The notes under the pieces were generated by a model, which had not been told where the DNA came from, did no database searches, and worked only from the letters and a program-made list of their open reading frames with translations. Position numbers and translations under genes: made by a program. Below, one piece after another: positions 1 to 64,000 of a stretch of 64,000 nt of DNA. Source of the DNA: Candidatus Methylacidiphilum fumarolicum. GTDB lineage: Bacteria > Verrucomicrobiota > Verrucomicrobiia > Methylacidiphilales > Methylacidiphilaceae. The stretch lies in assembly GCF_949774925.1 (NCBI RefSeq), contig NZ_OX458932.1:1116001-1180000 (forward strand), written 5' to 3'. Each line of letters starts with the position of its first letter. Within the stretch, counting starts at the first letter, position 1.

Positions 1-1413
<1,413 letters not shown>

Positions 1414-1489
1414 GGGGGCATAGCTCAGTTGGGAGAGCGGCAGCTTTGCAAGCTGTAGGTCAGGGGTTCGAATCCCCTTGCCTCCACCA
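1414..1489 (+). tRNA. tRNA-Ala (anticodon TGC), CCA encoded
   Basis: The gene folds as a standard cloverleaf with acceptor GGGGGCA pairing TGCCTCC (one G-U), D-loop, anticodon arm with TTTGCAA giving anticodon TGC, and a T-arm containing GGTTCGAATCC. The 3' CCA is encoded. It sits in the 16S-23S spacer, the classical position for tRNA-Ala. Confidence 0.97.
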
Positions 1490-1523
1490 GCATGCGATTG
1501 GTCCAAAACGTTGGGACTGCATT

Positions 1524-1597
1524 GGGCCTGTAGCTCAGTTGGTCAGAGCATGCGCTTGATAAGCGCAGGGTCACTGGTTCGAGCCCAGTCAGGCCCA
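1524..1597 (+). tRNA. tRNA-Ile (anticodon GAT)
   Basis: The acceptor GGGCCTG pairs with CAGGCCC, the anticodon loop reads TTGATAA (anticodon GAT), and the T-arm carries GGTTCGAGCCC. The 3' CCA is not encoded, unlike the neighbouring tRNA-Ala. The order Ala-Ile between 16S and 23S is the reverse of the common Ile-Ala order. Confidence 0.96.
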
Positions 1598-1685
1598 GAT
1601 GGATATTGACAAAGAAAGGCATTCCGATTTTCCTGACAAAGTTTTTCAAAGGTTTGGGAATAGGATGCGTTTTAAAAGGCTATAT

Positions 1686-1704
1686 GTTCTTTGAAAACTG
1701 CAGG
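1686..1704 (+). repeat. 5' arm of 23S precursor processing stem
   Basis: The 19 nt at 1686-1704 (GTTCTTTGAAAACTGCAGG) are exactly complementary to 4625-4643. Further pairing follows between TTGAGAGTAAAA near 1709-1720 and TTTTATTCTCAA near 4609-4620, and at the mature ends. This brackets 23S and is the expected RNase III-type processing helix. The TTCTTTGAAAAC sequence also resembles an rRNA antitermination box region. Confidence 0.75.
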
Positions 1705-1741
1705 TGATTGAGAGTAAAACATTTAAGAGTACTTAAAGAGA

Positions 1742-4592
<2,851 letters not shown>

Positions 4593-4654
4593 TCTAAGTG
4601 CTTAGGTCTTTTATTCTCAATTAACCTGCAGTTTTCAAAGAACGAAATTGGCCT

Positions 4655-4692
4655 CCAGACCTCTTCCTTTGTACACAAAGGAAGAGGTCTGG
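4655..4692 (+). repeat. Perfect 17-bp inverted repeat overlapping 5S 5' end
   Basis: CCAGACCTCTTCCTTTG (4655-4671) and its exact complement (4676-4692) are separated by the 4-nt loop TACA. The right arm includes the first bases of mature 5S rRNA (TCTGG), which in the mature molecule pair with the 5S 3' end. The helix could be a maturation intermediate or a processing site. Confidence 0.7.
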
Positions 4693-4802
4693 TGACCATA
4701 GAGACATGGAACCACCCGTTCCCATCCCGAACACGGAAGTGAAACATGTCTTCGCCGATGGTAGTGTACCGATAGGGTACGTGAGAGTAGGGCGTTGCCA
4801 GA
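4688..4802 (+). rRNA. rrf: 5S rRNA
   Basis: The 5S gene is recognised from GGTGACCATAG at the 5' side, the CCCGAACACGGAAGTGAAAC core, the CGCCGATGGTAGTG block and the terminal GAGAGTAGGGCGTTGCCAGA. The ends pair as TCTGG with CCAGA. It lies about 95 nt after 23S and is followed at once by a terminator. Confidence 0.95.
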
Positions 4803-4805
4803 AAA

Positions 4806-4842
4806 AAATCCCTTACTTTTTATAAGTAAGGGATTTTTTTTT
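4806..4842 (+). terminator. Intrinsic terminator of the rRNA operon
   Basis: A 13-bp perfect stem (AAATCCCTTACTT with AAGTAAGGGATTT), a 5-nt loop and a run of T residues follow 5S directly. This is a canonical rho-independent terminator. Confidence 0.9.
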
Positions 4843-4843
4843 G

Positions 4844-5447
4844 CACTTGGTGATGGAGCATAGGTCCCAAAGCCCTGGGCTTTTATTCCGTTTCAGATGC
4901 GGCTGAATGTATACGAGAAAAACAAAACATTGTTCTAGACTTGTGCTTAATTCTTGAGGTTATGGCTTGATAATTTTATTCTTCGTTTAGGACATTACAT
5001 CTCGGAGGAGCATCTATAGAAGATACGTGAGCATTTTGAAAACGGCACCACTAGTTCGAAGATGAATATAGGGATGTTTATTCCTTTAAATCCTTCAACT
5101 TGTACTGAATGCACTACATTGGGTATAGGCTGTCCCCTATTCCCGCGACCTGATGATATGTGGGAGATCAGCTGGATGAGGTGGCTCATTTTAAATGCTC
5201 CCCCCCCCCAATGCGGATCTTCTGCTTCTATAAGTCAATTGCTTGGAAAGATGCAGACAGTTTGCATCTTGGTTATTTTAGATCCATAGCAATCCAAAAT
5301 ACTTGATATAAAGAGGCGATTTCCTACCATCTTTTCAAAAGAATAGGAAATTCCTGCATCTGCCTATCTGCCTAATTGCTTTATTTTATTGACTGAGGTG
5401 CATTTTATTTAAAAGAATTAACTAAATTTGATGAAAAGATAAAATTT
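4844..5447. other. 600-nt region without a recognised gene
   Basis: This gap between the rRNA terminator and the first lipoprotein gene has only short open frames. A 75-codon plus frame (5062-5289) has a Cys-rich start (CTECTTLGIGC) and crosses a run of ten C residues at 5200-5209. A 64-codon frame opposes part of it. Neither resembles a family I know and neither has a clear ribosome binding site. The stretch may hold a decayed gene, but this is not demonstrable by eye. Confidence 0.4.
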
Positions 5448-5972
5448 ATGAATTTTATCGATAATAATTTTAATAATTTTTTTAAAATAATCATAATGGT
5501 TGGGCTCGTTTTGTATTTTTGTGGATGCGTACATACCAATTATTTTCCTTATCATGGAGATGGGATACAAGAAGGGAAAGGGGGTGGGAAAAGGGTTATT
5601 CAGGGAGTTGAAGTTTGGTCTGATGGTCTTCCGAACCAAAAGTATAAGATTATTGGAGTTATTCATGATGAAAGAAGTGGTCTTTTTTCTTCTGGATTGA
5701 TCAAGGATGTTGTTAAGAAAGCAAAGTCAATTGGTGCAGATGGCGTTATTGAATATCAGGCTTATGCAGTTGCTGCCAATCAATTAGCTGCAGCTGCGGC
5801 TGGTTTTGGCACAAACGCGATGTACTTTCCTCAATCCTATGGATCAACCATGGGAAGTTGGTTGCCCTATGCTGGACCAGCTTCTGCAGGGCTTTCTGGA
5901 GCACAAAGCGGACAGTCACGTTGGTGGGTATTTAAGTATGTTCGCTTGCAGAACAATAAGAAGGAGAAATAA
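5448..5972 (+). CDS. Putative lipoprotein, first of a tandem paralogous pair
   Basis: The 174-residue protein starts with a hydrophobic segment ending in Cys residues 25 and 27, consistent with a lipoprotein signal. The body carries YKIIGVIHDERSGL, GADGVIEYQAYAV and a C-terminal QSRWWVFKYV. All three motifs recur in the next gene, so the two arose by tandem duplication. An Ala/Gly-rich linker separates the central domain from the RWW tail. ATG at 5496 (residue 17) is an alternative start giving a very short signal. I do not recognise a characterised function; an envelope location is inferred. Confidence 0.75.
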   Translation: MNFIDNNFNNFFKIIIMVGLVLYFCGCVHTNYFPYHGDGIQEGKGGGKRVIQGVEVWSDGLPNQKYKIIGVIHDERSGLFSSGLIKDVVKKAKSIGADGVIEYQAYAVAANQLAAAAAGFGTNAMYFPQSYGSTMGSWLPYAGPASAGLSGAQSGQSRWWVFKYVRLQNNKKEK

Positions 5973-5998
5973 ATAAAAAACTTTTTTCTGCATAAAGA

Positions 5999-6490
5999 AT
6001 GAAAAGTCTTCTAAAGAAAAGTCTATTGTTTTTTTTGCTTTTATTAGGGGTCTGGGCCTGTTCATCAACTAATTATATTCCTTATGAAGGAGGAGGAAGT
6101 CAAAAAGGGAAAGGAGCTTCAGTTCAGAAAATTAATGGCATTGATGTCTGGTATGATGGATTGCCTCCTCGGCCATACAAGATTATCGGAATCATTCATG
6201 ATAGAAGAAGTGGCTTGAGAAAATCCTCTTTACTTAAAGATATTACCAAAAAGGCTAAAAAAATGGGAGCAGATGGCCTATTGGAATACCAAGCTTATGG
6301 TATTTTACCGGGCGGAGCAACCGCTGCCCTTGGATCTGCAGCCGGACAAGCCATATGGGTTGCAGGGGCTTATGGGGCAAGTGCAGCAACAGGCCCAGGG
6401 TTGTTCATTGCAGCCCCGGTTTTAATTGGTCTTTCTTCTGCAACTGGGGGGCAGTCCCGATGGTGGGTAATTAAATACTTGGCTAATTGA
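5999..6490 (+). CDS. Putative lipoprotein, second of the tandem pair
   Basis: The 163-residue protein begins with a basic start and hydrophobic stretch ending in GVWAC, a good lipobox with Cys21. It shares NYIPYEGGGS, YKIIGIIHDRRSGL, GADGLLEYQAYGI and QSRWWVIKYL with the preceding gene, 26 nt upstream, so the two are probably co-transcribed. The Ala/Gly-rich segment before the RWW tail is longer and more hydrophobic than in the paralogue and might touch the membrane. The function is unknown. Confidence 0.8.
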   Translation: MKSLLKKSLLFFLLLLGVWACSSTNYIPYEGGGSQKGKGASVQKINGIDVWYDGLPPRPYKIIGIIHDRRSGLRKSSLLKDITKKAKKMGADGLLEYQAYGILPGGATAALGSAAGQAIWVAGAYGASAATGPGLFIAAPVLIGLSSATGGQSRWWVIKYLAN

Positions 6491-6556
6491 TGTAAATTAG
6501 CTCTTTAATATGGATTAAAAATGAAATAATTTAATAAATTTAAAAAAATAAATCAT

Positions 6557-8002
6557 ATGAAAAAAGTACCAATTACTGTTGCTTATGGAGATGGCATTGG
6601 GCCGGAAATCATGGAGGCCACTTTAAAAGTCCTTTTTGCTGCTGGGGCTGAATTGGAAATTGAGACTATAGAAATTGGTCAAAAAATATATATGCAGGGA
6701 AACCTCACAGGGATCGATCCTTCAGCTTGGGAAAGTCTAAAAAGAACAAAAGTTTTTTTAAAGGCACCGATAACGACTCCTCAGGGAGGTGGCTTTAAAA
6801 GCTTGAATGTCACCTTTAGAAAAGCTTTTGGTCTTTTTGCAAATGTAAGGCCTTGTGTAGCTTATCATCCTTTTATTTTTACAAAACATCCAAAATTGGA
6901 CTTAGTTATTGTCAGAGAAAACGAAGAGGATCTTTACAGTGGAATAGAACATAGACAGAGTATTGATTCCTATCAAGCCTTGAAAGTTTTGTCTTTTCAG
7001 GGAACCGAAAGAATTATTCGGTATGCTTTTGAATATGCTCGTTGCTTTCAAAGAAAGAAAGTGAGTTGTTTTACAAAGGATAATATCTTAAAAATTACAG
7101 ATGGGATGTTTCATAAGGTTTTTGAAAGAGTTGGACAAGAATATCCAGATATTGAAAAGGAGCATTGGATTATTGATATTGGTTCAGCTAAACTCGCTGA
7201 CAGCCCAGAATCCTTTGATGTAATTGTCTTGGCTAATCTCTATGGAGACATTCTATCCGATGTAGCCGTTCAGATTGCAGGATCTGTTGGCCTTGGTTCT
7301 TCGGCTAATATTGGTGATAGATATGCTATGTTTGAAGCTATTCATGGTTCTGCGCCTAGGAGAGCCGGACAGAATGTTGCCAATCCTTCTGGGCTTCTTT
7401 TGGCCGCTGTTCAAATGCTTATTCACATTGGACAAAATGCGGTTGCTGATCGCGTCTACAATGCTTGGCTTAGGACCATAGAGGAAGGCATTCATACTTA
7501 TGACATTTTTAGAGAAGGGGTCAGTAGAAAAAAAGTCGGAACAAAAGAATTTTCCGATCAAATTATCCAAAATTTAGGGAAAGAACCGGAGGTCTTAAAA
7601 CCTTTTTGTTCCACTAAATTTAAAGAAAATCCTAAAACAAATTTTTCTATTGTTCTACCTCAAGAGAAAAAAGAGTTAGTTGGAGTAGATGTTTTTGTTG
7701 AATATTCTTCTGATCCTGCTCAATTAGCAGGCCATTTAAAGGACTGTTCTGAATCGCTTATTTTGGAATCGATTGCGAATAGAGGAATGTCAGTATGGCC
7801 TGCTTGCTTTGAGGAAGCTTTACTGGCTGGCCCCTATCAATGCCGTTTTATTAAAAATAAAGAAAATAATTCAACCATTTCTCATGGGGATGTTGTTAGA
7901 CTTTTGGATAGAATCCAGAAAATTGGATTGGAATTCACTAAAACAGAGTTATTGTATACTTTTAATGGAATGGAAGGATATTCTCGTAGCCAGGGAGAAT
8001 AA
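6557..8002 (+). CDS. icd: Isocitrate dehydrogenase (probably NADP-dependent), Thermus-like long form
   Basis: The enzyme oxidatively decarboxylates isocitrate to 2-oxoglutarate in the cytoplasm. Visible family features are AYGDGIGPEI (9-18), the substrate loop KSLNVTFRK (81-89), ANVRPC (95-100), IVRENEEDLYSGIEHR (118-133), YGDILSD (229-235) and the cofactor loop HGSAPRRAG (263-271). At 481 residues it has an extra C-terminal domain, like the approximately 496-residue Thermus enzyme rather than the 416-residue E. coli one. The RR pair, where E. coli NADP enzymes have KY, would favour the 2'-phosphate of NADP; this is inference. It could also accept related 2-hydroxy acids, but SLNV plus domain size favour isocitrate. 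Confidence 0.88.
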   Translation: MKKVPITVAYGDGIGPEIMEATLKVLFAAGAELEIETIEIGQKIYMQGNLTGIDPSAWESLKRTKVFLKAPITTPQGGGFKSLNVTFRKAFGLFANVRPCVAYHPFIFTKHPKLDLVIVRENEEDLYSGIEHRQSIDSYQALKVLSFQGTERIIRYAFEYARCFQRKKVSCFTKDNILKITDGMFHKVFERVGQEYPDIEKEHWIIDIGSAKLADSPESFDVIVLANLYGDILSDVAVQIAGSVGLGSSANIGDRYAMFEAIHGSAPRRAGQNVANPSGLLLAAVQMLIHIGQNAVADRVYNAWLRTIEEGIHTYDIFREGVSRKKVGTKEFSDQIIQNLGKEPEVLKPFCSTKFKENPKTNFSIVLPQEKKELVGVDVFVEYSSDPAQLAGHLKDCSESLILESIANRGMSVWPACFEEALLAGPYQCRFIKNKENNSTISHGDVVRLLDRIQKIGLEFTKTELLYTFNGMEGYSRSQGE

Positions 8003-8040
8003 AGAAGCAGCCAGGCTCTTATAGAAAAATAGAGCTGTAT

Positions 8041-8114
8041 TGCCCGGTGGTGTAATGGTAGCACAGAGGTCTTTGGAGCCTTTAGTCATGGTTCGAGTCC
8101 ATGCCGGGCAGCCA
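8041..8114 (+). tRNA. tRNA-Gln (anticodon TTG), CCA encoded
   Basis: The acceptor TGCCCGG pairs with CCGGGCA, the D-arm reads TGTAATGGTAGCA, the anticodon loop is CTTTGGA (anticodon TTG), and the T-arm carries GGTTCGAGTCC. The discriminator G is followed by an encoded CCA. A protein gene begins only 10 nt beyond the 3' end. Confidence 0.96.
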
Positions 8115-8124
8115 AAAAGGATGT

Positions 8125-8985
8125 ATGAGACTGGGTATTTCAACAAGTGTCTTTTGCGACCGGCCGATTTTTGAAGCTTTACCTTTAATTGCTAAAGAAA
8201 AATTCGAAGTCGTTGAAATTTGGTCTTCTCCAGACTCTCAATTACAATATACCCATTTTGATGTCCGAAATCTCAAAGAACTTGAGGAGCTTAAAACTCA
8301 ACTTGCAGCCTTTAATTTAAAGGCGATTAGTTTGCACAGTCCCTTTTATCCTTCCTTTGATCTTTCTCATCCAGATCCTTCTATCCAAGAAGAATCTATA
8401 AATGTGACTGTAGCTGCGGCTAAGGCATTAAAGGAAATTGGCGGAGAAATTCTTGTGGTGCATCCTTCTGGGGTTGAAAAAAATCAGTTTTCTGAATTAA
8501 CAGAGGAAAATAAGAGACTTGAGTTGATTAGAAAAAATATTGGAATCATTTATCAATATACCCATAAATTAGGTGTCATTTTAGCTTTAGAAACTTTATT
8601 GCCTCAATTCCTTGGATCGAATTTAGACTTTCTCTTTCATCTTGTTTCTTCTTTTCCAGAAGATGTGGGAATTTGTTTCGATACAGGGCATGTTTTATTA
8701 AACCATCAAGCAGACATTGATTTACAATATAAAAAAATCGCTAAGAGAGTGGTCTCTTTGCATATTCAGGATACTTTAGGCCAGCATGATGACCATCTTG
8801 TCCCTGGGGATGGAATAATCAATTGGCAAAACTTTATTGAGGCTTTGGAAGAAGAAAAATTTAAAGGGGATTTTCTTCTAGAAATTAATGGTTTATCTTT
8901 TAAAGATAATCCAGAAGCTTTATTGCAAAAAGCAAGGCTTCAGAGTCTTGAAAAAATAAAGGGGAAAAGAGTAAAGAATCTTTAA
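8125..8985 (+). CDS. Sugar phosphate isomerase/epimerase-like TIM-barrel protein
   Basis: This 286-residue protein of the xylose isomerase-like (AP endonuclease 2) family has the metal-site pattern SLHSPF, LALETLL, GICFDTGHVLL, VVSLHIQDTLGQHDDHLVPGDG and DFLLEI, all typical of divalent-metal sugar isomerases. The substrate is not predictable. ATG at 8125 is chosen because AAAAAGGA lies just upstream. The longer frame from 8101 would begin inside tRNA-Gln and is rejected. It lies downstream of icd and the tRNA on the same strand. Confidence 0.82.
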   Translation: MRLGISTSVFCDRPIFEALPLIAKEKFEVVEIWSSPDSQLQYTHFDVRNLKELEELKTQLAAFNLKAISLHSPFYPSFDLSHPDPSIQEESINVTVAAAKALKEIGGEILVVHPSGVEKNQFSELTEENKRLELIRKNIGIIYQYTHKLGVILALETLLPQFLGSNLDFLFHLVSSFPEDVGICFDTGHVLLNHQADIDLQYKKIAKRVVSLHIQDTLGQHDDHLVPGDGIINWQNFIEALEEEKFKGDFLLEINGLSFKDNPEALLQKARLQSLEKIKGKRVKNL

Positions 8986-8999
8986 GACCTCTTTCTCTT

Positions 9000-9428
9000 T
9001 TATGACCGACTTACAGCGGAAAGCTGCGTATCAATTGCTTTTATTAACATCGGACTTACGTGCCATTCTTTTCCACGGGTATGGATTATTGTTCCATCAT
9101 AGGTTTGTTGAAAAATTCTACCATTTTTAAATTTGACTTGGATTGTCGCATGAACTTCTGCTTCTTCTTGGGATGTCCATGGATTAATTGAAGGCATGTC
9201 TACGTAATTGACAACGATTTGGTGGCCTACTATATTTAGCTTTTTGCTATTTTCTGGATTGAAAAGGTCTTGTTCAAAGGCAGCACGCGCATTCTTTTTC
9301 CCTGGACCTGTTACAGAACCATACTGCCAGAGATAAACGGCTTGATCACACCCTCCAAAAATGAATATAGGCAGAAGCAATGCCAGCCCCAAGGAAAGAA
9401 TTTGTTTTTTGATAGTACCAGACTTCAT
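9000..9428 (-). CDS. Hypothetical lipoprotein
   Basis: The 142-residue protein has a basic N-terminus, a hydrophobic core and IFGGC (Cys27), a probable lipoprotein signal. The remainder contains a beta-rich segment (EEAEVHATIQVKFKNGRIF) that could be an NTF2-like or immunoglobulin-like fold, but no family is recognised. It is convergent with the isomerase gene and about 115 nt downstream of malQ on the same strand. Confidence 0.7.
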   Translation of the reverse strand: MKSGTIKKQILSLGLALLLPIFIFGGCDQAVYLWQYGSVTGPGKKNARAAFEQDLFNPENSKKLNIVGHQIVVNYVDMPSINPWTSQEEAEVHATIQVKFKNGRIFQQTYDGTIIHTRGKEWHVSPMLIKAIDTQLSAVSRS

Positions 9429-9542
9429 TTTAACTCTTAAAAGTATTGAATAATGGAATGTTTTTAAAAAGTAAAAAATTGAAGAAGAGTTTCTTTTTTG
9501 ATGAAGGTTTTAGTTTCAATCGATTGCCCATAAGAAGAAAAT

Positions 9543-11237
9543 TTATGATCTTTTTGTTTGATCTATAAGTTGCTTGATTTTTTTTAGCTTACTACCAAAT
9601 TCTGGTTCTTCGAGATAATCCATTATGGGTTTTTCTAATCTATCTTTCCAATTGTCTTCAGGTTTTGAACCAGGATGATTGAATTGAAGCTCTATTCCTA
9701 AAAGATCGCTAATAGTAAAAACGACAAGCCAGCAGGGAGAATATAAAAGAGTTTCAATAAATCTGAGATGGATTCGTGAGTCATAATGGTTTGGAAGCTC
9801 GGAAATATTCCATCCAAGAAAATCAGCAATTCTTTGTAGCTCTCTCCTCTCTTGGCTATTAGGATCTTGAACAGCTCTATGACAGAGGCGATTGTATTGA
9901 AGCATCAAAGGAGGATGATCGTGGGTAGCATAAGTGGCGACCGATAGTGCAGGATAGTGTGTTATTGGCTTAAAGGAATAGTCAGAAAGCCTTTCGAACA
10001 TCGGAATTGTAAAACCCGGAATCCCCATTTTTTGTAAAAGAGGTCTAACGTATCGAGGGACTAAACCAAGATCTTCAGCAATGACTATTTCATTTTTTGC
10101 GGTTTCGAGGATCACACTTAGTATTTTTTTTCCCTGATTTTCATTAACAAGGGCAGACGCATCTGGTTCATCAGGACCAGGGAAAAATCGTGGAAGCTTT
10201 CCTCCAGTTTTTAATTTTACTTCTTCGATAGAGAGCGGAAGAAATTCATTATTTTGCTCTGGGAACCAAGGAAAAGCATAGATCCGAAAAAATCCAAGAA
10301 CATGATCTAGCCGAAAAGCATGGAAAATTTTTGTTGTTTGGAGGATCCTTCTCTTCCACCAACGAAAAGATTCGGCTTCATGATTTTCCCACCGATACAA
10401 AGGGAAGCCCCAATTTTGTCCCCATTTCTTTACAAACTCATCTCCTTGGAAAAAAGTTTCTGGTGGCGCCCCACAACTCCATTGACAATCAAAAAGTTCC
10501 TGACTAGCCCATACATCTGAACTGTATCTGTTAATGCCATAGGGAATATCTCCCATCAGTTTTATGTTTTTGGAATCAGCATATTCTCTTACTTGTTTCC
10601 ATTGAGTGTGAGCAACCCATTGAATAAAGGAATAAAAACGGCGTTTTTCTAAAATCCACTTTTGATCTTTTTGTCTTTTAAGCCATTCGATGGCGTTTTC
10701 ATAAGTTTTTATTTCCTCTGGCCAATCGTTCCAATGTGTATCTCCAGCATTTTCATCCACAAGAAACCTAAAAAGAGTGTATGTAGAAAGCCAATCTTGG
10801 TTACTTTTACAAAAATGGATAAATTCCTTTTTCTTGACGAGATGAGAGGAAGCAATGAATCTATAAAAGGCTTTTTCGAAAAGTTTTTTTTTGATCGATT
10901 TTACGGTCTTATAGTCAATAAATTGACCTTCAAGCCTTTCTTTTTCTAAATTCGAAAATTTTAAATCTTCTGAACTAAGTCCAGGAATAAAATCAGGCTC
11001 CATAGTAACGAGCATGGGATCGTAAGCAATGGAACTTAAAGCATTGTAGGGGCTATTGTCTTCGCTAGTCTCATTTATTGGAAGGATTTGTAAGTAATTT
11101 ATATGCATCCGCTTACAAAAATCGATTGTGGAAAGCACTGCTTTGGTATCACCAATTCCCAAATCGTTTTCTCTCCTTAATGAAAAGACCGGGGCAAGAA
11201 GTCCCACCCGTTTTTCATCTATATTGATTGGTTGCAT
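9543..11237 (-). CDS. malQ: 4-alpha-glucanotransferase (amylomaltase, GH77)
   Basis: MalQ transfers alpha-1,4-glucan segments between maltodextrins in the cytoplasm during glycogen or maltodextrin turnover. The 564-residue sequence shows LLAPVFSLRRENDLGIGD near the N-terminus, ILPINE, and the catalytic blocks FRLDHVLGFFRIY (nucleophile Asp311), IAEDLGLV (acid/base Glu388) and ATHDHPP (Asp440). Its size fits the compact bacterial form rather than the approximately 690-residue E. coli enzyme. The ATG start gives the expected N-terminus. In a methanotroph it probably serves glycogen storage; no other glycogen gene is adjacent. Confidence 0.92.
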   Translation of the reverse strand: MQPINIDEKRVGLLAPVFSLRRENDLGIGDTKAVLSTIDFCKRMHINYLQILPINETSEDNSPYNALSSIAYDPMLVTMEPDFIPGLSSEDLKFSNLEKERLEGQFIDYKTVKSIKKKLFEKAFYRFIASSHLVKKKEFIHFCKSNQDWLSTYTLFRFLVDENAGDTHWNDWPEEIKTYENAIEWLKRQKDQKWILEKRRFYSFIQWVAHTQWKQVREYADSKNIKLMGDIPYGINRYSSDVWASQELFDCQWSCGAPPETFFQGDEFVKKWGQNWGFPLYRWENHEAESFRWWKRRILQTTKIFHAFRLDHVLGFFRIYAFPWFPEQNNEFLPLSIEEVKLKTGGKLPRFFPGPDEPDASALVNENQGKKILSVILETAKNEIVIAEDLGLVPRYVRPLLQKMGIPGFTIPMFERLSDYSFKPITHYPALSVATYATHDHPPLMLQYNRLCHRAVQDPNSQERRELQRIADFLGWNISELPNHYDSRIHLRFIETLLYSPCWLVVFTISDLLGIELQFNHPGSKPEDNWKDRLEKPIMDYLEEPEFGSKLKKIKQLIDQTKRS

Positions 11238-11351
11238 AGAAAAAGTAAAAAAGTTTGTAAGGGCGAAAGGACAAAAGATAAAATGCCTTCAATTTAATTG
11301 TGTTAGAATACAATTCTTTTTGAATAGAAACAAAAAAATTCAACGTCCCTT

Positions 11352-12530
11352 TTAGGGACTTTTAGAACGACAAAATTTGAGACCAGATAAACAAAGGGGT
11401 TGGGGAAGGTTTTTAACAAGGAGAAGGAATTTAAAATTTTCTCCCATGAAATGAGGATGAGAAAGCATAAAAAATTTTCTTATCCAGCTTTCTCTTTTTG
11501 GATTTTTAACAAGAAAAAGAGGGTCTCTAACACACATTTTTTCTAACAATCCCATGAAAAAATGATGTTGATTTAGCCATCCGATAGATTCGAGACCGCT
11601 TTCTTCAGCGGCTTTAAGAATTAAGCTAAAATTCAGATGTGTTGTAATGTCGCAATCGGCAGGAAAAAGTAGTGGATTGTCAAAAATTTGATGGTTTTTG
11701 TAGCACCGAAGAGTGCCATTAGAACGCCAGGGTGCAAAATATTCTTCTTTGGTTAAACCATAATCAATGATGAAAAATAAAGAAGAGGAGATTTTAGCAC
11801 TGGCTTTTTTAATCCATTCCATTGCTTCTAGATGAATTTCTGTTGTGTACCCTTCTATTTTTGGAATGCCTAACTCGTCAATCATACATGCTAATTTACT
11901 ATTTTCCTTAATCGGCTGATAGATAAAGCAAAGTTTATTTTCATGATTAATTCCGACATGGCTCTCCATCCACTTTCCCTTTTGAAAACTTATTCGTTTA
12001 ACTGGCAGGCTGTCTAAAAATTCATTGGCGATAAGGATAGTAAAATCAGATAGAATGGGAAGTTCTTCCCATCCACTAATCCAAAAGAAACGGTCGGTAG
12101 TGCCGATTCGCTGATTAATCTCTTGTTGCTGTTGAAGTTGGTTATAAGAAAAAGGCTCAAGAAAAAGATAGGACAATTTTTTTGATAATTCCGATTCGTT
12201 TTTGTCCAACCAATCAACAATGTCACAGGCCAGTTCTCCTCCTCCAGCTCCTGTCTCGATAATCCATAGGGAGTCCGTTTTCCTCAACTGCTTCCAAACT
12301 TCAATGCATTGCATTGCAAGAAAATCACCAAATAGAGTTCCTACAGAAACACTTGTAAAAAAATCTCCGTTTTTCCCTATTCGTTTTTTTGTTCCTTGGA
12401 CATAATAGCCGTACTTGGGATGCCCTAAATGTAAAGCCATATACTCGTTGAATGGCATAGGGCCTTTTTCCTTTATTATAGAGAAGATTTCAGAAAGAAT
12501 GAACGACTGGCTTTTTTTTGCAGTTTTCAT
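11352..12530 (-). CDS. MidA-like SAM-dependent methyltransferase (DUF185)
   Basis: This 392-residue protein belongs to the family of mitochondrial NDUFAF7/MidA. Diagnostic blocks are GPMPFNEYMALHLGHPKYGYY near the start (read as two adjoining segments), FFTSVSVGTLFGD, the SAM loop WIIETGAGGGELACDI, LIANEFLDSLPV and FIIDYGLTKEEY. In eukaryotes the homologue methylates an Arg of a complex I subunit; bacterial substrates are not established. It lies between malQ and the chaperone pair on the same strand. Confidence 0.85.
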   Translation of the reverse strand: MKTAKKSQSFILSEIFSIIKEKGPMPFNEYMALHLGHPKYGYYVQGTKKRIGKNGDFFTSVSVGTLFGDFLAMQCIEVWKQLRKTDSLWIIETGAGGGELACDIVDWLDKNESELSKKLSYLFLEPFSYNQLQQQQEINQRIGTTDRFFWISGWEELPILSDFTILIANEFLDSLPVKRISFQKGKWMESHVGINHENKLCFIYQPIKENSKLACMIDELGIPKIEGYTTEIHLEAMEWIKKASAKISSSLFFIIDYGLTKEEYFAPWRSNGTLRCYKNHQIFDNPLLFPADCDITTHLNFSLILKAAEESGLESIGWLNQHHFFMGLLEKMCVRDPLFLVKNPKRESWIRKFFMLSHPHFMGENFKFLLLVKNLPQPLCLSGLKFCRSKSP

Positions 12531-12566
12531 GAAATGAGAAAAAGAGAGAACATGATCCCCATGATT

Positions 12567-12875
12567 TTATTTTTGCAGGGTCTTGAACATTCTATAAAAA
12601 CTGCGTAAAGCTTGAAATCCCATCCTATGTTCAAGTCTTAATCTTTCAAATTGCTTAAGCAAAAAAATAGCATCATCGTTAAAATAAAGCTTATCATGAA
12701 CAGTTTCCCAAGGAGTAATTAAGCCAAGGTGTAGATATAAAGAAACAATTTCTAAATCTATGCCTGTTTCCTTGGACAAGGCTTCAAGAGAATAAAGTCT
12801 TATTTTTCCTTCACCCGATCCAAGAATGGAAAGGGAGAGAGGATTTTGGTCGTTTGTCTTTTCTTTAGGGTTCAT
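12567..12875 (-). CDS. cbpM: CbpM-like chaperone modulator (MerR-type helix-turn-helix)
   Basis: The 102-residue protein contains YSLEALSKETGIDLEIVSLYLHLGLI, a MerR-like helix-turn-helix read across residues 28-53, followed by a helical FERLRLEHRMGFQALRSF tail, the layout of CbpM. CbpM family members bind the J-domain of CbpA and inhibit it. The gene starts 6 nt after the cbpA-like stop, supporting a functional pair. It could alternatively be a small DNA-binding regulator. Confidence 0.75.
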   Translation of the reverse strand: MNPKEKTNDQNPLSLSILGSGEGKIRLYSLEALSKETGIDLEIVSLYLHLGLITPWETVHDKLYFNDDAIFLLKQFERLRLEHRMGFQALRSFYRMFKTLQK

Positions 12876-12881
12876 TTTCTC

Positions 12882-13820
12882 TTAAAAGTGTTTCTTTTTG
12901 CTCAGCTGTTCCCAAAGTTTCTTTTCTTCATTGTTGACTGCTTGGGGTACGTTTATAGATATAACAGCGTAAAGATCCCCTCTTTTTTTCCCATCTAAGT
13001 AAGGAAGGCCCAGTCCTTTTAATCGAAGTTTGGTTCCAGATTTGCAACCCGCTGGTATTTTTAAATTGACTTTGCCTTCTAGTGTTGGAATCTGGACCGT
13101 TGAGCCTAATGCGGCATCCCATGGTGGAATTTCTAGATCATAATAAAGATCTTTTCCTTCTACCCTAAAAAAAGGATGCTTTGCATATTTAACTTTTAAA
13201 AAGAGATCTCCGGCTTTGCCATAGGCTGAAGGTTCTCCAAGTCCAGCTAGGCGGATCCTTTGTCCTTCCTCGATGCCAACAGGAATAGTTATTTGATAGG
13301 TATCTTTACGGTTTCCACCATTCGTAGGACGAGTGACAGTGATTTGTCGCACTGATCCGTGAAGCACTTCGTCAAGGTTGACCAAGATTTCAGCCGTTAA
13401 ATCTCTCCCTTTTTGCTTCTTAAGCGATGTTTCTCCATTTTTATGGAACAAGTTTGAAAACAATCCACCAGGTTCAGAAAAAAACATCTCAAAAAAATCG
13501 CTAAACCCAGTGCCTCCAAAACTTGGTCCATACTCTCCTTGGTGTTCCCAACCTTTAGGATATGACCAGAAAGGAGGAACAAACTCTTCTTGGGTTCTAT
13601 CCCAAGAAAGGAACATCTGATCATATTTTTTTCTTTTTTCTGGATCGCTAAGGACCTCATAAGCTTCGTTTATGTCTTTAAATTTTTCCTCGGCTGCTTT
13701 TTTGTCTTTAGCGACGTCTGGATGATAAATTCTGGCTAGGCGCCTGAAGGCAGCTCGAATCTCATCTTGAGTTGCGTTTTTGTCGACTCCTAATGTTTCG
13801 TAATAATTTTTAAACTTCAT
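12882..13820 (-). CDS. cbpA: DnaJ-class co-chaperone, CbpA-like
   Basis: This 312-residue Hsp40 has an N-terminal J-domain (residues 1-70) with the HPD tripeptide at 33-35, then a Gly/Phe-poor linker and two C-terminal substrate-binding beta domains from about residue 140 (VNLDEVLHGSVRQITV, IPVGIEEGQRIRLAGLG, IPAGCKSGTKLRLKGLG). It lacks the four CxxCxGxG zinc repeats of DnaJ, so it is type II (CbpA). It stimulates Hsp70 ATPase. It is divergent from the DNA glycosylase gene across about 90 nt containing a direct repeat. Confidence 0.9.
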   Translation of the reverse strand: MKFKNYYETLGVDKNATQDEIRAAFRRLARIYHPDVAKDKKAAEEKFKDINEAYEVLSDPEKRKKYDQMFLSWDRTQEEFVPPFWSYPKGWEHQGEYGPSFGGTGFSDFFEMFFSEPGGLFSNLFHKNGETSLKKQKGRDLTAEILVNLDEVLHGSVRQITVTRPTNGGNRKDTYQITIPVGIEEGQRIRLAGLGEPSAYGKAGDLFLKVKYAKHPFFRVEGKDLYYDLEIPPWDAALGSTVQIPTLEGKVNLKIPAGCKSGTKLRLKGLGLPYLDGKKRGDLYAVISINVPQAVNNEEKKLWEQLSKKKHF

Positions 13821-13860
13821 AAATAGGATTTCAAAAATAATCTGGAAAAAATAGTTTTTT

Positions 13861-13887
13861 ACAGTGCATTATTTTAACAGTGCATTA
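13861..13887. promoter_or_regulatory. Direct repeat in the cbpA/ogg divergent spacer, possible operator
   Basis: ACAGTGCATTA occurs at 13861-13871 and again at 13877-13887, a 16-nt period, midway between two divergent start codons. Two sites on nearly the same helix face suggest binding by a dimeric regulator. No known consensus is matched, so the role is inferred. Confidence 0.35.
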
Positions 13888-13909
13888 AAATATTAATCTT
13901 TTATGTCAA

Positions 13910-14806
13910 ATGGATCAAATCATCAATGATTGGCCCTTTATTGGGACGATATCCAGTGATTGTCTGAACCTAGATGCCACTTTAGGCTGTGGACAGACAT
14001 TCTCTTGGAAAAGATTGGATAATGGTGGATGGATCGGACAAGCTGGGTCAATTCCTTATGCGATTTTTCCAGCAAGCGATAAATTATACATTTATAGTCC
14101 TTCAGGATCATTGGATGGATTCCAAGAATATTTTCAAACTACCTTCGATCTTGAAAAAGTTTTTAATAGTTTTCCTTCTGATGATTATATCTTACAACAA
14201 GCAAGGCTTTTTTCTCAAAAACTGAGGATTTTAAAACAGGATCCTTGGGAAACCATCCTTAGCTTTCTTTGTTCGTCAGCCAAGCCTATTATTCAAATTC
14301 GTAAAGTCACCCAATTGTTAAGGCGATTTTATGGAAAAGAGGTGTGGCCGGGCTTTTTTTCTTTTCCTTCTCCTGAAGATATCTTCGACAAAGGGCCTTC
14401 TCTTTTAGAACAGTGTAAACTTGGATTTCGATCTGACTATGTATGGAAAGTGGCTTCCATTTTAGCAAAAGAGAATAAAAAATTTTTATCAATGCTAGCA
14501 ATTGCCTCAACAGACACCATTCGACAAACCCTTTTGGAACTACCAGGAATTGGGAGGAAAATAGCTGATTGTGTTCTGCTTTTTGGATATGCTAGAATAG
14601 AAGTCTTTCCTATAGATAGATGGATGGAAAGGGTATTGCAAACCTTTTATTTCCATCTTCTTGAAAAAAGAAAAGCATCGAAAAAGGAACTTCTGAGCTT
14701 TTCTTCTAGCTATTTTGGTCATTTTGCAGGATACGCCCAACAATATCTTTTTTATTGGTCCCGCTCTGTTTTCTGGAAAAAAGGGGGGCTTTGGGAATAT
14801 CAATAA
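13910..14806 (+). CDS. ogg: 8-oxoguanine DNA glycosylase/AP lyase, OGG1 type
   Basis: The 298-residue protein has the OGG1-type N-terminal domain (LDATLGCGQTFSWKR, residues 21-35) and the helix-hairpin-helix module LPGIGRKIADC (211-221). The predicted nucleophilic Lys217 and catalytic Asp236 in FPIDRW mark a bifunctional glycosylase/lyase acting on oxidised guanine. The length fits the family. No iron-sulfur cluster cysteines are present, unlike MutY or Nth. The stop lies about 15 nt before the left boundary of the decayed IS element. Confidence 0.87.
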   Translation: MDQIINDWPFIGTISSDCLNLDATLGCGQTFSWKRLDNGGWIGQAGSIPYAIFPASDKLYIYSPSGSLDGFQEYFQTTFDLEKVFNSFPSDDYILQQARLFSQKLRILKQDPWETILSFLCSSAKPIIQIRKVTQLLRRFYGKEVWPGFFSFPSPEDIFDKGPSLLEQCKLGFRSDYVWKVASILAKENKKFLSMLAIASTDTIRQTLLELPGIGRKIADCVLLFGYARIEVFPIDRWMERVLQTFYFHLLEKRKASKKELLSFSSSYFGHFAGYAQQYLFYWSRSVFWKKGGLWEYQ

Positions 14807-14990
14807 AGAGTAATGAATGGTTATTGCTATTGCCATGCCAATCTAGTTATAAATTGGCCTGGCGAACCTATAATTCGCCGAAGAAGTTTGGCATGCTGAT
14901 CAATCGAAGCGTAAACAGATAATAGCGATGGGCATTGGGAAGGGGGGTTGTTTGCCAAACGGACTCTAACGAACCAGAGATATGGCCACC

Positions 14991-15465
14991 ATGAGGACTA
15001 CCTGTGGGTGATTGGCTAAAAGGCGACAAAAGAGCTGTACAAGCTCCTACCCAAAGGTCTCCAGCGCCGGGGAGAAGGGGGATCTAAAGAATCAGCGGAA
15101 AGCTCTGGCAGCGTTTTGTTTGGCGCAAGGCAAAACGGTGGCCAAACGGCTGGGGGGGTGAAAGCAGCGGACTAAACAACAAGAGAAAGAATTTCTTGCG
15201 TCTGATGGAGCTGGGAGAGATCTCCGAGATCGTGGTCATCCACAAGGGCCGGCTGGTCCGGTTCGGTTTCGGATGGCCCCTAGACGTTTTGTTTCTCTCT
15301 TAGGACCAAAATTTCGTGAACGAGCAAATCTCTCTCTTTTTGAAGGAAGAGATGATCAAGGAGCTCCTTTCGATCATTCCCTGCTTTTCCAAGCCCTATT
15401 TTCAGTTTGAGCCAATACAAAAGAAAAGACCTAAGGCCATCGGGAAAGCCGATGAGATCGTATAA
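14991..15465 (+). pseudogene. IS607 TnpA (serine recombinase) remnant, copy A
   Basis: Fragments in different frames match IS607 resolvases. One is KVSSAGEKGDLKNQ near 15050, corresponding to the catalytic-serine motif. Another is MELGEISEIVVIHKGRLVRF near 15205, corresponding to the VVxHKDRLxRFGF block. An early stop follows at about 15300, then LSLFLKEEMIKELLSIIPCF-like remains. The normal Asp of HKDRL is Gly here. It cannot encode a functional protein. Confidence 0.7.
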
Positions 15466-15468
15466 GAT

Positions 15469-17018
15469 GTGGCGGCGAACGATCCGAGTAGGGAGAGTCT
15501 TCCGCTGAACACGAAGAAGTGGGAGATACTAGAGTATCTTTGCCTTTGCTACACAGCTGGAAAAGAGCGGTTTCTTGTCTCTTTCTCAGGCTTGGACCAC
15601 TTCGCGGAAAGCCTCTCGAAACGCGGGAAGCAAGCCAAACTCGTGGTGGAAGGCTACGCTAGCCCCAGGCGGATTGCTGGCAAAAATGTGGAAGGTATTC
15701 CTCAAAGACGGCTAGGCAAAGATCGAAAAGTGTGGGTTAGTCTCCTCTACGATGATTAACCCAAAGATCTGGCACCGCTTGAGATAGACAGAAGAAGCAA
15801 AGCGGGTTGCTTTCTAGATATTCCACTCTCTGCAGTGGATGGCTTCTGTGTTAGGAAAAAGAGAGCCGCCCGCTTCTAAATTTCAAATGACAAAAGAGAG
15901 GTAAGCTGCCAAGAGTGAGGCTGCGTCAGTCGATTGGATGTAAGGAATGGAAGTAGCAGACTTTTGAAGAAAAGGAAAGACAGTATATCCAGCTCATGAG
16001 TCTTGAAGGTGGTAAAAGGATTGTCATTGCTTTCTCTGCTAACTTAAAGATTCAGGGGAGGATTTACCTTATTTTAAAGGATAAGGAGGCGGTAATTCCC
16101 TACGGGGCGTCACTACAAAATTCGAGTCGATGATATAGGGAAGCGGTCGGGATAGAGGCTGGACTTTCTAGAGTTTTTACAGATGATCTCGGAAAGAAAT
16201 ATGGGAGCGGGTTTGTGGAGTTGCTCTCTAAGCTCTTTAAAAATATCATAAGGAGGGAGGGAAGAGACGGTAACATCTACAGCTGATCGGTAAGCATACA
16301 AAGAATACAGTTAAAGCAAGATGCATCCGCAAGCATAACCTGTGGAAGAAAAAAGGGTGGAGCCGGTTACGCGAGGTGCTGGCAGAAATAGAGAGGTGGT
16401 TAAACAAAAGCCTACAACAACTCCTCAAGCTACGCAGCCTTTCAGCACTTGTTTCTGAGTATCTACATATATATGGGAACGCTCCAAGTAAAGAGCTTTC
16501 CTGGATCATAATCTAGATGCAGACTGGGGCGCTTTGGGAGCAAATCGAATTGCTGGCGCCTGGGGGAGGTTCCCATCGATAGAAGGTCCATCCAGCCTAT
16601 AGCTCTCAGCTTTGTCTGCGGTGTGAGAATGTCTATCCGAAGAACCCCACTGGACACAAGTTTGTATGCTGGCAGGGCGGGTATGCGAGCTATTCGGATA
16701 GGGTGGGCGCATACAACTTCAAAAAAGATCGGAAATCTGGAGATTCTTTCGTGGACGCCGCAAAACCGGCTGTATGCGATGCTTTTGGAGAGGTTTATCT
16801 GTAATAGCAGGCACCCCTTGACTGGAATCTCGATGAGGGGGGACTGTTCTAGGGCGTAGACTTCTGGTACTGGGGAGGTGTCCTCTTTGATTGTTAAGAT
16901 GACAGGTTAATTCTATCCCGCTCACCCCGAAGAATGCAACGGTCTTGGTAATCCCTGGACCTCCAGGCCAAAACCAAGGCGAAAAGAACGAATTCTGGTC
17001 AGGCGTAAGCAAGCCCAT
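15469..17018 (+). pseudogene. IS607 TnpB (RuvC-like RNA-guided nuclease) remnant, copy A
   Basis: Successive fragments are visible across frames. They are an N-terminal piece (KERFLVSFSGLDHFAESLSK, ending at a stop near 15757), EAVGIEAGLSRVFTDDLGKK near 16142, the second RuvC region (SALVSEYLHIYG), a damaged zinc ribbon (one CxxC kept, the other reduced to a single Cys) and SDRVGAYNF near 16690. The first catalytic Asp of the usual IDxG is Glu. Several stops interrupt it. Confidence 0.72.
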
Positions 17019-17087
17019 AGGATGTTTTTAGGAACAATCAACTAAAGGGCTTTTTTTCTTAGGAGGGTCGAAAACCTATTTGTTATT

Positions 17088-18485
17088 CTAACCATCTGTT
17101 TTTTGTGATTTCATTGCTTTTAGGAAGTTGGTTCCTAAGTTCCACAAAGGCCCAGGGAATTTTTTTAATTCTTCAAGAACTGCTTCCAAGGAAGTGATAA
17201 AATAGTTGATTTCTTCATCTCCGATGATCAAAGGAGGAAGGCATTTGACAATGTCCAGATTGTTTGCTGCGACTTGACTCAATATTCTATGTTCAGACAT
17301 AAGAGTGGAAACAACTAATTGAGGGAAAAGCCCTTTGTCCATTGAATGAATGGTCTTCCATGCCATTTTTCCAGTGATGGACTTGGGTTCACCAAATTCG
17401 ATAGCAATCATAAGTCCTTTGACCCGTACTTCTTTAATCCAATCATATTTTTTTTGGAGACCAATCAAAGCCGTTTCAATCTTTTCTCCGCAGTTTTTGG
17501 AGTTCTCGATTAAGTTGTTTTCCTCTAGTATAGATAGGGTGGCAAGACCACAAGCACAGGCGAGGTTATTCCTCCCAAAAGTTGAGGAATGAACGATACA
17601 TCTATCGAGCCGATTAAAGACTCTTTGATAGATTTCTCTTCGAGTAGCTATAGCCCCACAAGGCACATAGCCACCACTTAAAGCTTTTGCAAGAGTTACA
17701 ATGTCTGGCTCAAGGTTCCAATGTTCAAATCCAAACCATTTTCCCGTTCTCCCTAAGCCTGTTTGAACTTCGTCACTAATCAGCAAAGTGCCATATTTTC
17801 TACATAATTTTTGAGCTTCCTCAAAGTAATTATCTCTTGGAAAATAAATTCCTTTTCCTTGGACAGGTTCGAAAAGAAAAGCAGCCACATCTCCCTTTTT
17901 TAGCTCATGTTCTAGACCATTTAAATCTCCCATAACGACATGTTCACAGCCGGGTAAAAAAGGACCGAATCCTTCATGAAAATAGGGATTCGCTGAAACG
18001 GATAGTGAACCCATACTTAATCCATGAAAAGAGTTAGTAAGAGAAAGGATTCGTGGCCGCCTTGTAGCAGCCCTAGCAAATTTTATAGCCCCTTCTATAG
18101 CTTCTGTCCCACTATTACATATAAAGATGGCATTCAGATGAGAGGCTCCACAGGCTTCAAATCGTTTTACAAGAGCTTCAGCAAGGAGACCACTCAAGAG
18201 AGCTGAATCCATCTGGACCATATTCGGCAAATCCAAATCGAGGACCTCTTCGATCACTTTTTTTACTTTCGGATTATTTCTGCCAACAGCAAAAACGCCA
18301 AAACCTCCAAGAAAATCCAGATATCTGTTGCCTTCTTTATCAAAAAGATAAGCACCCTGTGCTCTTGTATAAATTTTATCAAACCCAATGATCCTTTGAA
18401 CCTGAACTAGAGTTCTATTGATATATTGATAATGAAGTGAATAATTTTCACCCATTCGAGATTCTATAATTTTTTTTATATCCAT
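17088..18485 (-). CDS. Class III PLP-dependent aminotransferase
   Basis: The 465-residue enzyme shows NSGTEAIEGAIKFAR (124-138), SFHGLSMGSLS, the PLP-binding ISDEVQTGLGRTG (236-248) and the Schiff-base TLAKALSGGY (Lys267). It resembles acetylornithine/4-aminobutyrate-type transaminases. The N-terminal LDFLGGFGVFAVGRN style also resembles the group that includes hopanoid-linked HpnO, so aminobacteriohopanetriol synthesis is a possibility; this is a weak inference. The stop is about 50 nt beyond the right end of IS copy A, in convergent orientation to it. Confidence 0.85.
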   Translation of the reverse strand: MDIKKIIESRMGENYSLHYQYINRTLVQVQRIIGFDKIYTRAQGAYLFDKEGNRYLDFLGGFGVFAVGRNNPKVKKVIEEVLDLDLPNMVQMDSALLSGLLAEALVKRFEACGASHLNAIFICNSGTEAIEGAIKFARAATRRPRILSLTNSFHGLSMGSLSVSANPYFHEGFGPFLPGCEHVVMGDLNGLEHELKKGDVAAFLFEPVQGKGIYFPRDNYFEEAQKLCRKYGTLLISDEVQTGLGRTGKWFGFEHWNLEPDIVTLAKALSGGYVPCGAIATRREIYQRVFNRLDRCIVHSSTFGRNNLACACGLATLSILEENNLIENSKNCGEKIETALIGLQKKYDWIKEVRVKGLMIAIEFGEPKSITGKMAWKTIHSMDKGLFPQLVVSTLMSEHRILSQVAANNLDIVKCLPPLIIGDEEINYFITSLEAVLEELKKFPGPLWNLGTNFLKAMKSQKTDG

Positions 18486-18586
18486 CAGCTTTTCCCTATT
18501 TAAAAATCTTATTTTTTTCTAATAATGCTTGTTGATCAGAATCAAAAGACAATTTTTATTTTATCTACTAAACAGGAAAAGAATTT

Positions 18587-19222
18587 TTAATCTTTCTCTT
18601 TGAAAAAAGGATTTGTCTCTTTTTCTTTCTGAATAGTTGTTGACGGACCATGCCCAGGATAGACAACGGTTTGAGGAGGTAAAGAAAAAAGATAGTTTTT
18701 AATTCCTTCCATAAGGGCAGAGAAATTTCCATTTGGAAGATCTGTTCTCCCTATAGAGCCAGCAAAAAGAATATCCCCACAAAAGACAGCATGCATCCTT
18801 GGGACATAAAAAGCAACACTCCCTGGACTATGTCCTGGAATGTGAAAAAGGATAAATTCTACTCCATTGCATCCCCAATGCACGCTTCCGCCTGCAAGTA
18901 CAGGTAAAGCAATGATTTCCTCTGGAGGGGCTACGGCTCCTTTTATACCCATATAGGCAACACCTCCGGAATTTTGGACTAAATTAAAATCGGAAGGATG
19001 AACATAGACAGTGCAATGGAAAGTTTTTTCGATTAAACGAGCTTCCCATATGTGATCGAAATGTCCATGGGTAAGAAGAAGACTATCGACTTCAATTTTC
19101 TTCTGCTTAAGAAATGAGGTAATGCCCTGTGGGGCATCAATACAAATATAACCATGCTTTCCAGAGATGAGATACGCATTGGTTTGGAGTTCTCCTCCTG
19201 TATAAATAATTGGTTCTTTCAT
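18587..19222 (-). CDS. MBL-fold metallo-hydrolase (glyoxalase II-like)
   Basis: The 211-residue beta-lactamase-fold protein has the metal motif THGHFDH (His52, His54, Asp56, His57) and later ligands in HIPGHSPGSVAFY, CGDILF and VVYPGHGP, the pattern of small glyoxalase II-like thioester hydrolases. Start: ATG at 19222, just after the GH1 stop codon. A TTG at 19237 in frame would overlap the upstream gene and is less likely. The substrate is unknown. Confidence 0.85.
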   Translation of the reverse strand: MKEPIIYTGGELQTNAYLISGKHGYICIDAPQGITSFLKQKKIEVDSLLLTHGHFDHIWEARLIEKTFHCTVYVHPSDFNLVQNSGGVAYMGIKGAVAPPEEIIALPVLAGGSVHWGCNGVEFILFHIPGHSPGSVAFYVPRMHAVFCGDILFAGSIGRTDLPNGNFSALMEGIKNYLFSLPPQTVVYPGHGPSTTIQKEKETNPFFKEKD

Positions 19223-19224
19223 AA

Positions 19225-20826
19225 CTATTTTTTCCAACTGATCTTGTTTATCCTGGCTTTTTGAACCTCTTCAGCATAAATTTTTGCTGGATTTTCTCCA
19301 AAAACATCAATTTCTTTCCTATAGAGTCCGTTTTGGAAATCTACAGAATATAAGCCAAATCGGGGTGAAAAAGATCCCCATTCGTAGTTGTCAACCAAAG
19401 ACCAATAAAGATAGCCAAAAAGCGGTGCTCCTTCTTTTCGCAGTTTGTTTACGATCCGGACGTGCGCTCGAATATAGTGACTTCTTAATACAGAATCTCT
19501 TCTTTTTTCCATCATCCCTGAAGGGGTATAGCGGTAAGCTAGCCCATTTTCAGAAATCATTAAAGGTAAATGGTAATGGGTAAGTTGATGCGTAACAAAG
19601 GCCAATCCTTCAGGAAGCATTCTCCAATCCCACCATTTGCTTGTAAAAGCTTCCATCATCCATTCATGGAAAGTTTTATTGCGTTTTGGTAATTCATCAT
19701 TCCATCTTGGCCATCGCAAGGCGTGTTCGACAAAAGGATCATAGTAGTCAAATGCGATGAAATCAAAAGGCCTTTGTTTAGAAGCATAAATGACTTCGAG
19801 TAGTTCTTTCCAAGCGCTTTCGAAGGAACAGGCATAAGCGAGAAAATGTTGCGCTTTTTTGAGAAGAAAACCTAAGGCTTTTCGAGCAAGAGAAATAGAG
19901 CTAAATCGTGCTTTATCGAAGGCTGAATCTAACTGTCTAGCTCTATCCCAAAGATAAGAGAAGAGTTTTTGTTTTTTGATACCAAAATAGTTAGCGTGCA
20001 GAAGATCTAACCAGGCTAAATCCAGCCAATAGAGGTTACTGGAATAGTTGTTGAAACTGACATAGGGTTTTAAGCCATAAGATTTATAAAGAGAGTGAAT
20101 CAGAAAATAAGCTTTGGAATGAGCTTCGAGTAGATGGATTAAACAGGTGGTGGCTGCATGAATCCCCCGGTTTGATCCGGAAGGAAAATACCCGTACAGA
20201 TAATGACAGGTTGCGAGCATATTAGGCTCGTTGACGGTAAGGAAAAATCTTGGAGGCTCACAATGAAATTCTTTCGGCAGATGTTCCAACAGATATTTTA
20301 TAGTATAATCCACATAATGTAAGTAATGATCAATAGTGGATCGATGAATCCATGCATCAAGTCCTAACCAAGCAGGATGGGTAAAATGATGGAGGGTAAC
20401 CACGGGTTCCAATCCAAGAGCTCTACAATGGGCTAGGATTTCAGCGTATCTAGCCAGAACAGTTGGATCAAAAGGAGGGGGTTCTAAAAAGGAAGGATTC
20501 TCAGGATGAGGTAAATCATAGACTGGTTGTATCCGGCTCCAACTTATCCCTAGCCTAAAGGCATTAAGCCCCAGGTCCTTTGCTCTTTTTAAATCCTCTT
20601 CAGCCAAGTTCCAAAAATTGCAACTTTTCCCAGAAGGTTCGACCTGATTATCCCGTTCCGCCCATGCCCAATTATTCAGCGGTTCGCCTTCCCCATTCAT
20701 TCCTCCTTCATGTTGGTAGGGGGATGTGGCCACGCCCCATAAAAATTCATGATGAGGCCATTCAAAGGATAAATTTTTTTCGTTTTCTCTGAAGTGGTGT
20801 TTGGAGGCAACGGGTCTCGTAACCAT
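19225..20826 (-). CDS. Glycoside hydrolase family 1 (beta-glycosidase)
   Basis: This 533-residue GH1 enzyme has LWGVATSPYQHEGG near the start, GISWSRIQP, the acid/base Glu in LTVNEPN (about 200) and the nucleophile Glu in ISENGLAY (about 426). GH1 members hydrolyse beta-glucosides, beta-galactosides or 6-phospho forms; the substrate cannot be read here. ATG at 20826 is chosen over the upstream TTG because AAAGGAG lies at ideal spacing. No export signal is seen. It is translationally close to the MBL gene. Confidence 0.88.
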   Translation of the reverse strand: MVTRPVASKHHFRENEKNLSFEWPHHEFLWGVATSPYQHEGGMNGEGEPLNNWAWAERDNQVEPSGKSCNFWNLAEEDLKRAKDLGLNAFRLGISWSRIQPVYDLPHPENPSFLEPPPFDPTVLARYAEILAHCRALGLEPVVTLHHFTHPAWLGLDAWIHRSTIDHYLHYVDYTIKYLLEHLPKEFHCEPPRFFLTVNEPNMLATCHYLYGYFPSGSNRGIHAATTCLIHLLEAHSKAYFLIHSLYKSYGLKPYVSFNNYSSNLYWLDLAWLDLLHANYFGIKKQKLFSYLWDRARQLDSAFDKARFSSISLARKALGFLLKKAQHFLAYACSFESAWKELLEVIYASKQRPFDFIAFDYYDPFVEHALRWPRWNDELPKRNKTFHEWMMEAFTSKWWDWRMLPEGLAFVTHQLTHYHLPLMISENGLAYRYTPSGMMEKRRDSVLRSHYIRAHVRIVNKLRKEGAPLFGYLYWSLVDNYEWGSFSPRFGLYSVDFQNGLYRKEIDVFGENPAKIYAEEVQKARINKISWKK

Positions 20827-20913
20827 AACGATCTCCTTTGTATTGACCAAACAATTTTCAATAAAATAAATTAAAACATTCGATTTTTAATTGGTCGAAT
20901 CAATGGAAAAGAG

Positions 20914-22095
20914 TCATGCATGTTCTTTTTGTCCTGGTGACAAGCAGACTGGTTCAGGGGGATTAAGCTCGTCTTCCAACAAAATTTTGACAATCTTGTA
21001 TGCAGCCTTAGGGGTACTGTGTTTAAACGCATTTTTTCTCATTTGTTGCAATTTTTGGGGATGGGAAAGAAGATAACTTACTTTGTAGGCTAATGTTGTA
21101 AATTCATTACATTTTATGGCCACTCCTTTTTCTAAAAGATAATCGCTATTAAATTCTTCTTGACCTGGTATTGGGGAAATAATGATCATTGGTAAGCCCA
21201 TGGCCATAGCTTCTGAAGCGGTTAATCCTCCTGGCTTGCCAATGAAAAGATCTGCTGCATCCATCAATTTGTGCATCGATTCCGTAAAACCATATATTCT
21301 AATAGTATGATTAGAAAGGTTTGAGGCTTTTGTTCGAATCTTTTCTTCCATTTGCGGGTTTTTGCCGCAGACTATAACAACCTGTATTGGCATTTGCAAT
21401 GTTTCTAAAGACTCGAGGATGGCCTCAGCAGGACTCACTCCAAGGGCTCCAGCTGAAATCAAAATTACAGGGAGCTCCGGATCAAAGCCAAGGCTTTTTT
21501 TCGGCTCAATCTTGCTTGGAGAAGGCTTGAATATGGGATCAATAGGAATACCACTGAAAATGATTCTTTCTTTGGGAATGCCGAGATTGATCAGATGGAT
21601 TTTGCTTTCTTCGTTGGCAACAAAATACCTATGAAAAACTCGGCAAAGCCACATTGCATGGCAATGAAAATCCGTCACAACGATCGAAAGCCGACAATCT
21701 ATTTTTTTTTGAGAAATTAAATAGGAAATAATCTCTGCAGGTAGAAAATGAGTACAAACGGTCACTTGAGGCCGGTACCTAGAAATAAAATCGATAAGTG
21801 GTTTGGTATTCAATCGATCGAGCATGAGTCTCATTTTATCGGTTTTCCAAGGCTCGTCGGTTGTTCGATACCACCAACCGAGAAAAGAGGGGGCTCTTTC
21901 AACTAGCTGGATATAAAGTTTCGAATAAAAGTCTCTGAAAATTTTGTTGGTAAATTTTAAAGCATCTACGCAAATCACCTGTCCAACCCTTGGATCTTCA
22001 AGAAAGGCCTTTTCCAGTGCTTCCGCAGCACGGACGTGGCCGGTGCCGGCACTTGTTGATAGGATTAGAACTCTTATTGATTCTAGATTTTTCAC
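20914..22095 (-). CDS. MGDG synthase/UgtP-like diacylglycerol glycosyltransferase
   Basis: The 393-residue GT28-type enzyme has the N-terminal VLILSTSAGTGHVRAAEAL motif (MGDG synthase family), a central linker, and a C-terminal nucleotide-sugar domain (FIGKPGGLTASEAMAMGLPM). Such enzymes add glucose or galactose to diacylglycerol. The start codon is GTG. It is downstream of lptA in an envelope gene run, consistent with membrane lipid or lipid-A-region glycosylation. Confidence 0.82.
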   Translation of the reverse strand: MKNLESIRVLILSTSAGTGHVRAAEALEKAFLEDPRVGQVICVDALKFTNKIFRDFYSKLYIQLVERAPSFLGWWYRTTDEPWKTDKMRLMLDRLNTKPLIDFISRYRPQVTVCTHFLPAEIISYLISQKKIDCRLSIVVTDFHCHAMWLCRVFHRYFVANEESKIHLINLGIPKERIIFSGIPIDPIFKPSPSKIEPKKSLGFDPELPVILISAGALGVSPAEAILESLETLQMPIQVVIVCGKNPQMEEKIRTKASNLSNHTIRIYGFTESMHKLMDAADLFIGKPGGLTASEAMAMGLPMIIISPIPGQEEFNSDYLLEKGVAIKCNEFTTLAYKVSYLLSHPQKLQQMRKNAFKHSTPKAAYKIVKILLEDELNPPEPVCLSPGQKEHA

Positions 22096-22117
22096 TTATC
22101 TTTTGGATTAATAAAAA

Positions 22118-22624
22118 CTATTTTTTCTGTTGTTGCTCTTGCGGTTGATTGTTTCTTAAGAGTATCACGCGGCTGTGTCCATCCACAAACATCTGATTGG
22201 TGTTTCGAAAGATTGTAATCACATTGCCTGTCACATGGTCTTTATTTTCTTCAATCACTTCGGGATTGCCCGTTAATATTAACTTATCTTCTGGAACAAT
22301 ATATTCCATTTGAGAAGCTTTGGCAGTCCTTTTTTCTTGTATGAGCACTGCGTCTCCTTTGGCAATAAGTCTTTTGATTTCAGAACCGCTTTCATCAAAG
22401 AAAACGGTCATTTCATTAGATCGCATTTTAAAATTATTCGCTATAGTGATGACATTGCCACTAAAGAATCCTTGATGGTTGTTTTGATCCATTCGGAAAG
22501 TATTCGATGTGACGACTGTAGCGTCAGGGTTGGAAAGCAGTTCTGGTGGGTTTTCTTCTGGAAATTGACCAAAGACATTTAATCGGAGAAAGAAAAAAAG
22601 GAGTAATAATAAAAAGGATTTCAT
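22118..22624 (-). CDS. lptA: LptA/OstA-like periplasmic lipopolysaccharide transport protein
   Basis: The 168-residue protein (ATG at 22624) begins with a signal peptide (MKSFLLLLLFFFLRLNVFG) followed by an OstA-fold beta-jellyroll pattern: NTFRMDQNNHQGFFSGNV, FKMRSNEMTVFFDE, KASQMEYIVPEDKLILTGNP. LptA bridges the inner and outer membranes for LPS export. The start is placed here because the signal peptide follows and it sits 13 nt after the lptC-like stop. The upstream in-frame extension overlaps lptC. Confidence 0.82.
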   Translation of the reverse strand: MKSFLLLLLFFFLRLNVFGQFPEENPPELLSNPDATVVTSNTFRMDQNNHQGFFSGNVITIANNFKMRSNEMTVFFDESGSEIKRLIAKGDAVLIQEKRTAKASQMEYIVPEDKLILTGNPEVIEENKDHVTGNVITIFRNTNQMFVDGHSRVILLRNNQPQEQQQKK

Positions 22625-22637
22625 CGCTCTATGGAAT

Positions 22638-23168
22638 TTAGGGTTTTTTTTCAAGGTTTCCACGAAGAGGGAGTGCTCCAGTTCGAAGCGAAGGGGTCGG
22701 TGCATGGCTAGGAGAAGAAGGCTCTTTTTTTTGATTCGATTTTCCAAGGGGTAGTTTATAAAGAACCATACGGACATTTTCCCGAAAAATTCCTTTTCTG
22801 TTGTCGATTTCCCAATCCATGATGTTAGAGGTAAGCTTTAGATCTTTCCTTTCAATTTCAGCTCCATTCTTTGTGGAAAGCCTATTGTCCAATTTCCAAA
22901 AGTCGCATCGAGGAGAGAGGATAGTAGTAGTGACTCGATCGTTATCGAAAAGTTCGATTTTCATTTTTCTTATTTCTATTCTGTTCACACTAACGGCAAC
23001 TGCTTCTTCTCCATGTATGGTTGCTTGTAGTTTTCCTTCTGCATTTCTCTGGGGTAAAATGAAATTTTTTATCACTGCTCCTAAAGGCAATGAGGGGGAA
23101 TCGGCAAAAAGCTCATGCTCAAGGAAAAATAGAAAAACAAAAAGAAAAACATTAAGGAATGGCTTCAT
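22638..23168 (-). CDS. lptC: LptC-like LPS export protein
   Basis: This 176-residue protein has an N-terminal signal or anchor (MKPFLNVFLFVFLFFLEHEL) and a body with repeated beta-strand patterns (IRKMKIELFDNDRVTTTILS, KLTSNIMDWEIDNRKGIFRE) like LptC. A Pro/Ser-rich tail of about 30 residues follows. Its start overlaps the kdsA 3' end by 17 nt and it is followed by lptA. The assignment rests on context plus fold pattern. Confidence 0.7.
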   Translation of the reverse strand: MKPFLNVFLFVFLFFLEHELFADSPSLPLGAVIKNFILPQRNAEGKLQATIHGEEAVAVSVNRIEIRKMKIELFDNDRVTTTILSPRCDFWKLDNRLSTKNGAEIERKDLKLTSNIMDWEIDNRKGIFRENVRMVLYKLPLGKSNQKKEPSSPSHAPTPSLRTGALPLRGNLEKKP

Positions 23169-23940
23169 GGATTTTTAAAAGGCATTCAAGCATTTGATCC
23201 ACTTTGCCCAGTGGGATCATTGTCGAGGCATCTGACATAGCTTTTTCTGGATAAGGATGCGTTTCAAAAAAAAGTCCGTCAATGCCAATAGACACAGCCG
23301 CTCTGGCTAAAGGGAAAGCCATAGCTTCTTCTCCTCCTGTTTGCTTGCCAAGTGCTGAAGGTCGTTGGACTGAATGGGTGGCATCAAAGATAACCTTATG
23401 TTTTTTAGACCGCATTCGAACAATCCCTCGCATATCGACAATAAGATCATGATATCCAAAACAGCTCCCCCTTTCTGTAAAAAAGAAATTTTTGCAGCCC
23501 ACCCATTGGAGCTTTTCAGCTATAAGATCAACGTCATCGGGAGCTAAAAATTGTCCCTTTTTTACATTGACAATTTTTCCACTTTCTCCGCAAGCCAGGA
23601 TTAAATCGGTTTGCCTGCATAAATAGGCAGGTACTTGAAGGATGTCAACGATCTGAGCTACCGGTTTTACTTGATCTGGAAGATGCACATCAGTAGTGAG
23701 GGCGCAGCCCGTTTTTTCTTTGATTTGTGATAACATGTTTAACCCTTTTGCCAGTCCTGGACCACGAAAAGAATTAATGGAGGAGCGGTTTGCTTTGTCA
23801 AAGGAAGACTTAAAATAAAAAGGAAGCTGGTATTTAGTTGTAATTTTTTTTAGTTCAAGGGCAGTATCTATAAGAAGTTCCATCGATTCGATCACGCAGG
23901 GACCAGCGATGACAATAAAAGGCTCTTTTTTTGCATTCAT
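23152..23940 (-). CDS. kdsA: 3-deoxy-8-phosphooctulonate synthase (Kdo-8-P synthase)
   Basis: KdsA condenses phosphoenolpyruvate with arabinose 5-phosphate to give Kdo 8-phosphate for lipid A core assembly. The 262-residue protein shows VIAGPCVIESM, KSSFDKANRSS, GPGLAKGL, TDVHLPDQ, FFTERGSCFGY, VIFDATHSVQRPS and FFETHPYPEKAMSDAS. It lies 28 nt downstream of pyrG and overlaps lptC. Confidence 0.95.
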   Translation of the reverse strand: MNAKKEPFIVIAGPCVIESMELLIDTALELKKITTKYQLPFYFKSSFDKANRSSINSFRGPGLAKGLNMLSQIKEKTGCALTTDVHLPDQVKPVAQIVDILQVPAYLCRQTDLILACGESGKIVNVKKGQFLAPDDVDLIAEKLQWVGCKNFFFTERGSCFGYHDLIVDMRGIVRMRSKKHKVIFDATHSVQRPSALGKQTGGEEAMAFPLARAAVSIGIDGLFFETHPYPEKAMSDASTMIPLGKVDQMLECLLKIHEAIP

Positions 23941-23967
23941 GACAGTTCCTCTAAAAGGAATATTACT

Positions 23968-25581
23968 CTAAGAATGGGTTTTCTTTCGGTATTCCAGTGA
24001 AGCTTTTAAAAAGGCTACAAATAATGGATGTGGAGAATTAGGCCTGGATTGAAATTCTGGATGGAATTGACAACCGACAAACCATGGATGATTTTCTAAT
24101 TCGATAAGTTCTACTAGCTCTCCGTTTTCTGTTGTACCAGATATCTTTAAACCGAACTTTTCAAGTAGGGACTTATAGGCCACGTTAAATTCGTAACGAT
24201 GCCTGTGCCGTTCTCTAGAAGTATCCCGTCCATAGGCTTCATAAGCTTTTGTATTGGGAAGGAGTTTGCATAGAGAGCTACCAAGCCGCATGGAGCCTCC
24301 AAGGCTAGAAAGTTTCTTTTGTTCCTCAAGCAAACAGATCACAGGGTTTGATGTCATACTTTCAAACTCCGAACTATGGGCATCGGTCAATCCAACAACA
24401 TTTCGGCTAAATTCAATAATAGCGGTCTGCATACCAAGACATAATCCAAGATAGGGAATAAGATGAAGACGTGCATATTTTGCTGCCTCTATTTTCCCCT
24501 CAATGCCACGACTGCCAAAGCCTCCAGGAACCAATATTCCATCTGATCCTTGAAGTAGCGTTTCGGCTCCTTTTTCTTCGATTTCTTCAGCATCCACTTT
24601 TTTGACTTCAACCCCACAGGAAAGAAATGCCCCCGCATGAGTCAACGCTTCATAGATACTTTTATAGGCGTCCTGATGACCGATATATTTGCCTACTACT
24701 GCAATAGAAAGCTTATGCGAAGGATGCATAATTTTTTCAACAAAAGCTTTCCAATCTGTTAAATCGGCTTCAGGCAGATCGAGTTTCAAATACTTGCAGA
24801 CAAGAGCATCCAGTTTTTCTTTCTGAAGCATCAGAGGAACTTCATAAATAGTATGTTGAACATCTAACTCTTCGATGACCCCTTCAATAGAGACATTACA
24901 GTAGAGAGAAAGTTTTGCCCTCACTTCCTCCGTCAGGGGATGATCGGATCGGCAAACGAGAACATGAGGCTGAATGCCTATTTCTCGAAGTTTAGCAACA
25001 CTCTGCTGGGTTGGTTTTGTTTTGAGCTCTCCTGCAGCCTTGATGTAAGGAACATAGGTGACATGGACGAACAAAGCATGATCAGAACCAACTTCCAAAG
25101 CCATCTGTCGTATAGCCTCAAGAAAAGGAAGTCCTTCAATATCTCCGGTGGTGCCCCCGATTTCAGTGATCAAGATGTCGCAGCCGCTACTTTCTGCTAC
25201 TCGCATAATTCGGTTTTTTATTTCATTGGTCACATGAGGAATGACTTGAACGGTTTTGCCTAGGTATTTTCCTTGTCTTTCTTGTTGAATGACCGTTTCG
25301 TAGATTTGTCCTGTGGTCGTATTGTTAAGCTTAGAAAGTTTGACGTTTGTGAATCTTTCGTAGTGACCAAGATCTAGATCAGTTTCTGCCCCATCTTCAA
25401 GGACATATACCTCACCATGCTGATAAGGATTCATCGTTCCAGGATCAACATTGAGGTAAGGATCTAGTTTCTGTAAGGAAATTTTGACTCCTCTTCTTTC
25501 TAACAGAGTTCCCAAGGCTGCTGCTGTAATGCCTTTACCCAGAGAACTAATCACTCCACCTGTAACAAAAATATATTTCAT
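23968..25581 (-). CDS. pyrG: CTP synthase
   Basis: PyrG aminates UTP to CTP. The 537-residue protein has the synthase domain ([45 protein letters not shown]) and a C-terminal glutamine amidotransferase domain with GGFGSRG, the nucleophile motif LGLCLGMQ and [11 protein letters not shown]. It overlaps kdsB by 4 nt and precedes kdsA, so CTP supply is linked to CMP-Kdo formation. The kdsB-pyrG order is, from memory, also found in chlamydiae, relatives within the same superphylum. Confidence 0.96.
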
Positions 25582-26309
25582 AGCAGCTCTTTATTATGTT
25601 TAAGCATTTGGTCAGCCTTCGACAAGTCTTCAGGGGTGTCTATAGCCACAGTTTGATAGGCAGTAGAAACCACGCGAATAGGAATTCGGTTCTCTATTGC
25701 CCTGAGTTGTTCTAAGGATTCCACTTGTTCTAATATTCCATATGGAAGAGAAATAAATTTTTGTAAAGCCCATGATGAAAACGCATAAATACCCACATGT
25801 GCCAGTAGAGAACAATTGATCGTTTTATTTTTCAGAAAAGGTATTGGTGCTCTGCTAAAATAAATGGCAAAACCATCCACATCGCAAACAACTTTTACGA
25901 CATTAGGATTTTTCCTTTCGGAGTCCTCCATAAGTTTTCTTGCTAGGGTGGCAATGGGAGCTGCTCCCATGCCCTCAATAAGCCTGTCTATTTCTTTCCC
26001 AGGCAGAAAGGGTTCGTCTCCTTGGAAATTTATATATCTGTCCGCCTGATACAAAGCGGCTACTTCAGCAACTCTATCCGTTCCAGAAAGATGGCTCGAT
26101 TTAGTCATCAACGGTTCCCCACCGAAACCTTTTACTACGTCAAAAATTCTTTGATCATCAGTGGCCACAACAACTTTCTTTGCTCTTTTACATTCCATAG
26201 CCCTTTCCCAAGCCCATTGAATGAGTGGTTTGCCTCCTAGCATCGCTAATGGTTTGCCAGGAAACCTACTTGAACTCCATCTAGCAGGAATAACAATGAT
26301 GGTTGTCAT
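25578..26309 (-). CDS. kdsB: CMP-Kdo synthetase (3-deoxy-manno-octulosonate cytidylyltransferase)
   Basis: KdsB activates Kdo with CTP. The 243-residue protein starts [19 protein letters not shown] and includes [32 protein letters not shown] and [15 protein letters not shown], all typical. ATG at 26309 matches the family N-terminus. A TTG 33 nt upstream gives an atypical extension. Its stop overlaps the pyrG start (ATGA). Confidence 0.93.
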
Positions 26310-26356
26310 GAAAGATTCAGGATGAGATTTTGCTTCTATCAAAAAAAAAGCTGAGG

Positions 26357-26896
26357 TTACTCATTTTCTACAGAAAGAATTATATCAATGGCTTCAAAAA
26401 GAGAAGAAGTCACATAGGTCGCAAGCCGACAGGCTACAAACGCATCGAGGTTTTTTCTTCCCAGGTTTATAAAAATAGTTTTGCATCCACTGTTTCTGCC
26501 GCAAAGTACATCGGCTAGTCTATCTCCCACAAAAAAAGATCTGCCAAAATCGATTTCATATTCTTTAGCAGCCTTCCAAATCATAGTCGGTTGTGGTTTT
26601 CTGTCCCAAGTCATTTCTTGGGTAGGTCCTTCATAAGAAAGATAGATCTTTTCAAAAAATCTACCACCAACCATTTCTAATAGTCTCTGATTTACCTTTT
26701 CAACGTCCTCAGTAGTCAAAAGTCCTCGGGCAACACCCGATTGATTCGAAACGATGAATAACAGAAAACTCGCTTTTTGAAGTCTTAAAAGCTGTTGATC
26801 CAAGCCATGGGGAATTTCTATCAGTTTTTCGTTTTTTAAATAGGGTATATTTTTGATCAGCGTGTCATCTCTATCAAAGAAAACAGCCTTGTTCAT
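26357..26896 (-). CDS. gmhB: D-glycero-manno-heptose-1,7-bisphosphate phosphatase (HAD)
   Basis: The 179-residue HAD-IIIA phosphatase has motif I FFDRDDTLI, motif II IVSNQSGVARG, a KPQPTM segment and motif III/IV FVGDRLADVLCG. The family removes the C1 or C7 phosphate in ADP-heptose synthesis. The usual zinc-loop cysteines of GmhB are largely absent between 95 and 120, so exact substrate specificity is uncertain. It overlaps the heptose kinase gene by 4 nt, which supports the heptose role. Confidence 0.82.
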   Translation of the reverse strand: MNKAVFFDRDDTLIKNIPYLKNEKLIEIPHGLDQQLLRLQKASFLLFIVSNQSGVARGLLTTEDVEKVNQRLLEMVGGRFFEKIYLSYEGPTQEMTWDRKPQPTMIWKAAKEYEIDFGRSFFVGDRLADVLCGRNSGCKTIFINLGRKNLDAFVACRLATYVTSSLFEAIDIILSVENE

Positions 26897-27912
26897 AGTC
26901 TAGTGTCGATCGTATGAGGGGAGGATAAAATGCTTTGTTTGAGTTCGGCAGGAGTGCATGTGGCGGTTCCTAGTTTACCAACAACAACCCCCGCCCCATG
27001 ATTGGCAATAAGAGCTGCTTCAAATCCAGTGGCTCCGGCTGAAAGTGCAAGGGAAAAAAGACTGATAGCTGTATCTCCAGCTCCAGAAACATCGAAAACC
27101 TCTCTAGAAACAGCCGATATGGTTTTGGGTTTTCCTTCCTTCTCCAATAGAAGCATTCCCTCTTCCCCTAAAGTGACAAGGATGTAGGAACAGTGCCATT
27201 TTTTTTGAAGTATTTCGGCAGCTTCCCTAATCTTCGTCAGATCTTCTTCATGAACATCTGGAAAGCCTGCAAGAGCTATTGCTTCTTTTCTGTTTGGCTT
27301 AACAACACTCACGCCTGTCCAGTTGAGGCGGTTATTTGAATGGGGATCCACAGCAACAAAGATGTCCTTACCTTTGGTATGATTTAAAATAAAATCGATG
27401 ATCGTTTGATCAAGTAATCCTTTGGCATAATCTTCGATAATGATAAGATCTTTAGAATCCAATTCCCTTTCCAAGTAAAGCAAAATATTCTGCGTAATTT
27501 CCTTAGGGATTGGTTCTTTTGTTTCCCTGTCCACCCTAACAACCTGTTGTTGCCTTCCGAAAATTCTTGTTTTTTGGGTCGTTTGCCTGTTTTGGATGAT
27601 TTGAATGCCAGACAGGTTGCATCCAAAATTTTCCAAAGATTGAAGCAATTTTTTCCCTGCCTCATCTTCTCCAACAACTCCTAAAACAGAAACCTCTTTT
27701 GTAAATTCCAGCAGATTCCGAGCCACATTAGCTGCGCCTCCAGGAAAATAGGAACATTTCTGGACTTCTACGATTGGTACAGGAGCCTCAGGAGAAAGAC
27801 GGGAAACTTTCCCCCAAACAAATTCATCGAGCATGAGATCTCCAATAACCAATGCCCTTAATTTTGAAAAACGAGCTAAAAAATGGTCGATGGCGTTAGC
27901 AGAAAAAAACAT
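26893..27912 (-). CDS. rfaE1: Heptose-7-phosphate kinase (RfaE domain I/HldA, PfkB family)
   Basis: This 339-residue ribokinase-fold kinase has LVIGDLMLDEFVWGKVSRLSP (read in two parts), PGGAANVARNL, the active-site DVSGAGDTAISLFSLAL and NHGAGVVVGKLGTA. It lacks the C-terminal cytidylyltransferase domain of bifunctional HldE, so the nucleotidyl transfer step must be encoded elsewhere. It heads the minus-strand envelope run. Confidence 0.88.
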   Translation of the reverse strand: MFFSANAIDHFLARFSKLRALVIGDLMLDEFVWGKVSRLSPEAPVPIVEVQKCSYFPGGAANVARNLLEFTKEVSVLGVVGEDEAGKKLLQSLENFGCNLSGIQIIQNRQTTQKTRIFGRQQQVVRVDRETKEPIPKEITQNILLYLERELDSKDLIIIEDYAKGLLDQTIIDFILNHTKGKDIFVAVDPHSNNRLNWTGVSVVKPNRKEAIALAGFPDVHEEDLTKIREAAEILQKKWHCSYILVTLGEEGMLLLEKEGKPKTISAVSREVFDVSGAGDTAISLFSLALSAGATGFEAALIANHGAGVVVGKLGTATCTPAELKQSILSSPHTIDTRL

Positions 27913-28024
27913 AATAAAGCATGCAAGATTTATAATAATGAGTCCAGAATATGAAAAATCATTTTTTAGCTTATATTTTTAAACCGTTTTTTTTGAATAA
28001 ACCTTAATTAAATTTCAAAAGACT

Positions 28025-28888
28025 ATGAAAGTGGAGCAAATGGACGACAGAAAACAGGTGAATAAAAAGGTCGGGTATTTGGGACCCGAAGCGACTTTTT
28101 CTCATCTTGTAGTCAAGAAAAGATTCCCTGATTGGCAACACCATTCTCTGGGCTCTATAGAGGATATTATTGAATTTGTCAAGACATTTGCCGATGGAGA
28201 AGAAAGGATCGGATTGATTCCAATCGAAAATTCCACTGGAGGAATGATTCTTGAATCGGTTGATTTGCTTTTGGAAGAAGACTTCCATCTTTATATTCAA
28301 GAAGAGCTTTCGTTGAATGTCCAATTAGCATTGATTGGAAGAAAAGGTCAAGAAATCAAAGAGATTTATTCCCATCCTACTCCTCTTTTTTATTGCAGGA
28401 AATGGCTGAAAACAAAATTTCCACTCGCTAAAATACAAAAGACTGCTAGTACTTCAGAAGCAGCGAGAATAGTTTCTGAAAATCCTTATTCTGCGGCACT
28501 TTCAACTCGTTTAGCTTCAGAAATTTATAAGCTTGACATCCTTGAGTTTCCTGTACTTGAAGGCAATGTCAATCTCACCCAATTTTTTGTCTTAAGTCTT
28601 TTTCCTTATTTTGGATCTACTGCCGAAACCACTATAGTTTTTTCAGTAAAAGATGAACCTGGAAGTTTGTGTTCATTTTTAGAACCTTTCAGGGATGGGA
28701 AATTGAACATCAAAAGGATTGTTTCCAGGCCTATTCCTGGAAAATTGAATACGTATCTATTTTTGTTATCGGTTCAAGCAGGCAAAGAGTCGGTTGCTTT
28801 GGAAAAGGCTCTTCAAAAGGCAGAAAAATTTGCCATTTGGATTAAATCTTTAGGGTCTTATCCCATAAGAGAAACCTTTAATGTTTAA
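28025..28888 (+). CDS. pheA: Prephenate dehydratase
   Basis: This 287-residue monofunctional enzyme converts prephenate to phenylpyruvate. It contains GYLGPEATFSHLVV, IPIENSTGGMI, the TxxR-like STRLASEIY region, NLTQFFVLS and a C-terminal ACT domain starting TTIVFSVKDEPGSLCSFL, which allows feedback by phenylalanine. The chorismate mutase domain often fused at the N-terminus is absent. It is convergent with the Slp gene. Confidence 0.92.
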   Translation: MKVEQMDDRKQVNKKVGYLGPEATFSHLVVKKRFPDWQHHSLGSIEDIIEFVKTFADGEERIGLIPIENSTGGMILESVDLLLEEDFHLYIQEELSLNVQLALIGRKGQEIKEIYSHPTPLFYCRKWLKTKFPLAKIQKTASTSEAARIVSENPYSAALSTRLASEIYKLDILEFPVLEGNVNLTQFFVLSLFPYFGSTAETTIVFSVKDEPGSLCSFLEPFRDGKLNIKRIVSRPIPGKLNTYLFLLSVQAGKESVALEKALQKAEKFAIWIKSLGSYPIRETFNV

Positions 28889-28903
28889 AGCCAGAATAAC
28901 TTC

Positions 28904-29476
28904 CTACCACCATCCTTCTCCCCATCCTGTTGTCCATGGTTCAAATCCAACCGGTTCCCATACATTTTCTAGAATGGTTTTTGTGGGAACTTTTGGGGTA
29001 TAAGAAGGGAGCGATTCTTTGGGCCATAGAAAAAACTCCTCCCCTTCTACGATTAAATAATGTGGGGTCTCTATACTAGTTTTAAATGGAGAGACGATCT
29101 TTCCAGCAACTGTAATCGTTTTGCCGGTTGAATAGACTTTGGGATCGACTTTTCCTCTGTACCATAGATAGAATTTTCCTTTGGAAGGAGATTGTACTAT
29201 TGGCTTGTCTGTTGAGGGATCTAAAGGTTTTTGAATAACCAACATCAAACTTTCTCCTTCATGGTTCATACATCGTTGGATGACTCCCCCTAAAAGAACA
29301 TTTTGGCCGATGAATGCGCTAGGACGAGCTGACAATAAAGAAAATGAGGGTTGTTTGCTAGCTTTGTGACGATAGGATCCTGTCATGGGGCTGATCGAAC
29401 AGCCTCCAAGTAGGAAAAGGCTAAGAAAAAAAAATAACATTTTTTTTGAATTGCCAATCCAAATATTCACTTTCAA
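28904..29476 (-). CDS. Slp-family outer membrane lipoprotein
   Basis: This 190-residue protein has a hydrophobic N-terminus ending LFLLGGCSISP, a clear lipobox, then NVLLGGVIQRC, FYLWYRGKVDPKVYSTGKTI and TVAGKIV, as in the Slp lipoprotein family. A Trp/Gly-rich tail (WTTGWGEGWW) closes the protein. The start codon appears to be TTG or the nearby GTG at 29470. Slp proteins are associated with starvation or acid response in enterobacteria; the role here is unknown. Confidence 0.78.
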   Translation of the reverse strand: MKVNIWIGNSKKMLFFFLSLFLLGGCSISPMTGSYRHKASKQPSFSLLSARPSAFIGQNVLLGGVIQRCMNHEGESLMLVIQKPLDPSTDKPIVQSPSKGKFYLWYRGKVDPKVYSTGKTITVAGKIVSPFKTSIETPHYLIVEGEEFFLWPKESLPSYTPKVPTKTILENVWEPVGFEPWTTGWGEGWW

Positions 29477-29568
29477 TAGAATAGATATGTATGGTTAATG
29501 AAAGAGTTCATTGACATTTCATCGTTTGAAAGAAAACTATCAAAATGTTTTTAAAAAGAAAGATCTAA

Positions 29569-30438
29569 ATGGTAAGGGTAGCTCTTATTCAAAGCATTGG
29601 AGCTGTTGATCCAACTCAAGGACTGGCTCATCATTTGGAACTAATTAGCCAAGCTAAAGAACTCGGCGCAGAGATTATTTGTACTCAGGAACTTTTTAAA
29701 ACTCGTTATTTTTGTAATCGAATTGATTCTGAATTTTTTAGTTGGGCTGAAGACATTAATGGTCCTACCCTTCAGTGCTTCATGGAAATTGCTAAAAAAC
29801 TTAATGTTGTATTGATTGGATCGATTTTTGAAAAGCGGGCTCCTGGATTATATCATAATACGGCTATTGTAGTGGATGCAGATGGAAGCTATTTGGGCTG
29901 TTATAGAAAAGCACATATTCCGGATGATCCAGGTTATTTTGAAAAATACTATTTTACAGCTGGAGAGAACGATTTTCCTGTTTTCCAGACCCGTTATGCA
30001 AGAATTGGAGTCTTAATTTGTTGGGATCAATGGTTTCCAGAAGCAGCTAGAATCGCTGCCTTAAAGGGGGCTCAGATAATTTTTTATCCTACAGCTATCG
30101 GTTGGCTTGTAGAAGAAAAAATGGTCTTTGGACAAGATCAGTTGACCGCTTGGCTAACTATTCAGCGAGCACATGCCATTGCCAACGGAATTTTTGTAGC
30201 TTCCATTAATCGAACTGGGCTAGAAGGTGACGAAAAGAGTCGCTGTATTGAATTTTGGGGGAGAAGTTTTTTGGTTGATCCCTTTGGTAGAATCATCAAA
30301 CAAGCTGGAGAAAAAGAAGAAATTCTGGTTGGAGAACTGGATTTTAGTCTCATAGAGAAGACAAGAATAAATTGGCCTTTTTTACGTGATCGGAGGATCG
30401 ACCTTTATGAACAGATCACTCGAAGATATTTTCCTTAA
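29569..30438 (+). CDS. aguB: N-carbamoylputrescine amidase
   Basis: This 289-residue nitrilase-superfamily enzyme has the Glu-Lys-Cys triad in CTQELF, CYRKAHIPDDPGYFEKYYF and LICWDQWFPE. The last two blocks match N-carbamoylputrescine amidases closely. It releases putrescine, CO2 and NH3. The agmatine deiminase gene follows after about 23 nt, giving the complete agmatine-to-putrescine route. Confidence 0.93.
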   Translation: MVRVALIQSIGAVDPTQGLAHHLELISQAKELGAEIICTQELFKTRYFCNRIDSEFFSWAEDINGPTLQCFMEIAKKLNVVLIGSIFEKRAPGLYHNTAIVVDADGSYLGCYRKAHIPDDPGYFEKYYFTAGENDFPVFQTRYARIGVLICWDQWFPEAARIAALKGAQIIFYPTAIGWLVEEKMVFGQDQLTAWLTIQRAHAIANGIFVASINRTGLEGDEKSRCIEFWGRSFLVDPFGRIIKQAGEKEEILVGELDFSLIEKTRINWPFLRDRRIDLYEQITRRYFP

Positions 30439-30461
30439 TCCTGTAGCTATTTGCTAGATCC

Positions 30462-31529
30462 ATGCATACCGACTCTTTCAGAAAAAAAAATTCTCCTACA
30501 GCTTCATTATTCCGCTTTATGTTCCCAGCTGAATGGGAAAGGCATAGAGCAACTTGGCTTACTTGGCCTAGAAAGGAAAGTATTAGTTTTCCAGGACTTT
30601 TCCAAGCAGCTGAAGAAATCTGGGTTCAACTGGCTTTGGCTATCTCCCAAGATGAGTTGGTGAGAATAAACGTGTTTGATAAAACGCAGTTTGTTGAGGT
30701 AGAAAATCTAATCAAAGAGCGGGGGGGAGCAATCAACAAAAAAATTTTCTTATACGAAAATCCCGCATATGAACCATGGTGTAGGGATCATGGGCCGATT
30801 TTTGTACGCAACGAAGAGGAAATAGCGATTGTGGATTTTATTTATAATGCCTGGGGTGGAAAATATCCCCCCTATGATCTGGATGATCGTGTTCCTGAAA
30901 GAATTGGAAAATACCTAGGTATGCGGGTTTTTTCCCCTGGGATTGTTGTAGAAGGAGGGGCTATCGACTCCAACGGCAATGGTGTGCTTCTTGCTTCCAG
31001 AAAAAGTATTGATAATCCCAATAGGAATCCTGGAGTTGGCCTAAAAGAAATCGAAAAGATATTTTATGAATTTCTTGGAATAAAGAAAGTTATTTGGCTA
31101 GAGGCAGAAATCATGGGGGATGATACCGATGGCCATGTGGATCAGTACAGCAGGTTTGTGAGTGTAAATACCATAGCTTGCGCATTTGAAAGAAATGCTT
31201 CGGATAGCAATTATCTTAGTCTTCGAAAGAATATCGAACAATTAACTAAAGAATGTGATTACCACGGGAAGCCTTTTGAAATTGTCGAAGTGCCAATGCC
31301 AAATCCTGTCATAAGAAGTGGGATGAGATTGCCCGCTTCGTATTTAAATTTTTATCTGACAAATCATTCCCTCTTTATTCCTATTTTTGAAGATCCAATG
31401 GATGAAATAGCTCAAGAAATTTTGCAAGGTCTTTTTCCCGAAAGAAAAATTTGTCCTTTTTTTGCCAAAGATTTAGTTTGGGGATTGGGAGCCATTCACT
31501 GCATAACTCAACAAGAACCTGGTTGGTAA
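30462..31529 (+). CDS. aguA: Agmatine deiminase
   Basis: AguA converts agmatine to N-carbamoylputrescine. The 355-residue guanidino-group hydrolase shows FPAEWERHRATWLTWP, YEPWCRDHGPIFV, VVEGGAIDSNGNG, GDDTDGHVDQYSRFV and the catalytic Cys near the C-terminus in GAIHCITQQEP. It is paired with aguB upstream. Confidence 0.94.
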   Translation: MHTDSFRKKNSPTASLFRFMFPAEWERHRATWLTWPRKESISFPGLFQAAEEIWVQLALAISQDELVRINVFDKTQFVEVENLIKERGGAINKKIFLYENPAYEPWCRDHGPIFVRNEEEIAIVDFIYNAWGGKYPPYDLDDRVPERIGKYLGMRVFSPGIVVEGGAIDSNGNGVLLASRKSIDNPNRNPGVGLKEIEKIFYEFLGIKKVIWLEAEIMGDDTDGHVDQYSRFVSVNTIACAFERNASDSNYLSLRKNIEQLTKECDYHGKPFEIVEVPMPNPVIRSGMRLPASYLNFYLTNHSLFIPIFEDPMDEIAQEILQGLFPERKICPFFAKDLVWGLGAIHCITQQEPGW

Positions 31530-31553
31530 GAAAAGATAGAAGAGAACCATAAC

Positions 31554-32105
31554 ATGATTTATCATCTTTCTTTGAAAGCTGTGGCTTTTGGAACCGGATT
31601 CATACATCTGCTACTAGGAGCGATCGCTTTTTTATACCCCTCCTCTTTTTGTCGATTCCTTAAAAATTTTCCTAGAAATGATTTTCTAGGCAAGGTGCTA
31701 ATGGGTACTTCGGTACTATGGGTCATAATATTATTGGCGACAATGGATCTAGGTGAATATACGCAGTATAGGATTTGGTTTATCCTTTTTGCTTTTGTAT
31801 TTGGGACACTGGTAATCGTGGCTATAGAGGACTTCATTTCCCTAAGGGCCTTGGCGCTTTTGCTTCTGTTGGGAGCAAATGTCATTTTAGATGGCACATT
31901 TTTAAGTATGCGAAGCTGGCGGATTCTGCTTGTGCTCTTAGCTTACGGCTGGATAATTGTGGGCGTTTTATTCGTTGGTATGCCTTTTCTCGCTAGGGAT
32001 AAGATAATGTACTTCTGTTCTTCAGAAAGAAAGATCAAATTGACTGCTCTTTTCACTCTCATTTTTGGCCTGATATTATCTTTGCTTGGTTTTATCGATG
32101 CATAA
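31554..32105 (+). CDS. Hypothetical integral membrane protein
   Basis: The 183-residue protein has about six hydrophobic helices, including HLLLGAIAFLYP, VLWVIILLATM, FILFAFVFGTLVIVAI and ALFTLIFGLILSLLG. No family is recognised. It follows aguA by 24 nt and overlaps the GT9 start by 8 nt (ATGCATAA), suggesting translational coupling with the glycosyltransferase. Confidence 0.8.
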   Translation: MIYHLSLKAVAFGTGFIHLLLGAIAFLYPSSFCRFLKNFPRNDFLGKVLMGTSVLWVIILLATMDLGEYTQYRIWFILFAFVFGTLVIVAIEDFISLRALALLLLLGANVILDGTFLSMRSWRILLVLLAYGWIIVGVLFVGMPFLARDKIMYFCSSERKIKLTALFTLIFGLILSLLGFIDA

Positions 32106-33054
32106 GATCTTTTATAAAGACAGAATGCTGATCATCAGGGGTGGAGGCTTGGGGGATTTTATACAGACTTTACCAGCCGTTTATATTTTAAAGAATCAGG
32201 CGCAACCTTCCAAGCTGGATCTCCTTGGAACTCGTAGATTTGGGATTCTAGGCGAAAATCGATACTATTTTGATAAGGTTTACGATATCGGAGAAGCTTC
32301 TTTTACCCCTCTTTTTTCTCAAGATCTTATCCCCAGATTGGCCCTTAGAGACTATTTTGAGTCGGTTGACATTGTCCTCTGTTATACCCCTGATGAACAA
32401 GGGATTTTGAGAAAAAATCTCTATGCTTTAGGAGTTAAGAAAGTGATTTACTGTCCACCTTTCAGAGGCGTAGGAAATGTTGTGGAATGGCTTGCTAAGC
32501 CCATTATGGAATTAGGCATCATAAATTCTTTAGACTGTCTTCCTCCACCAATGATATTTCTCTCTAAAGATGATGAAAGAAAGGCATTAGCCTTATTATT
32601 TGGCATAGAAAAGGAAAATGTGAAAATAGCTATTCATCCTGGAAGTGGGAGCCAGAAAAAATGTTGGCCAGTAGAAAATTGGATCTCTTTTTGTCAACGC
32701 ATACAAAAAATGGGCTGTCGTCTTCTCTTGATAATGGGGCCAGCTGAAATGGAGAGAAAAGAGTTAAGTGAGATTCCAGCTGATGTAAGAATAATAAATC
32801 AAGATCTTCCTTCTGTGGGTGCTATTCTCAAATTGTGTAACTTATTCTGTGGGCATGATAGCGGTATAACACAGTTGGCTATGGCTGTTGGATGTCCTTC
32901 GATTGCTTTATTTGGTCCAACTGACCCCACTATTTGGATGTACCCAAGACTAGACAAAAGATTCAAAATATTGTGGAATAAAGATAGCAGACTAACATTT
33001 AGCGTAGATGAAGTTTTTAATTGTTTTTTAAAATGTTTAAAAGAAGGTATTTAA
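32098..33054 (+). CDS. Glycosyltransferase family 9 (heptosyltransferase-like)
   Basis: This 318-residue ADP-heptose:LPS heptosyltransferase-like protein starts with LIIRGGGLGDFIQTLPA and has IAIHPGSGSQKKCWPVENW, FCGHDSGITQLAMAVGCPS and ALFGPTDPTIW, the nucleotide-sugar-binding half. ATG at 32098 overlaps the preceding stop; a TTG at 32086 is a weaker alternative. It probably adds a core sugar to LPS, consistent with the kds/heptose genes upstream. Confidence 0.85.
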   Translation: MHKIFYKDRMLIIRGGGLGDFIQTLPAVYILKNQAQPSKLDLLGTRRFGILGENRYYFDKVYDIGEASFTPLFSQDLIPRLALRDYFESVDIVLCYTPDEQGILRKNLYALGVKKVIYCPPFRGVGNVVEWLAKPIMELGIINSLDCLPPPMIFLSKDDERKALALLFGIEKENVKIAIHPGSGSQKKCWPVENWISFCQRIQKMGCRLLLIMGPAEMERKELSEIPADVRIINQDLPSVGAILKLCNLFCGHDSGITQLAMAVGCPSIALFGPTDPTIWMYPRLDKRFKILWNKDSRLTFSVDEVFNCFLKCLKEGI

Positions 33055-33055
33055 A

Positions 33056-34210
33056 ATGACCAGATTCATATACTTGGATAACAATGCTACTACTCCTGTT
33101 GATCCTGAAGTCCTTAAGGAAATGGTTCCATTTTTTTCTGTCTACTATGGGAACCCTTCCAGTCCTTATCGACTAGGGCAGGAAGCCAAGCAGTATGTAA
33201 AAAAATCAAGGATTGCTCTTGCTCGATTTTTAGGTTGCGAAGAAGAAGAAATTGTTTTCACTAGCTGTGGGACTGAATCAAATAATGCTGCGATTTTGTC
33301 TGCGCTTCGAACAACAGGGAAAAAAAGAGTCATTACAACGGCCACGGAACATTCCGCCATTTATGAGTTATGCGTTGACTTGGAGAAAAGAGGGTTTGAA
33401 GTTCTGAGAATTGGGGTGAATGCATCTGGTTTATTAAAGCTGGAAGAGATAGAAAAACTTCTGACTGCGGATACAGCTATTGTCTCTGTTATGTGGGCAA
33501 ATAACGAGACCGGTGTGGTTTTTCCTGTCGAGCAAATCGCAGCAATGTGTCAAGAAAAGGGGGTGTTATTTCATACCGATGCGGTGCAGGCGATTGGGAA
33601 AATTCCGATTGATCTATCAAAGGTTCCCGTTGATTTTCTTTCTTTGACTGGTCATAAGTTTTACGCACCAAAAGGGATTGGTGCCTTGTTCATTCGTAAA
33701 GGAAAACAGTTTGAACCTTTTATGCGAGGAGGATCTCAAGAGATGCATCGTCGGGCTGGAACAGAAAATGTCCCGGCCATTATTGGAATGGGTAAAGCTA
33801 TAGAGCTCCTCTCTCAGAACATGGAAGAAGATAATAAGCGGATTTTGCAGCTTAGGAATCTTTTAGAATCGAGAATCTTAGAAGAAATTCCTTTTACGAG
33901 AGTCAATGGCGATAAAGAGCATAGAATTGTTAATACGACAAATATCTTTTTTGAGGGCGTAGATTCAGAAACCCTTCTTTTTGATCTTGACCAAAAAGGC
34001 ATCTATGCTTCTGGTGGATCGGCTTGCACAACAGGTTCATTGAAGCCATCTAGGGTATTGACAGCCATGGGTCTAAATCCTATAGAAGCCAAATCAAGTG
34101 TTCGTTTTTCTTTAGGAAGGTATAATACTGAAGAAGAGATCCATAGAGCTGTTGACGAGATTAAAAATTCTGTGGAAAAAATAAGAAAAAAATTACCGAG
34201 GTCTTCGTAG
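33056..34210 (+). CDS. Cysteine desulfurase (NifS/IscS family)
   Basis: This 384-residue class V PLP enzyme has YLDNNATTPVDPEV, TSCGTESNNAAI, ATEHSAI, the lysine motif SLTGHKFYAPKGIG and the persulfide Cys in SGGSACTTGSLKPSRVL. It supplies sulfur for Fe-S clusters or for the molybdenum cofactor. It starts 1 nt after the GT9 stop codon. A second class V enzyme and the mob/moe genes follow. Confidence 0.92.
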   Translation: MTRFIYLDNNATTPVDPEVLKEMVPFFSVYYGNPSSPYRLGQEAKQYVKKSRIALARFLGCEEEEIVFTSCGTESNNAAILSALRTTGKKRVITTATEHSAIYELCVDLEKRGFEVLRIGVNASGLLKLEEIEKLLTADTAIVSVMWANNETGVVFPVEQIAAMCQEKGVLFHTDAVQAIGKIPIDLSKVPVDFLSLTGHKFYAPKGIGALFIRKGKQFEPFMRGGSQEMHRRAGTENVPAIIGMGKAIELLSQNMEEDNKRILQLRNLLESRILEEIPFTRVNGDKEHRIVNTTNIFFEGVDSETLLFDLDQKGIYASGGSACTTGSLKPSRVLTAMGLNPIEAKSSVRFSLGRYNTEEEIHRAVDEIKNSVEKIRKKLPRSS

Positions 34211-34352
34211 TTCATCTTTTTTTCTTGAGCAACAGTTTTTAATCATTGGACATACCTTTTCAAACCATCTGTGAGATGTTGCTAGAATGCCTATGTCTTC
34301 AGGGATGGGAGTGTACTTCAGTTATCAAAAAAGTTGGATGATAATGTAAAAT

Positions 34353-34378
34353 ATTTATATAACTTATTTATATAACTT
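34353..34378 (+). repeat. 13-bp tandem direct repeat
   Basis: ATTTATATAACTT occurs twice in immediate succession in the 184-nt spacer, ending 16 nt before the start codon of the aminotransferase. It may be an AT-rich promoter region or a slippage product. Confidence 0.5.
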
Positions 34379-34394
34379 ATATTAGTAGGCTTTC

Positions 34395-35567
34395 ATGCTA
34401 AAAGGTTCGATAGAAGATATTCTTTCCATAGAAAATTTAAGAAATACGCTTTTCCCGGTAACCCGCAATAGAATTTTCATGGCTCATGCGGCCGTTTCTC
34501 CTTTGCCCGCTCCTTCGGCAGAAAAGATATCAGCAGCCGCATTTGAGTCTTCTGATTGGAGCCAAGAAACAGAATCATTTTTTGAAACCATTACAAAAGC
34601 CAGAGAAACAGCTGCAAAATTGATCAATGCTAAGCCCTCCGAAATAGCTTTGCTAGGTCCTACCGCTCTTGGACTTAATTTGGTAGCCAATGGCATCCCA
34701 TGGAAACCAGGGGATGAAGTTGTCTATTATCCAGATGATTATCCGACCAATGTCTATCCATGGAAAAATCTTGAAAAATTTGGGGTTAAAACCGTTCCTT
34801 TATGTCCTGAGGAACCAGGCAAAATAACTTTGCCTCTGCTTTTAAATGTCCTTAACTCCAAAACAAAGCTTGTAGCCCTTGCTAGTTGTCATTATCTTTC
34901 AGGTTATCTTTTGGATTACAAAGAAATTGGCAAAGCGCTTCATGATAGGGGCATTTTATTCAGTTTAGATGGGATACAGTCCTTAGGCATTTCAACCATG
35001 GACGCTGAATATTTTGATTTTCTCAGTGCTGATTCTCATAAGTGGCTTCTAGGTCCTCTTGGAGCTGGGATATTCTATTGCAAAGAATCTTTACAAGACT
35101 ACCTAGCTCCTTCTTTGCTTGGAGCATGGAATGTCAAGTCTCCCCATTTTATTGCCCAGGAAACTATGGAATTAGAAAAAGGAGCTCGACGCTATGAAAG
35201 TGGGGCTCTCTATGCCTTAGGCATTATTGGAATGGAGGCTTCGATGGATCTTTTGCTTGCCATCGGTATAGATAAAATCAGAGAAAGGATTCTTTTTCTG
35301 CATCAGTATCTTAGAGAAAGTCTAAATCGAATTGGTTGGAAATGCTTGTCTGATGATTTTCCCATTGAGCGATGTTCTGGAATAGTTTCTGCAACAGCAG
35401 CTGGTGTTGATCCTACAGAACTGCTTGCCAAATTAAAATCTCAAGGAATAATAATTTCTTTTCGGATGGATAGGAATAAAAATTGGTATATTCGGTTTTC
35501 TCCGCACTTTTATAACACCGAAGATGAAATTAATAGAGCCATTGAAATCCTGTCTCATAAAGACTGA
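34395..35567 (+). CDS. Class V aminotransferase (cysteine desulfurase-like)
   Basis: This 390-residue PLP enzyme has FMAHAAVSPLPAPS near the start, SDWSQETESFFETI, GDEVVYYPDDYPTNVYPW, a Schiff-base Lys in SADSHKWLLGPLGAGI and YESGALYALG. It resembles isopenicillin N epimerase/SufS-like members but lacks an obvious catalytic Cys motif, so desulfurase activity is doubtful. A histidinol-phosphatase-like gene follows closely. Confidence 0.82.
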   Translation: MLKGSIEDILSIENLRNTLFPVTRNRIFMAHAAVSPLPAPSAEKISAAAFESSDWSQETESFFETITKARETAAKLINAKPSEIALLGPTALGLNLVANGIPWKPGDEVVYYPDDYPTNVYPWKNLEKFGVKTVPLCPEEPGKITLPLLLNVLNSKTKLVALASCHYLSGYLLDYKEIGKALHDRGILFSLDGIQSLGISTMDAEYFDFLSADSHKWLLGPLGAGIFYCKESLQDYLAPSLLGAWNVKSPHFIAQETMELEKGARRYESGALYALGIIGMEASMDLLLAIGIDKIRERILFLHQYLRESLNRIGWKCLSDDFPIERCSGIVSATAAGVDPTELLAKLKSQGIIISFRMDRNKNWYIRFSPHFYNTEDEINRAIEILSHKD

Positions 35568-35593
35568 GATTTCCTTTGTATTGGAAAGAGGTT

Positions 35594-36385
35594 ATGCTTT
35601 TTGACTATCATCTTCATACTCCACTGTGTGGCCATGCTGTTGGAGAACCGTCGGAGTATGTTAAAGTGGCAATAGAAAAGGGACTAATAGAAGTGGGGTT
35701 TGCTGATCATAATCCTATGCCACATTATTTCGACAACTGGAGAATGTCTCTTGACCAGCTCGATGAATATTTCCAACTGATCGAAGAAACAAGAAACAAA
35801 TTTCCAAATTATCCTATTAGACTTGGATTAGAGTGTGATTTTCTTTTGGGTTATGAAAAGCATATTCAGTTTTTATCGACTTTAGCTCCCTGGGACTATC
35901 TTATAGGCTCCGTCCACTATATTTCCAAGGATTGGGACATTGATAATCCCTCAAAATTAAACAAATGGGATGAATATTCAGTTGAAGCCGTCTGGACCGA
36001 ATATTTTTCTTTGTATACAAAGATGGCTTGTTCGGGACTTTTCGATTTTTTGGCACATCCTGACTTGGTAAAAAAATTTAACCGGAAACCCCAACAAGAT
36101 CTTTCTTTTTTTTATAAAGAAGCTATTAATGCGATGGCTGATCATCATCTTGCTTTTGAAATTAATACGGCGGGTCTCAGAAAGCCAGTTCAAGAAATCT
36201 ATCCAGAAAAACGCTTTCTAGAAATGGCTTATGAAAAAAAAATTCCTATTTTAATTTGTTCTGATGCCCATAGTCCTGCTGAAGTCGGCAGTGACTTTGA
36301 TAAAGCTCTTTGCCTAGTCAAAGAGGTAGGTTATAGCGAGCTGACGCTATTCAATTCAAGGAAAAAAGTCGTTTATCCTTTATAA
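35594..36385 (+). CDS. PHP-domain phosphatase, HisK/HisJ histidinol-phosphatase type
   Basis: This 263-residue PHP metalloenzyme has FDYHLHTPLCGHA, VGFADHNPMPHYF, LGLECDFLLGYE, IGSVHYI, FDFLAHPDLVKKF, FEINTAGLRKP and ICSDAHSPAEVGSDF, the full set of metal ligands of monofunctional histidinol phosphatases. ATG at 35594 follows GAAAGAGG; the longer TTG frame is rejected. The histidine role is inferred from family similarity. Confidence 0.87.
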   Translation: MLFDYHLHTPLCGHAVGEPSEYVKVAIEKGLIEVGFADHNPMPHYFDNWRMSLDQLDEYFQLIEETRNKFPNYPIRLGLECDFLLGYEKHIQFLSTLAPWDYLIGSVHYISKDWDIDNPSKLNKWDEYSVEAVWTEYFSLYTKMACSGLFDFLAHPDLVKKFNRKPQQDLSFFYKEAINAMADHHLAFEINTAGLRKPVQEIYPEKRFLEMAYEKKIPILICSDAHSPAEVGSDFDKALCLVKEVGYSELTLFNSRKKVVYPL

Positions 36386-36390
36386 AAAAG

Positions 36391-37014
36391 ATGCAAATTG
36401 ACATCGATGGTGTCATTCTTTGCGGAGGGCAAGGCAAACGGATGGGGGGAAAAGAAAAGGGGCTTTTACTGCTTAAAGGAAAACCATTATTTGTTTATGC
36501 TGCTGAAAAACTTGCACCAAGGGTAAAAACCCTTTGGATCAGTGCCAACCGTTTTCTCGATGAATATGCTAAATATGGTTGGCCTGTTATAAAAGACTGT
36601 GTAGAAAAGCTGGGACCATTAGGAGGGATCTATTCAGTTCTTCTGCAAATACAAAGTCCTTTGTTGTTCGTTCTTCCATGTGATTGTCCTTTTTTTGAAG
36701 TTGGATGGGAGAAAGTCATTCTAGAAAAACTCCTTTCTTCTTCTGCTTCGGTTGCTTATATTTCGGATGGACAAAAAGAACAGTTTCTTTTTGCTCTTTT
36801 TAAAAAATCTGCATTGTCACCGCTAGAAGAATACTTGCTTTCAGGACAGCGGCAAGTCGAAGGTTTTTATCGAAAGGTTGCAGCACTTAATGTGAATTGG
36901 GCTGATGCCTCGCAAAGATTTTTTAACATTAATACTCTTGAAGCATTTGAGGAAGCCAATAAGATGTTTGATTGGATGGATAAAAAGTTAAGTGAATGCA
37001 AAAACAAGCTATAG
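36391..37014 (+). CDS. mobA: Molybdenum cofactor guanylyltransferase
   Basis: MobA attaches GMP to Mo-molybdopterin, producing the MGD cofactor of DMSO-reductase-family enzymes such as formate dehydrogenase. The 207-residue protein has ILCGGQGKRMGGKEKGLL, WPVIKDCVEKLGPLGGIYS and FVLPCDCPFFE. It lies 5 nt after the PHP gene and overlaps mobB by 19 nt. Confidence 0.92.
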   Translation: MQIDIDGVILCGGQGKRMGGKEKGLLLLKGKPLFVYAAEKLAPRVKTLWISANRFLDEYAKYGWPVIKDCVEKLGPLGGIYSVLLQIQSPLLFVLPCDCPFFEVGWEKVILEKLLSSSASVAYISDGQKEQFLFALFKKSALSPLEEYLLSGQRQVEGFYRKVAALNVNWADASQRFFNINTLEAFEEANKMFDWMDKKLSECKNKL

Positions 37015-37526
37015 CTATTGTTGGCTTTGTAGGGAGAAGCGGTTGTGGAAAAACCACACTAATATGTAAACTTGTTGCATTGCTTACTTCTAAAGGCTAT
37101 AAAGTTGGGGCTTTAAAGCATGCCCATAAAGGATTTCAAATGGATTGTCCTGGAAAAGATAGTTTTAAGTTTAAAGATTCTGGAGCTTCAAGCGTCTGTA
37201 TCATTTCGGAAAAGCAAGCGGCAATGATTGTGGATTGTGAGTGTTCTCAACAAATGATTCTCAATGCATTTTTTGATCTGATGCGATCTTTTAGGTATCA
37301 TTTTATCTTAATCGAAGGTTTTAAAAAGGATCCATTCCCGAAGTTTTGTTTTATCGATAGGATTGAACAAGGGGAAGAAGTGTTGCAAGAAACAGATAAT
37401 TGCCTTGGATTTATTACAGAACAAAGAGCACCGATAAGTTCTTATAAAAACTTACCCGTTTTTTTTAGAGACGATGCATCGGCTATAAGTTCTTTTTTGT
37501 TAGATGCCAGACTTCCTTTACTTTAG
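36996..37526 (+). CDS. mobB: Molybdopterin-guanine dinucleotide biosynthesis protein B
   Basis: The 176-residue P-loop GTPase has Walker A GRSGCGKTT at 13-21, GALKHAHKGFQMDCPGKDS and ILIEGFKKDPFPK. MobB assists MobA in MGD formation. It overlaps mobA and precedes moeA by 27 nt, giving a compact molybdenum cofactor operon. Confidence 0.93.
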   Translation: MQKQAIAIVGFVGRSGCGKTTLICKLVALLTSKGYKVGALKHAHKGFQMDCPGKDSFKFKDSGASSVCIISEKQAAMIVDCECSQQMILNAFFDLMRSFRYHFILIEGFKKDPFPKFCFIDRIEQGEEVLQETDNCLGFITEQRAPISSYKNLPVFFRDDASAISSFLLDARLPLL

Positions 37527-37553
37527 GTCGTTGAAAGAAAACAAAAATTAAAG

Positions 37554-38774
37554 ATGAATCAGCAACCTCTTACTTATATTCCCATTGCTCAAGCCTTAGA
37601 GATAATAGAGAAAACTATTAACGAAATTAAAGGGGATAAACTACTTTCCTTAGAAGAATCATTAAACTCAATCACTGCTGAGGATATTTTTTCCCCTATT
37701 GCCTTTCCTCCTTTTGATATCTCTATGATGGATGGGTATGCTTTTTGTTCAGAAGCACTTTTAGAAAATAAAGAAAAAGAGTTTTTAACGGCAGCTGAAG
37801 TGTATGCAGGTATGCCCATTTTGGAAGATTTTCATCCCAATCAATGCGTTAAAGTAGCCACAGGGGCAGTTGTTCCTAAACCCTTTGATCTGGTTGTCGT
37901 CCAAGAAGAGATTCATGCTGAGAATGGCCGAATCAAAATAAAAGGTTCCTATAAAAAGGGTGAAAATATCCGAAAAGCCGGAGATGAAATCAAAAAAGGG
38001 GAATTGCTTTTTCATAAAGGGATAAAAGTAGATCCCAGAACGATCAATCTTTTAGCAACTTTAGGTATTACTCACCTAAGAGTGAAACCCAAACCGGTTG
38101 TGTACTTGTTAAGCACGGGGACTGAACTTAAAACAGTTGGGGCAACTCTTGAGATGGGCCAGCTTTATGATAGCAATAGGATTTTTCTATCCAATGCTTT
38201 AAAGGAGCTTGGAGTGGAGGTGATTGGTGGAAATATAATAGCTGATGATATGGAAGAACTAGAAAAGGAAATGGATAAGGCCAAGAGGTGCAATGCCAAT
38301 CTTATATTATCTACTGGAGGATTATCTGTTGGAGAAAAAGATTTTGTTGCTAGGTTTATTGATACACAATGTAAAGTTTATTTTAAAAAAATTGCTATTA
38401 AGCCTGGCCGTCCCTTCTCCTTTGCTTCTTTTCATGGAATTCCATTTATAGCTCTTCCTGGGAATCCTGCAGCTGTTGTGGTCTGTTTTTATGAACTGGT
38501 AAGAAAGGCTGTTGCCAAACTCATGGGATGGTCTAGGAATCCGTTTTTAAAATTTCAGGCGCATCTAGCAATGGATGTAGCAAAAAAACAGGGGAGAGCA
38601 GAATACTATTTTGCAAAAGAAGAGGATTGCCGAGGCAAAATAATGGTTCATCCGGTGTCGTTGACAGATCCTTCAGGGGTTTTTTCTGCGACAAAAGCAG
38701 ATGTTCTTATTTGTTTGGCTCAAGATTTGAGCCTCGTCCCCAAAAATACACTTGTAGATTGTATGCGACTTTGA
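37554..38774 (+). CDS. moeA: Molybdopterin molybdenumtransferase
   Basis: MoeA inserts molybdate into adenylylated molybdopterin. The 406-residue sequence has [91 protein letters not shown] and [15 protein letters not shown]. It is the last gene of the mobA-mobB-moeA run. It is convergent with the alpha/beta hydrolase. Confidence 0.95.
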
Positions 38775-38788
38775 TTGGCGCTAAGCTA

Positions 38789-39703
38789 TTATTCTGACCG
38801 ATCACTTTTTATTGATGTTCTATACAAAAATTTCGTAATGACTTCTTTAAAATCATCATTGAATAGTCTTAATTCATGATTGGCATTAGGAATGACCCAC
38901 CAAAATTTAGGATTTTTTGCCGCATCAAAGACTCTTTGAACCATATTAATTGGCATTCTGACATCCTGCTCGGCAGCAAGAATGAGAAGGGGACAATCAA
39001 TGTTCTTTGCCGCCTCTACACAATCAATTTTATGAGCATCAATACCATAACTTCTTTTGAGATGCCATGAAACGATTGGAACCATTGGATACTCGCTTAG
39101 TCTAAATAGTACCTTAGCATGGGTTATTAAAGCATTATAAAGAGTGTCAAATGGGGCATCGGCTATTATTGAACTGATTTTTCCATTAAGTTTTGATCCG
39201 GCAAGAAGAGCTGTGACCGCCCCAAGAGAAGTTCCCCAAAGAATAGGGGAAGTATAACCTTTTTTTTCTAGTTCTTCTATCCAACTTTCTATATCCATGC
39301 TTTCTTTTAACCCTAAGGTAACTACAGTAGGATCACTTTCACCATGACCTCGTAAATCAATGGCAAGAACAGGAAATTCTAGCGTATGCCCTAGTTGGAT
39401 ATAACTCATCATAAATTCCTTATTGGCTCCTAATCCATGAATAACAATGATTGGGGATTTCTTATAGGGAAAGCTTGGTGGAGGAATAAACCAAGCCGCT
39501 AGTCCTATATTGTCTTTTGATAGAATTTTCCAGTTTTGATATTTTAAACCAATCAATTCAGGATTTAGATTCGGGCTTGCTGCAGGCGGTACAGTCACAG
39601 CGAGATTCGCTAAAACTTTGCCAAAAAAATACAAGCCTAAAACAAGAATAGAACCAGAAAGAATTACAAAGCCAAGGAAGAAAAGAAGAAGAGAAAATAA
39701 CAT
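38789..39703 (-). CDS. Membrane-anchored alpha/beta hydrolase
   Basis: The 304-residue protein has an N-terminal transmembrane segment (LLLFFLGFVILSGSILVLGL), then PIIVIHGLGANKEFM, DLRGHGESDPT, the nucleophile elbow ILWGTSLGAVTAL, ILAAEQDVRMP and NANHELRLF, giving a Ser-Asp-His hydrolase. A TTG 18 nt upstream of ATG 39703 is an alternative start. The substrate is unknown; the catalytic domain is probably periplasmic. Confidence 0.83.
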   Translation of the reverse strand: MLFSLLLFFLGFVILSGSILVLGLYFFGKVLANLAVTVPPAASPNLNPELIGLKYQNWKILSKDNIGLAAWFIPPPSFPYKKSPIIVIHGLGANKEFMMSYIQLGHTLEFPVLAIDLRGHGESDPTVVTLGLKESMDIESWIEELEKKGYTSPILWGTSLGAVTALLAGSKLNGKISSIIADAPFDTLYNALITHAKVLFRLSEYPMVPIVSWHLKRSYGIDAHKIDCVEAAKNIDCPLLILAAEQDVRMPINMVQRVFDAAKNPKFWWVIPNANHELRLFNDDFKEVITKFLYRTSIKSDRSE

Positions 39704-39834
39704 AGGAAGTATTGGAACCAATCTATTACGATTGGAAAAAAGTCATTAATCTTTGCTTTTTTTTGTTCATACTATAGAGAGGCTACACACTGACAACAAG
39801 AAAGAATAGGACTTGGAAGCCCTTCGCTTTACAT

Positions 39835-40485
39835 TCAGTCTCCTTCAGATAAACTGATCTCAACGGTAATTAATCCTCTAAAATCACCCAGCTTATATCC
39901 AGTCGCTTCATCTAAGGGATATCTTTTCTGCAATTCTTCTTTAAGAGATGGACTCATCTGGCTTAGAGATCCGTGGCAATTTAAACAAATATTGCCAATA
40001 AAAAGTGGTTTATAATATCGATATTTAGTGTTCCAATTTTGTTCTACTTTCTGGACATAACTAGAAGGAAAAGGCTCATGTCTTCTCTGAGCCTCTAAAA
40101 AAATTTCGAGGGCCTCTTTTTCTGGATAATCGGGTTTGTTAAGAGGATTTCTTATCTTATCAGAGGTCCTTTTTAAAAGGGTAATTCTTGCACCATGCTT
40201 TTCTTTTACTTGATCTGTCAAAGCTAAGGCTTGTAAATTGCAATATTTAAGGGTCTCTATTGGCCCGACTTCCTTAAGTTTTGTTGTTAAAATATTTTTA
40301 AGAGATTCTTGAAGTTCTTGTGCTATAGGAGCGGCAATTTTTTCGATTGTTTGATTTTTTTCCATCGAAGCAATGCTTGTTACCGGTTCCTGTTGAGAGT
40401 GGCAAATGAAGGCAAAAGAAAAATAAAGAAAGAAAAAGCACGACAACCCCAAGGATCTCTTAAAAATAACTAGATTCCATTTCAT
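39835..40485 (-). CDS. Tll0287-like (DUF3365) periplasmic haem protein
   Basis: The 216-residue protein has a signal segment (FFFLYFSFAFICHSQQ) and a Tll0287-like domain with ALEIFLEAQRRHE, PLFIGNICLNCHGS (a CxxCH c-type haem site near 167-171) and YKLGDFRGLITVEISL. The family is associated with redox or gas sensing and sometimes forms the sensor part of two-component proteins. Here it stands alone and overlaps the upstream membrane gene by 4 nt, suggesting a two-gene unit. Confidence 0.82.
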   Translation of the reverse strand: MKWNLVIFKRSLGLSCFFFLYFSFAFICHSQQEPVTSIASMEKNQTIEKIAAPIAQELQESLKNILTTKLKEVGPIETLKYCNLQALALTDQVKEKHGARITLLKRTSDKIRNPLNKPDYPEKEALEIFLEAQRRHEPFPSSYVQKVEQNWNTKYRYYKPLFIGNICLNCHGSLSQMSPSLKEELQKRYPLDEATGYKLGDFRGLITVEISLSEGD

Positions 40486-40907
40486 ATCATAAATCTTCCT
40501 TTATGTTGCATAAAAAGGCTTAAGAGAGCGCCTATACCGTTAACTATCAAATATGATCCAATGAGATAGGCAATGGCATTTGGAAAAAGAAAAAGAAGAA
40601 TGGCTATAGCTATAGGGAAAAAGCTGAAAAAGGATGGTCCTATTGTTAGAAATGTCAAAAGTCCAAAAAGGACAAAATGCAAAGCCACTAGATAAGCTAT
40701 CAAGTTGGGAAAAAGGAAAATCAGTAGACCGCATAAAGCCGTCCAAAGACAAAATAGGAGAGGAAGATGGAAAAAGAAACCAAAAACAGAAAAAAGAAGC
40801 AGATAAGAAGCAATTAAGAAGTAGAGGAAATGAGGCTTAACAAAAAGAATAGATCCAAATAACAAAGAGAGGAGTGCTTGAATCCAGAATTTTAATGAAT
40901 TATGCAT
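40482..40907 (-). CDS. Small membrane protein with internal DUF3096-like repeats
   Basis: This 141-residue, highly hydrophobic protein has five to six helices and a repeated unit seen in IFLFPNLIAYLVALHFVLFG and LLFLFPNAIAYLIGSYLIVN, the pattern of DUF3096/DUF308 small membrane proteins. Its stop overlaps the start of the haem protein gene. The function is unknown; a partnership with the haem protein is inferred only from coupling. Confidence 0.75.
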   Translation of the reverse strand: MHNSLKFWIQALLSLLFGSILFVKPHFLYFLIASYLLLFSVFGFFFHLPLLFCLWTALCGLLIFLFPNLIAYLVALHFVLFGLLTFLTIGPSFFSFFPIAIAILLFLFPNAIAYLIGSYLIVNGIGALLSLFMQHKGRFMI

Positions 40908-40965
40908 TTATAAAGAATTGTTTTGCCATAGGGAGAAGTTTTTGAAATTTTAAAGTTAGTTAAAA

Positions 40966-41439
40966 TTACTCTTTTGATTCGTTGAGCTTTTTGACCTCTT
41001 CTAGGATTTCTTGTGCATGAGTCTCAGGTTTGACTTTTAGGTTACGCCAAACAATTTTCCCGTTTCTGGCCAAGAAAGACTGCCTTGAAGCATGGCCGTT
41101 TTTTTTGGTAACTCCAAATTTTTCCACAAGTTTTCCTTCAGGATCTGCCAAAAGAGGAAAGGGAAGATGGTATTTTTCTTTGAAATTTTTTTGAGCCTCT
41201 TTTGTATCCATACTAATACCGAATATTTTAATTCCATGATCTATCAACATTTTATAATTATCTCTTAAATTACAGGCTTCTTTAATGCAACCAGGTGTAT
41301 CCGCCTTGGGATAAAAATAAAATAAGAAGGTTCCTTTTTTAGCAATAGATTGTAAAGGAATACTATTGCCATCTTGGTCAACAGCAATGACATCAGGAAC
41401 ATCGGCCCCAATTTCCAATGGTAATGTAGTCTGATTCAT
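40966..41439 (-). CDS. bcp: Bcp/PrxQ-type peroxiredoxin
   Basis: This 157-residue thiol peroxidase has YFYPKADTPGCIKEACNLRD, with the peroxidatic Cys and the Cys five residues later that forms the intramolecular disulfide, then LPFPLLADPEGKLVEKFGV. It reduces hydroperoxides using thioredoxin. A thiol peroxidase fits an aerobic methanotroph. It is divergent from the small secreted protein gene at 41543. Confidence 0.93.
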   Translation of the reverse strand: MNQTTLPLEIGADVPDVIAVDQDGNSIPLQSIAKKGTFLFYFYPKADTPGCIKEACNLRDNYKMLIDHGIKIFGISMDTKEAQKNFKEKYHLPFPLLADPEGKLVEKFGVTKKNGHASRQSFLARNGKIVWRNLKVKPETHAQEILEEVKKLNESKE

Positions 41440-41542
41440 ATCAATAACTTATAAAAGAAAGAAAAAAAAAGAAAACGAAAAAGACTACTTCTCAATCAAT
41501 TGCCATTGTATTTTTTCTTTTTCCTCGATTTAATTGTTACAT

Positions 41543-41965
41543 ATGAAAATCTTTTTCTTTTCTTTATCTCTTTTGCTTTTTAGCTCTCTCTGTTTTGAAA
41601 CTTTTGGCAAAAATCCAACTGACCCTCTTCAAAACCGCCAACATGAAAACGCCAACGCTAACACTAATGCATCTACTTTTAATACATCAAAAGATAGAAA
41701 GGTTGCGGATTTAAAGAAAAAACACAGTCGGATAGAAAAAATATTCAGTGATTGGCAACAAGCAGTTGCTAAGCAAAACCGGAAAGCAGCTGCAGCCCTT
41801 CATCAAGAGTATCTTCGAGAACAACAGGATTTTTTAAAACAATGGAACCAATGGGAAAAAGAAGCTCAAGAGCAGTTGAAAAAAGCTGAAAAGACGATTG
41901 GAAAAGAAGCAGGAAAAATTCAAAAAGATATGGAAGAAGCATCACAAGACACAAAGACCAAATAA
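41543..41965 (+). CDS. Small secreted charged helical protein, hypothetical
   Basis: The 140-residue protein has a signal peptide (MKIFFFSLSLLLFSSLCFE), an Asn/Ala-rich linker (ENANANTNAST) and a long Lys/Glu/Gln-rich helical region likely to be coiled coil. No family is recognised. ATG at 41543 is preferred over the in-frame TTG at 41534. It ends 4 nt from the stop of the convergent Gly/His-rich gene. Confidence 0.7.
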   Translation: MKIFFFSLSLLLFSSLCFETFGKNPTDPLQNRQHENANANTNASTFNTSKDRKVADLKKKHSRIEKIFSDWQQAVAKQNRKAAAALHQEYLREQQDFLKQWNQWEKEAQEQLKKAEKTIGKEAGKIQKDMEEASQDTKTK

Positions 41966-41969
41966 AACT

Positions 41970-43520
41970 TTAGCGGTGGAAGCCCCCCATTCCTCCGTGA
42001 AAACCGCCCATTCCGCCGTGGAATCCACCCATCCCACCATGAAAGCCACCCATTCCTCCATGGAATCCGCCCATACCTCCATGAAACATTCCTGGATGAC
42101 CAATAAAGCCTTGGTGCCCTATAAAGCCTTGATGGCCATAAAATCCTCCATGGCTTAGACCACTGGCTCCATGGAATATGAATCCATGGGAGATTCCAGT
42201 ACTTCCGTGAAAGCTGCTCATTCCTGAAAAAGAATGGAGGTGCGCATTGCCTAATTGACCTGCAAAATGAGAAGATGCGTTTCCGCCACTAAAATGAGAA
42301 GCCAGATGACCAGAAGAAGGCATATTCAGTGTATGGCCGGTGACATCATGAAGGCCGTGATAGGTTAGATGTTGCGGATGAACAGGGGAAAGGGAATTGT
42401 TAAGTTGCCCATGTGCCCAGTTTCCATGATGTAAGCCAATAAGGTTTTGATGATCCTGGTGAAGAAGCTGATGAAAATCTGAATGAAGAGAGTTGTGAGT
42501 TGAACCATGAGAAAGTGCATGAGCCGCGTTGTGGATCCCATTGGCATGAACCAGTTGGTGTTGGTTAACATGAGAAGATCCAGGATGGTTAAAAGGATGG
42601 CCTGCAGAAGGAATAGTATGGGTGAGATTTCTTCCCATATGTTGTTGCACGGTGGCAGGATGTTGATGGGTAGGAGTTTTTGTAATAAAGACATTTTTTT
42701 CAATTACAACTGGAAAAAATCCAAAGGGGCCCCACAGGAAAGGCCACCACAATCCCCAACCAAATCCAAAGCCAAAGCCCCAACCCCACCACCACCAGGG
42801 CCATCCCCATCCCCACCCATATCCATAACCCCCCCATGGGTTGCCCGAATAGGTTAATTGTGTATTGTTTTCTTCGTTCCCAACATAGAGTTGAGAGGAT
42901 GGAGTAGAGGCGTTGGCAAGAGTAGGAGCCGTAGTTGTAGAATAAGCGGCAGCTTTAGAGGCGGCCAGTGCTTCTTGTCTCTTTAATGATTCTTTTTGCT
43001 GGGCGATTGCAGCTAAAAGTTCGTTTCTTCTCTGATAAGAAAGTTGGACATCTGTTTGAAGCAAGTGGAGATCTGAAGAAAAAGTGTCTATTTTTGCATT
43101 GATGGCTGTCCATTGGTGCAAAAGAACAGGATCGAATAAATCTGACTGAGAAGATAGATTCCACTTCGCTACGAGGGAAGAAATCTCGGTGTTGATTTTG
43201 GCAATTTTTGCAGAAAGCTCATCTACTAGGTTTTGATATCTAAAAAGAGAAGTCTCCATCAAGGATATTGGAACCTGTTCAGGCAAAGAGGACCTCAAGG
43301 TATTTTCATAAAGAGTGTCAAATTGTTTTTTTTCTGTTTCAATTTGCTGAATTAAAGGTGATAAGTTATCCAGTTCCTTACCCAGTTCATATCTGAACTT
43401 TCTAATCTCAGTTTGTTTTTGGTCACTTTGTCTTTGCCAAATACTCATCCCCCAGAGGATAGAAAGAGATAAAAAAATGCCAGTTAAGGTTAACAAAATA
43501 CGCTTATAATGAGAAGGCAT
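41970..43520 (-). CDS. Membrane-anchored coiled-coil protein with Gly/Trp patch and His/Gly repeats
   Basis: The 516-residue protein has an N-terminal transmembrane helix, then a periplasmic coiled-coil region (about 30-190). A Gly/Trp/Phe-rich hydrophobic patch (about 235-275, WGWGWPWWWWGWGFGFGFGW type) follows. The final 240 residues are rich in His, Gly, Ser and Asn and end in five exact FHGGMGG heptads. No catalytic motif or family is recognised. The His-rich tail could bind metal ions; this is inference. The opposite-strand ORFs at 41898-42158 and 42507-42857 are shadows of the repeats. Confidence 0.75.
   Translation of the reverse strand: MPSHYKRILLTLTGIFLSLSILWGMSIWQRQSDQKQTEIRKFRYELGKELDNLSPLIQQIETEKKQFDTLYENTLRSSLPEQVPISLMETSLFRYQNLVDELSAKIAKINTEISSLVAKWNLSSQSDLFDPVLLHQWTAINAKIDTFSSDLHLLQTDVQLSYQRRNELLAAIAQQKESLKRQEALAASKAAAYSTTTAPTLANASTPSSQLYVGNEENNTQLTYSGNPWGGYGYGWGWGWPWWWWGWGFGFGFGWGLWWPFLWGPFGFFPVVIEKNVFITKTPTHQHPATVQQHMGRNLTHTIPSAGHPFNHPGSSHVNQHQLVHANGIHNAAHALSHGSTHNSLHSDFHQLLHQDHQNLIGLHHGNWAHGQLNNSLSPVHPQHLTYHGLHDVTGHTLNMPSSGHLASHFSGGNASSHFAGQLGNAHLHSFSGMSSFHGSTGISHGFIFHGASGLSHGGFYGHQGFIGHQGFIGHPGMFHGGMGGFHGGMGGFHGGMGGFHGGMGGFHGGMGGFHR
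41976..42086 (-). repeat. 21-bp coding tandem repeat (FHGGMGG x5)
   Basis: Five consecutive 21-nt units encode FHGGMGG at the C-terminus of the Gly/His-rich protein. Units differ mainly at third codon positions (ATTCC/ATCCC, CCACC/CCGCC), so the amino acid pattern is conserved while DNA has drifted. The copy number could vary between strains. Confidence 0.85.
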
Positions 43521-43594
43521 CACTTAAAATCTATTCGAAAAACCATTCATTGCAATGGTACGACAAAGATTAGGAGCAGAAAAAAGAAAAATGC

Positions 43595-44446
43595 TTAGCT
43601 TATCCTCTCAATCCCGCTATAAACATTAAATCTTTTTTTACGAAGGAATCCTATAAGGGTCATAGAAAATTTTTTGGCAACAAGGACTGCCAAACTGCTA
43701 GGAGCAGAGACAGAACAGAAAAATTTAAGTCCTGCCATGTAAGCTTTTTGAAGTAGCTCATAGCTTGCCCTACCACTAACCATAACAATGTATTTATCCA
43801 TTGGAACAAGACCTTCTCGAAGGGCATGTCCAATCAATTTATCCATTGCATTGTGCCTTCCAACATCCTCTTTGATTTGGAGCAAGTTCCCTTCAATATC
43901 GAATAAAGCGGCAGCGTGCAATCCGCCTGTCGTCTTAAAAAGGTTTTGTCGCGTTTGAAATTCTTCAGGAAGCTTATAAAGGATTTCTACTGGGATTTTC
44001 CAATTGGTTTGGGAGCTTGCTGAAACGTTTCCTTTTTTGTCTAATAGATCAACAACAGTTCTACCGCAAATCCCACAAGCACTGGAAGTCATAAAATGTC
44101 TTTCGAACTGTCCCATTGCTGGGAGATGAGGTTGATTCAAGGTAACCAAAAGCGTGTTGTATCTCTGTGCTTCTGCAATTTCTTTTCTTATGCAATAGGA
44201 AATGGAATGCACGGACTCTAGACCAGTCACAATGCCTTCAGAAAAAATAAATCCAAGGGATAGATCAAAATCTGCCCCTGGTGTTCTCATAGTAACAGCA
44301 AGCGTTTTTTCTTCACTGCCTGCCCTAAGTCGAATTTCTAAGGGTTCTTCAGTAATCACATAGTCCAACCTATTCCTCTTGTTCGAATCAGAAAATTCCC
44401 ATATTCGAACTGGTACTTTTGATCCTGGCCTTTGTTCTTCCATCAT
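43595..44446 (-). CDS. fdhD: Formate dehydrogenase accessory sulfurtransferase FdhD
   Basis: FdhD transfers sulfur to the molybdenum of formate dehydrogenase. The 283-residue protein has ITEEPLEIRLRAG, TMRTPGADFDLSLGFIFSEG, the conserved CxxC in TSSACGICG, FKTTGGLHAAALFD and KEDVGRHNAMDKLIG. ATG at 44446 (or 44443) is preferred over a TTG 6 nt upstream. It is divergent from modABC. Confidence 0.94.
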   Translation of the reverse strand: MMEEQRPGSKVPVRIWEFSDSNKRNRLDYVITEEPLEIRLRAGSEEKTLAVTMRTPGADFDLSLGFIFSEGIVTGLESVHSISYCIRKEIAEAQRYNTLLVTLNQPHLPAMGQFERHFMTSSACGICGRTVVDLLDKKGNVSASSQTNWKIPVEILYKLPEEFQTRQNLFKTTGGLHAAALFDIEGNLLQIKEDVGRHNAMDKLIGHALREGLVPMDKYIVMVSGRASYELLQKAYMAGLKFFCSVSAPSSLAVLVAKKFSMTLIGFLRKKRFNVYSGIERIS

Positions 44447-44587
44447 GCTCAAAACCTTACTAATCTTTAAAACATTCTCTAAAGAATGAAAGATGAAAAG
44501 AAAATAATGGCTTTAAAAGAATGACAACATTTTGTTCCTTATTTCTCCTCCCATTGACAATTCCCTTAATGTTATTTAAAAATAGCT

Positions 44588-45373
44588 ATGCGTTTTCTAT
44601 ATTTAACATCTCTCTTATACTTTTTCTTAATACAGCCTTTTTCGGCGTGTTTTGCTCAAAGCCAAAAGCCGTTGCAGACTTCTACATTAACGGTTGCGGC
44701 TGCGGCGGATTTGAGGTTTGTTCTTCCTGAGATTATTGGTCCTTATCAGACTCGCAATCCAGATGTGAAAGTAGAAGTTATCTATGGAGCCTCTGGAAAA
44801 TTTTATGAACAGATCCTAAGAGGGGCGCCTTTTGACATTTTTCTTTCTGCAGATAAAGAATATCCTTTTTTACTATATACCAAGGGTTATGCAGCTGAAG
44901 AACCGTTCCAATATGCTGAAGGCAGGCTAGTTCTTTGGATGCGAAGAGGTTTGTTTGGAGAGGGAAAAGATTGGAAAGAGTTGCTCACTAACAACAAAGT
45001 GTCGAAAATAGCCCTTGCTAGTCCCCAGCATGCTCCTTATGGAAAAATAGCTAAAACAGCTTTAGAGAATGCAGGACTGTGGGAGAAATTAGATTCTAAA
45101 TTTGTCTATGGAGAAAACGTCATTCAAGCCTTTCAGTTTGCTGAAGGAAAAAATGCAGAACTTGCCTTTATCCCCCTGACAATTGCTTTGTCGCCTAAAG
45201 CTAGCAATGAGGGTAATTATGTAGAAATTCCTCATTCGTTTTACCCAAGAATTCTTCAATATGGTATTATTATAAAAAAACTGGCGAATCTTTCCATTGC
45301 TAAAAAATTTAAGGAGTATCTTTTAAGCGAAGAAAGTCAGAAGACCTTAAAAAAATATGGGTTTTACCCATAA
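44588..45373 (+). CDS. modA: Molybdate ABC transporter, substrate-binding protein
   Basis: The 261-residue periplasmic protein begins with a signal peptide ending about FSACFAQS and then shows LTVAAAADLRFVLPEI, VIYGASGKFYEQILRGAPFDIFLSAD (read in two parts), KIALASPQHAPYGKIAKTAL and ELAFIPL, the oxyanion-binding ModA pattern. It is followed after 15 nt by modB. Confidence 0.93.
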   Translation: MRFLYLTSLLYFFLIQPFSACFAQSQKPLQTSTLTVAAAADLRFVLPEIIGPYQTRNPDVKVEVIYGASGKFYEQILRGAPFDIFLSADKEYPFLLYTKGYAAEEPFQYAEGRLVLWMRRGLFGEGKDWKELLTNNKVSKIALASPQHAPYGKIAKTALENAGLWEKLDSKFVYGENVIQAFQFAEGKNAELAFIPLTIALSPKASNEGNYVEIPHSFYPRILQYGIIIKKLANLSIAKKFKEYLLSEESQKTLKKYGFYP

Positions 45374-45388
45374 AACCGGATTGGAAGC

Positions 45389-46066
45389 GTGGATTGGATA
45401 GCACTTTGGTTAAGCTTAAAATTATCCTTTTGGACCACCATCTGCTTATATCTGTTAGGTATACCTCTTGCCTATTGGTTGAGTTTTGGAAAAAAAAGAC
45501 AGTGGAAAATTCTTGTGGATTCCATGGTCAGTTTACCTTTAGTTTTACCTCCAACTGTTCTTGGTTTTTATCTGCTTATTCTTTTTGGTAATTCAGGTAT
45601 TGGCACTGTCTATTCCAGATTATTTGGAAAATCCCTAGTGTTTTCTTTCGAAGGTTTACTCGTTGCCTCTATAATTTATAGTTTGCCTTTCATGGTTCAG
45701 AATTTAGCAGGAGCTTTCAGTCTGGTTGATAGCAAACTCATTGAAGCTTCTTTATGTTGTGGAGAAAGCCCATGGAATACTTTTTTTAAGGTCATCTTTC
45801 CTCTTTCTTTACAAGGATTTTTGCGTGGGACAGTTTTAAGTTTTACTCATACCTTAGGAGAGTTTGGTATCGTGCTCATGGTGGGAGGGGATATACCAGG
45901 CAAAACTCGAACTATTTCTATCGCTTTGTATGACCAAGTCGAAGGACTCAATTATCAAGGAGCAAATACGACGGCGCTTGTACTTCTCTTATTTTCATCC
46001 TTCGTCCTTTTTCTTGTATATTCAACTTCAAATAGCCAATGGAAGAGAAAAAATCTTTTTATTTAA
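45389..46066 (+). CDS. modB: Molybdate ABC transporter, permease
   Basis: The 225-residue inner-membrane protein has five to six transmembrane helices and the permease signature LCCGESPWNTFFKVIFPLS (EAA loop) plus HTLGEFGIVLMVGG, as in ModB. The start codon is GTG. It overlaps modC by 28 nt. Confidence 0.93.
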   Translation: MDWIALWLSLKLSFWTTICLYLLGIPLAYWLSFGKKRQWKILVDSMVSLPLVLPPTVLGFYLLILFGNSGIGTVYSRLFGKSLVFSFEGLLVASIIYSLPFMVQNLAGAFSLVDSKLIEASLCCGESPWNTFFKVIFPLSLQGFLRGTVLSFTHTLGEFGIVLMVGGDIPGKTRTISIALYDQVEGLNYQGANTTALVLLLFSSFVLFLVYSTSNSQWKRKNLFI

Positions 46067-47184
46067 AAATAGAAAAGGATCTTTCCCAAGATTTTCGAGT
46101 TGAAATAGAATTAACTCTCCCTCTTTTTCCAGCTTCTTTAATAGCGATATTTGGTCCATCAGGGAGCGGAAAATCGACTCTTTTACGCTGTATAGCTGGG
46201 CTAGATATTCCAGATCACGGAATTATTAAAGTTGGCGAAGAACTATGGCTGGATACAGAAAAAAAGATAAATGTTCCTCCCTACAAAAGAAGTATAGGCT
46301 ATGTTGTTCAGGAAGACGCTCTTTTCCCTCATTTAAAAGTTGAAGACAATGTGGGTTATGGACTTAAAAACCAACTCAAACTCACTCAAACAGAAGCTAG
46401 GGATAAAGCAAGGCAAGCCTTGAGAAAAGTGGGGATTGAACATTTGGCCTCGCGGTGGCCGCAAACCCTTTCCGGAGGGGAAAGAAGAAGAGTGGCTTTG
46501 GCTAGGGCAATAGCCAGGGAGCCGAAGTTACTTTTACTCGATGAACCTTTAAATGGTCTTGATTTTAAATCAAAAGAATTCCTAAGACAGCTTATTGAAG
46601 AAATTGCCTCTGAAAATGGTAGGCTGACAGTATTGATTAGCCATGAAAAAACTGAAATTATCCAAATGGCTCGATTTGTCGGTATAATTGATCATGGGAA
46701 ACTCCTACAACTTGGAGAGCTGCGGGAAGTGTTTATGCAACCTGCAACGGTTGAGGTCGCTAAAATCATCGGTATAGAAAACATCGTTCCAGGGGAAATT
46801 CTTGACATAACTAATGGAAATGTAAGGATGAAGACACCCATTGGGCTTGTGGAAGCTGTTTTGAAAGAAAATATGGGAAAAATCATGAGTGGAAAAAAAG
46901 TCTTTTGTGTTTTCCGTGCAGAAGATCTTTCTCTTTGTAAGCCAGACGGTGTATCAGGTTCAGCAGGTGGATTACATGGCTTCAGCGTAAGAAATCGTTT
47001 TATTGGAACTATTAAAAAAATAAAAATCAACGAAGGTTTTGCACAGGTTTTTATAGATTGTGGGATGGTCTTAACTGCACTTATTAGCCACAACGCTCTT
47101 TTTGAACTGAAAATAAGAGAAGGGGATAGCGTATGTTCTTTACTTAAGGCGGGGGGAATACACCTGATAGAAAGAGATTTTTAA
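46039..47184 (+). CDS. modC: Molybdate ABC transporter, ATP-binding protein
   Basis: The 381-residue ATPase has Walker A GPSGSGKSTLLR, Q-loop VVQEDALFPHL, signature LSGGERRRVALARAIA, Walker B LLLLDEPLNGLD and the switch His in VLISHEKTEI. A C-terminal regulatory TOBE (Mop) region from about residue 255 probably binds molybdate. It is the last gene of modABC. Confidence 0.93.
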   Translation: MEEKKSFYLKIEKDLSQDFRVEIELTLPLFPASLIAIFGPSGSGKSTLLRCIAGLDIPDHGIIKVGEELWLDTEKKINVPPYKRSIGYVVQEDALFPHLKVEDNVGYGLKNQLKLTQTEARDKARQALRKVGIEHLASRWPQTLSGGERRRVALARAIAREPKLLLLDEPLNGLDFKSKEFLRQLIEEIASENGRLTVLISHEKTEIIQMARFVGIIDHGKLLQLGELREVFMQPATVEVAKIIGIENIVPGEILDITNGNVRMKTPIGLVEAVLKENMGKIMSGKKVFCVFRAEDLSLCKPDGVSGSAGGLHGFSVRNRFIGTIKKIKINEGFAQVFIDCGMVLTALISHNALFELKIREGDSVCSLLKAGGIHLIERDF

Positions 47185-47656
47185 GTAGAAGGACTATAGA
47201 TTGATTTTAATGAATGGATCCAGCAAAGCCTTACCAATAGGGGTGTGTATGGTGCCTACAATAGGAGCCTTCGACTACTTGATTGGCAAACCAGGATTTT
47301 GTTTTCTTGTATGTATTGCTGGTCTCTGAAACCAAAACTGTCTTTCTATCCACTGAAGCCTAAGCCCTGGTCCCATTATAGCGATGTAAAGATATAGCTA
47401 CTTAAAGAAGGTGTGACACAAAAGAGCCAGCTGATTTATCCCTCCTCTGCTCTGGTAGCTTTTTTATGAGGCTTAATCGATTGATCAATTGTTTTTTTCT
47501 CTATATCTTTCAGCCCTTCAAGCAGTACAGGGGTGTACAGCAGCAAAGAACAAAGTGTTTAGCTCTTTTGACTTACTTACTCAAAGCAAGGTGCAATGCT
47601 GAATTGCTTGGAGGATTTTAAATAGAATATTGCTTTACAGCAAAAATAAGAGAAAA
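47185..47656. other. 470-nt region, no intact gene
   Basis: Between modC and the RNase P gene no open frame of note is present. One plus-strand frame around 47306-47360 reads YVLLVSETKTVFLSTEA before a stop. This vaguely resembles the ETKT-VFLSTD stretch of some DDE transposases, so a worn transposase remnant is possible but not supported further. Confidence 0.3.
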
Positions 47657-48058
47657 GATACCGAGGGGAATAAGCCGGATTCTGTAATCCAGTCTCCTGG
47701 ACTTGCCGCCATCTGTCTATCCCTAAGGGATCCGCTCCATTAAGGAGCAGTGCGGTCTACCTGGGACATCTCAAATCTAACTTTGAGAATGGCAAGGCTA
47801 CCGTTGTCCCTGCTTGACCTTGCTCCACAATGGGTTTGTCCTGCCATGGATGTTACCATCCATGCGGTGGGCTCTTACCCCGCCTTTTCACCCTTACCCA
47901 AAGTTCTTTTGGGCGGTATTTTTTCTGTGACACTCTCCGTCTTGAATGGCTTTCGCCTATTCAAGCCCATTGTTTCCAATGGATTGTTGCCTTGAAGAGT
48001 CCGGACTTTCCTCTCGGTGCTTGGAAAAAGCCCCGAGCGGCGGCATCCCCTTGGTATC
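47657..48058 (-). ncRNA. rnpB: RNase P RNA
   Basis: On the minus strand the sequence contains the universal GAGGAAAGTCCGGAC near the 5' end (about 47999-48013) and ACAGAATCCGGCTTA near the 3' end. The termini pair as P1: GATACCAAGGGG with CCCCTCGGTATC, one mismatch. The length of about 402 nt fits bacterial type A. Plus-strand ORFs here (47750-48099) are spurious. The mature ends are approximate. Confidence 0.93.
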
Positions 48059-48186
48059 TTTTTAATATAATAACCAATCTTTTTGTTTCGTGCAAATAGA
48101 ACAGAATCATCAGATTGTAGATCATTGCGGCTTAGACTTCATGAAAAGACTTATTAGTCTGTAAGAAAATACCCATTCATTGAAAT

Positions 48187-48804
48187 TCAAGAAACAAGCC
48201 CAAAAGAAGCTAATGCAGCTTTTGTTTTTTCAAAGCATTCATGTCTAATAGCCTCAATACCAAGGCTGCGTGCAATGTCGACGAACATTGGTCGATCTTC
48301 TATGTAAAGCACAGATTGTGGAGGAGACTGAGATACATCAAGGGCCAATTGAAAAATATCCACGTCAGGTTTTCTAAGGTGTACAAAAGAAGAAACGATG
48401 AAATAATCGATAAAGTTATAAAGTCCAAATGTTTGAATCCTATAGACTTGTAGCTCTCTACCTTCATTGCTTAAAACCGCTAACCTTAAGTTATATTTAT
48501 TTTTCAGACTCTTGATTAGTTCTATCATTTCTGGATAAGGACGGGAGAGGCTGAACATAAATTGCCTGAAATCATCCATGCTAAAAGGGCGATTTTGATA
48601 GAAAACGGTTCTTTTTAAGTAATCATGTAAAGTCAGCTTTCCTTGTTCATACGTATCGAAAGTTAAATGATGCCTTTCTTCAAATTCTACAGGATCAAGC
48701 CCAAAAACCTCAGCTGCCTTTTTTCTTCCAGTACTATCCCATCCATTCGTTAAGAGTACACCTCCGACATCCAAAAAAAGGGTGTTGATTGGAGAGAAAG
48801 GCAT
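48187..48804 (-). CDS. HAD-superfamily hydrolase
   Basis: This 205-residue protein has motif I FLDVGGVLLTNGWD (first Asp, second position Gly-Gly rather than DxD), motif II VLSNEGRE, Lys in LRKPDVDIF and motif III VLYIEDRPMFVDIA. The pattern matches haloacid dehalogenase-like hydrolases of the YihX type. The missing second Asp of DxD (DVG) suggests altered or weak phosphatase activity. The substrate is unknown. Confidence 0.83.
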   Translation of the reverse strand: MPFSPINTLFLDVGGVLLTNGWDSTGRKKAAEVFGLDPVEFEERHHLTFDTYEQGKLTLHDYLKRTVFYQNRPFSMDDFRQFMFSLSRPYPEMIELIKSLKNKYNLRLAVLSNEGRELQVYRIQTFGLYNFIDYFIVSSFVHLRKPDVDIFQLALDVSQSPPQSVLYIEDRPMFVDIARSLGIEAIRHECFEKTKAALASFGLVS

Positions 48805-48883
48805 AAAAGGATTTTTTTAGAAAAAAAATAGAAAGAAAAAAAAGTTGCTCTAAAAATATAGGTCAATGAGGAATACTTTCTCA

Positions 48884-50074
48884 TTATTCAGAACGGATTC
48901 GCAGAGAAAAAAACGCCGTAAAACAAATGACTGACCCAATCATTAAACTCAATTTTGTACCAAGGAACTGAGCCAAAGTCCCCATTAAGAGATTTCCGAT
49001 AGCAAAGAAACCTTGGAAAAAAAAGGTAGTAAGTCCAAATGCCATTCCTCGCATGGAATCGGAGATTCTTTCTTGAAGAAACATTGTGGTTGCGGAGACA
49101 AAAAGGGCAAGACTAAAACCCAGAAAGGAAACAATTAGAATGGAAAAGAAAAATGGGGGAAAAAAGGAGAAAAGAAAAAGAGAAAAAGAGAATATGATCA
49201 TAGAGAGAGTTTGTAAGGTTGATGAACTGAAGCGGTTAGGGAAAAAAGATATCAAGAGTGCTGCGCTAATGGCTCCAAAGCCATTAGCACTGTAGAAAAG
49301 AGCTAATCCTTTAGATCCCTGATGATATATCTGCGAAGAGATGTAAGGGAGAAGAACTGAATAGGACCAACCAAAAAGGGTAACAATGCCTAGGACGATA
49401 GATGGATAAAAAACTGCAGGATTAGAAATGAGGACAAAAAAGTTATTCTTTGTTGAACGACCGGAAGGCTGGTCTTTGATCCGTTCATTTGTTGATGAAG
49501 CCCAAATAAAAGAACCAATAGAAAGGATATAGGAAATTCCATTTATAAAAAAGCAAATAGAAGGTCCATACAGTGGTAGGATAATGCCAGCTACCGCTGG
49601 CCCTATAAGCCGTGCTGAGTTGAAAAGAAAAGCGTTCATAGCAATGGCTCTTTTAATCTCATTATTCGGAAGATAAGAAAGAAGTAGGGTTTGCCTGGAG
49701 GGAAGCTCTAGATTATTGAAAATACCCATGGCAAAGGAAAGCAGAAGGAGCTCATAGAAGTTTATCATTTTTAGATAACTTAATAGCCCGAGAAAGAAAG
49801 AAAGACAGCAATTGGAAAATTGACTCAATATAAGAATTTTTAATTTTGGAAACCTATCGGCGGTCATCCCAGATAAGAAGGAAAAAAGAAGAGAAGGGAT
49901 GGTCGATCCGAAACCAACCATTCCAAGCCCTATAGGCGAATGTGTCAACTGGTAGGCAAGCCAACTCTGACCGATAAAATGGATCCAGCTGCCGATAAAA
50001 GAGATCGACTGACCGATAAAGGCAATTCTATAGGATTTATAACTAAATAAACCTTCTCGAAAAAAAAGCTTCAT
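48884..50074 (-). CDS. MFS transporter (EntS-like/MFS_3)
   Basis: The 396-residue protein has about twelve transmembrane segments and the MFS loop SGMTADRFPKLKILILSQ between helices 2 and 3. The N-terminus FREGLFSYKSYRIAFIGQSISFIGSWI (read across 5-31) matches the EntS-like permease group. The substrate cannot be predicted. It is divergent from xoxF across about 180 nt. Confidence 0.86.
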   Translation of the reverse strand: MKLFFREGLFSYKSYRIAFIGQSISFIGSWIHFIGQSWLAYQLTHSPIGLGMVGFGSTIPSLLFSFLSGMTADRFPKLKILILSQFSNCCLSFFLGLLSYLKMINFYELLLLSFAMGIFNNLELPSRQTLLLSYLPNNEIKRAIAMNAFLFNSARLIGPAVAGIILPLYGPSICFFINGISYILSIGSFIWASSTNERIKDQPSGRSTKNNFFVLISNPAVFYPSIVLGIVTLFGWSYSVLLPYISSQIYHQGSKGLALFYSANGFGAISAALLISFFPNRFSSSTLQTLSMIIFSFSLFLFSFFPPFFFSILIVSFLGFSLALFVSATTMFLQERISDSMRGMAFGLTTFFFQGFFAIGNLLMGTLAQFLGTKLSLMIGSVICFTAFFSLRIRSE

Positions 50075-50191
50075 TTTGTGAAAAAAATTATATAAGTGAT
50101 AATGCTAACAAAAACACTCAAGTGAATAAGACCTGATGAAACGGAAAGACAGCTTTTTTGTTGTCTGTCAATGAAAACCTTATATTTGTTA

Positions 50192-50219
50192 TTGACTTAA
50201 CTCACAAGAGTGGTAAATG
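50192..50219 (+). promoter_or_regulatory. Possible sigma-70 promoter of xoxF
   Basis: TTGACT at 50192-50197 and TAAATG at 50214-50219 with a 16-nt spacer lie 35 nt before the xoxF start. A strong ribosome binding site AGGAGG follows at 50243-50248. The -10 box is a weak match, so this is tentative. Confidence 0.35.
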
Positions 50220-50253
50220 GAAGGCACCATAGAATTAATAATAGGAGGAAGCG

Positions 50254-52089
50254 ATGACAGTGAAATTAAAAAAGCCTAAAAAGTATGCCGTGGCTAAGAA
50301 TGCGACATTGTTGGCTGCTTTTGGCTTGATTGGTTCTTTATCGCTTGCAAAAGCGAATGACGAGTTAATTAAACTTGAAAAAGAACCCGGCCAATGGGTC
50401 ATGCAAAACAAAAATTACGCAAATACGCGGTATAGTGAACTTAATCAAATCAACACCAAAAATGTGTCCCGTCTACGACTTGCCTGGAGTTTTTCAACCG
50501 GGGCTTTGCGTGGACACGAAGGCGGACCATTGGTAGTAGGCACGACGATGTATGTCCATTCAGCCTATCCTAACCATGTCTACGCCCTCGATTTGACTCA
50601 AAAACCATACGCGATCAAATGGCAATATACCCCTGTACAGAATAGTCAAGCAGTGGCAGTTGCTTGCTGTGACGTAGTGAACAGAGGTCTAGCCTATGCG
50701 AATGGAAAAATATTCATGACAACCTTGGATGGTCAAATTATTGCCCTTGATGCGAATACGGGAAAAGAACTCTGGAAAATGAAGCATGCAGATGTGACTA
50801 AAGGAGAGACCATTACAGGAGCACCTTTGGTCGTTAAAGATAAGGTTCTGGTTGGGGTATCCGGAGGAGAATTCGGAGTCAGAGGAAGGGTAGGAGCCTA
50901 TGATATCAATACAGGCAATAGGGTATGGTTAGCTTATAGCCAAGGCCCTGATGAAGAGGTCCTGTTAGATTCTGACTTCAATAAAGAGTTTCCACAGCAT
51001 GGTGGTCCAGGGGATGGAACTAAAACTTGGCCAGGGGAACAATGGAAGCTGGGTGGGGGGACTACATGGGGATGGTATAGTTACGATCCTGCTCTTGATT
51101 TATTTTACTATGGGACAAGCAACCCTGGAACCTGGAATGCCGAACAAAGAAAAGGAGGAGACAACAAGTGGTCCTGCACTATTTTTGCTAGAAGACCTGA
51201 TACTGGGAAAGCTAGATGGGCTTATCAGATGACTCCTTGGGATTCGTGGGATTATGATGGGGTCAACGAGATGATTCTTCCTGATTTAACTGTAAAAGGG
51301 AAGAAAACACCCTGTCTTGTTCATTTCGATAGAAATGGGTTTGGATATGTCTTGGATAGAAGGACAGGTCAGTTAATAGAAGCTCAACCCTTTGTTTATG
51401 TTAACTGGGCTAAAGAAATAAGCAAAGAAAACGATAGACCTGTTGAAATCCCAGAAAAAAGGACAAAACAGGGAGTTGATACCAAAGGGATTTGTCCGAA
51501 TTCTATGGGAGGCAAGGATCAACAGCCTGCGGCCTTTTCTCCTCAAACAGGGTTATTTTATGTTCCAACCAACAATATGTGTATGAACTATGAAGGGGTT
51601 GAGGCAACCTATACGGCTGGGGCTCCTTATGTGGGTGCGAATGTGCTTATGTATTCAGGGCATGAAGGTAAGGATGATTATTATGGAGCTTTTATCTGCT
51701 ATGATGCTCTTAAAGGGAAGAGAGTTTGGGAGATTCATGAGCATTTCCCCGTATGGAGTGGACCGGTGGTTACAGCCGGTGGGCTTGCGTTCTATGGAAC
51801 GATGGATGGATGGTTTAAGGCGGTAGATATCAAGACTGGTAAGGTTCTTTGGCAACAGAAGTTGGGCTCTGGAATTATTGGGAATCCAATTACCTTTTTG
51901 GGTCCTGATAAAAAGCAATACGTTGCTGTCTATTCTGGAGTTGGGGGATGGTTTGGGATTGCTGTGGCTCAAAATCTTCCTCCCGATGATCCTTATGCGG
52001 GTCTTGGGGCTGTTGGAGTTGCTTATCAAGCAGGTCTTCCGAAAGCTACTACAGTTGGAGGAGAGCTCTATGTGTTTGCGTTAGAATAA
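50254..52089 (+). CDS. xoxF: Lanthanide-dependent methanol dehydrogenase XoxF
   Basis: This periplasmic PQQ enzyme oxidises methanol. It has 611 residues with a signal peptide and an eight-bladed propeller. Visible are the vicinal Cys138-Cys139 disulfide in VACCDVV, Glu206 (GGEFG), Asn290 (SNPGTW), and Asp333 and Asp335 in SWDYDG. The second Asp is the extra lanthanide ligand, replaced by Ala in calcium MxaF. These correspond to Glu172, Asn256, Asp299 and Asp301 of the mature Methylacidiphilum SolV enzyme with a constant offset of 34, implying cleavage after Ala34. AGGAGG precedes the start. A hairpin follows the stop. Confidence 0.97.
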   Translation: MTVKLKKPKKYAVAKNATLLAAFGLIGSLSLAKANDELIKLEKEPGQWVMQNKNYANTRYSELNQINTKNVSRLRLAWSFSTGALRGHEGGPLVVGTTMYVHSAYPNHVYALDLTQKPYAIKWQYTPVQNSQAVAVACCDVVNRGLAYANGKIFMTTLDGQIIALDANTGKELWKMKHADVTKGETITGAPLVVKDKVLVGVSGGEFGVRGRVGAYDINTGNRVWLAYSQGPDEEVLLDSDFNKEFPQHGGPGDGTKTWPGEQWKLGGGTTWGWYSYDPALDLFYYGTSNPGTWNAEQRKGGDNKWSCTIFARRPDTGKARWAYQMTPWDSWDYDGVNEMILPDLTVKGKKTPCLVHFDRNGFGYVLDRRTGQLIEAQPFVYVNWAKEISKENDRPVEIPEKRTKQGVDTKGICPNSMGGKDQQPAAFSPQTGLFYVPTNNMCMNYEGVEATYTAGAPYVGANVLMYSGHEGKDDYYGAFICYDALKGKRVWEIHEHFPVWSGPVVTAGGLAFYGTMDGWFKAVDIKTGKVLWQQKLGSGIIGNPITFLGPDKKQYVAVYSGVGGWFGIAVAQNLPPDDPYAGLGAVGVAYQAGLPKATTVGGELYVFALE

Positions 52090-52110
52090 TCTTCCATTGA
52101 AGATTGATTT

Positions 52111-52160
52111 TATCCAGCCGCTGCCTTACAAACAAAAAGGTTTCTGGCAGCGGCTGGATA
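52111..52160 (+). repeat. Perfect 15-bp GC-rich hairpin between xoxF and xoxJ
   Basis: TATCCAGCCGCTGCC (52111-52125) and its exact complement (52146-52160) enclose a 20-nt loop. It starts 21 nt after the xoxF stop. No T-run follows, so it looks more like an mRNA-stabilising or attenuating structure than a classic terminator. The 250-nt xoxF-xoxJ spacer contains no convincing gene. Confidence 0.75.
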
Positions 52161-52342
52161 GCCTTGACCAAAGCGATTTGTTGCTTTGCAAAAAAGGCAG
52201 AAGCACGTTACAAACCAATACTTATTTAAAAGAAGCGGATGGGCTTTTTTTTAATCAGTCTAAGCCTCTAGGGAAAAGGGGATATAATCCTTGAAGTGAC
52301 AGAGGATAGGGGATAGGTTCTAGAAAAGAAAAAGGAGCAAAA

Positions 52343-53215
52343 ATGTTAGGGTTAAGGTTTCATTTTTTACATAGGCTGAAGCTATTATCCTTTAGCCTTT
52401 TATTTGTGTTTTTTATAGGGTTTGTATGCAGGGCAGAGGAAATCTGCTCCTGCGCTGATCCAGGAAATCTTCCTTTTTCGAATCAAAAATTGGAAGGATT
52501 TGAGAATAAAATCGCTCAAATCGTAGCCGACTCCCTACATGTTCCTCTTTCTTATTATTGGTTTGCGCATCAACGTGGTCTTGTTCGAAATACGTTGAAA
52601 ATAGGAAAATGCAATGTGATTATTGGAGTGCCATCGACTTGGGGACAGGTGCTAACTACAAAACCTTATTATAGGACTTCCTATGTAATGGTTTATAAGA
52701 AAGATAAGGGATTAAACATTCAATCCTTGGATGATCCCGCTTTGAAGCATTTAAAAATAGGAGTTTTGATAAACAGTCCGCCCCATCAACTTCTTGCTGA
52801 AAAAGGGATTATAGAAAATGTTGTTGGATATTCCCCATTTTTTGATCCTGTCTTCCATCCTGAAGATTTCCCTGGGAAAATCGTTGAAGAGGTTTTGAGT
52901 GATAAAATTGATATTGGGCTTGTCTGGGGACCAGTGGCCGGCTTTTACATCAAAAAGAAGGGGGCAGCCTTAACCATGGTTCCTTTGACAAGCAATAATC
53001 CGAGAATTCCAATGGCCTTTGATATTTCCATGGGGGTCAAAAAGGGGGATCAAGAGCTTAAAAACAAACTTGATCAGGTTATTGATTCGAAACATGGAGA
53101 AATTTTACAGGTTCTTGAAGAATATGGTGTTCCATTGCTGAGAACTACAGCTGATATCGAACAAAACACGAATATCGGAAAAAGCCACGAAGTTTCAGCA
53201 AAAAACGTCAACTAA
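52343..53215 (+). CDS. xoxJ: XoxJ, periplasmic substrate-binding-like partner of XoxF
   Basis: This 290-residue exported protein (signal to about Ala31) has a two-lobed binding-protein fold: CSCADPGNLPFSN, NVIIGVPSTWGQVL, TSYVMVYKKDKG and DKIDIGLVWGPVAGFY. It matches the XoxJ/MxaJ family proposed to assist assembly or activation of methanol dehydrogenase. AAAGGAGC precedes the start. It lies between xoxF and xoxGJ. Confidence 0.9.
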   Translation: MLGLRFHFLHRLKLLSFSLLFVFFIGFVCRAEEICSCADPGNLPFSNQKLEGFENKIAQIVADSLHVPLSYYWFAHQRGLVRNTLKIGKCNVIIGVPSTWGQVLTTKPYYRTSYVMVYKKDKGLNIQSLDDPALKHLKIGVLINSPPHQLLAEKGIIENVVGYSPFFDPVFHPEDFPGKIVEEVLSDKIDIGLVWGPVAGFYIKKKGAALTMVPLTSNNPRIPMAFDISMGVKKGDQELKNKLDQVIDSKHGEILQVLEEYGVPLLRTTADIEQNTNIGKSHEVSAKNVN

Positions 53216-53246
53216 CAATATTAACTTTTATTTATCAGAGCTAAGA

Positions 53247-54125
53247 ATGAAAAAAATTAGCATTGTTTATTTAATGTTGTCTTTGTTGCCATTTGGCAGT
53301 CTTTTTGCCCAAGCGAAAAATCCTTATACTCCATCAGACAAAACGGTCGTTTCTCAGGGTAAAGAATTATACTTTAAGATGGGATGTAACGGCTGTCATG
53401 GAGCAGGGGGTGGCGGTGGGATGTGCCCTTCTTTTATAGATGATACGTGGGTTTTTGGTAGCGATGATCAGACCCTATTTAAACTCATTAAAGGACAGAT
53501 TCCTCAACAAACAATGCCAAGAATGTTTGGTGGAGTGCTGACCGATGACGAAATATGGAAGGTTATTACCTTTGTAAGGTATTGTAAAGTTGCTGCTTCC
53601 GAACAGGCCGGAGGAACATCGGGTCAAATAAATATAGATAAGAAATCATGTGCTATTGTGGAAGCTGACCCTCATTGGCTCAGAGCCGTTCTTCCCAAAT
53701 TGACGGGATATCAAAGCCAATATGTTTTAGTTTTTGATGCCTCTTCAAAGAATTTCTCATCTGCAGAAGACAGTAAACTTGCTGGCTCTACACTCGCTGT
53801 TCTCGATAACAGTTCTGGAAAAGAAATAGCTGGTTTGCTTCATGCCAAACCTAAAGTATATCCTGATAAAGAAAGAGAACTAGGGAAACCAGTGGAAGAT
53901 CTTTTAGCAGGGAAAGTAGATGGAGCTATCTTATGGGCTCCTCTGGCCGCATTTTATACAATGGAATTGGATTCATCGAGGAAACTTAAAATGATAGCAT
54001 TTTCCAAAGCATATCCCGCGCCTAAAGGATTTGAAGGTCAAGAACAAAGCTCTATGGTATATGTAACAAAATGCGCTGAGGCCTTGCTCAATGTACTAAA
54101 AGTATATAATGTAGCTCCAAAATAA
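53247..54125 (+). CDS. xoxGJ: Cytochrome cGJ: XoxG cytochrome c fused to a XoxJ-like domain
   Basis: This is the electron acceptor of XoxF in verrucomicrobial methanotrophs, where the G-J fusion has been described. The 292-residue protein has a signal peptide, a class I cytochrome domain (residues 25-115) with haem motif CNGCH at 47-51 and a likely Met ligand in TMPRM (90 or 93). A J-like part starts at about 125. GKVDGAILWAPLAAFY aligns with DKIDIGLVWGPVAGFY of XoxJ. The first-lobe N-terminal segment of XoxJ (CADPGNLPFSN) has no counterpart, so the J part looks truncated. It lies 31 nt after xoxJ. Confidence 0.92.
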   Translation: MKKISIVYLMLSLLPFGSLFAQAKNPYTPSDKTVVSQGKELYFKMGCNGCHGAGGGGGMCPSFIDDTWVFGSDDQTLFKLIKGQIPQQTMPRMFGGVLTDDEIWKVITFVRYCKVAASEQAGGTSGQINIDKKSCAIVEADPHWLRAVLPKLTGYQSQYVLVFDASSKNFSSAEDSKLAGSTLAVLDNSSGKEIAGLLHAKPKVYPDKERELGKPVEDLLAGKVDGAILWAPLAAFYTMELDSSRKLKMIAFSKAYPAPKGFEGQEQSSMVYVTKCAEALLNVLKVYNVAPK

Positions 54126-54220
54126 TCGAAAGTGAGGTTCAGAAGGTTTCCAAACTTTGTTGGATTTGGAATGTTCAAGGCTATTGCTTTGTTTTAGACA
54201 TTGGATACAATGTAAGTATT

Positions 54221-54589
54221 ATGGGACAGAATCTTTCAGAAGAAAAATGTGTTGCTTGCCGTGGCGATGCCCCCAAAGTGACACCAGAAGAGAAGGAAAT
54301 ATTAAGTAGGCAAATTCCAGAATGGAAAATTGTCGAAAAAAATGGGGTAGAAATGTTGGAAAGAAAATATGAGTTCCCTGATTTTGCTTCGGCTCTGATG
54401 TTTACTGAAAGAGTCGGAAAACTTGCAGAGAATGAAAAACATCATCCTTCTATTTTGACGGAATGGGGAAAAGTTACAGTGTGGTGGTGGACCCACAAGA
54501 TCAACGGATTACATCGCAACGATTTTATTATGGCAGCAAAAACAGATAGCCTCTATCAACCACTTTTAAAAGATTATATTGAATCGTAA
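54221..54589 (+). CDS. phhB: 4a-hydroxytetrahydrobiopterin dehydratase
   Basis: The 122-residue pterin-4a-carbinolamine dehydratase has an N-terminal CVACRG segment common in bacterial members, LERKYEFPDFASALMFTERV and the active-site block AENEKHHPSILTEWGKVTVWWWTHKINGL (read in two parts). It recycles tetrahydropterin after aromatic amino acid hydroxylation. It is on the xox strand but separated by 95 nt, so a methanol role is not implied. Confidence 0.92.
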   Translation: MGQNLSEEKCVACRGDAPKVTPEEKEILSRQIPEWKIVEKNGVEMLERKYEFPDFASALMFTERVGKLAENEKHHPSILTEWGKVTVWWWTHKINGLHRNDFIMAAKTDSLYQPLLKDYIES

Positions 54590-54654
54590 CTTTTTCCTAT
54601 TTTTTAAGAGAAAAAAGCTTTTAATTGTTCTAACTACAAGAACAAGAGAGATAA

Positions 54655-54680
54655 ATAGGGGAGGCTTTTACCTCCCCTAT
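54655..54680. repeat. 10-bp inverted repeat downstream of phhB
   Basis: ATAGGGGAGG and CCTCCCCTAT flank a CTTTTA loop. It lies 65 nt after phhB and about 40 nt outside the similarity limit of IS copy B. It may be a phhB terminator lacking a strong T-run, or a structure the element inserted next to. Confidence 0.55.
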
Positions 54681-54726
54681 GAGTTTGTATGGCATCATTG
54701 ACGAGCTTCCGTTCAAGCCACTGTTC

Positions 54727-56290
54727 CTAAAGCCATACTCGAGATTTGCTTACGCCTGACTTGATTTCGATCTTTTCGTCTTGGTTTTGGTCGGAACGTC
54801 CCAGGATTGCCATGGCCTTTTCTTTCTCCGGGGGAGAGGTGTGGTGTTGATGAGCCGGCGGCGCTCGCATTAGCCAAGATGGCAATCGCTCCTGCTTCGC
54901 GTCCATTTGCTGGGGTTGGCTGATGCCTGGAATCGTCTTCCCGGAATAGTACCACTTATCGGGTTTCCAATCTGGTGGGTTCTCGTTCCTGCGAGAAAAC
55001 CTCTCCGAAAGCATCGCATGCAATCGGAACCGCGGGGTTTTCGACAATATTCTTCGGGTCTCCGATCCTTTCCCTTTGAGGTTGCATGCGCCAATCCGAT
55101 CTGCACGGCTCTCGTACTCGCAATACAGACATGTAGACCTGTCTCCGGCACGGTTCTTTGGATGGGCATAACAGCACTTCGGACAAAGCCAGAGAGCTAT
55201 AGGCTGGATTGACCAGCTCTCGACGGGAACCTCCCCCAGGCGCCAGCAATTGGATTCGCTCTTGAAGCACACAGCTGCGCATTTGTAGGAGGCGCCTAGA
55301 AAGTTCTTTGCTTAGGGCTTTCCCACGAAAATCTAAGGATTCAGAAACAATTACCGAAGGTCTTTGTAGCTTGAGGAGTTGTCGCAGGCTTAAGCCTACC
55401 CGCCTCCCTATTTCTGTCTCCGCCTTGAATAAACGACTCAACCGCTTTTTCTTCCCTAGGTTATGCTTGTGGATGCGTCTTGGTTTACTCCTCAAACCAT
55501 TTTCCCTATTTCTTTCCGTGGTCATCTGTGAAAACATCAGAAAGTCCAGCCTCTATCCTGACCGCTTCCCCCTCTAATTGCTTCGAAACTCTGAGTGGCG
55601 CCGCGTAGTGAATAACGACTCTCTTTTCCTTTAAAACAAGGTGAATCATTCCCCAAATCTTCAGATTGCCTGACAGTGGAATGACAATCCTTTTGCCACA
55701 TTCAAGGCTTATGAGCGCGATATACTGCCTCCCCTTCTCCTTGAAGGTCCAGTACATGCTGGCGTCGAAGCTCGCCGAGCGGCTCAATCAAGTTCTCGAG
55801 AGCCCTCCGATGACCTTTCGTAAGTCCCTGTACAGCCACAGGAGAATGGCATCCAGCCTTTCCAAGCAAACCGGAGAGGCTGAGACCTCGACGGCTTCTC
55901 CCCGCAGAAACAGGACGATTCGTCTTGCTGAACGCAGCATCTAAAAATCAAATTGTTTCTCGGTTTCCGTCCTTCCTTCCCTGCAGCGGATCTTCGAACC
56001 AATCCCTGCCAAGGAGACGTACATCCACTTCTCAACCTTCTCGTAGACATCCTTGAGCGCCCACTTCCAAATCTAGTCCTGCAACCCGTTCGGACTGGTA
56101 TAGTCTTCTGCCACAAGCTGGTCCCGTTCCCCTCGTTTGCCCAGGCTTTCCGCGAAGCGGTCCAAGCCAAAGAAAGAGACGAAAAAACGCTCTTTCTCGG
56201 CTGCAGAGTAAAGGCAGAGATCCTATAGCATCTTGCGCTTCTTCTGTTTGAGCGGGCAGGCTTTCTGCTCGAGATCGTTCGGCACATCGT
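54727..56290 (-). pseudogene. IS607 TnpB remnant, copy B
   Basis: Frames in order are KERFFVSFFGLDRFAESLGK near 56180, QYIALISLECGKRIVIPLSG near 55690, EAVRIEAGLSDVFTDDHGKK near 55540, SLRQLLKLQRPSVIVSESLDF near 55360, and a complete zinc ribbon (CPKCCYAHPKNR and CLYCEYESRADRIGACNL) at about 55080-55190. The second catalytic Glu and third Asp are kept. The first RuvC Asp is Glu, as in copy A. Frameshifts separate the blocks. Confidence 0.75.
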
Positions 56291-56329
56291 CTTATCCGGA
56301 CTCATTGGCTTATACCCATTGCCCCCTGA

Positions 56330-56773
56330 TCTTTTCTTTTGTATTTGTGCAAACCGTAAAGAGTGCTTGGGAAAGCAGGAATGGATCAAAATGAGTTCCT
56401 TGATTATCTCTCCTCCAGAGAGAGGCACTTGCCCGTTCATGACTGGGATTTTAGTTCCATGAGATAAGCAAAACTTCTTGGGCCATCGGAAACCGAACCG
56501 GACCAGCCGGTCCTTATGGACGACCACGGTCTCGGAGATCTCTCCCAGCTCCATCAGACGTAGAGAATTTTTTTTCTTGCAGTTGAGTCAGCTGCTTTCA
56601 ATCCCCCAGTCGTTCGGCCACCGTCTTGCCTTGAGCCAGATAAAACTTTTCCAGAGCTTGCTGCTGATCTTTCAGATCTCTCTTTTGCTTGGCGCTGGAG
56701 ACTCTTGAGTAGGGTAGGATCTTTTGCGGTGCTCTCGTCTCCTTTTGGCCAATCACCCGCAGAGAGTCCTCAT
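56330..56773 (-). pseudogene. IS607 TnpA (serine recombinase) remnant, copy B
   Basis: One frame near 56690 reads YSRVSSAKQKRDLKDQQQAL, including the catalytic serine motif of IS607 resolvases. A frameshift later, MELGEISETVVVHKDRLVRF (56554 downwards) gives the HKDRLxRFGF block, followed by the C-terminal SLRFAQIQKKR remnant. The reading frame is broken near 56560, so the protein is not made intact. Confidence 0.75.
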
Positions 56774-57000
56774 GGTGTTAATATAGCAGGTTTATTGGAG
56801 TTCGTTTGGCGGGCAATACTCCTTCCCGCCAACCTTTTACCACTGCCTGTTGACGCTGCGACCGATCAACGCGCCAAACTTCTTCGGGGAATGAAGGCTT
56901 CCATACCTATTTATAACTAGATTGGCATGGCAATAGTAATAACTATTATTTACTCCATAATCATCATCCCAGGGCAATGGATACTCCCATAATTCCTCTC

Positions 57001-57065
57001 AAGGGCTTTGGGTTCTAGCACCGTTTCAAAATCTGTGAACTTTTCTAGGTAGAACCCAAACCCTT
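57001..57065. repeat. 16-bp inverted repeat with one bulge
   Basis: AAGGGCTTTGGGTTCTA (57001-57017) pairs with TAGAACCCAAACCCTT (57050-57065) apart from a bulged C, across a 32-nt loop. It lies in the 220-nt gap between IS copy B and the dehydrogenase gene, in the 3' flank of the latter. No T-run follows on either strand. Confidence 0.55.
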
Positions 57066-57166
57066 TTCGAGTGGTGATTAAAACCAGAAAAGTAATTAAT
57101 GGTTCTAATCCCTATCTTTTATTTATTCTTTGTCTAGAATGAATGTTTTAGAATAGCAATTTAGAT

Positions 57167-58063
57167 TTAGTCTTTATCTAATCCGTGACGGTCTGGAAAT
57201 GTCAACTCGGATATGGCGGATTTATCGTACTGACCAAATCCTTTTTTAACCAGTCTTTGATATTGGTTATAAGTGGCTTGGGCAAGTGGGAGATTCAATC
57301 CAGTTTCTTTTGCTAAATTAAGAGCAATGCCGCTGTCTTTCAAGGCATGTTCGGCAGAGAAGAAACAAGAATGTTCTCTATTTTGCATATCTTCTCCATC
57401 TGTCTGCAAAACTCTAGAGTTAGCTCCAGTTTGGGAAAATACTTCTCTAATCATATTTAAATCGAGGTTGAGAGCTTTTGCAAGTCCCAGGCCTTCAGCT
57501 AGAGCGGCAGTATTGATGTTCATCACCATGTTTACAAGGGCTTTGACTTTTGCTGCTGAACCTAATTCACCACAATAACGCATCGAAGACGACATGTCCT
57601 TGAGTATAGGTTCGACTTCATCAACAACCTGTTTTTTGCCACCAAGCATGAAATATAAAGTACCACTTCTTGCTTGAGGAATACTTGAAGCCATGCATGC
57701 TTCTATAGCTTCGGCTCCTACTTCTTCACAAAGTTTGCCGACTTCTATATGAGTTTTTGGGGAAATAGTGGCGGTATTAATAAATATTTTTCCTTTAGCT
57801 CCAATCAAAAGACTGTCCCCATTTTTAGCAAAAATTTTATACATTGCAGCGTCATCGGAAACCACTGTGAAAATCACATCAGACAGCTCTGTTACTCTAG
57901 CAAGTTTGGTTGTTGCTTCTGCTCCTATTTCTTTTGCTACTTCTTCTGCGACTTTTTGATTAATGTCGTAGACCACAGTAACAGGATATTTTAAATCATG
58001 AAGGCGTCTGGCCATATTGGCTCCCATTCTTCCTACGCCTACAAAACCAATTCTTTTACTCAT
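57167..58063 (-). CDS. Beta-hydroxyacid dehydrogenase (3-hydroxyisobutyrate/tartronate semialdehyde type)
   Basis: This 298-residue NAD(P)-binding enzyme begins IGFVGVGRMGANMARRL (Rossmann GxGxMG) and has ACMASSIPQARSGTLYFMLGG, then the catalytic Lys region GSAAKVKALVNMVMN. It may reduce tartronate semialdehyde or oxidise 3-hydroxyisobutyrate; the sequence does not separate these. AAAAAGGAGAG precedes the ATG. It is downstream of lpd on the same strand. Confidence 0.85.
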   Translation of the reverse strand: MSKRIGFVGVGRMGANMARRLHDLKYPVTVVYDINQKVAEEVAKEIGAEATTKLARVTELSDVIFTVVSDDAAMYKIFAKNGDSLLIGAKGKIFINTATISPKTHIEVGKLCEEVGAEAIEACMASSIPQARSGTLYFMLGGKKQVVDEVEPILKDMSSSMRYCGELGSAAKVKALVNMVMNINTAALAEGLGLAKALNLDLNMIREVFSQTGANSRVLQTDGEDMQNREHSCFFSAEHALKDSGIALNLAKETGLNLPLAQATYNQYQRLVKKGFGQYDKSAISELTFPDRHGLDKD

Positions 58064-58201
58064 ACTTCTCTCCTTTTTTAATCCTATTCGATTAATGATT
58101 ATACTAATTTTCTTTCACCAAGAATAGTTTTCTATCTAGTTAAAAATTTTTTTTGGTTTTAAGTCAAGTGCAATTAGCTGGCATTTCTTGTAACATTCAA
58201 A

Positions 58202-59587
58202 TTAAAGATGGAGTCCCTGACCTTCTGCAAGAAGTGCAACTTCTCCGACCATCTCTGATAAAGTTGGATGTGGATGAATGGCTAGGAATAGCTCTTCGGC
58301 TGTGCTTTCTAAGGTTTTTGCAAGAGAAAATTCACCAATAAGTTCGCTTGCATCCTCCCCTATAATGTGTGCTCCTAGAATTTCTCCTTCAGGATCACTA
58401 ATTAGTAATTTGACAAATCCTTCTATTTCACCAGAGGCAACGGCCTTTCCATTAGCACTATATGGGTATTTAGCAACCTTATATGGAATGCTTGCCTTTT
58501 TAACTTCCTCTTCAGTCATCCCTACAGTAGCAACTTGAGGTTGGCAATAAACGCAGGAAGGAACAAAGTGAGGTCTTGTGGAGTATTTCCCAAGAAAAAT
58601 GCAATCAATAGCTTCCCATCCTTCTCTAAAGGCAGCATGAGCGAGTAAAGGTGGGCCAATAATATCTCCAGCTGCGAAGATCCCATCTACAGACGTTTGA
58701 TATTTTTCGTCAACAGCAATAAATCCATTTTGGGTTTGAAGCTCAAAATCGGGCTCCAAAACATCTTCTAGATGAGCTGAAACTCCAATAGCAAGAAGCA
58801 TAGCTTCAGACTCGATTGTTTCGTTAACCGCTCCTTTCAATCTTACATGAATTTTCTCTTTAATATTCCAACATTTTTCTACAACCGTTGAACAATAGAT
58901 GGTGATGCCCTTTTTGGAGAAACTTTTTTGCAAGGCTTTAGAAATTTCACTGTCTGTTCCAGGGAGTATTTCCGAAGCCATTTCAACGATAATGACTTCA
59001 GATCCCATACACTTATAAAAATAGGCAAATTCTACCCCTATGGCGCCTCCCCCAACAATGAGAATTTTTTTGGGAAGTCTGGTAGTTTCTAAAGCCTCCC
59101 GGCTTGTAAATATCAGTTTGCCATCGACTTTAATAAAAGGTAAAGTTTTTGCTTTACATCCTGTAGAAAGAAGAATATAGGGAGCAGAAAGTTCTTCAGT
59201 TTTCCCATCAGGAAAAGTCATTCTTATTTTTTTATCTTTGTTAATTTTGCCTTTAGCTTTAATCCATTGAATTCCTCTTGATTTAAATAAATATTCAACA
59301 CCAGAGGACATGCGATTTGCAGATTGCCTGCTTCGGGCAATCACTTTACTATAATCGAATTTTAGTCCCGAAATTTCCAGTCCAAAGGCATCAGCTTTTT
59401 TGCATCTTTCTATAAACTCAGCTGTTTTAAGTAAGGTTTTGGAAGGGATACATCCCCAATTGGAACATACACCTCCCAATTTATCTGCTTCGACAACAGC
59501 TACTTTTTTACCTAACTGAGAGGCTCTCAACGCAGCAACATAGCCAGCAGGACCTCCACCAATAATAATCAAATCCAGTGTATTCAT
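58202..59587 (-). CDS. lpd: Dihydrolipoamide dehydrogenase (E3)
   Basis: This 461-residue flavoprotein disulfide reductase has the FAD motif IIGGGPAGYVAA, redox disulfide Cys41-Cys46 in GGVCSNWGCIPSK, NAD motif ILIVGGGAIGVEFA, FAAGDIIGPPLLAHAA and the C-terminal HPHPTLSE catalytic His-Glu. It reoxidises lipoamide of the adjacent E2. It lies 11 nt after pdhC. Confidence 0.95.
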   Translation of the reverse strand: MNTLDLIIIGGGPAGYVAALRASQLGKKVAVVEADKLGGVCSNWGCIPSKTLLKTAEFIERCKKADAFGLEISGLKFDYSKVIARSRQSANRMSSGVEYLFKSRGIQWIKAKGKINKDKKIRMTFPDGKTEELSAPYILLSTGCKAKTLPFIKVDGKLIFTSREALETTRLPKKILIVGGGAIGVEFAYFYKCMGSEVIIVEMASEILPGTDSEISKALQKSFSKKGITIYCSTVVEKCWNIKEKIHVRLKGAVNETIESEAMLLAIGVSAHLEDVLEPDFELQTQNGFIAVDEKYQTSVDGIFAAGDIIGPPLLAHAAFREGWEAIDCIFLGKYSTRPHFVPSCVYCQPQVATVGMTEEEVKKASIPYKVAKYPYSANGKAVASGEIEGFVKLLISDPEGEILGAHIIGEDASELIGEFSLAKTLESTAEELFLAIHPHPTLSEMVGEVALLAEGQGLHL

Positions 59588-59598
59588 AGATGGGTTTT

Positions 59599-60834
59599 TT
59601 AGACTAGCATGGAGAGCGGATTTTCCAACAATGACTTAAATTCCTTTAAAAATTTTGCTCCTGTTGCTCCATCAATTACCCTGTGGTCACACGAGGCAGT
59701 GACTCTTACAACTTCTCCTACAATAATATTGTTCTGAGAATCGATTAAGGGCTTTTTTACAACTGCTCCTATAGCCAGGATCATTGCTTGAGGAGGGTCA
59801 ATAATAGCAAAAAAGTTATCAATGCCATACATTCCTAAATTCGATATGGTAATGGTCCCCCCCATGTACTCTTCTGGGGAGAGTTTTCTTTCTTGGGCTT
59901 TTTGTATAAGCTCCTTTGCTTCTTTTGATAGCGTCATGAGAGATTTATCTCGGGCGTTTTTGATAACAGGGGTGATAAGTCCATCCTCTAATGCAACGGC
60001 AAGGGCAATATTGATAACATTATGTTTTAAAATAGAATCAATGTTCCAGGAAGCATTGACGGAAGGTACTTTTTTTACAGCTTCGACGGTAGCCTTTAAG
60101 AAGAAGTCGTTGTAAGTGAATTTCCATGGTTGCTCCTGCTGAGAATAATAAAGATTAAGCTCATTTCTCAATCGCGAAAGAGAGCTAACGAAGATTTCTG
60201 TTTCTAGATAAAAATGGGGAATGGTGGTCTTGCTCTCTAAAAGACGTTTTGCGATTTTTTCCCTCATCATTGAAAGAGGAATTTTGGTCTCGGATAAGTC
60301 AGGTTGTGGAGCACCAGAAATACCAGGAGGCTTTTGAATAGGGAGCTTCCCTTTCTGTTCTAAAGAACCCAAAACATCCCTTTTTAGAATTCTGCCACCA
60401 GGACCTGTTCCTTGAATTGAGGAAAGTTCAACACCTTCCTCTCGAGCAATTTTCCTAGCTAAAGGAGAAGATTTTATCCTTTGGGCAGGCTCTTTTTCGG
60501 TAACTTCTCTGAGTTGGCCCATTGATTTTGTCAAAGAACTAGTTTCTTTCATCTCCATTGCTTCTTTTTGAACTTGCGGAGCCGAAATGGCTTCTTCCGA
60601 TTCCGATTCTATTAAAGCAATAGGAGCATTAACTGGAGCTCTTCCCCCCTCTGGAAGCAGAATTTTTTTAAGGACACCAGATTCGAAAGCTTCTAAATCC
60701 ATGATTGCTTTATCTGTTTCAATTTCCGCAATCACTTCCCCTTCTTGGATAGGGTCTCCTTCTTTTTTTAACCATCTAACAATCTGCCCTTCGGACATCG
60801 AAGGGCTCAACAAAGGCATGGTGATTTCTTTCAT
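59599..60834 (-). CDS. pdhC: Pyruvate dehydrogenase E2, dihydrolipoamide acetyltransferase
   Basis: The 411-residue protein has a single lipoyl domain (Lys42 in ETDKA), an Ala/Glu-rich linker, a peripheral subunit-binding domain ([20 protein letters not shown], about 122-141) and the acyltransferase domain with catalytic [15 protein letters not shown] near the C-terminus. Together with pdhA, pdhB and lpd it makes the PDH complex. It is separated from pdhB by the oppositely oriented TPR gene. Confidence 0.93.
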
Positions 60835-61118
60835 TGAGGATTAGTAACTGTTTTTAAATGATATTATATTTTCTATAAAGAATACTTTTTTATTCAATCA
60901 TTAAAAATCATAATGTAGTTCTCTCTCTATTATCAATGTGAAAGTATGGAATCTTTTTTACTTAGAAGAAACAAAATTAACTCAAAGTTGTTTTTTAACA
61001 CAACCAAAAAACAACCAATGGAAAAAGAGGCTACTCTTTCTGACTCTTGGAGAAAGAGCTTGAAGCTTCTTTTTTTCCAAAGATATTTTATTGCTTAGAC
61101 AATTTTCAATAAGCAAAA

Positions 61119-62819
61119 ATGCCAGACATTAAAAATAAAGAAAAAATAGGGCCTATCCTGAATAAAATTCTTAATAAGACTTTTTTTTTGATTGTTTTTT
61201 CTTCTTTCCTTTTTTTCTTTCAACCTCTAGAAAGCCAAGGCAAACTACAAAAGACAACCCCTAGTCCAAAAACAGATGGGGTGTCAACACCTCAGGATTG
61301 GTTTCTGGAAGCTTATTTTATCACAAGAGAAGCTGATGGTCTTCTTTCTTCAAAAAATTATATAGAAGCTGAAAAAAAATATCGAATCGCCTACAGTTTA
61401 CTTGGTTCATTAAGAGCTACTTATCCAGAATGGGAAACGGCTATTGTCCGCTATCGGACCAAATACATTAAGGAAAAGCTCGAGCATCTCTCTCGTTTAA
61501 ATGCTCAGAATACTACTGAAAAAAAAAAGTTTCAGGAAGACTTCGAACAAGACAACAACCTAAGTCTGTTGGTCAATCCACAACCATCCGTAAGCCTGGA
61601 AGAACTGCAAGCTCTCAAAAACAAGATAGCCAACCTCTCCAAGCAACTAGAATTATTGAGAAAAGAAAAGGAAGCTCTTCTGGAGAATCTCCCTTACAAT
61701 CAGCCAAAGTCAAGAACGGAAACGTTGAAAACGGAATCGACAACAAACCAAGTCTTTCAAGGAATGACATTACAAGAACTCTCTCATCTTCCCCAAATCA
61801 AAGATCAACAAAAGAATCGAAAAAATCTTACCTCCCAATTGGAAAAAGCTCTGGAGGAGGCAAAAAAAACCGCTCAACAGCTAAAGGAAGAAAATAGCCT
61901 ACTGAAAAAGGAGCTTCAGGATGTCCAATCTAGTTTGCATAATCAAAAAGAAATATCTCAAAAGCCAAACGAGACCAGACAGTTAGCCATTCTTCAGAGG
62001 GAAAATATGGTTCTTAAAAAAACCCTTGGCCAACTTTTGGACAAACAAAAGCGGATTGAGGAGGAAAAAGAAGCTTTGGCTTTGGAATTGGAAAAAGCAA
62101 ATAAATTGTTGGCTTTTATAGGAGAAAAAGAAGAAGTTCTGGCAGAGAGATTGCCACCTAAAGTTACTAAAGAATCAATGGCTGCCTTGAAGCAAAAGAC
62201 GCAAATTGAGCCAGCCGCACAAAGCTTGGCTTTCAGAAAGGAATCGGTCGTCGAAGAGATTCGAAATCTTTTTGATCGAGGAGCAAGGCTCTACAGTGAG
62301 AAAAGATATAAGGAAGCGTATGACGTCTATCATAAAGTTCTTAGTCTTGATCCATCAAGTGGCATTGGATGGTTGAATTTAGGCCTTGTAACTCTTGCAA
62401 TGGAAAAAAATTCTGAGGCTTCCCTGTATTTAAAAAAAGCGGTTGAATTTCTTCCTAGAGATCCTATGCCATATGCTTTGTTGGGACAGCTTTATTTTCA
62501 GAATGGTTCTTTAACAGCTGCGACTGAAATGGTCGAAAAAGCCGTAAAACTGGATCCTCAAAATGCTAAACTTAGAAAGGAGCTTGGAGAAATTTACAAG
62601 GCAAGGGGATTAGAATTATTGGCTGCCAAAGAGCTGAATAAAGCTATTGAATTGAACCCATATGATGGAATGGCTCATTTCGATTTAGCTTTAGTCTATA
62701 TCTCTTATAATCCCCCGTTGGTGGCTCAAGCTAAACGGCACTATAGAGATGCAATTTCATTGGGAGTTCCTAAAGATGAACGTCTAGAACAAAAAATCGG
62801 ATACTCAACCCAAAGATAA
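61119..62819 (+). CDS. Secreted coiled-coil TPR protein
   Basis: This 566-residue protein has an N-terminal signal or anchor (FFLIVFSSFLFFFQPLESQG), a long coiled coil (about 155-350, rich in Lys, Glu and Gln) and four to five tetratricopeptide repeats from about 390 (for example YKEAYDVYHKVLSLDPSS and LTAATEMVEKAVKLDPQNAK). It probably scaffolds an envelope complex; the function is unknown. Its stop is 12 nt from the convergent pdhB stop. Confidence 0.83.
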   Translation: MPDIKNKEKIGPILNKILNKTFFLIVFSSFLFFFQPLESQGKLQKTTPSPKTDGVSTPQDWFLEAYFITREADGLLSSKNYIEAEKKYRIAYSLLGSLRATYPEWETAIVRYRTKYIKEKLEHLSRLNAQNTTEKKKFQEDFEQDNNLSLLVNPQPSVSLEELQALKNKIANLSKQLELLRKEKEALLENLPYNQPKSRTETLKTESTTNQVFQGMTLQELSHLPQIKDQQKNRKNLTSQLEKALEEAKKTAQQLKEENSLLKKELQDVQSSLHNQKEISQKPNETRQLAILQRENMVLKKTLGQLLDKQKRIEEEKEALALELEKANKLLAFIGEKEEVLAERLPPKVTKESMAALKQKTQIEPAAQSLAFRKESVVEEIRNLFDRGARLYSEKRYKEAYDVYHKVLSLDPSSGIGWLNLGLVTLAMEKNSEASLYLKKAVEFLPRDPMPYALLGQLYFQNGSLTAATEMVEKAVKLDPQNAKLRKELGEIYKARGLELLAAKELNKAIELNPYDGMAHFDLALVYISYNPPLVAQAKRHYRDAISLGVPKDERLEQKIGYSTQR

Positions 62820-62831
62820 TTATTTATCTTT

Positions 62832-63809
62832 CTATCTTAAAACATCGTGTACGGCCTGTATAACTCTTAAGGGGTTGGGTAGGATCTCTTGTTCTAGTTT
62901 TCCATTGTATGGATTGGGAATGTCTAAATTTGAAACTCGATAAATGGGCGCATCGAGTTCATCAAACAAAAGCCGTTGCACATCGTAAGCAATTTGAGCT
63001 CCCCAGCCAGCAAAAGGTTTCCCTTCCTCGACAATGACAAGTCTGTTGGTTTTTTCTATGGAAGAAGCAACTAGATCAAAATCGTAAGGTTTGATTGTTC
63101 TTAGATCGATAATTTCAACGGAAATATTCTCCTTGGATAGTGTTTCTAATGCTTGAAGCACGACGTGTGTTGAAAAACCGCTAGAAAGCACTGTTACATC
63201 TTTTCCTTCTGTAACAATTTGTGCCTTTCCAATTGGTACAAGAAAATCTTTTTCTTCGGGTACCTCGCCTTGAATCCCATAAAGTCTTTCTCCTTCGAAA
63301 AAACAAACGGGGTTGTTCGACCGAATCGCACTTTTCAATAGTCCTTTGGCATCAGCAGGAAAAGCTGGATTGATGATAGTAAAGGTAGGAACATTGGCAA
63401 GCCAATTTTCCAGGGAATGAGAATGGGTAGCTCCTATTTGAGTTCCGCCACCAGAAGGACCGCGAAAGACTATAGGAAAATTAAATTGACCCCCAGACAT
63501 AAATCTGATGGAACCAGCATTGTTTATAATTTGATCAAAAGCAACCAATGCAAAGCTCCAGTTCATGAACTCAACGATCGGCCTTAGACCGTACATTACC
63601 GCGCCAACAGCTAAACCCGTGAAGGCTGCTTCTGAAATTGGCGTATCAATGATCCGTTCAGGTCCAAACTTCTTTAAGAGTCCTTGAGAAACTTTAAAAG
63701 CTCCTCCGTATTCTCCAACCTCTTCGCCAATAAGAAATACAGTGTTGTCTCTTTCAAGTTCTTCACTCAATGCTTCATTGAGCGCCTGTCGATAAGTAAG
63801 ATTAGCCAT
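62832..63809 (-). CDS. pdhB: Pyruvate dehydrogenase E1 component, beta subunit
   Basis: This 325-residue transketolase-like subunit starts LTYRQALNEALSEELERD and includes FLIGEEVGEYGGAFKVS, RIIDTPISEAAFTGLAVGA, FRGPSGGG, VTVLSSGFSTHVV and the C-terminal VIQAVHDVL. It pairs with the alpha subunit gene immediately upstream on the same strand. Confidence 0.94.
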   Translation of the reverse strand: MANLTYRQALNEALSEELERDNTVFLIGEEVGEYGGAFKVSQGLLKKFGPERIIDTPISEAAFTGLAVGAVMYGLRPIVEFMNWSFALVAFDQIINNAGSIRFMSGGQFNFPIVFRGPSGGGTQIGATHSHSLENWLANVPTFTIINPAFPADAKGLLKSAIRSNNPVCFFEGERLYGIQGEVPEEKDFLVPIGKAQIVTEGKDVTVLSSGFSTHVVLQALETLSKENISVEIIDLRTIKPYDFDLVASSIEKTNRLVIVEEGKPFAGWGAQIAYDVQRLLFDELDAPIYRVSNLDIPNPYNGKLEQEILPNPLRVIQAVHDVLR

Positions 63810-63856
63810 GATTCTTCCTTTTTATTAGATAGCTTAAGCTGTTTGTGCTTAATATC

Positions 63857-64000
63857 CTAGTCGACAATAAGTCCATACAAGGGCCTTTGAGGCGGCTCGA
63901 TTGAATCTTCGTCCGCAAAACAAATGTTCCTTGCCAATTCGAGATCAGGTTCAGGACTCGATTCAGCATATTGCACAGCTTCTTGAATCACTTTTTTGAT
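63857..64000 (-). CDS. pdhA: Pyruvate dehydrogenase E1 component, alpha subunit (3' end only)
   Basis: Forty-seven C-terminal codons plus stop remain before the window edge. The frame reads IKKVIQEAVQYAESSPEPD and ends with RPLYGLIVD, like the C-terminus of E1 alpha subunits. The position directly upstream of pdhB supports the call; the body of the gene lies outside the window. Confidence 0.8.
   Translation of the reverse strand: MKKVIQEAVQYAESSPEPDLELARNICFADEDSIEPPQRPLYGLIVD

Follow-up and report, generated by a model that had tools for sequence, protein, structure and literature searches.

The J part of the XoxGJ fusion in the Methylacidiphilum xoxF2 locus: a truncated XoxJ and candidate docking module

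Verrucomicrobial methanotrophs have been described to encode a fusion of the cytochrome XoxG with a XoxJ-like part (XoxGJ, or cytochrome cGJ) together with a separate xoxJ gene (PMC6688271, PMC8498564); the earlier note on this DNA had also called the fusion known. It has been reported as well that the J part is truncated, with the speculation that it serves to bind XoxG:J to the methanol dehydrogenase (PMC6688271); a fusion with a truncated J part is already known from the literature. Cytochrome cGJ has been named the natural acceptor of the SolV methanol dehydrogenase (PMC7082304) and its redox partner (PMC8498564), and xoxGJ is transcribed (PMC5623727). In strains SolV, Kam1, and V4 (Versantvoort et al. 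2019, as cited in PMC6688271 and PMC8498564) the gene order is xoxF-xoxJ-xoxGJ, the same as in the locus analyzed here, and the fusion itself did not differ from what those accounts describe. XoxF-dependent growth of M. extorquens AM1 requires both XoxG and XoxJ, and an interaction of XoxJ with XoxF1 is reported (PMC7391723). Several of the results below were not found in the literature searched: exact boundaries of the J part with controls, a change in its cysteines, a fusion in strain PQ17, a single origin of the fusion, and, in Methylacidimicrobium, an empty locus with an altered XoxF2.

The window, a stretch of 64,000 nucleotides of the Candidatus Methylacidiphilum fumarolicum genome, encodes xoxF, xoxJ, xoxGJ, and a pterin dehydratase gene in that order on the plus strand (Table 1). 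The genome is a single contig of 2,476,671 bases and contains one full XoxJ and one partial XoxJ, which is the J part of XoxGJ. The XoxF of the window was identical to PDB 4mae, from Methylacidiphilum fumariolicum SolV, at 577 of 577 mature residues (100%), so its XoxGJ very probably corresponds to what was isolated from SolV under the name cytochrome cGJ. The free XoxJ matched the XoxJ structure PDB 6onp (2e-55) and also the MxaJ structures 5sv6 and 9ism. On the minus strand at 54713-56554, between the pterin dehydratase and HIBDH genes, there were overlapping broken frames; one of these had a Cys pattern that by eye resembles a TnpB zinc finger, and it had no match in Pfam.

Table 1. Coordinates of the xoxF-xoxJ-xoxGJ locus in the window
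Feature	Coordinates	Strand	Evidence
xoxF, XoxF2-type lanthanide methanol dehydrogenase, partner enzyme	50254..52089	+	NCBIfam TIGR03075, 681 bits
xoxJ, free two-lobed XoxJ, 290 aa	52343..53215	+	TIGR03871, 313 bits, model 2-232 of 232
xoxJ codons 34-89, first lobe-1 segment, without counterpart in XoxGJ	52442..52609	+	Segment/local alignment with shuffles; hhalign
xoxGJ, fusion protein, 292 aa	53247..54125	+	Intact ORF; full-length orthologues in G001-G005
Putative signal peptide, residues 1-21, by eye	53247..53309	+	Sequence MKK..LLPFGSLFA/QAK
XoxG cytochrome c domain, residues 22-113, heme motif C47-N-G-C50-H51	53310..53585	+	PF13442, PF00034, TIGR03872
Linker, residues 114-134	53586..53648	+	Least conserved part between genera
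Predicted lobe-1 remnant and first hinge, residues 135-163 (XoxJ 90-118), starting at conserved Cys135	53649..53735	+	Gapless match
Second-lobe homologous region, residues 164-252 (about XoxJ 119-218)	53736..54002	+	Block 211-238 = XoxJ 176-203; W/P counts
C-terminal tail, residues 253-292: shortened region, new Cys276, helix 280-289 (XoxJ 254-263)	54003..54122	+	Tail test; Cys counts
Pterin-4a-carbinolamine dehydratase gene; right-hand border of the xoxJ-xoxGJ pair in comparison with Methylacidimicrobium	54221..54589	+	Pfam PF01329; synteny

The first part of XoxGJ is a cytochrome c (residues 35-110, Pfam PF13442, 2.2e-10, above the cut-off). It aligned with the free XoxG of Methylacidimicrobium and NC10, had the same heme motif and domain as free XoxG/cytochrome cL (TIGR03872), and was 56-59% identical to XoxG of Methylacidimicrobium. 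As expected of an XoxG, it is a single c-type heme domain (CNGCH) encoded together with xoxF, two genes downstream of it. The score against TIGR03872 (MoxG) was 48.5 bits, under the curated cut-off of 147.8, but the free XoxG proteins of NC10 and Methylacidimicrobium reach only 60 bits, so this cut-off does not separate XoxGJ from them. Free XoxG stops shortly beyond the domain, whereas XoxGJ continues with the linker and the J part.

The J part resembles a portion of XoxJ. Residues 130-254 of XoxGJ matched positions 53-183 of the 232 positions of the MoxJ/XoxJ model TIGR03871 (4.5e-10, 39.5 bits), in place of the match to the whole model above the curated cut-off of 212.15 by which a XoxJ is recognized. 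Profile-profile alignment with hhalign paired XoxGJ 132-290 with XoxJ 87-264 (97%, E 4e-11) and nothing earlier. In comparison with free XoxJ and MxaJ (TIGR03871, TIGR03870; PDB 6onp, 5sv6, 9ism), the J part is homologous to XoxJ 90-264 and has the W-x-P signature in common with them, but nothing in it corresponds to the N-terminal CxDPxNxPxSN segment or to the remainder of 34-89.

XoxJ was cut into structural segments, and each segment was sought anywhere in XoxGJ and compared with shuffled sequence. The scores were position-specific, derived from 15 diverse XoxJ/MxaJ, and the targets were the window protein and the distant orthologue from Ca. Methylacidithermus pantelleriae PQ17 (G005). Element names follow the secondary structure in a low-confidence model of XoxJ, homology to solved XoxJ/MxaJ structures, and the general type II binding protein fold. 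Two segments matched without gaps and were reached by none of 300 shuffles in both targets: XoxJ 90-118, comprising the third strand of lobe 1 with a helix and the first hinge, at XoxGJ 135-163, and XoxJ 176-203, in lobe 2, at XoxGJ 211-238. A weaker match placed XoxJ 119-145 at XoxGJ 163-189 (0.013 in the window, not significant in PQ17). The C-terminal helix, XoxJ 254-263, matched XoxGJ 280-289 at 0.003 within the region 219-267 and at 0.107 against all of XoxJ; the stretch ahead of this helix is also shortened in XoxGJ, and the alignment there is uncertain. The XoxJ 34-89 block did not beat shuffles in XoxGJ of either the window or PQ17 (0.21, 0.32), nor did it when compared with the cytochrome part of XoxGJ (0.225).

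These tests support the loss of four lobe-1 elements from the J part, namely strands one and two and helices one and two. What its sequence retains is lobe 2 with a hinge-side remnant of lobe 1 and the last helix, and on this evidence it cannot be a complete two-lobed XoxJ: the pair of lobes that characterizes XoxJ, N-terminal segment 34-89 included, was not recovered in XoxGJ. The earlier note had described the J part as only the second lobe, which is nearly right but leaves out XoxJ 90-118, a lobe-1 strand and hinge, and the C-terminal helix, which are kept as well. Its term half binding protein has sequence support in the four missing lobe-1 elements, and its view that XoxJ from about 35 to 85 has no counterpart agrees with the shuffle results for 34-89 and with the start of the hhalign match. 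It had quoted a pair of strings, which are XoxGJ 222-237 and XoxJ 187-202, and had aligned about 125-292 of XoxGJ with XoxJ from about residue 88. The homology was confirmed, with a start at Cys90 on the XoxJ side and no gap for the first 29 residues; on the XoxGJ side the start is Cys135 and not about 125, as 114-134 are linker.

Structure prediction contributed the order of secondary structure elements. The AlphaFold model of the J part was too poor to interpret (pLDDT 36, pTM 0.24, with 4-8 usable alignment rows), and from the XoxJ model (pLDDT 45, also 4-8 usable rows) only the order of secondary structure was used. Foldseek matched the XoxJ model to 6onp, 9ism, and 5sv6 with a global rmsd of 17 A, which indicates local similarity only. 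Mixed alignments of XoxGJ, XoxJ, and XoxG misplaced XoxJ fragments onto the cytochrome and were set aside. A circular permutation, with the C-terminal helix of XoxGJ corresponding to the first helix of XoxJ, was also considered. The helix XoxJ 50-66 matched the C-terminal helix of the PQ17 protein and not that of the window protein, the match was not significant at the family level (0.12), and the permutation was rejected because the ordinary C-terminal helix scores better (0.003).

The cysteines of the J part have also changed. Cys was present at position 37 in 26 of 27 XoxJ rows and at position 90 in all 27, and a pairing of Cys90 with Cys37 can be inferred for XoxJ. In XoxGJ the Cys37 segment is lost and Cys90 is kept as Cys135. 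All six XoxGJ proteins have a further cysteine, Cys276, in a column that is without Cys in all 27 XoxJ rows. The new Cys276 and the lost partner of Cys90 suggest a rewired disulfide, in which the orphaned Cys135 would pair with Cys276.

Cytochrome and J part were joined in one open reading frame, following xoxF and xoxJ, in all five Methylacidiphilum genomes (one of them Kam1, G004) and in PQ17, where the fusion has 327 aa (L075:7471-8454). PQ17 has been annotated with a plain xoxG, and the fusion has been termed exceptional to Methylacidiphilum strains (PMC8170126). The XoxJ of PQ17 (L075:6380-7441) has a His-rich C-terminal tail. Because the open reading frames are intact in six genomes, a frameshift or assembly artefact is excluded. 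The seven Methylacidimicrobium genomes had a free XoxG, separate from XoxJ; of the two genera that the earlier note had proposed to compare, Methylacidiphilum has the fusion. In each of 12 NC10 loci, XoxJ was full-length and stood apart from a XoxG-like cytochrome that was itself free.

The J parts formed one clade (support 100/100), and a tree in which Methylacidiphilum fused its own XoxJ independently was rejected (AU 4e-6). These phylogenies indicate that the fusion arose once. Within the XoxJ tree the J lineage is attached by long branches, and its grouping with neighboring XoxJ gave AU values of 0.27 and 0.45. A simple route to the fusion may have been that xoxJ was duplicated downstream of xoxG and that a later deletion brought the 3' end of xoxG into frame with codon 90 of the second xoxJ. 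No relatives were found in the viral contigs searched, and the plasmids searched with the J part gave only ordinary XoxJ at low identity and one short hypothetical protein. A XoxJ on an Azospirillum brasilense plasmid (L048:2902-4218) had a C-terminal extension with a weak rhodanese match (4.8e-4, just under the Pfam cut-off).

The gene order HAD-MFS-xoxF2-...-PCD-HIBDH-lpd-E2 is common to Methylacidiphilum and Methylacidimicrobium. Methylacidimicrobium loci L073, L074, L077, and L079 were collinear with 48187-60834 of the window except that xoxJ and xoxGJ were absent. The junction of xoxF2 and PCD is spanned in four Methylacidimicrobium genomes, and two more end at or before it; in one genome (G007) the PCD gene begins within about 100 bases of xoxF2 (6469 to 6563). 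In the XoxF2 tree PQ17 fell outside Methylacidiphilum plus Methylacidimicrobium (85/83, not decisive), a position which favors loss of the xoxJ-xoxGJ pair in Methylacidimicrobium. In the Methylacidimicrobium loci examined (L034:4520-6136 and the corresponding frames of L035-L038), the XoxJ that adjoins XoxF1 ends in ankyrin repeats (Pfam 7.6e-41 in L034). It is likewise the product of a remodelled xoxJ gene in the same bacterial family, but it differs from XoxGJ in having the full two lobes plus the repeats, in standing beside XoxF1, and in being unfused to XoxG. A literature search found no paper combining 'ankyrin' and 'xoxJ'.

The XoxF2 that is left at this locus is itself altered. In all seven Methylacidimicrobium genomes (XoxF2 loci L059-L061, L062, L063, L064, L065) the active-site Asp299 is replaced by Gly (window residue 333) and Cys105 of the vicinal disulfide by Tyr (window residue 139). 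Also altered are Arg360 and Asp422 (window numbering); among the metal ligands, the counterparts of Glu172, Asn256, and Asp301 are retained. The numbering of Glu172, Asn256, and Cys105 is taken to follow the PQQ alcohol dehydrogenases, from which Asp299 is presumed to be the catalytic base as well. The Asp and the Cys are intact in XoxF1 of the seven genomes. The frames of Methylacidimicrobium xoxF2 are unbroken and dN/dS is 0.05-0.10, like XoxF1. Judged from these sequences, Methylacidimicrobium XoxF2 is probably a conserved pseudoenzyme. In SolV XoxF2, both Asp299 and Asp301 are ligands of the lanthanide (PMC8546591). In Methylacidimicrobium strain AP8, expression of xoxF2 was 85-fold below that of xoxF1, and another lanthanide was suggested as a possible inducer of xoxF2, in an account whose available part contained no mention of the active-site changes (PMC7907005). 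The absence of the pair where XoxF2 has lost active-site residues links XoxJ-XoxGJ to XoxF2 catalysis. Since xoxJ and xoxGJ were lost together, this does not single out the J part itself.

The favored reading of the J half-domain, although as a claim no more than evenly balanced, is that it is a docking module and makes XoxGJ a dedicated acceptor for XoxF2; the earlier note had also suggested a docking module. The J part would reuse the lobe-2 surface by which XoxJ and MxaJ are presumed to recognize the dehydrogenase, and would hold the XoxG heme near the PQQ exit of XoxF2; XoxGJ would then be the dedicated electron acceptor of XoxF2, and the free two-lobed XoxJ would retain a separate helper role that needs both lobes. 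With the first half of lobe 1 missing, the J part has no cleft to close and, judged from its sequence, cannot serve as a two-lobed clamp. Members of the XoxJ/MxaJ family bind a dehydrogenase, as the title of PDB 9ism, an MxaF/MxaJ complex, indicates, and xoxGJ is tightly linked with xoxJ and xoxF2. Conservation of the J part, its single origin, and the co-loss with an altered XoxF2 give circumstantial support for docking. Free XoxG without a fused J part in NC10 and Methylacidimicrobium indicates that docking by a J part is not generally needed.

Purifying selection acts on the J part: within Methylacidiphilum its dN/dS was 0.06-0.10, compared with 0.04-0.05 for XoxJ 90-267, with several other genome pairs saturated. 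Between the window and PQ17, identity was 36% in the J part, 66% in the cytochrome, 54% in XoxJ 90-267, and 28% in the linker (114-131). This faster divergence of the J part between genera speaks against docking. It would suit a stabilizing cap, a fusion leftover folded on the cytochrome that aids survival in the hot acid periplasm and does not bind XoxF, as would the poor conservation of the middle of the J part (164-205) between genera and the restriction of the fusion to thermoacidophiles among the genomes sampled. However, the most conserved block of the J part, 211-248, contains W230-x-P232 of the lobe-2 signature that it has in common with XoxJ, which a mere cap need not keep. In the XoxJ/MxaJ rows, P of this signature was found in 27 of 27 and W in 26, with F in one MxaJ; as in XoxJ, W and P of the W-G-P-x-A motif were present in all XoxGJ rows, with G replaced by A, S, or T. 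Methylacidimicrobium, of similar habitat, also manages without the fusion, and the cap is considered somewhat unlikely.

Every genome with the fusion has the free xoxJ immediately upstream of it, the two genes were lost together in Methylacidimicrobium, and their transcript levels are alike (PMC5623727). It might be proposed from this that the J part pairs with free XoxJ and not with XoxF, its half-cleft being completed in trans, so that XoxJ would recruit XoxGJ to the dehydrogenase within a ternary complex. But operon neighbors share fate and expression for many reasons, and NC10 has xoxJ next to xoxG with no fusion; such pairing is judged quite unlikely. Along the chain, the cytochrome does precede the lobe-2 segment and so occupies the place of the missing part of XoxJ, as the earlier note had stated, but that it also replaces lobe 1 in space, with a new cleft between heme domain and lobe 2 that binds, for instance, PQQ or a metal, is very unlikely: the linker between them, some 20-35 residues long and poorly conserved, argues against a fixed interface, and no conserved pocket residues came to light.

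The docking proposal can be extended to a broader scheme, which is speculative and on the whole unlikely. XoxF2, XoxJ, and XoxGJ would be one evolutionary module, in which the J half-lobe and lobe 2 of XoxJ compete for the same face of XoxF2, and the helper hands the finished enzyme to the acceptor. In Methylacidimicrobium this module would have been dismantled by excision of xoxJ and xoxGJ from between xoxF2 and the gene after it; XoxF2, without its catalytic Asp and vicinal disulfide, would be maintained by selection in a non-catalytic role, perhaps that of a lanthanide sensor, with XoxF1, XoxJ-ankyrin, and XoxG doing the chemistry.

In these hot-acid methane oxidizers, XoxGJ joins the electron acceptor from the rare-earth methanol enzyme to a cut-down helper. 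For the role of XoxJ in lanthanide methanol dehydrogenases, XoxGJ offers a natural separation of the two lobes. Binding of XoxF by residues 134-292 on their own, if true, would place the binding face in lobe 2 and make activation dependent on lobe 1. Methylacidimicrobium may serve as a natural loss experiment, and its altered XoxF2 questions the current view (PMC7907005) that this protein is another methanol dehydrogenase which lacks only a suitable lanthanide.
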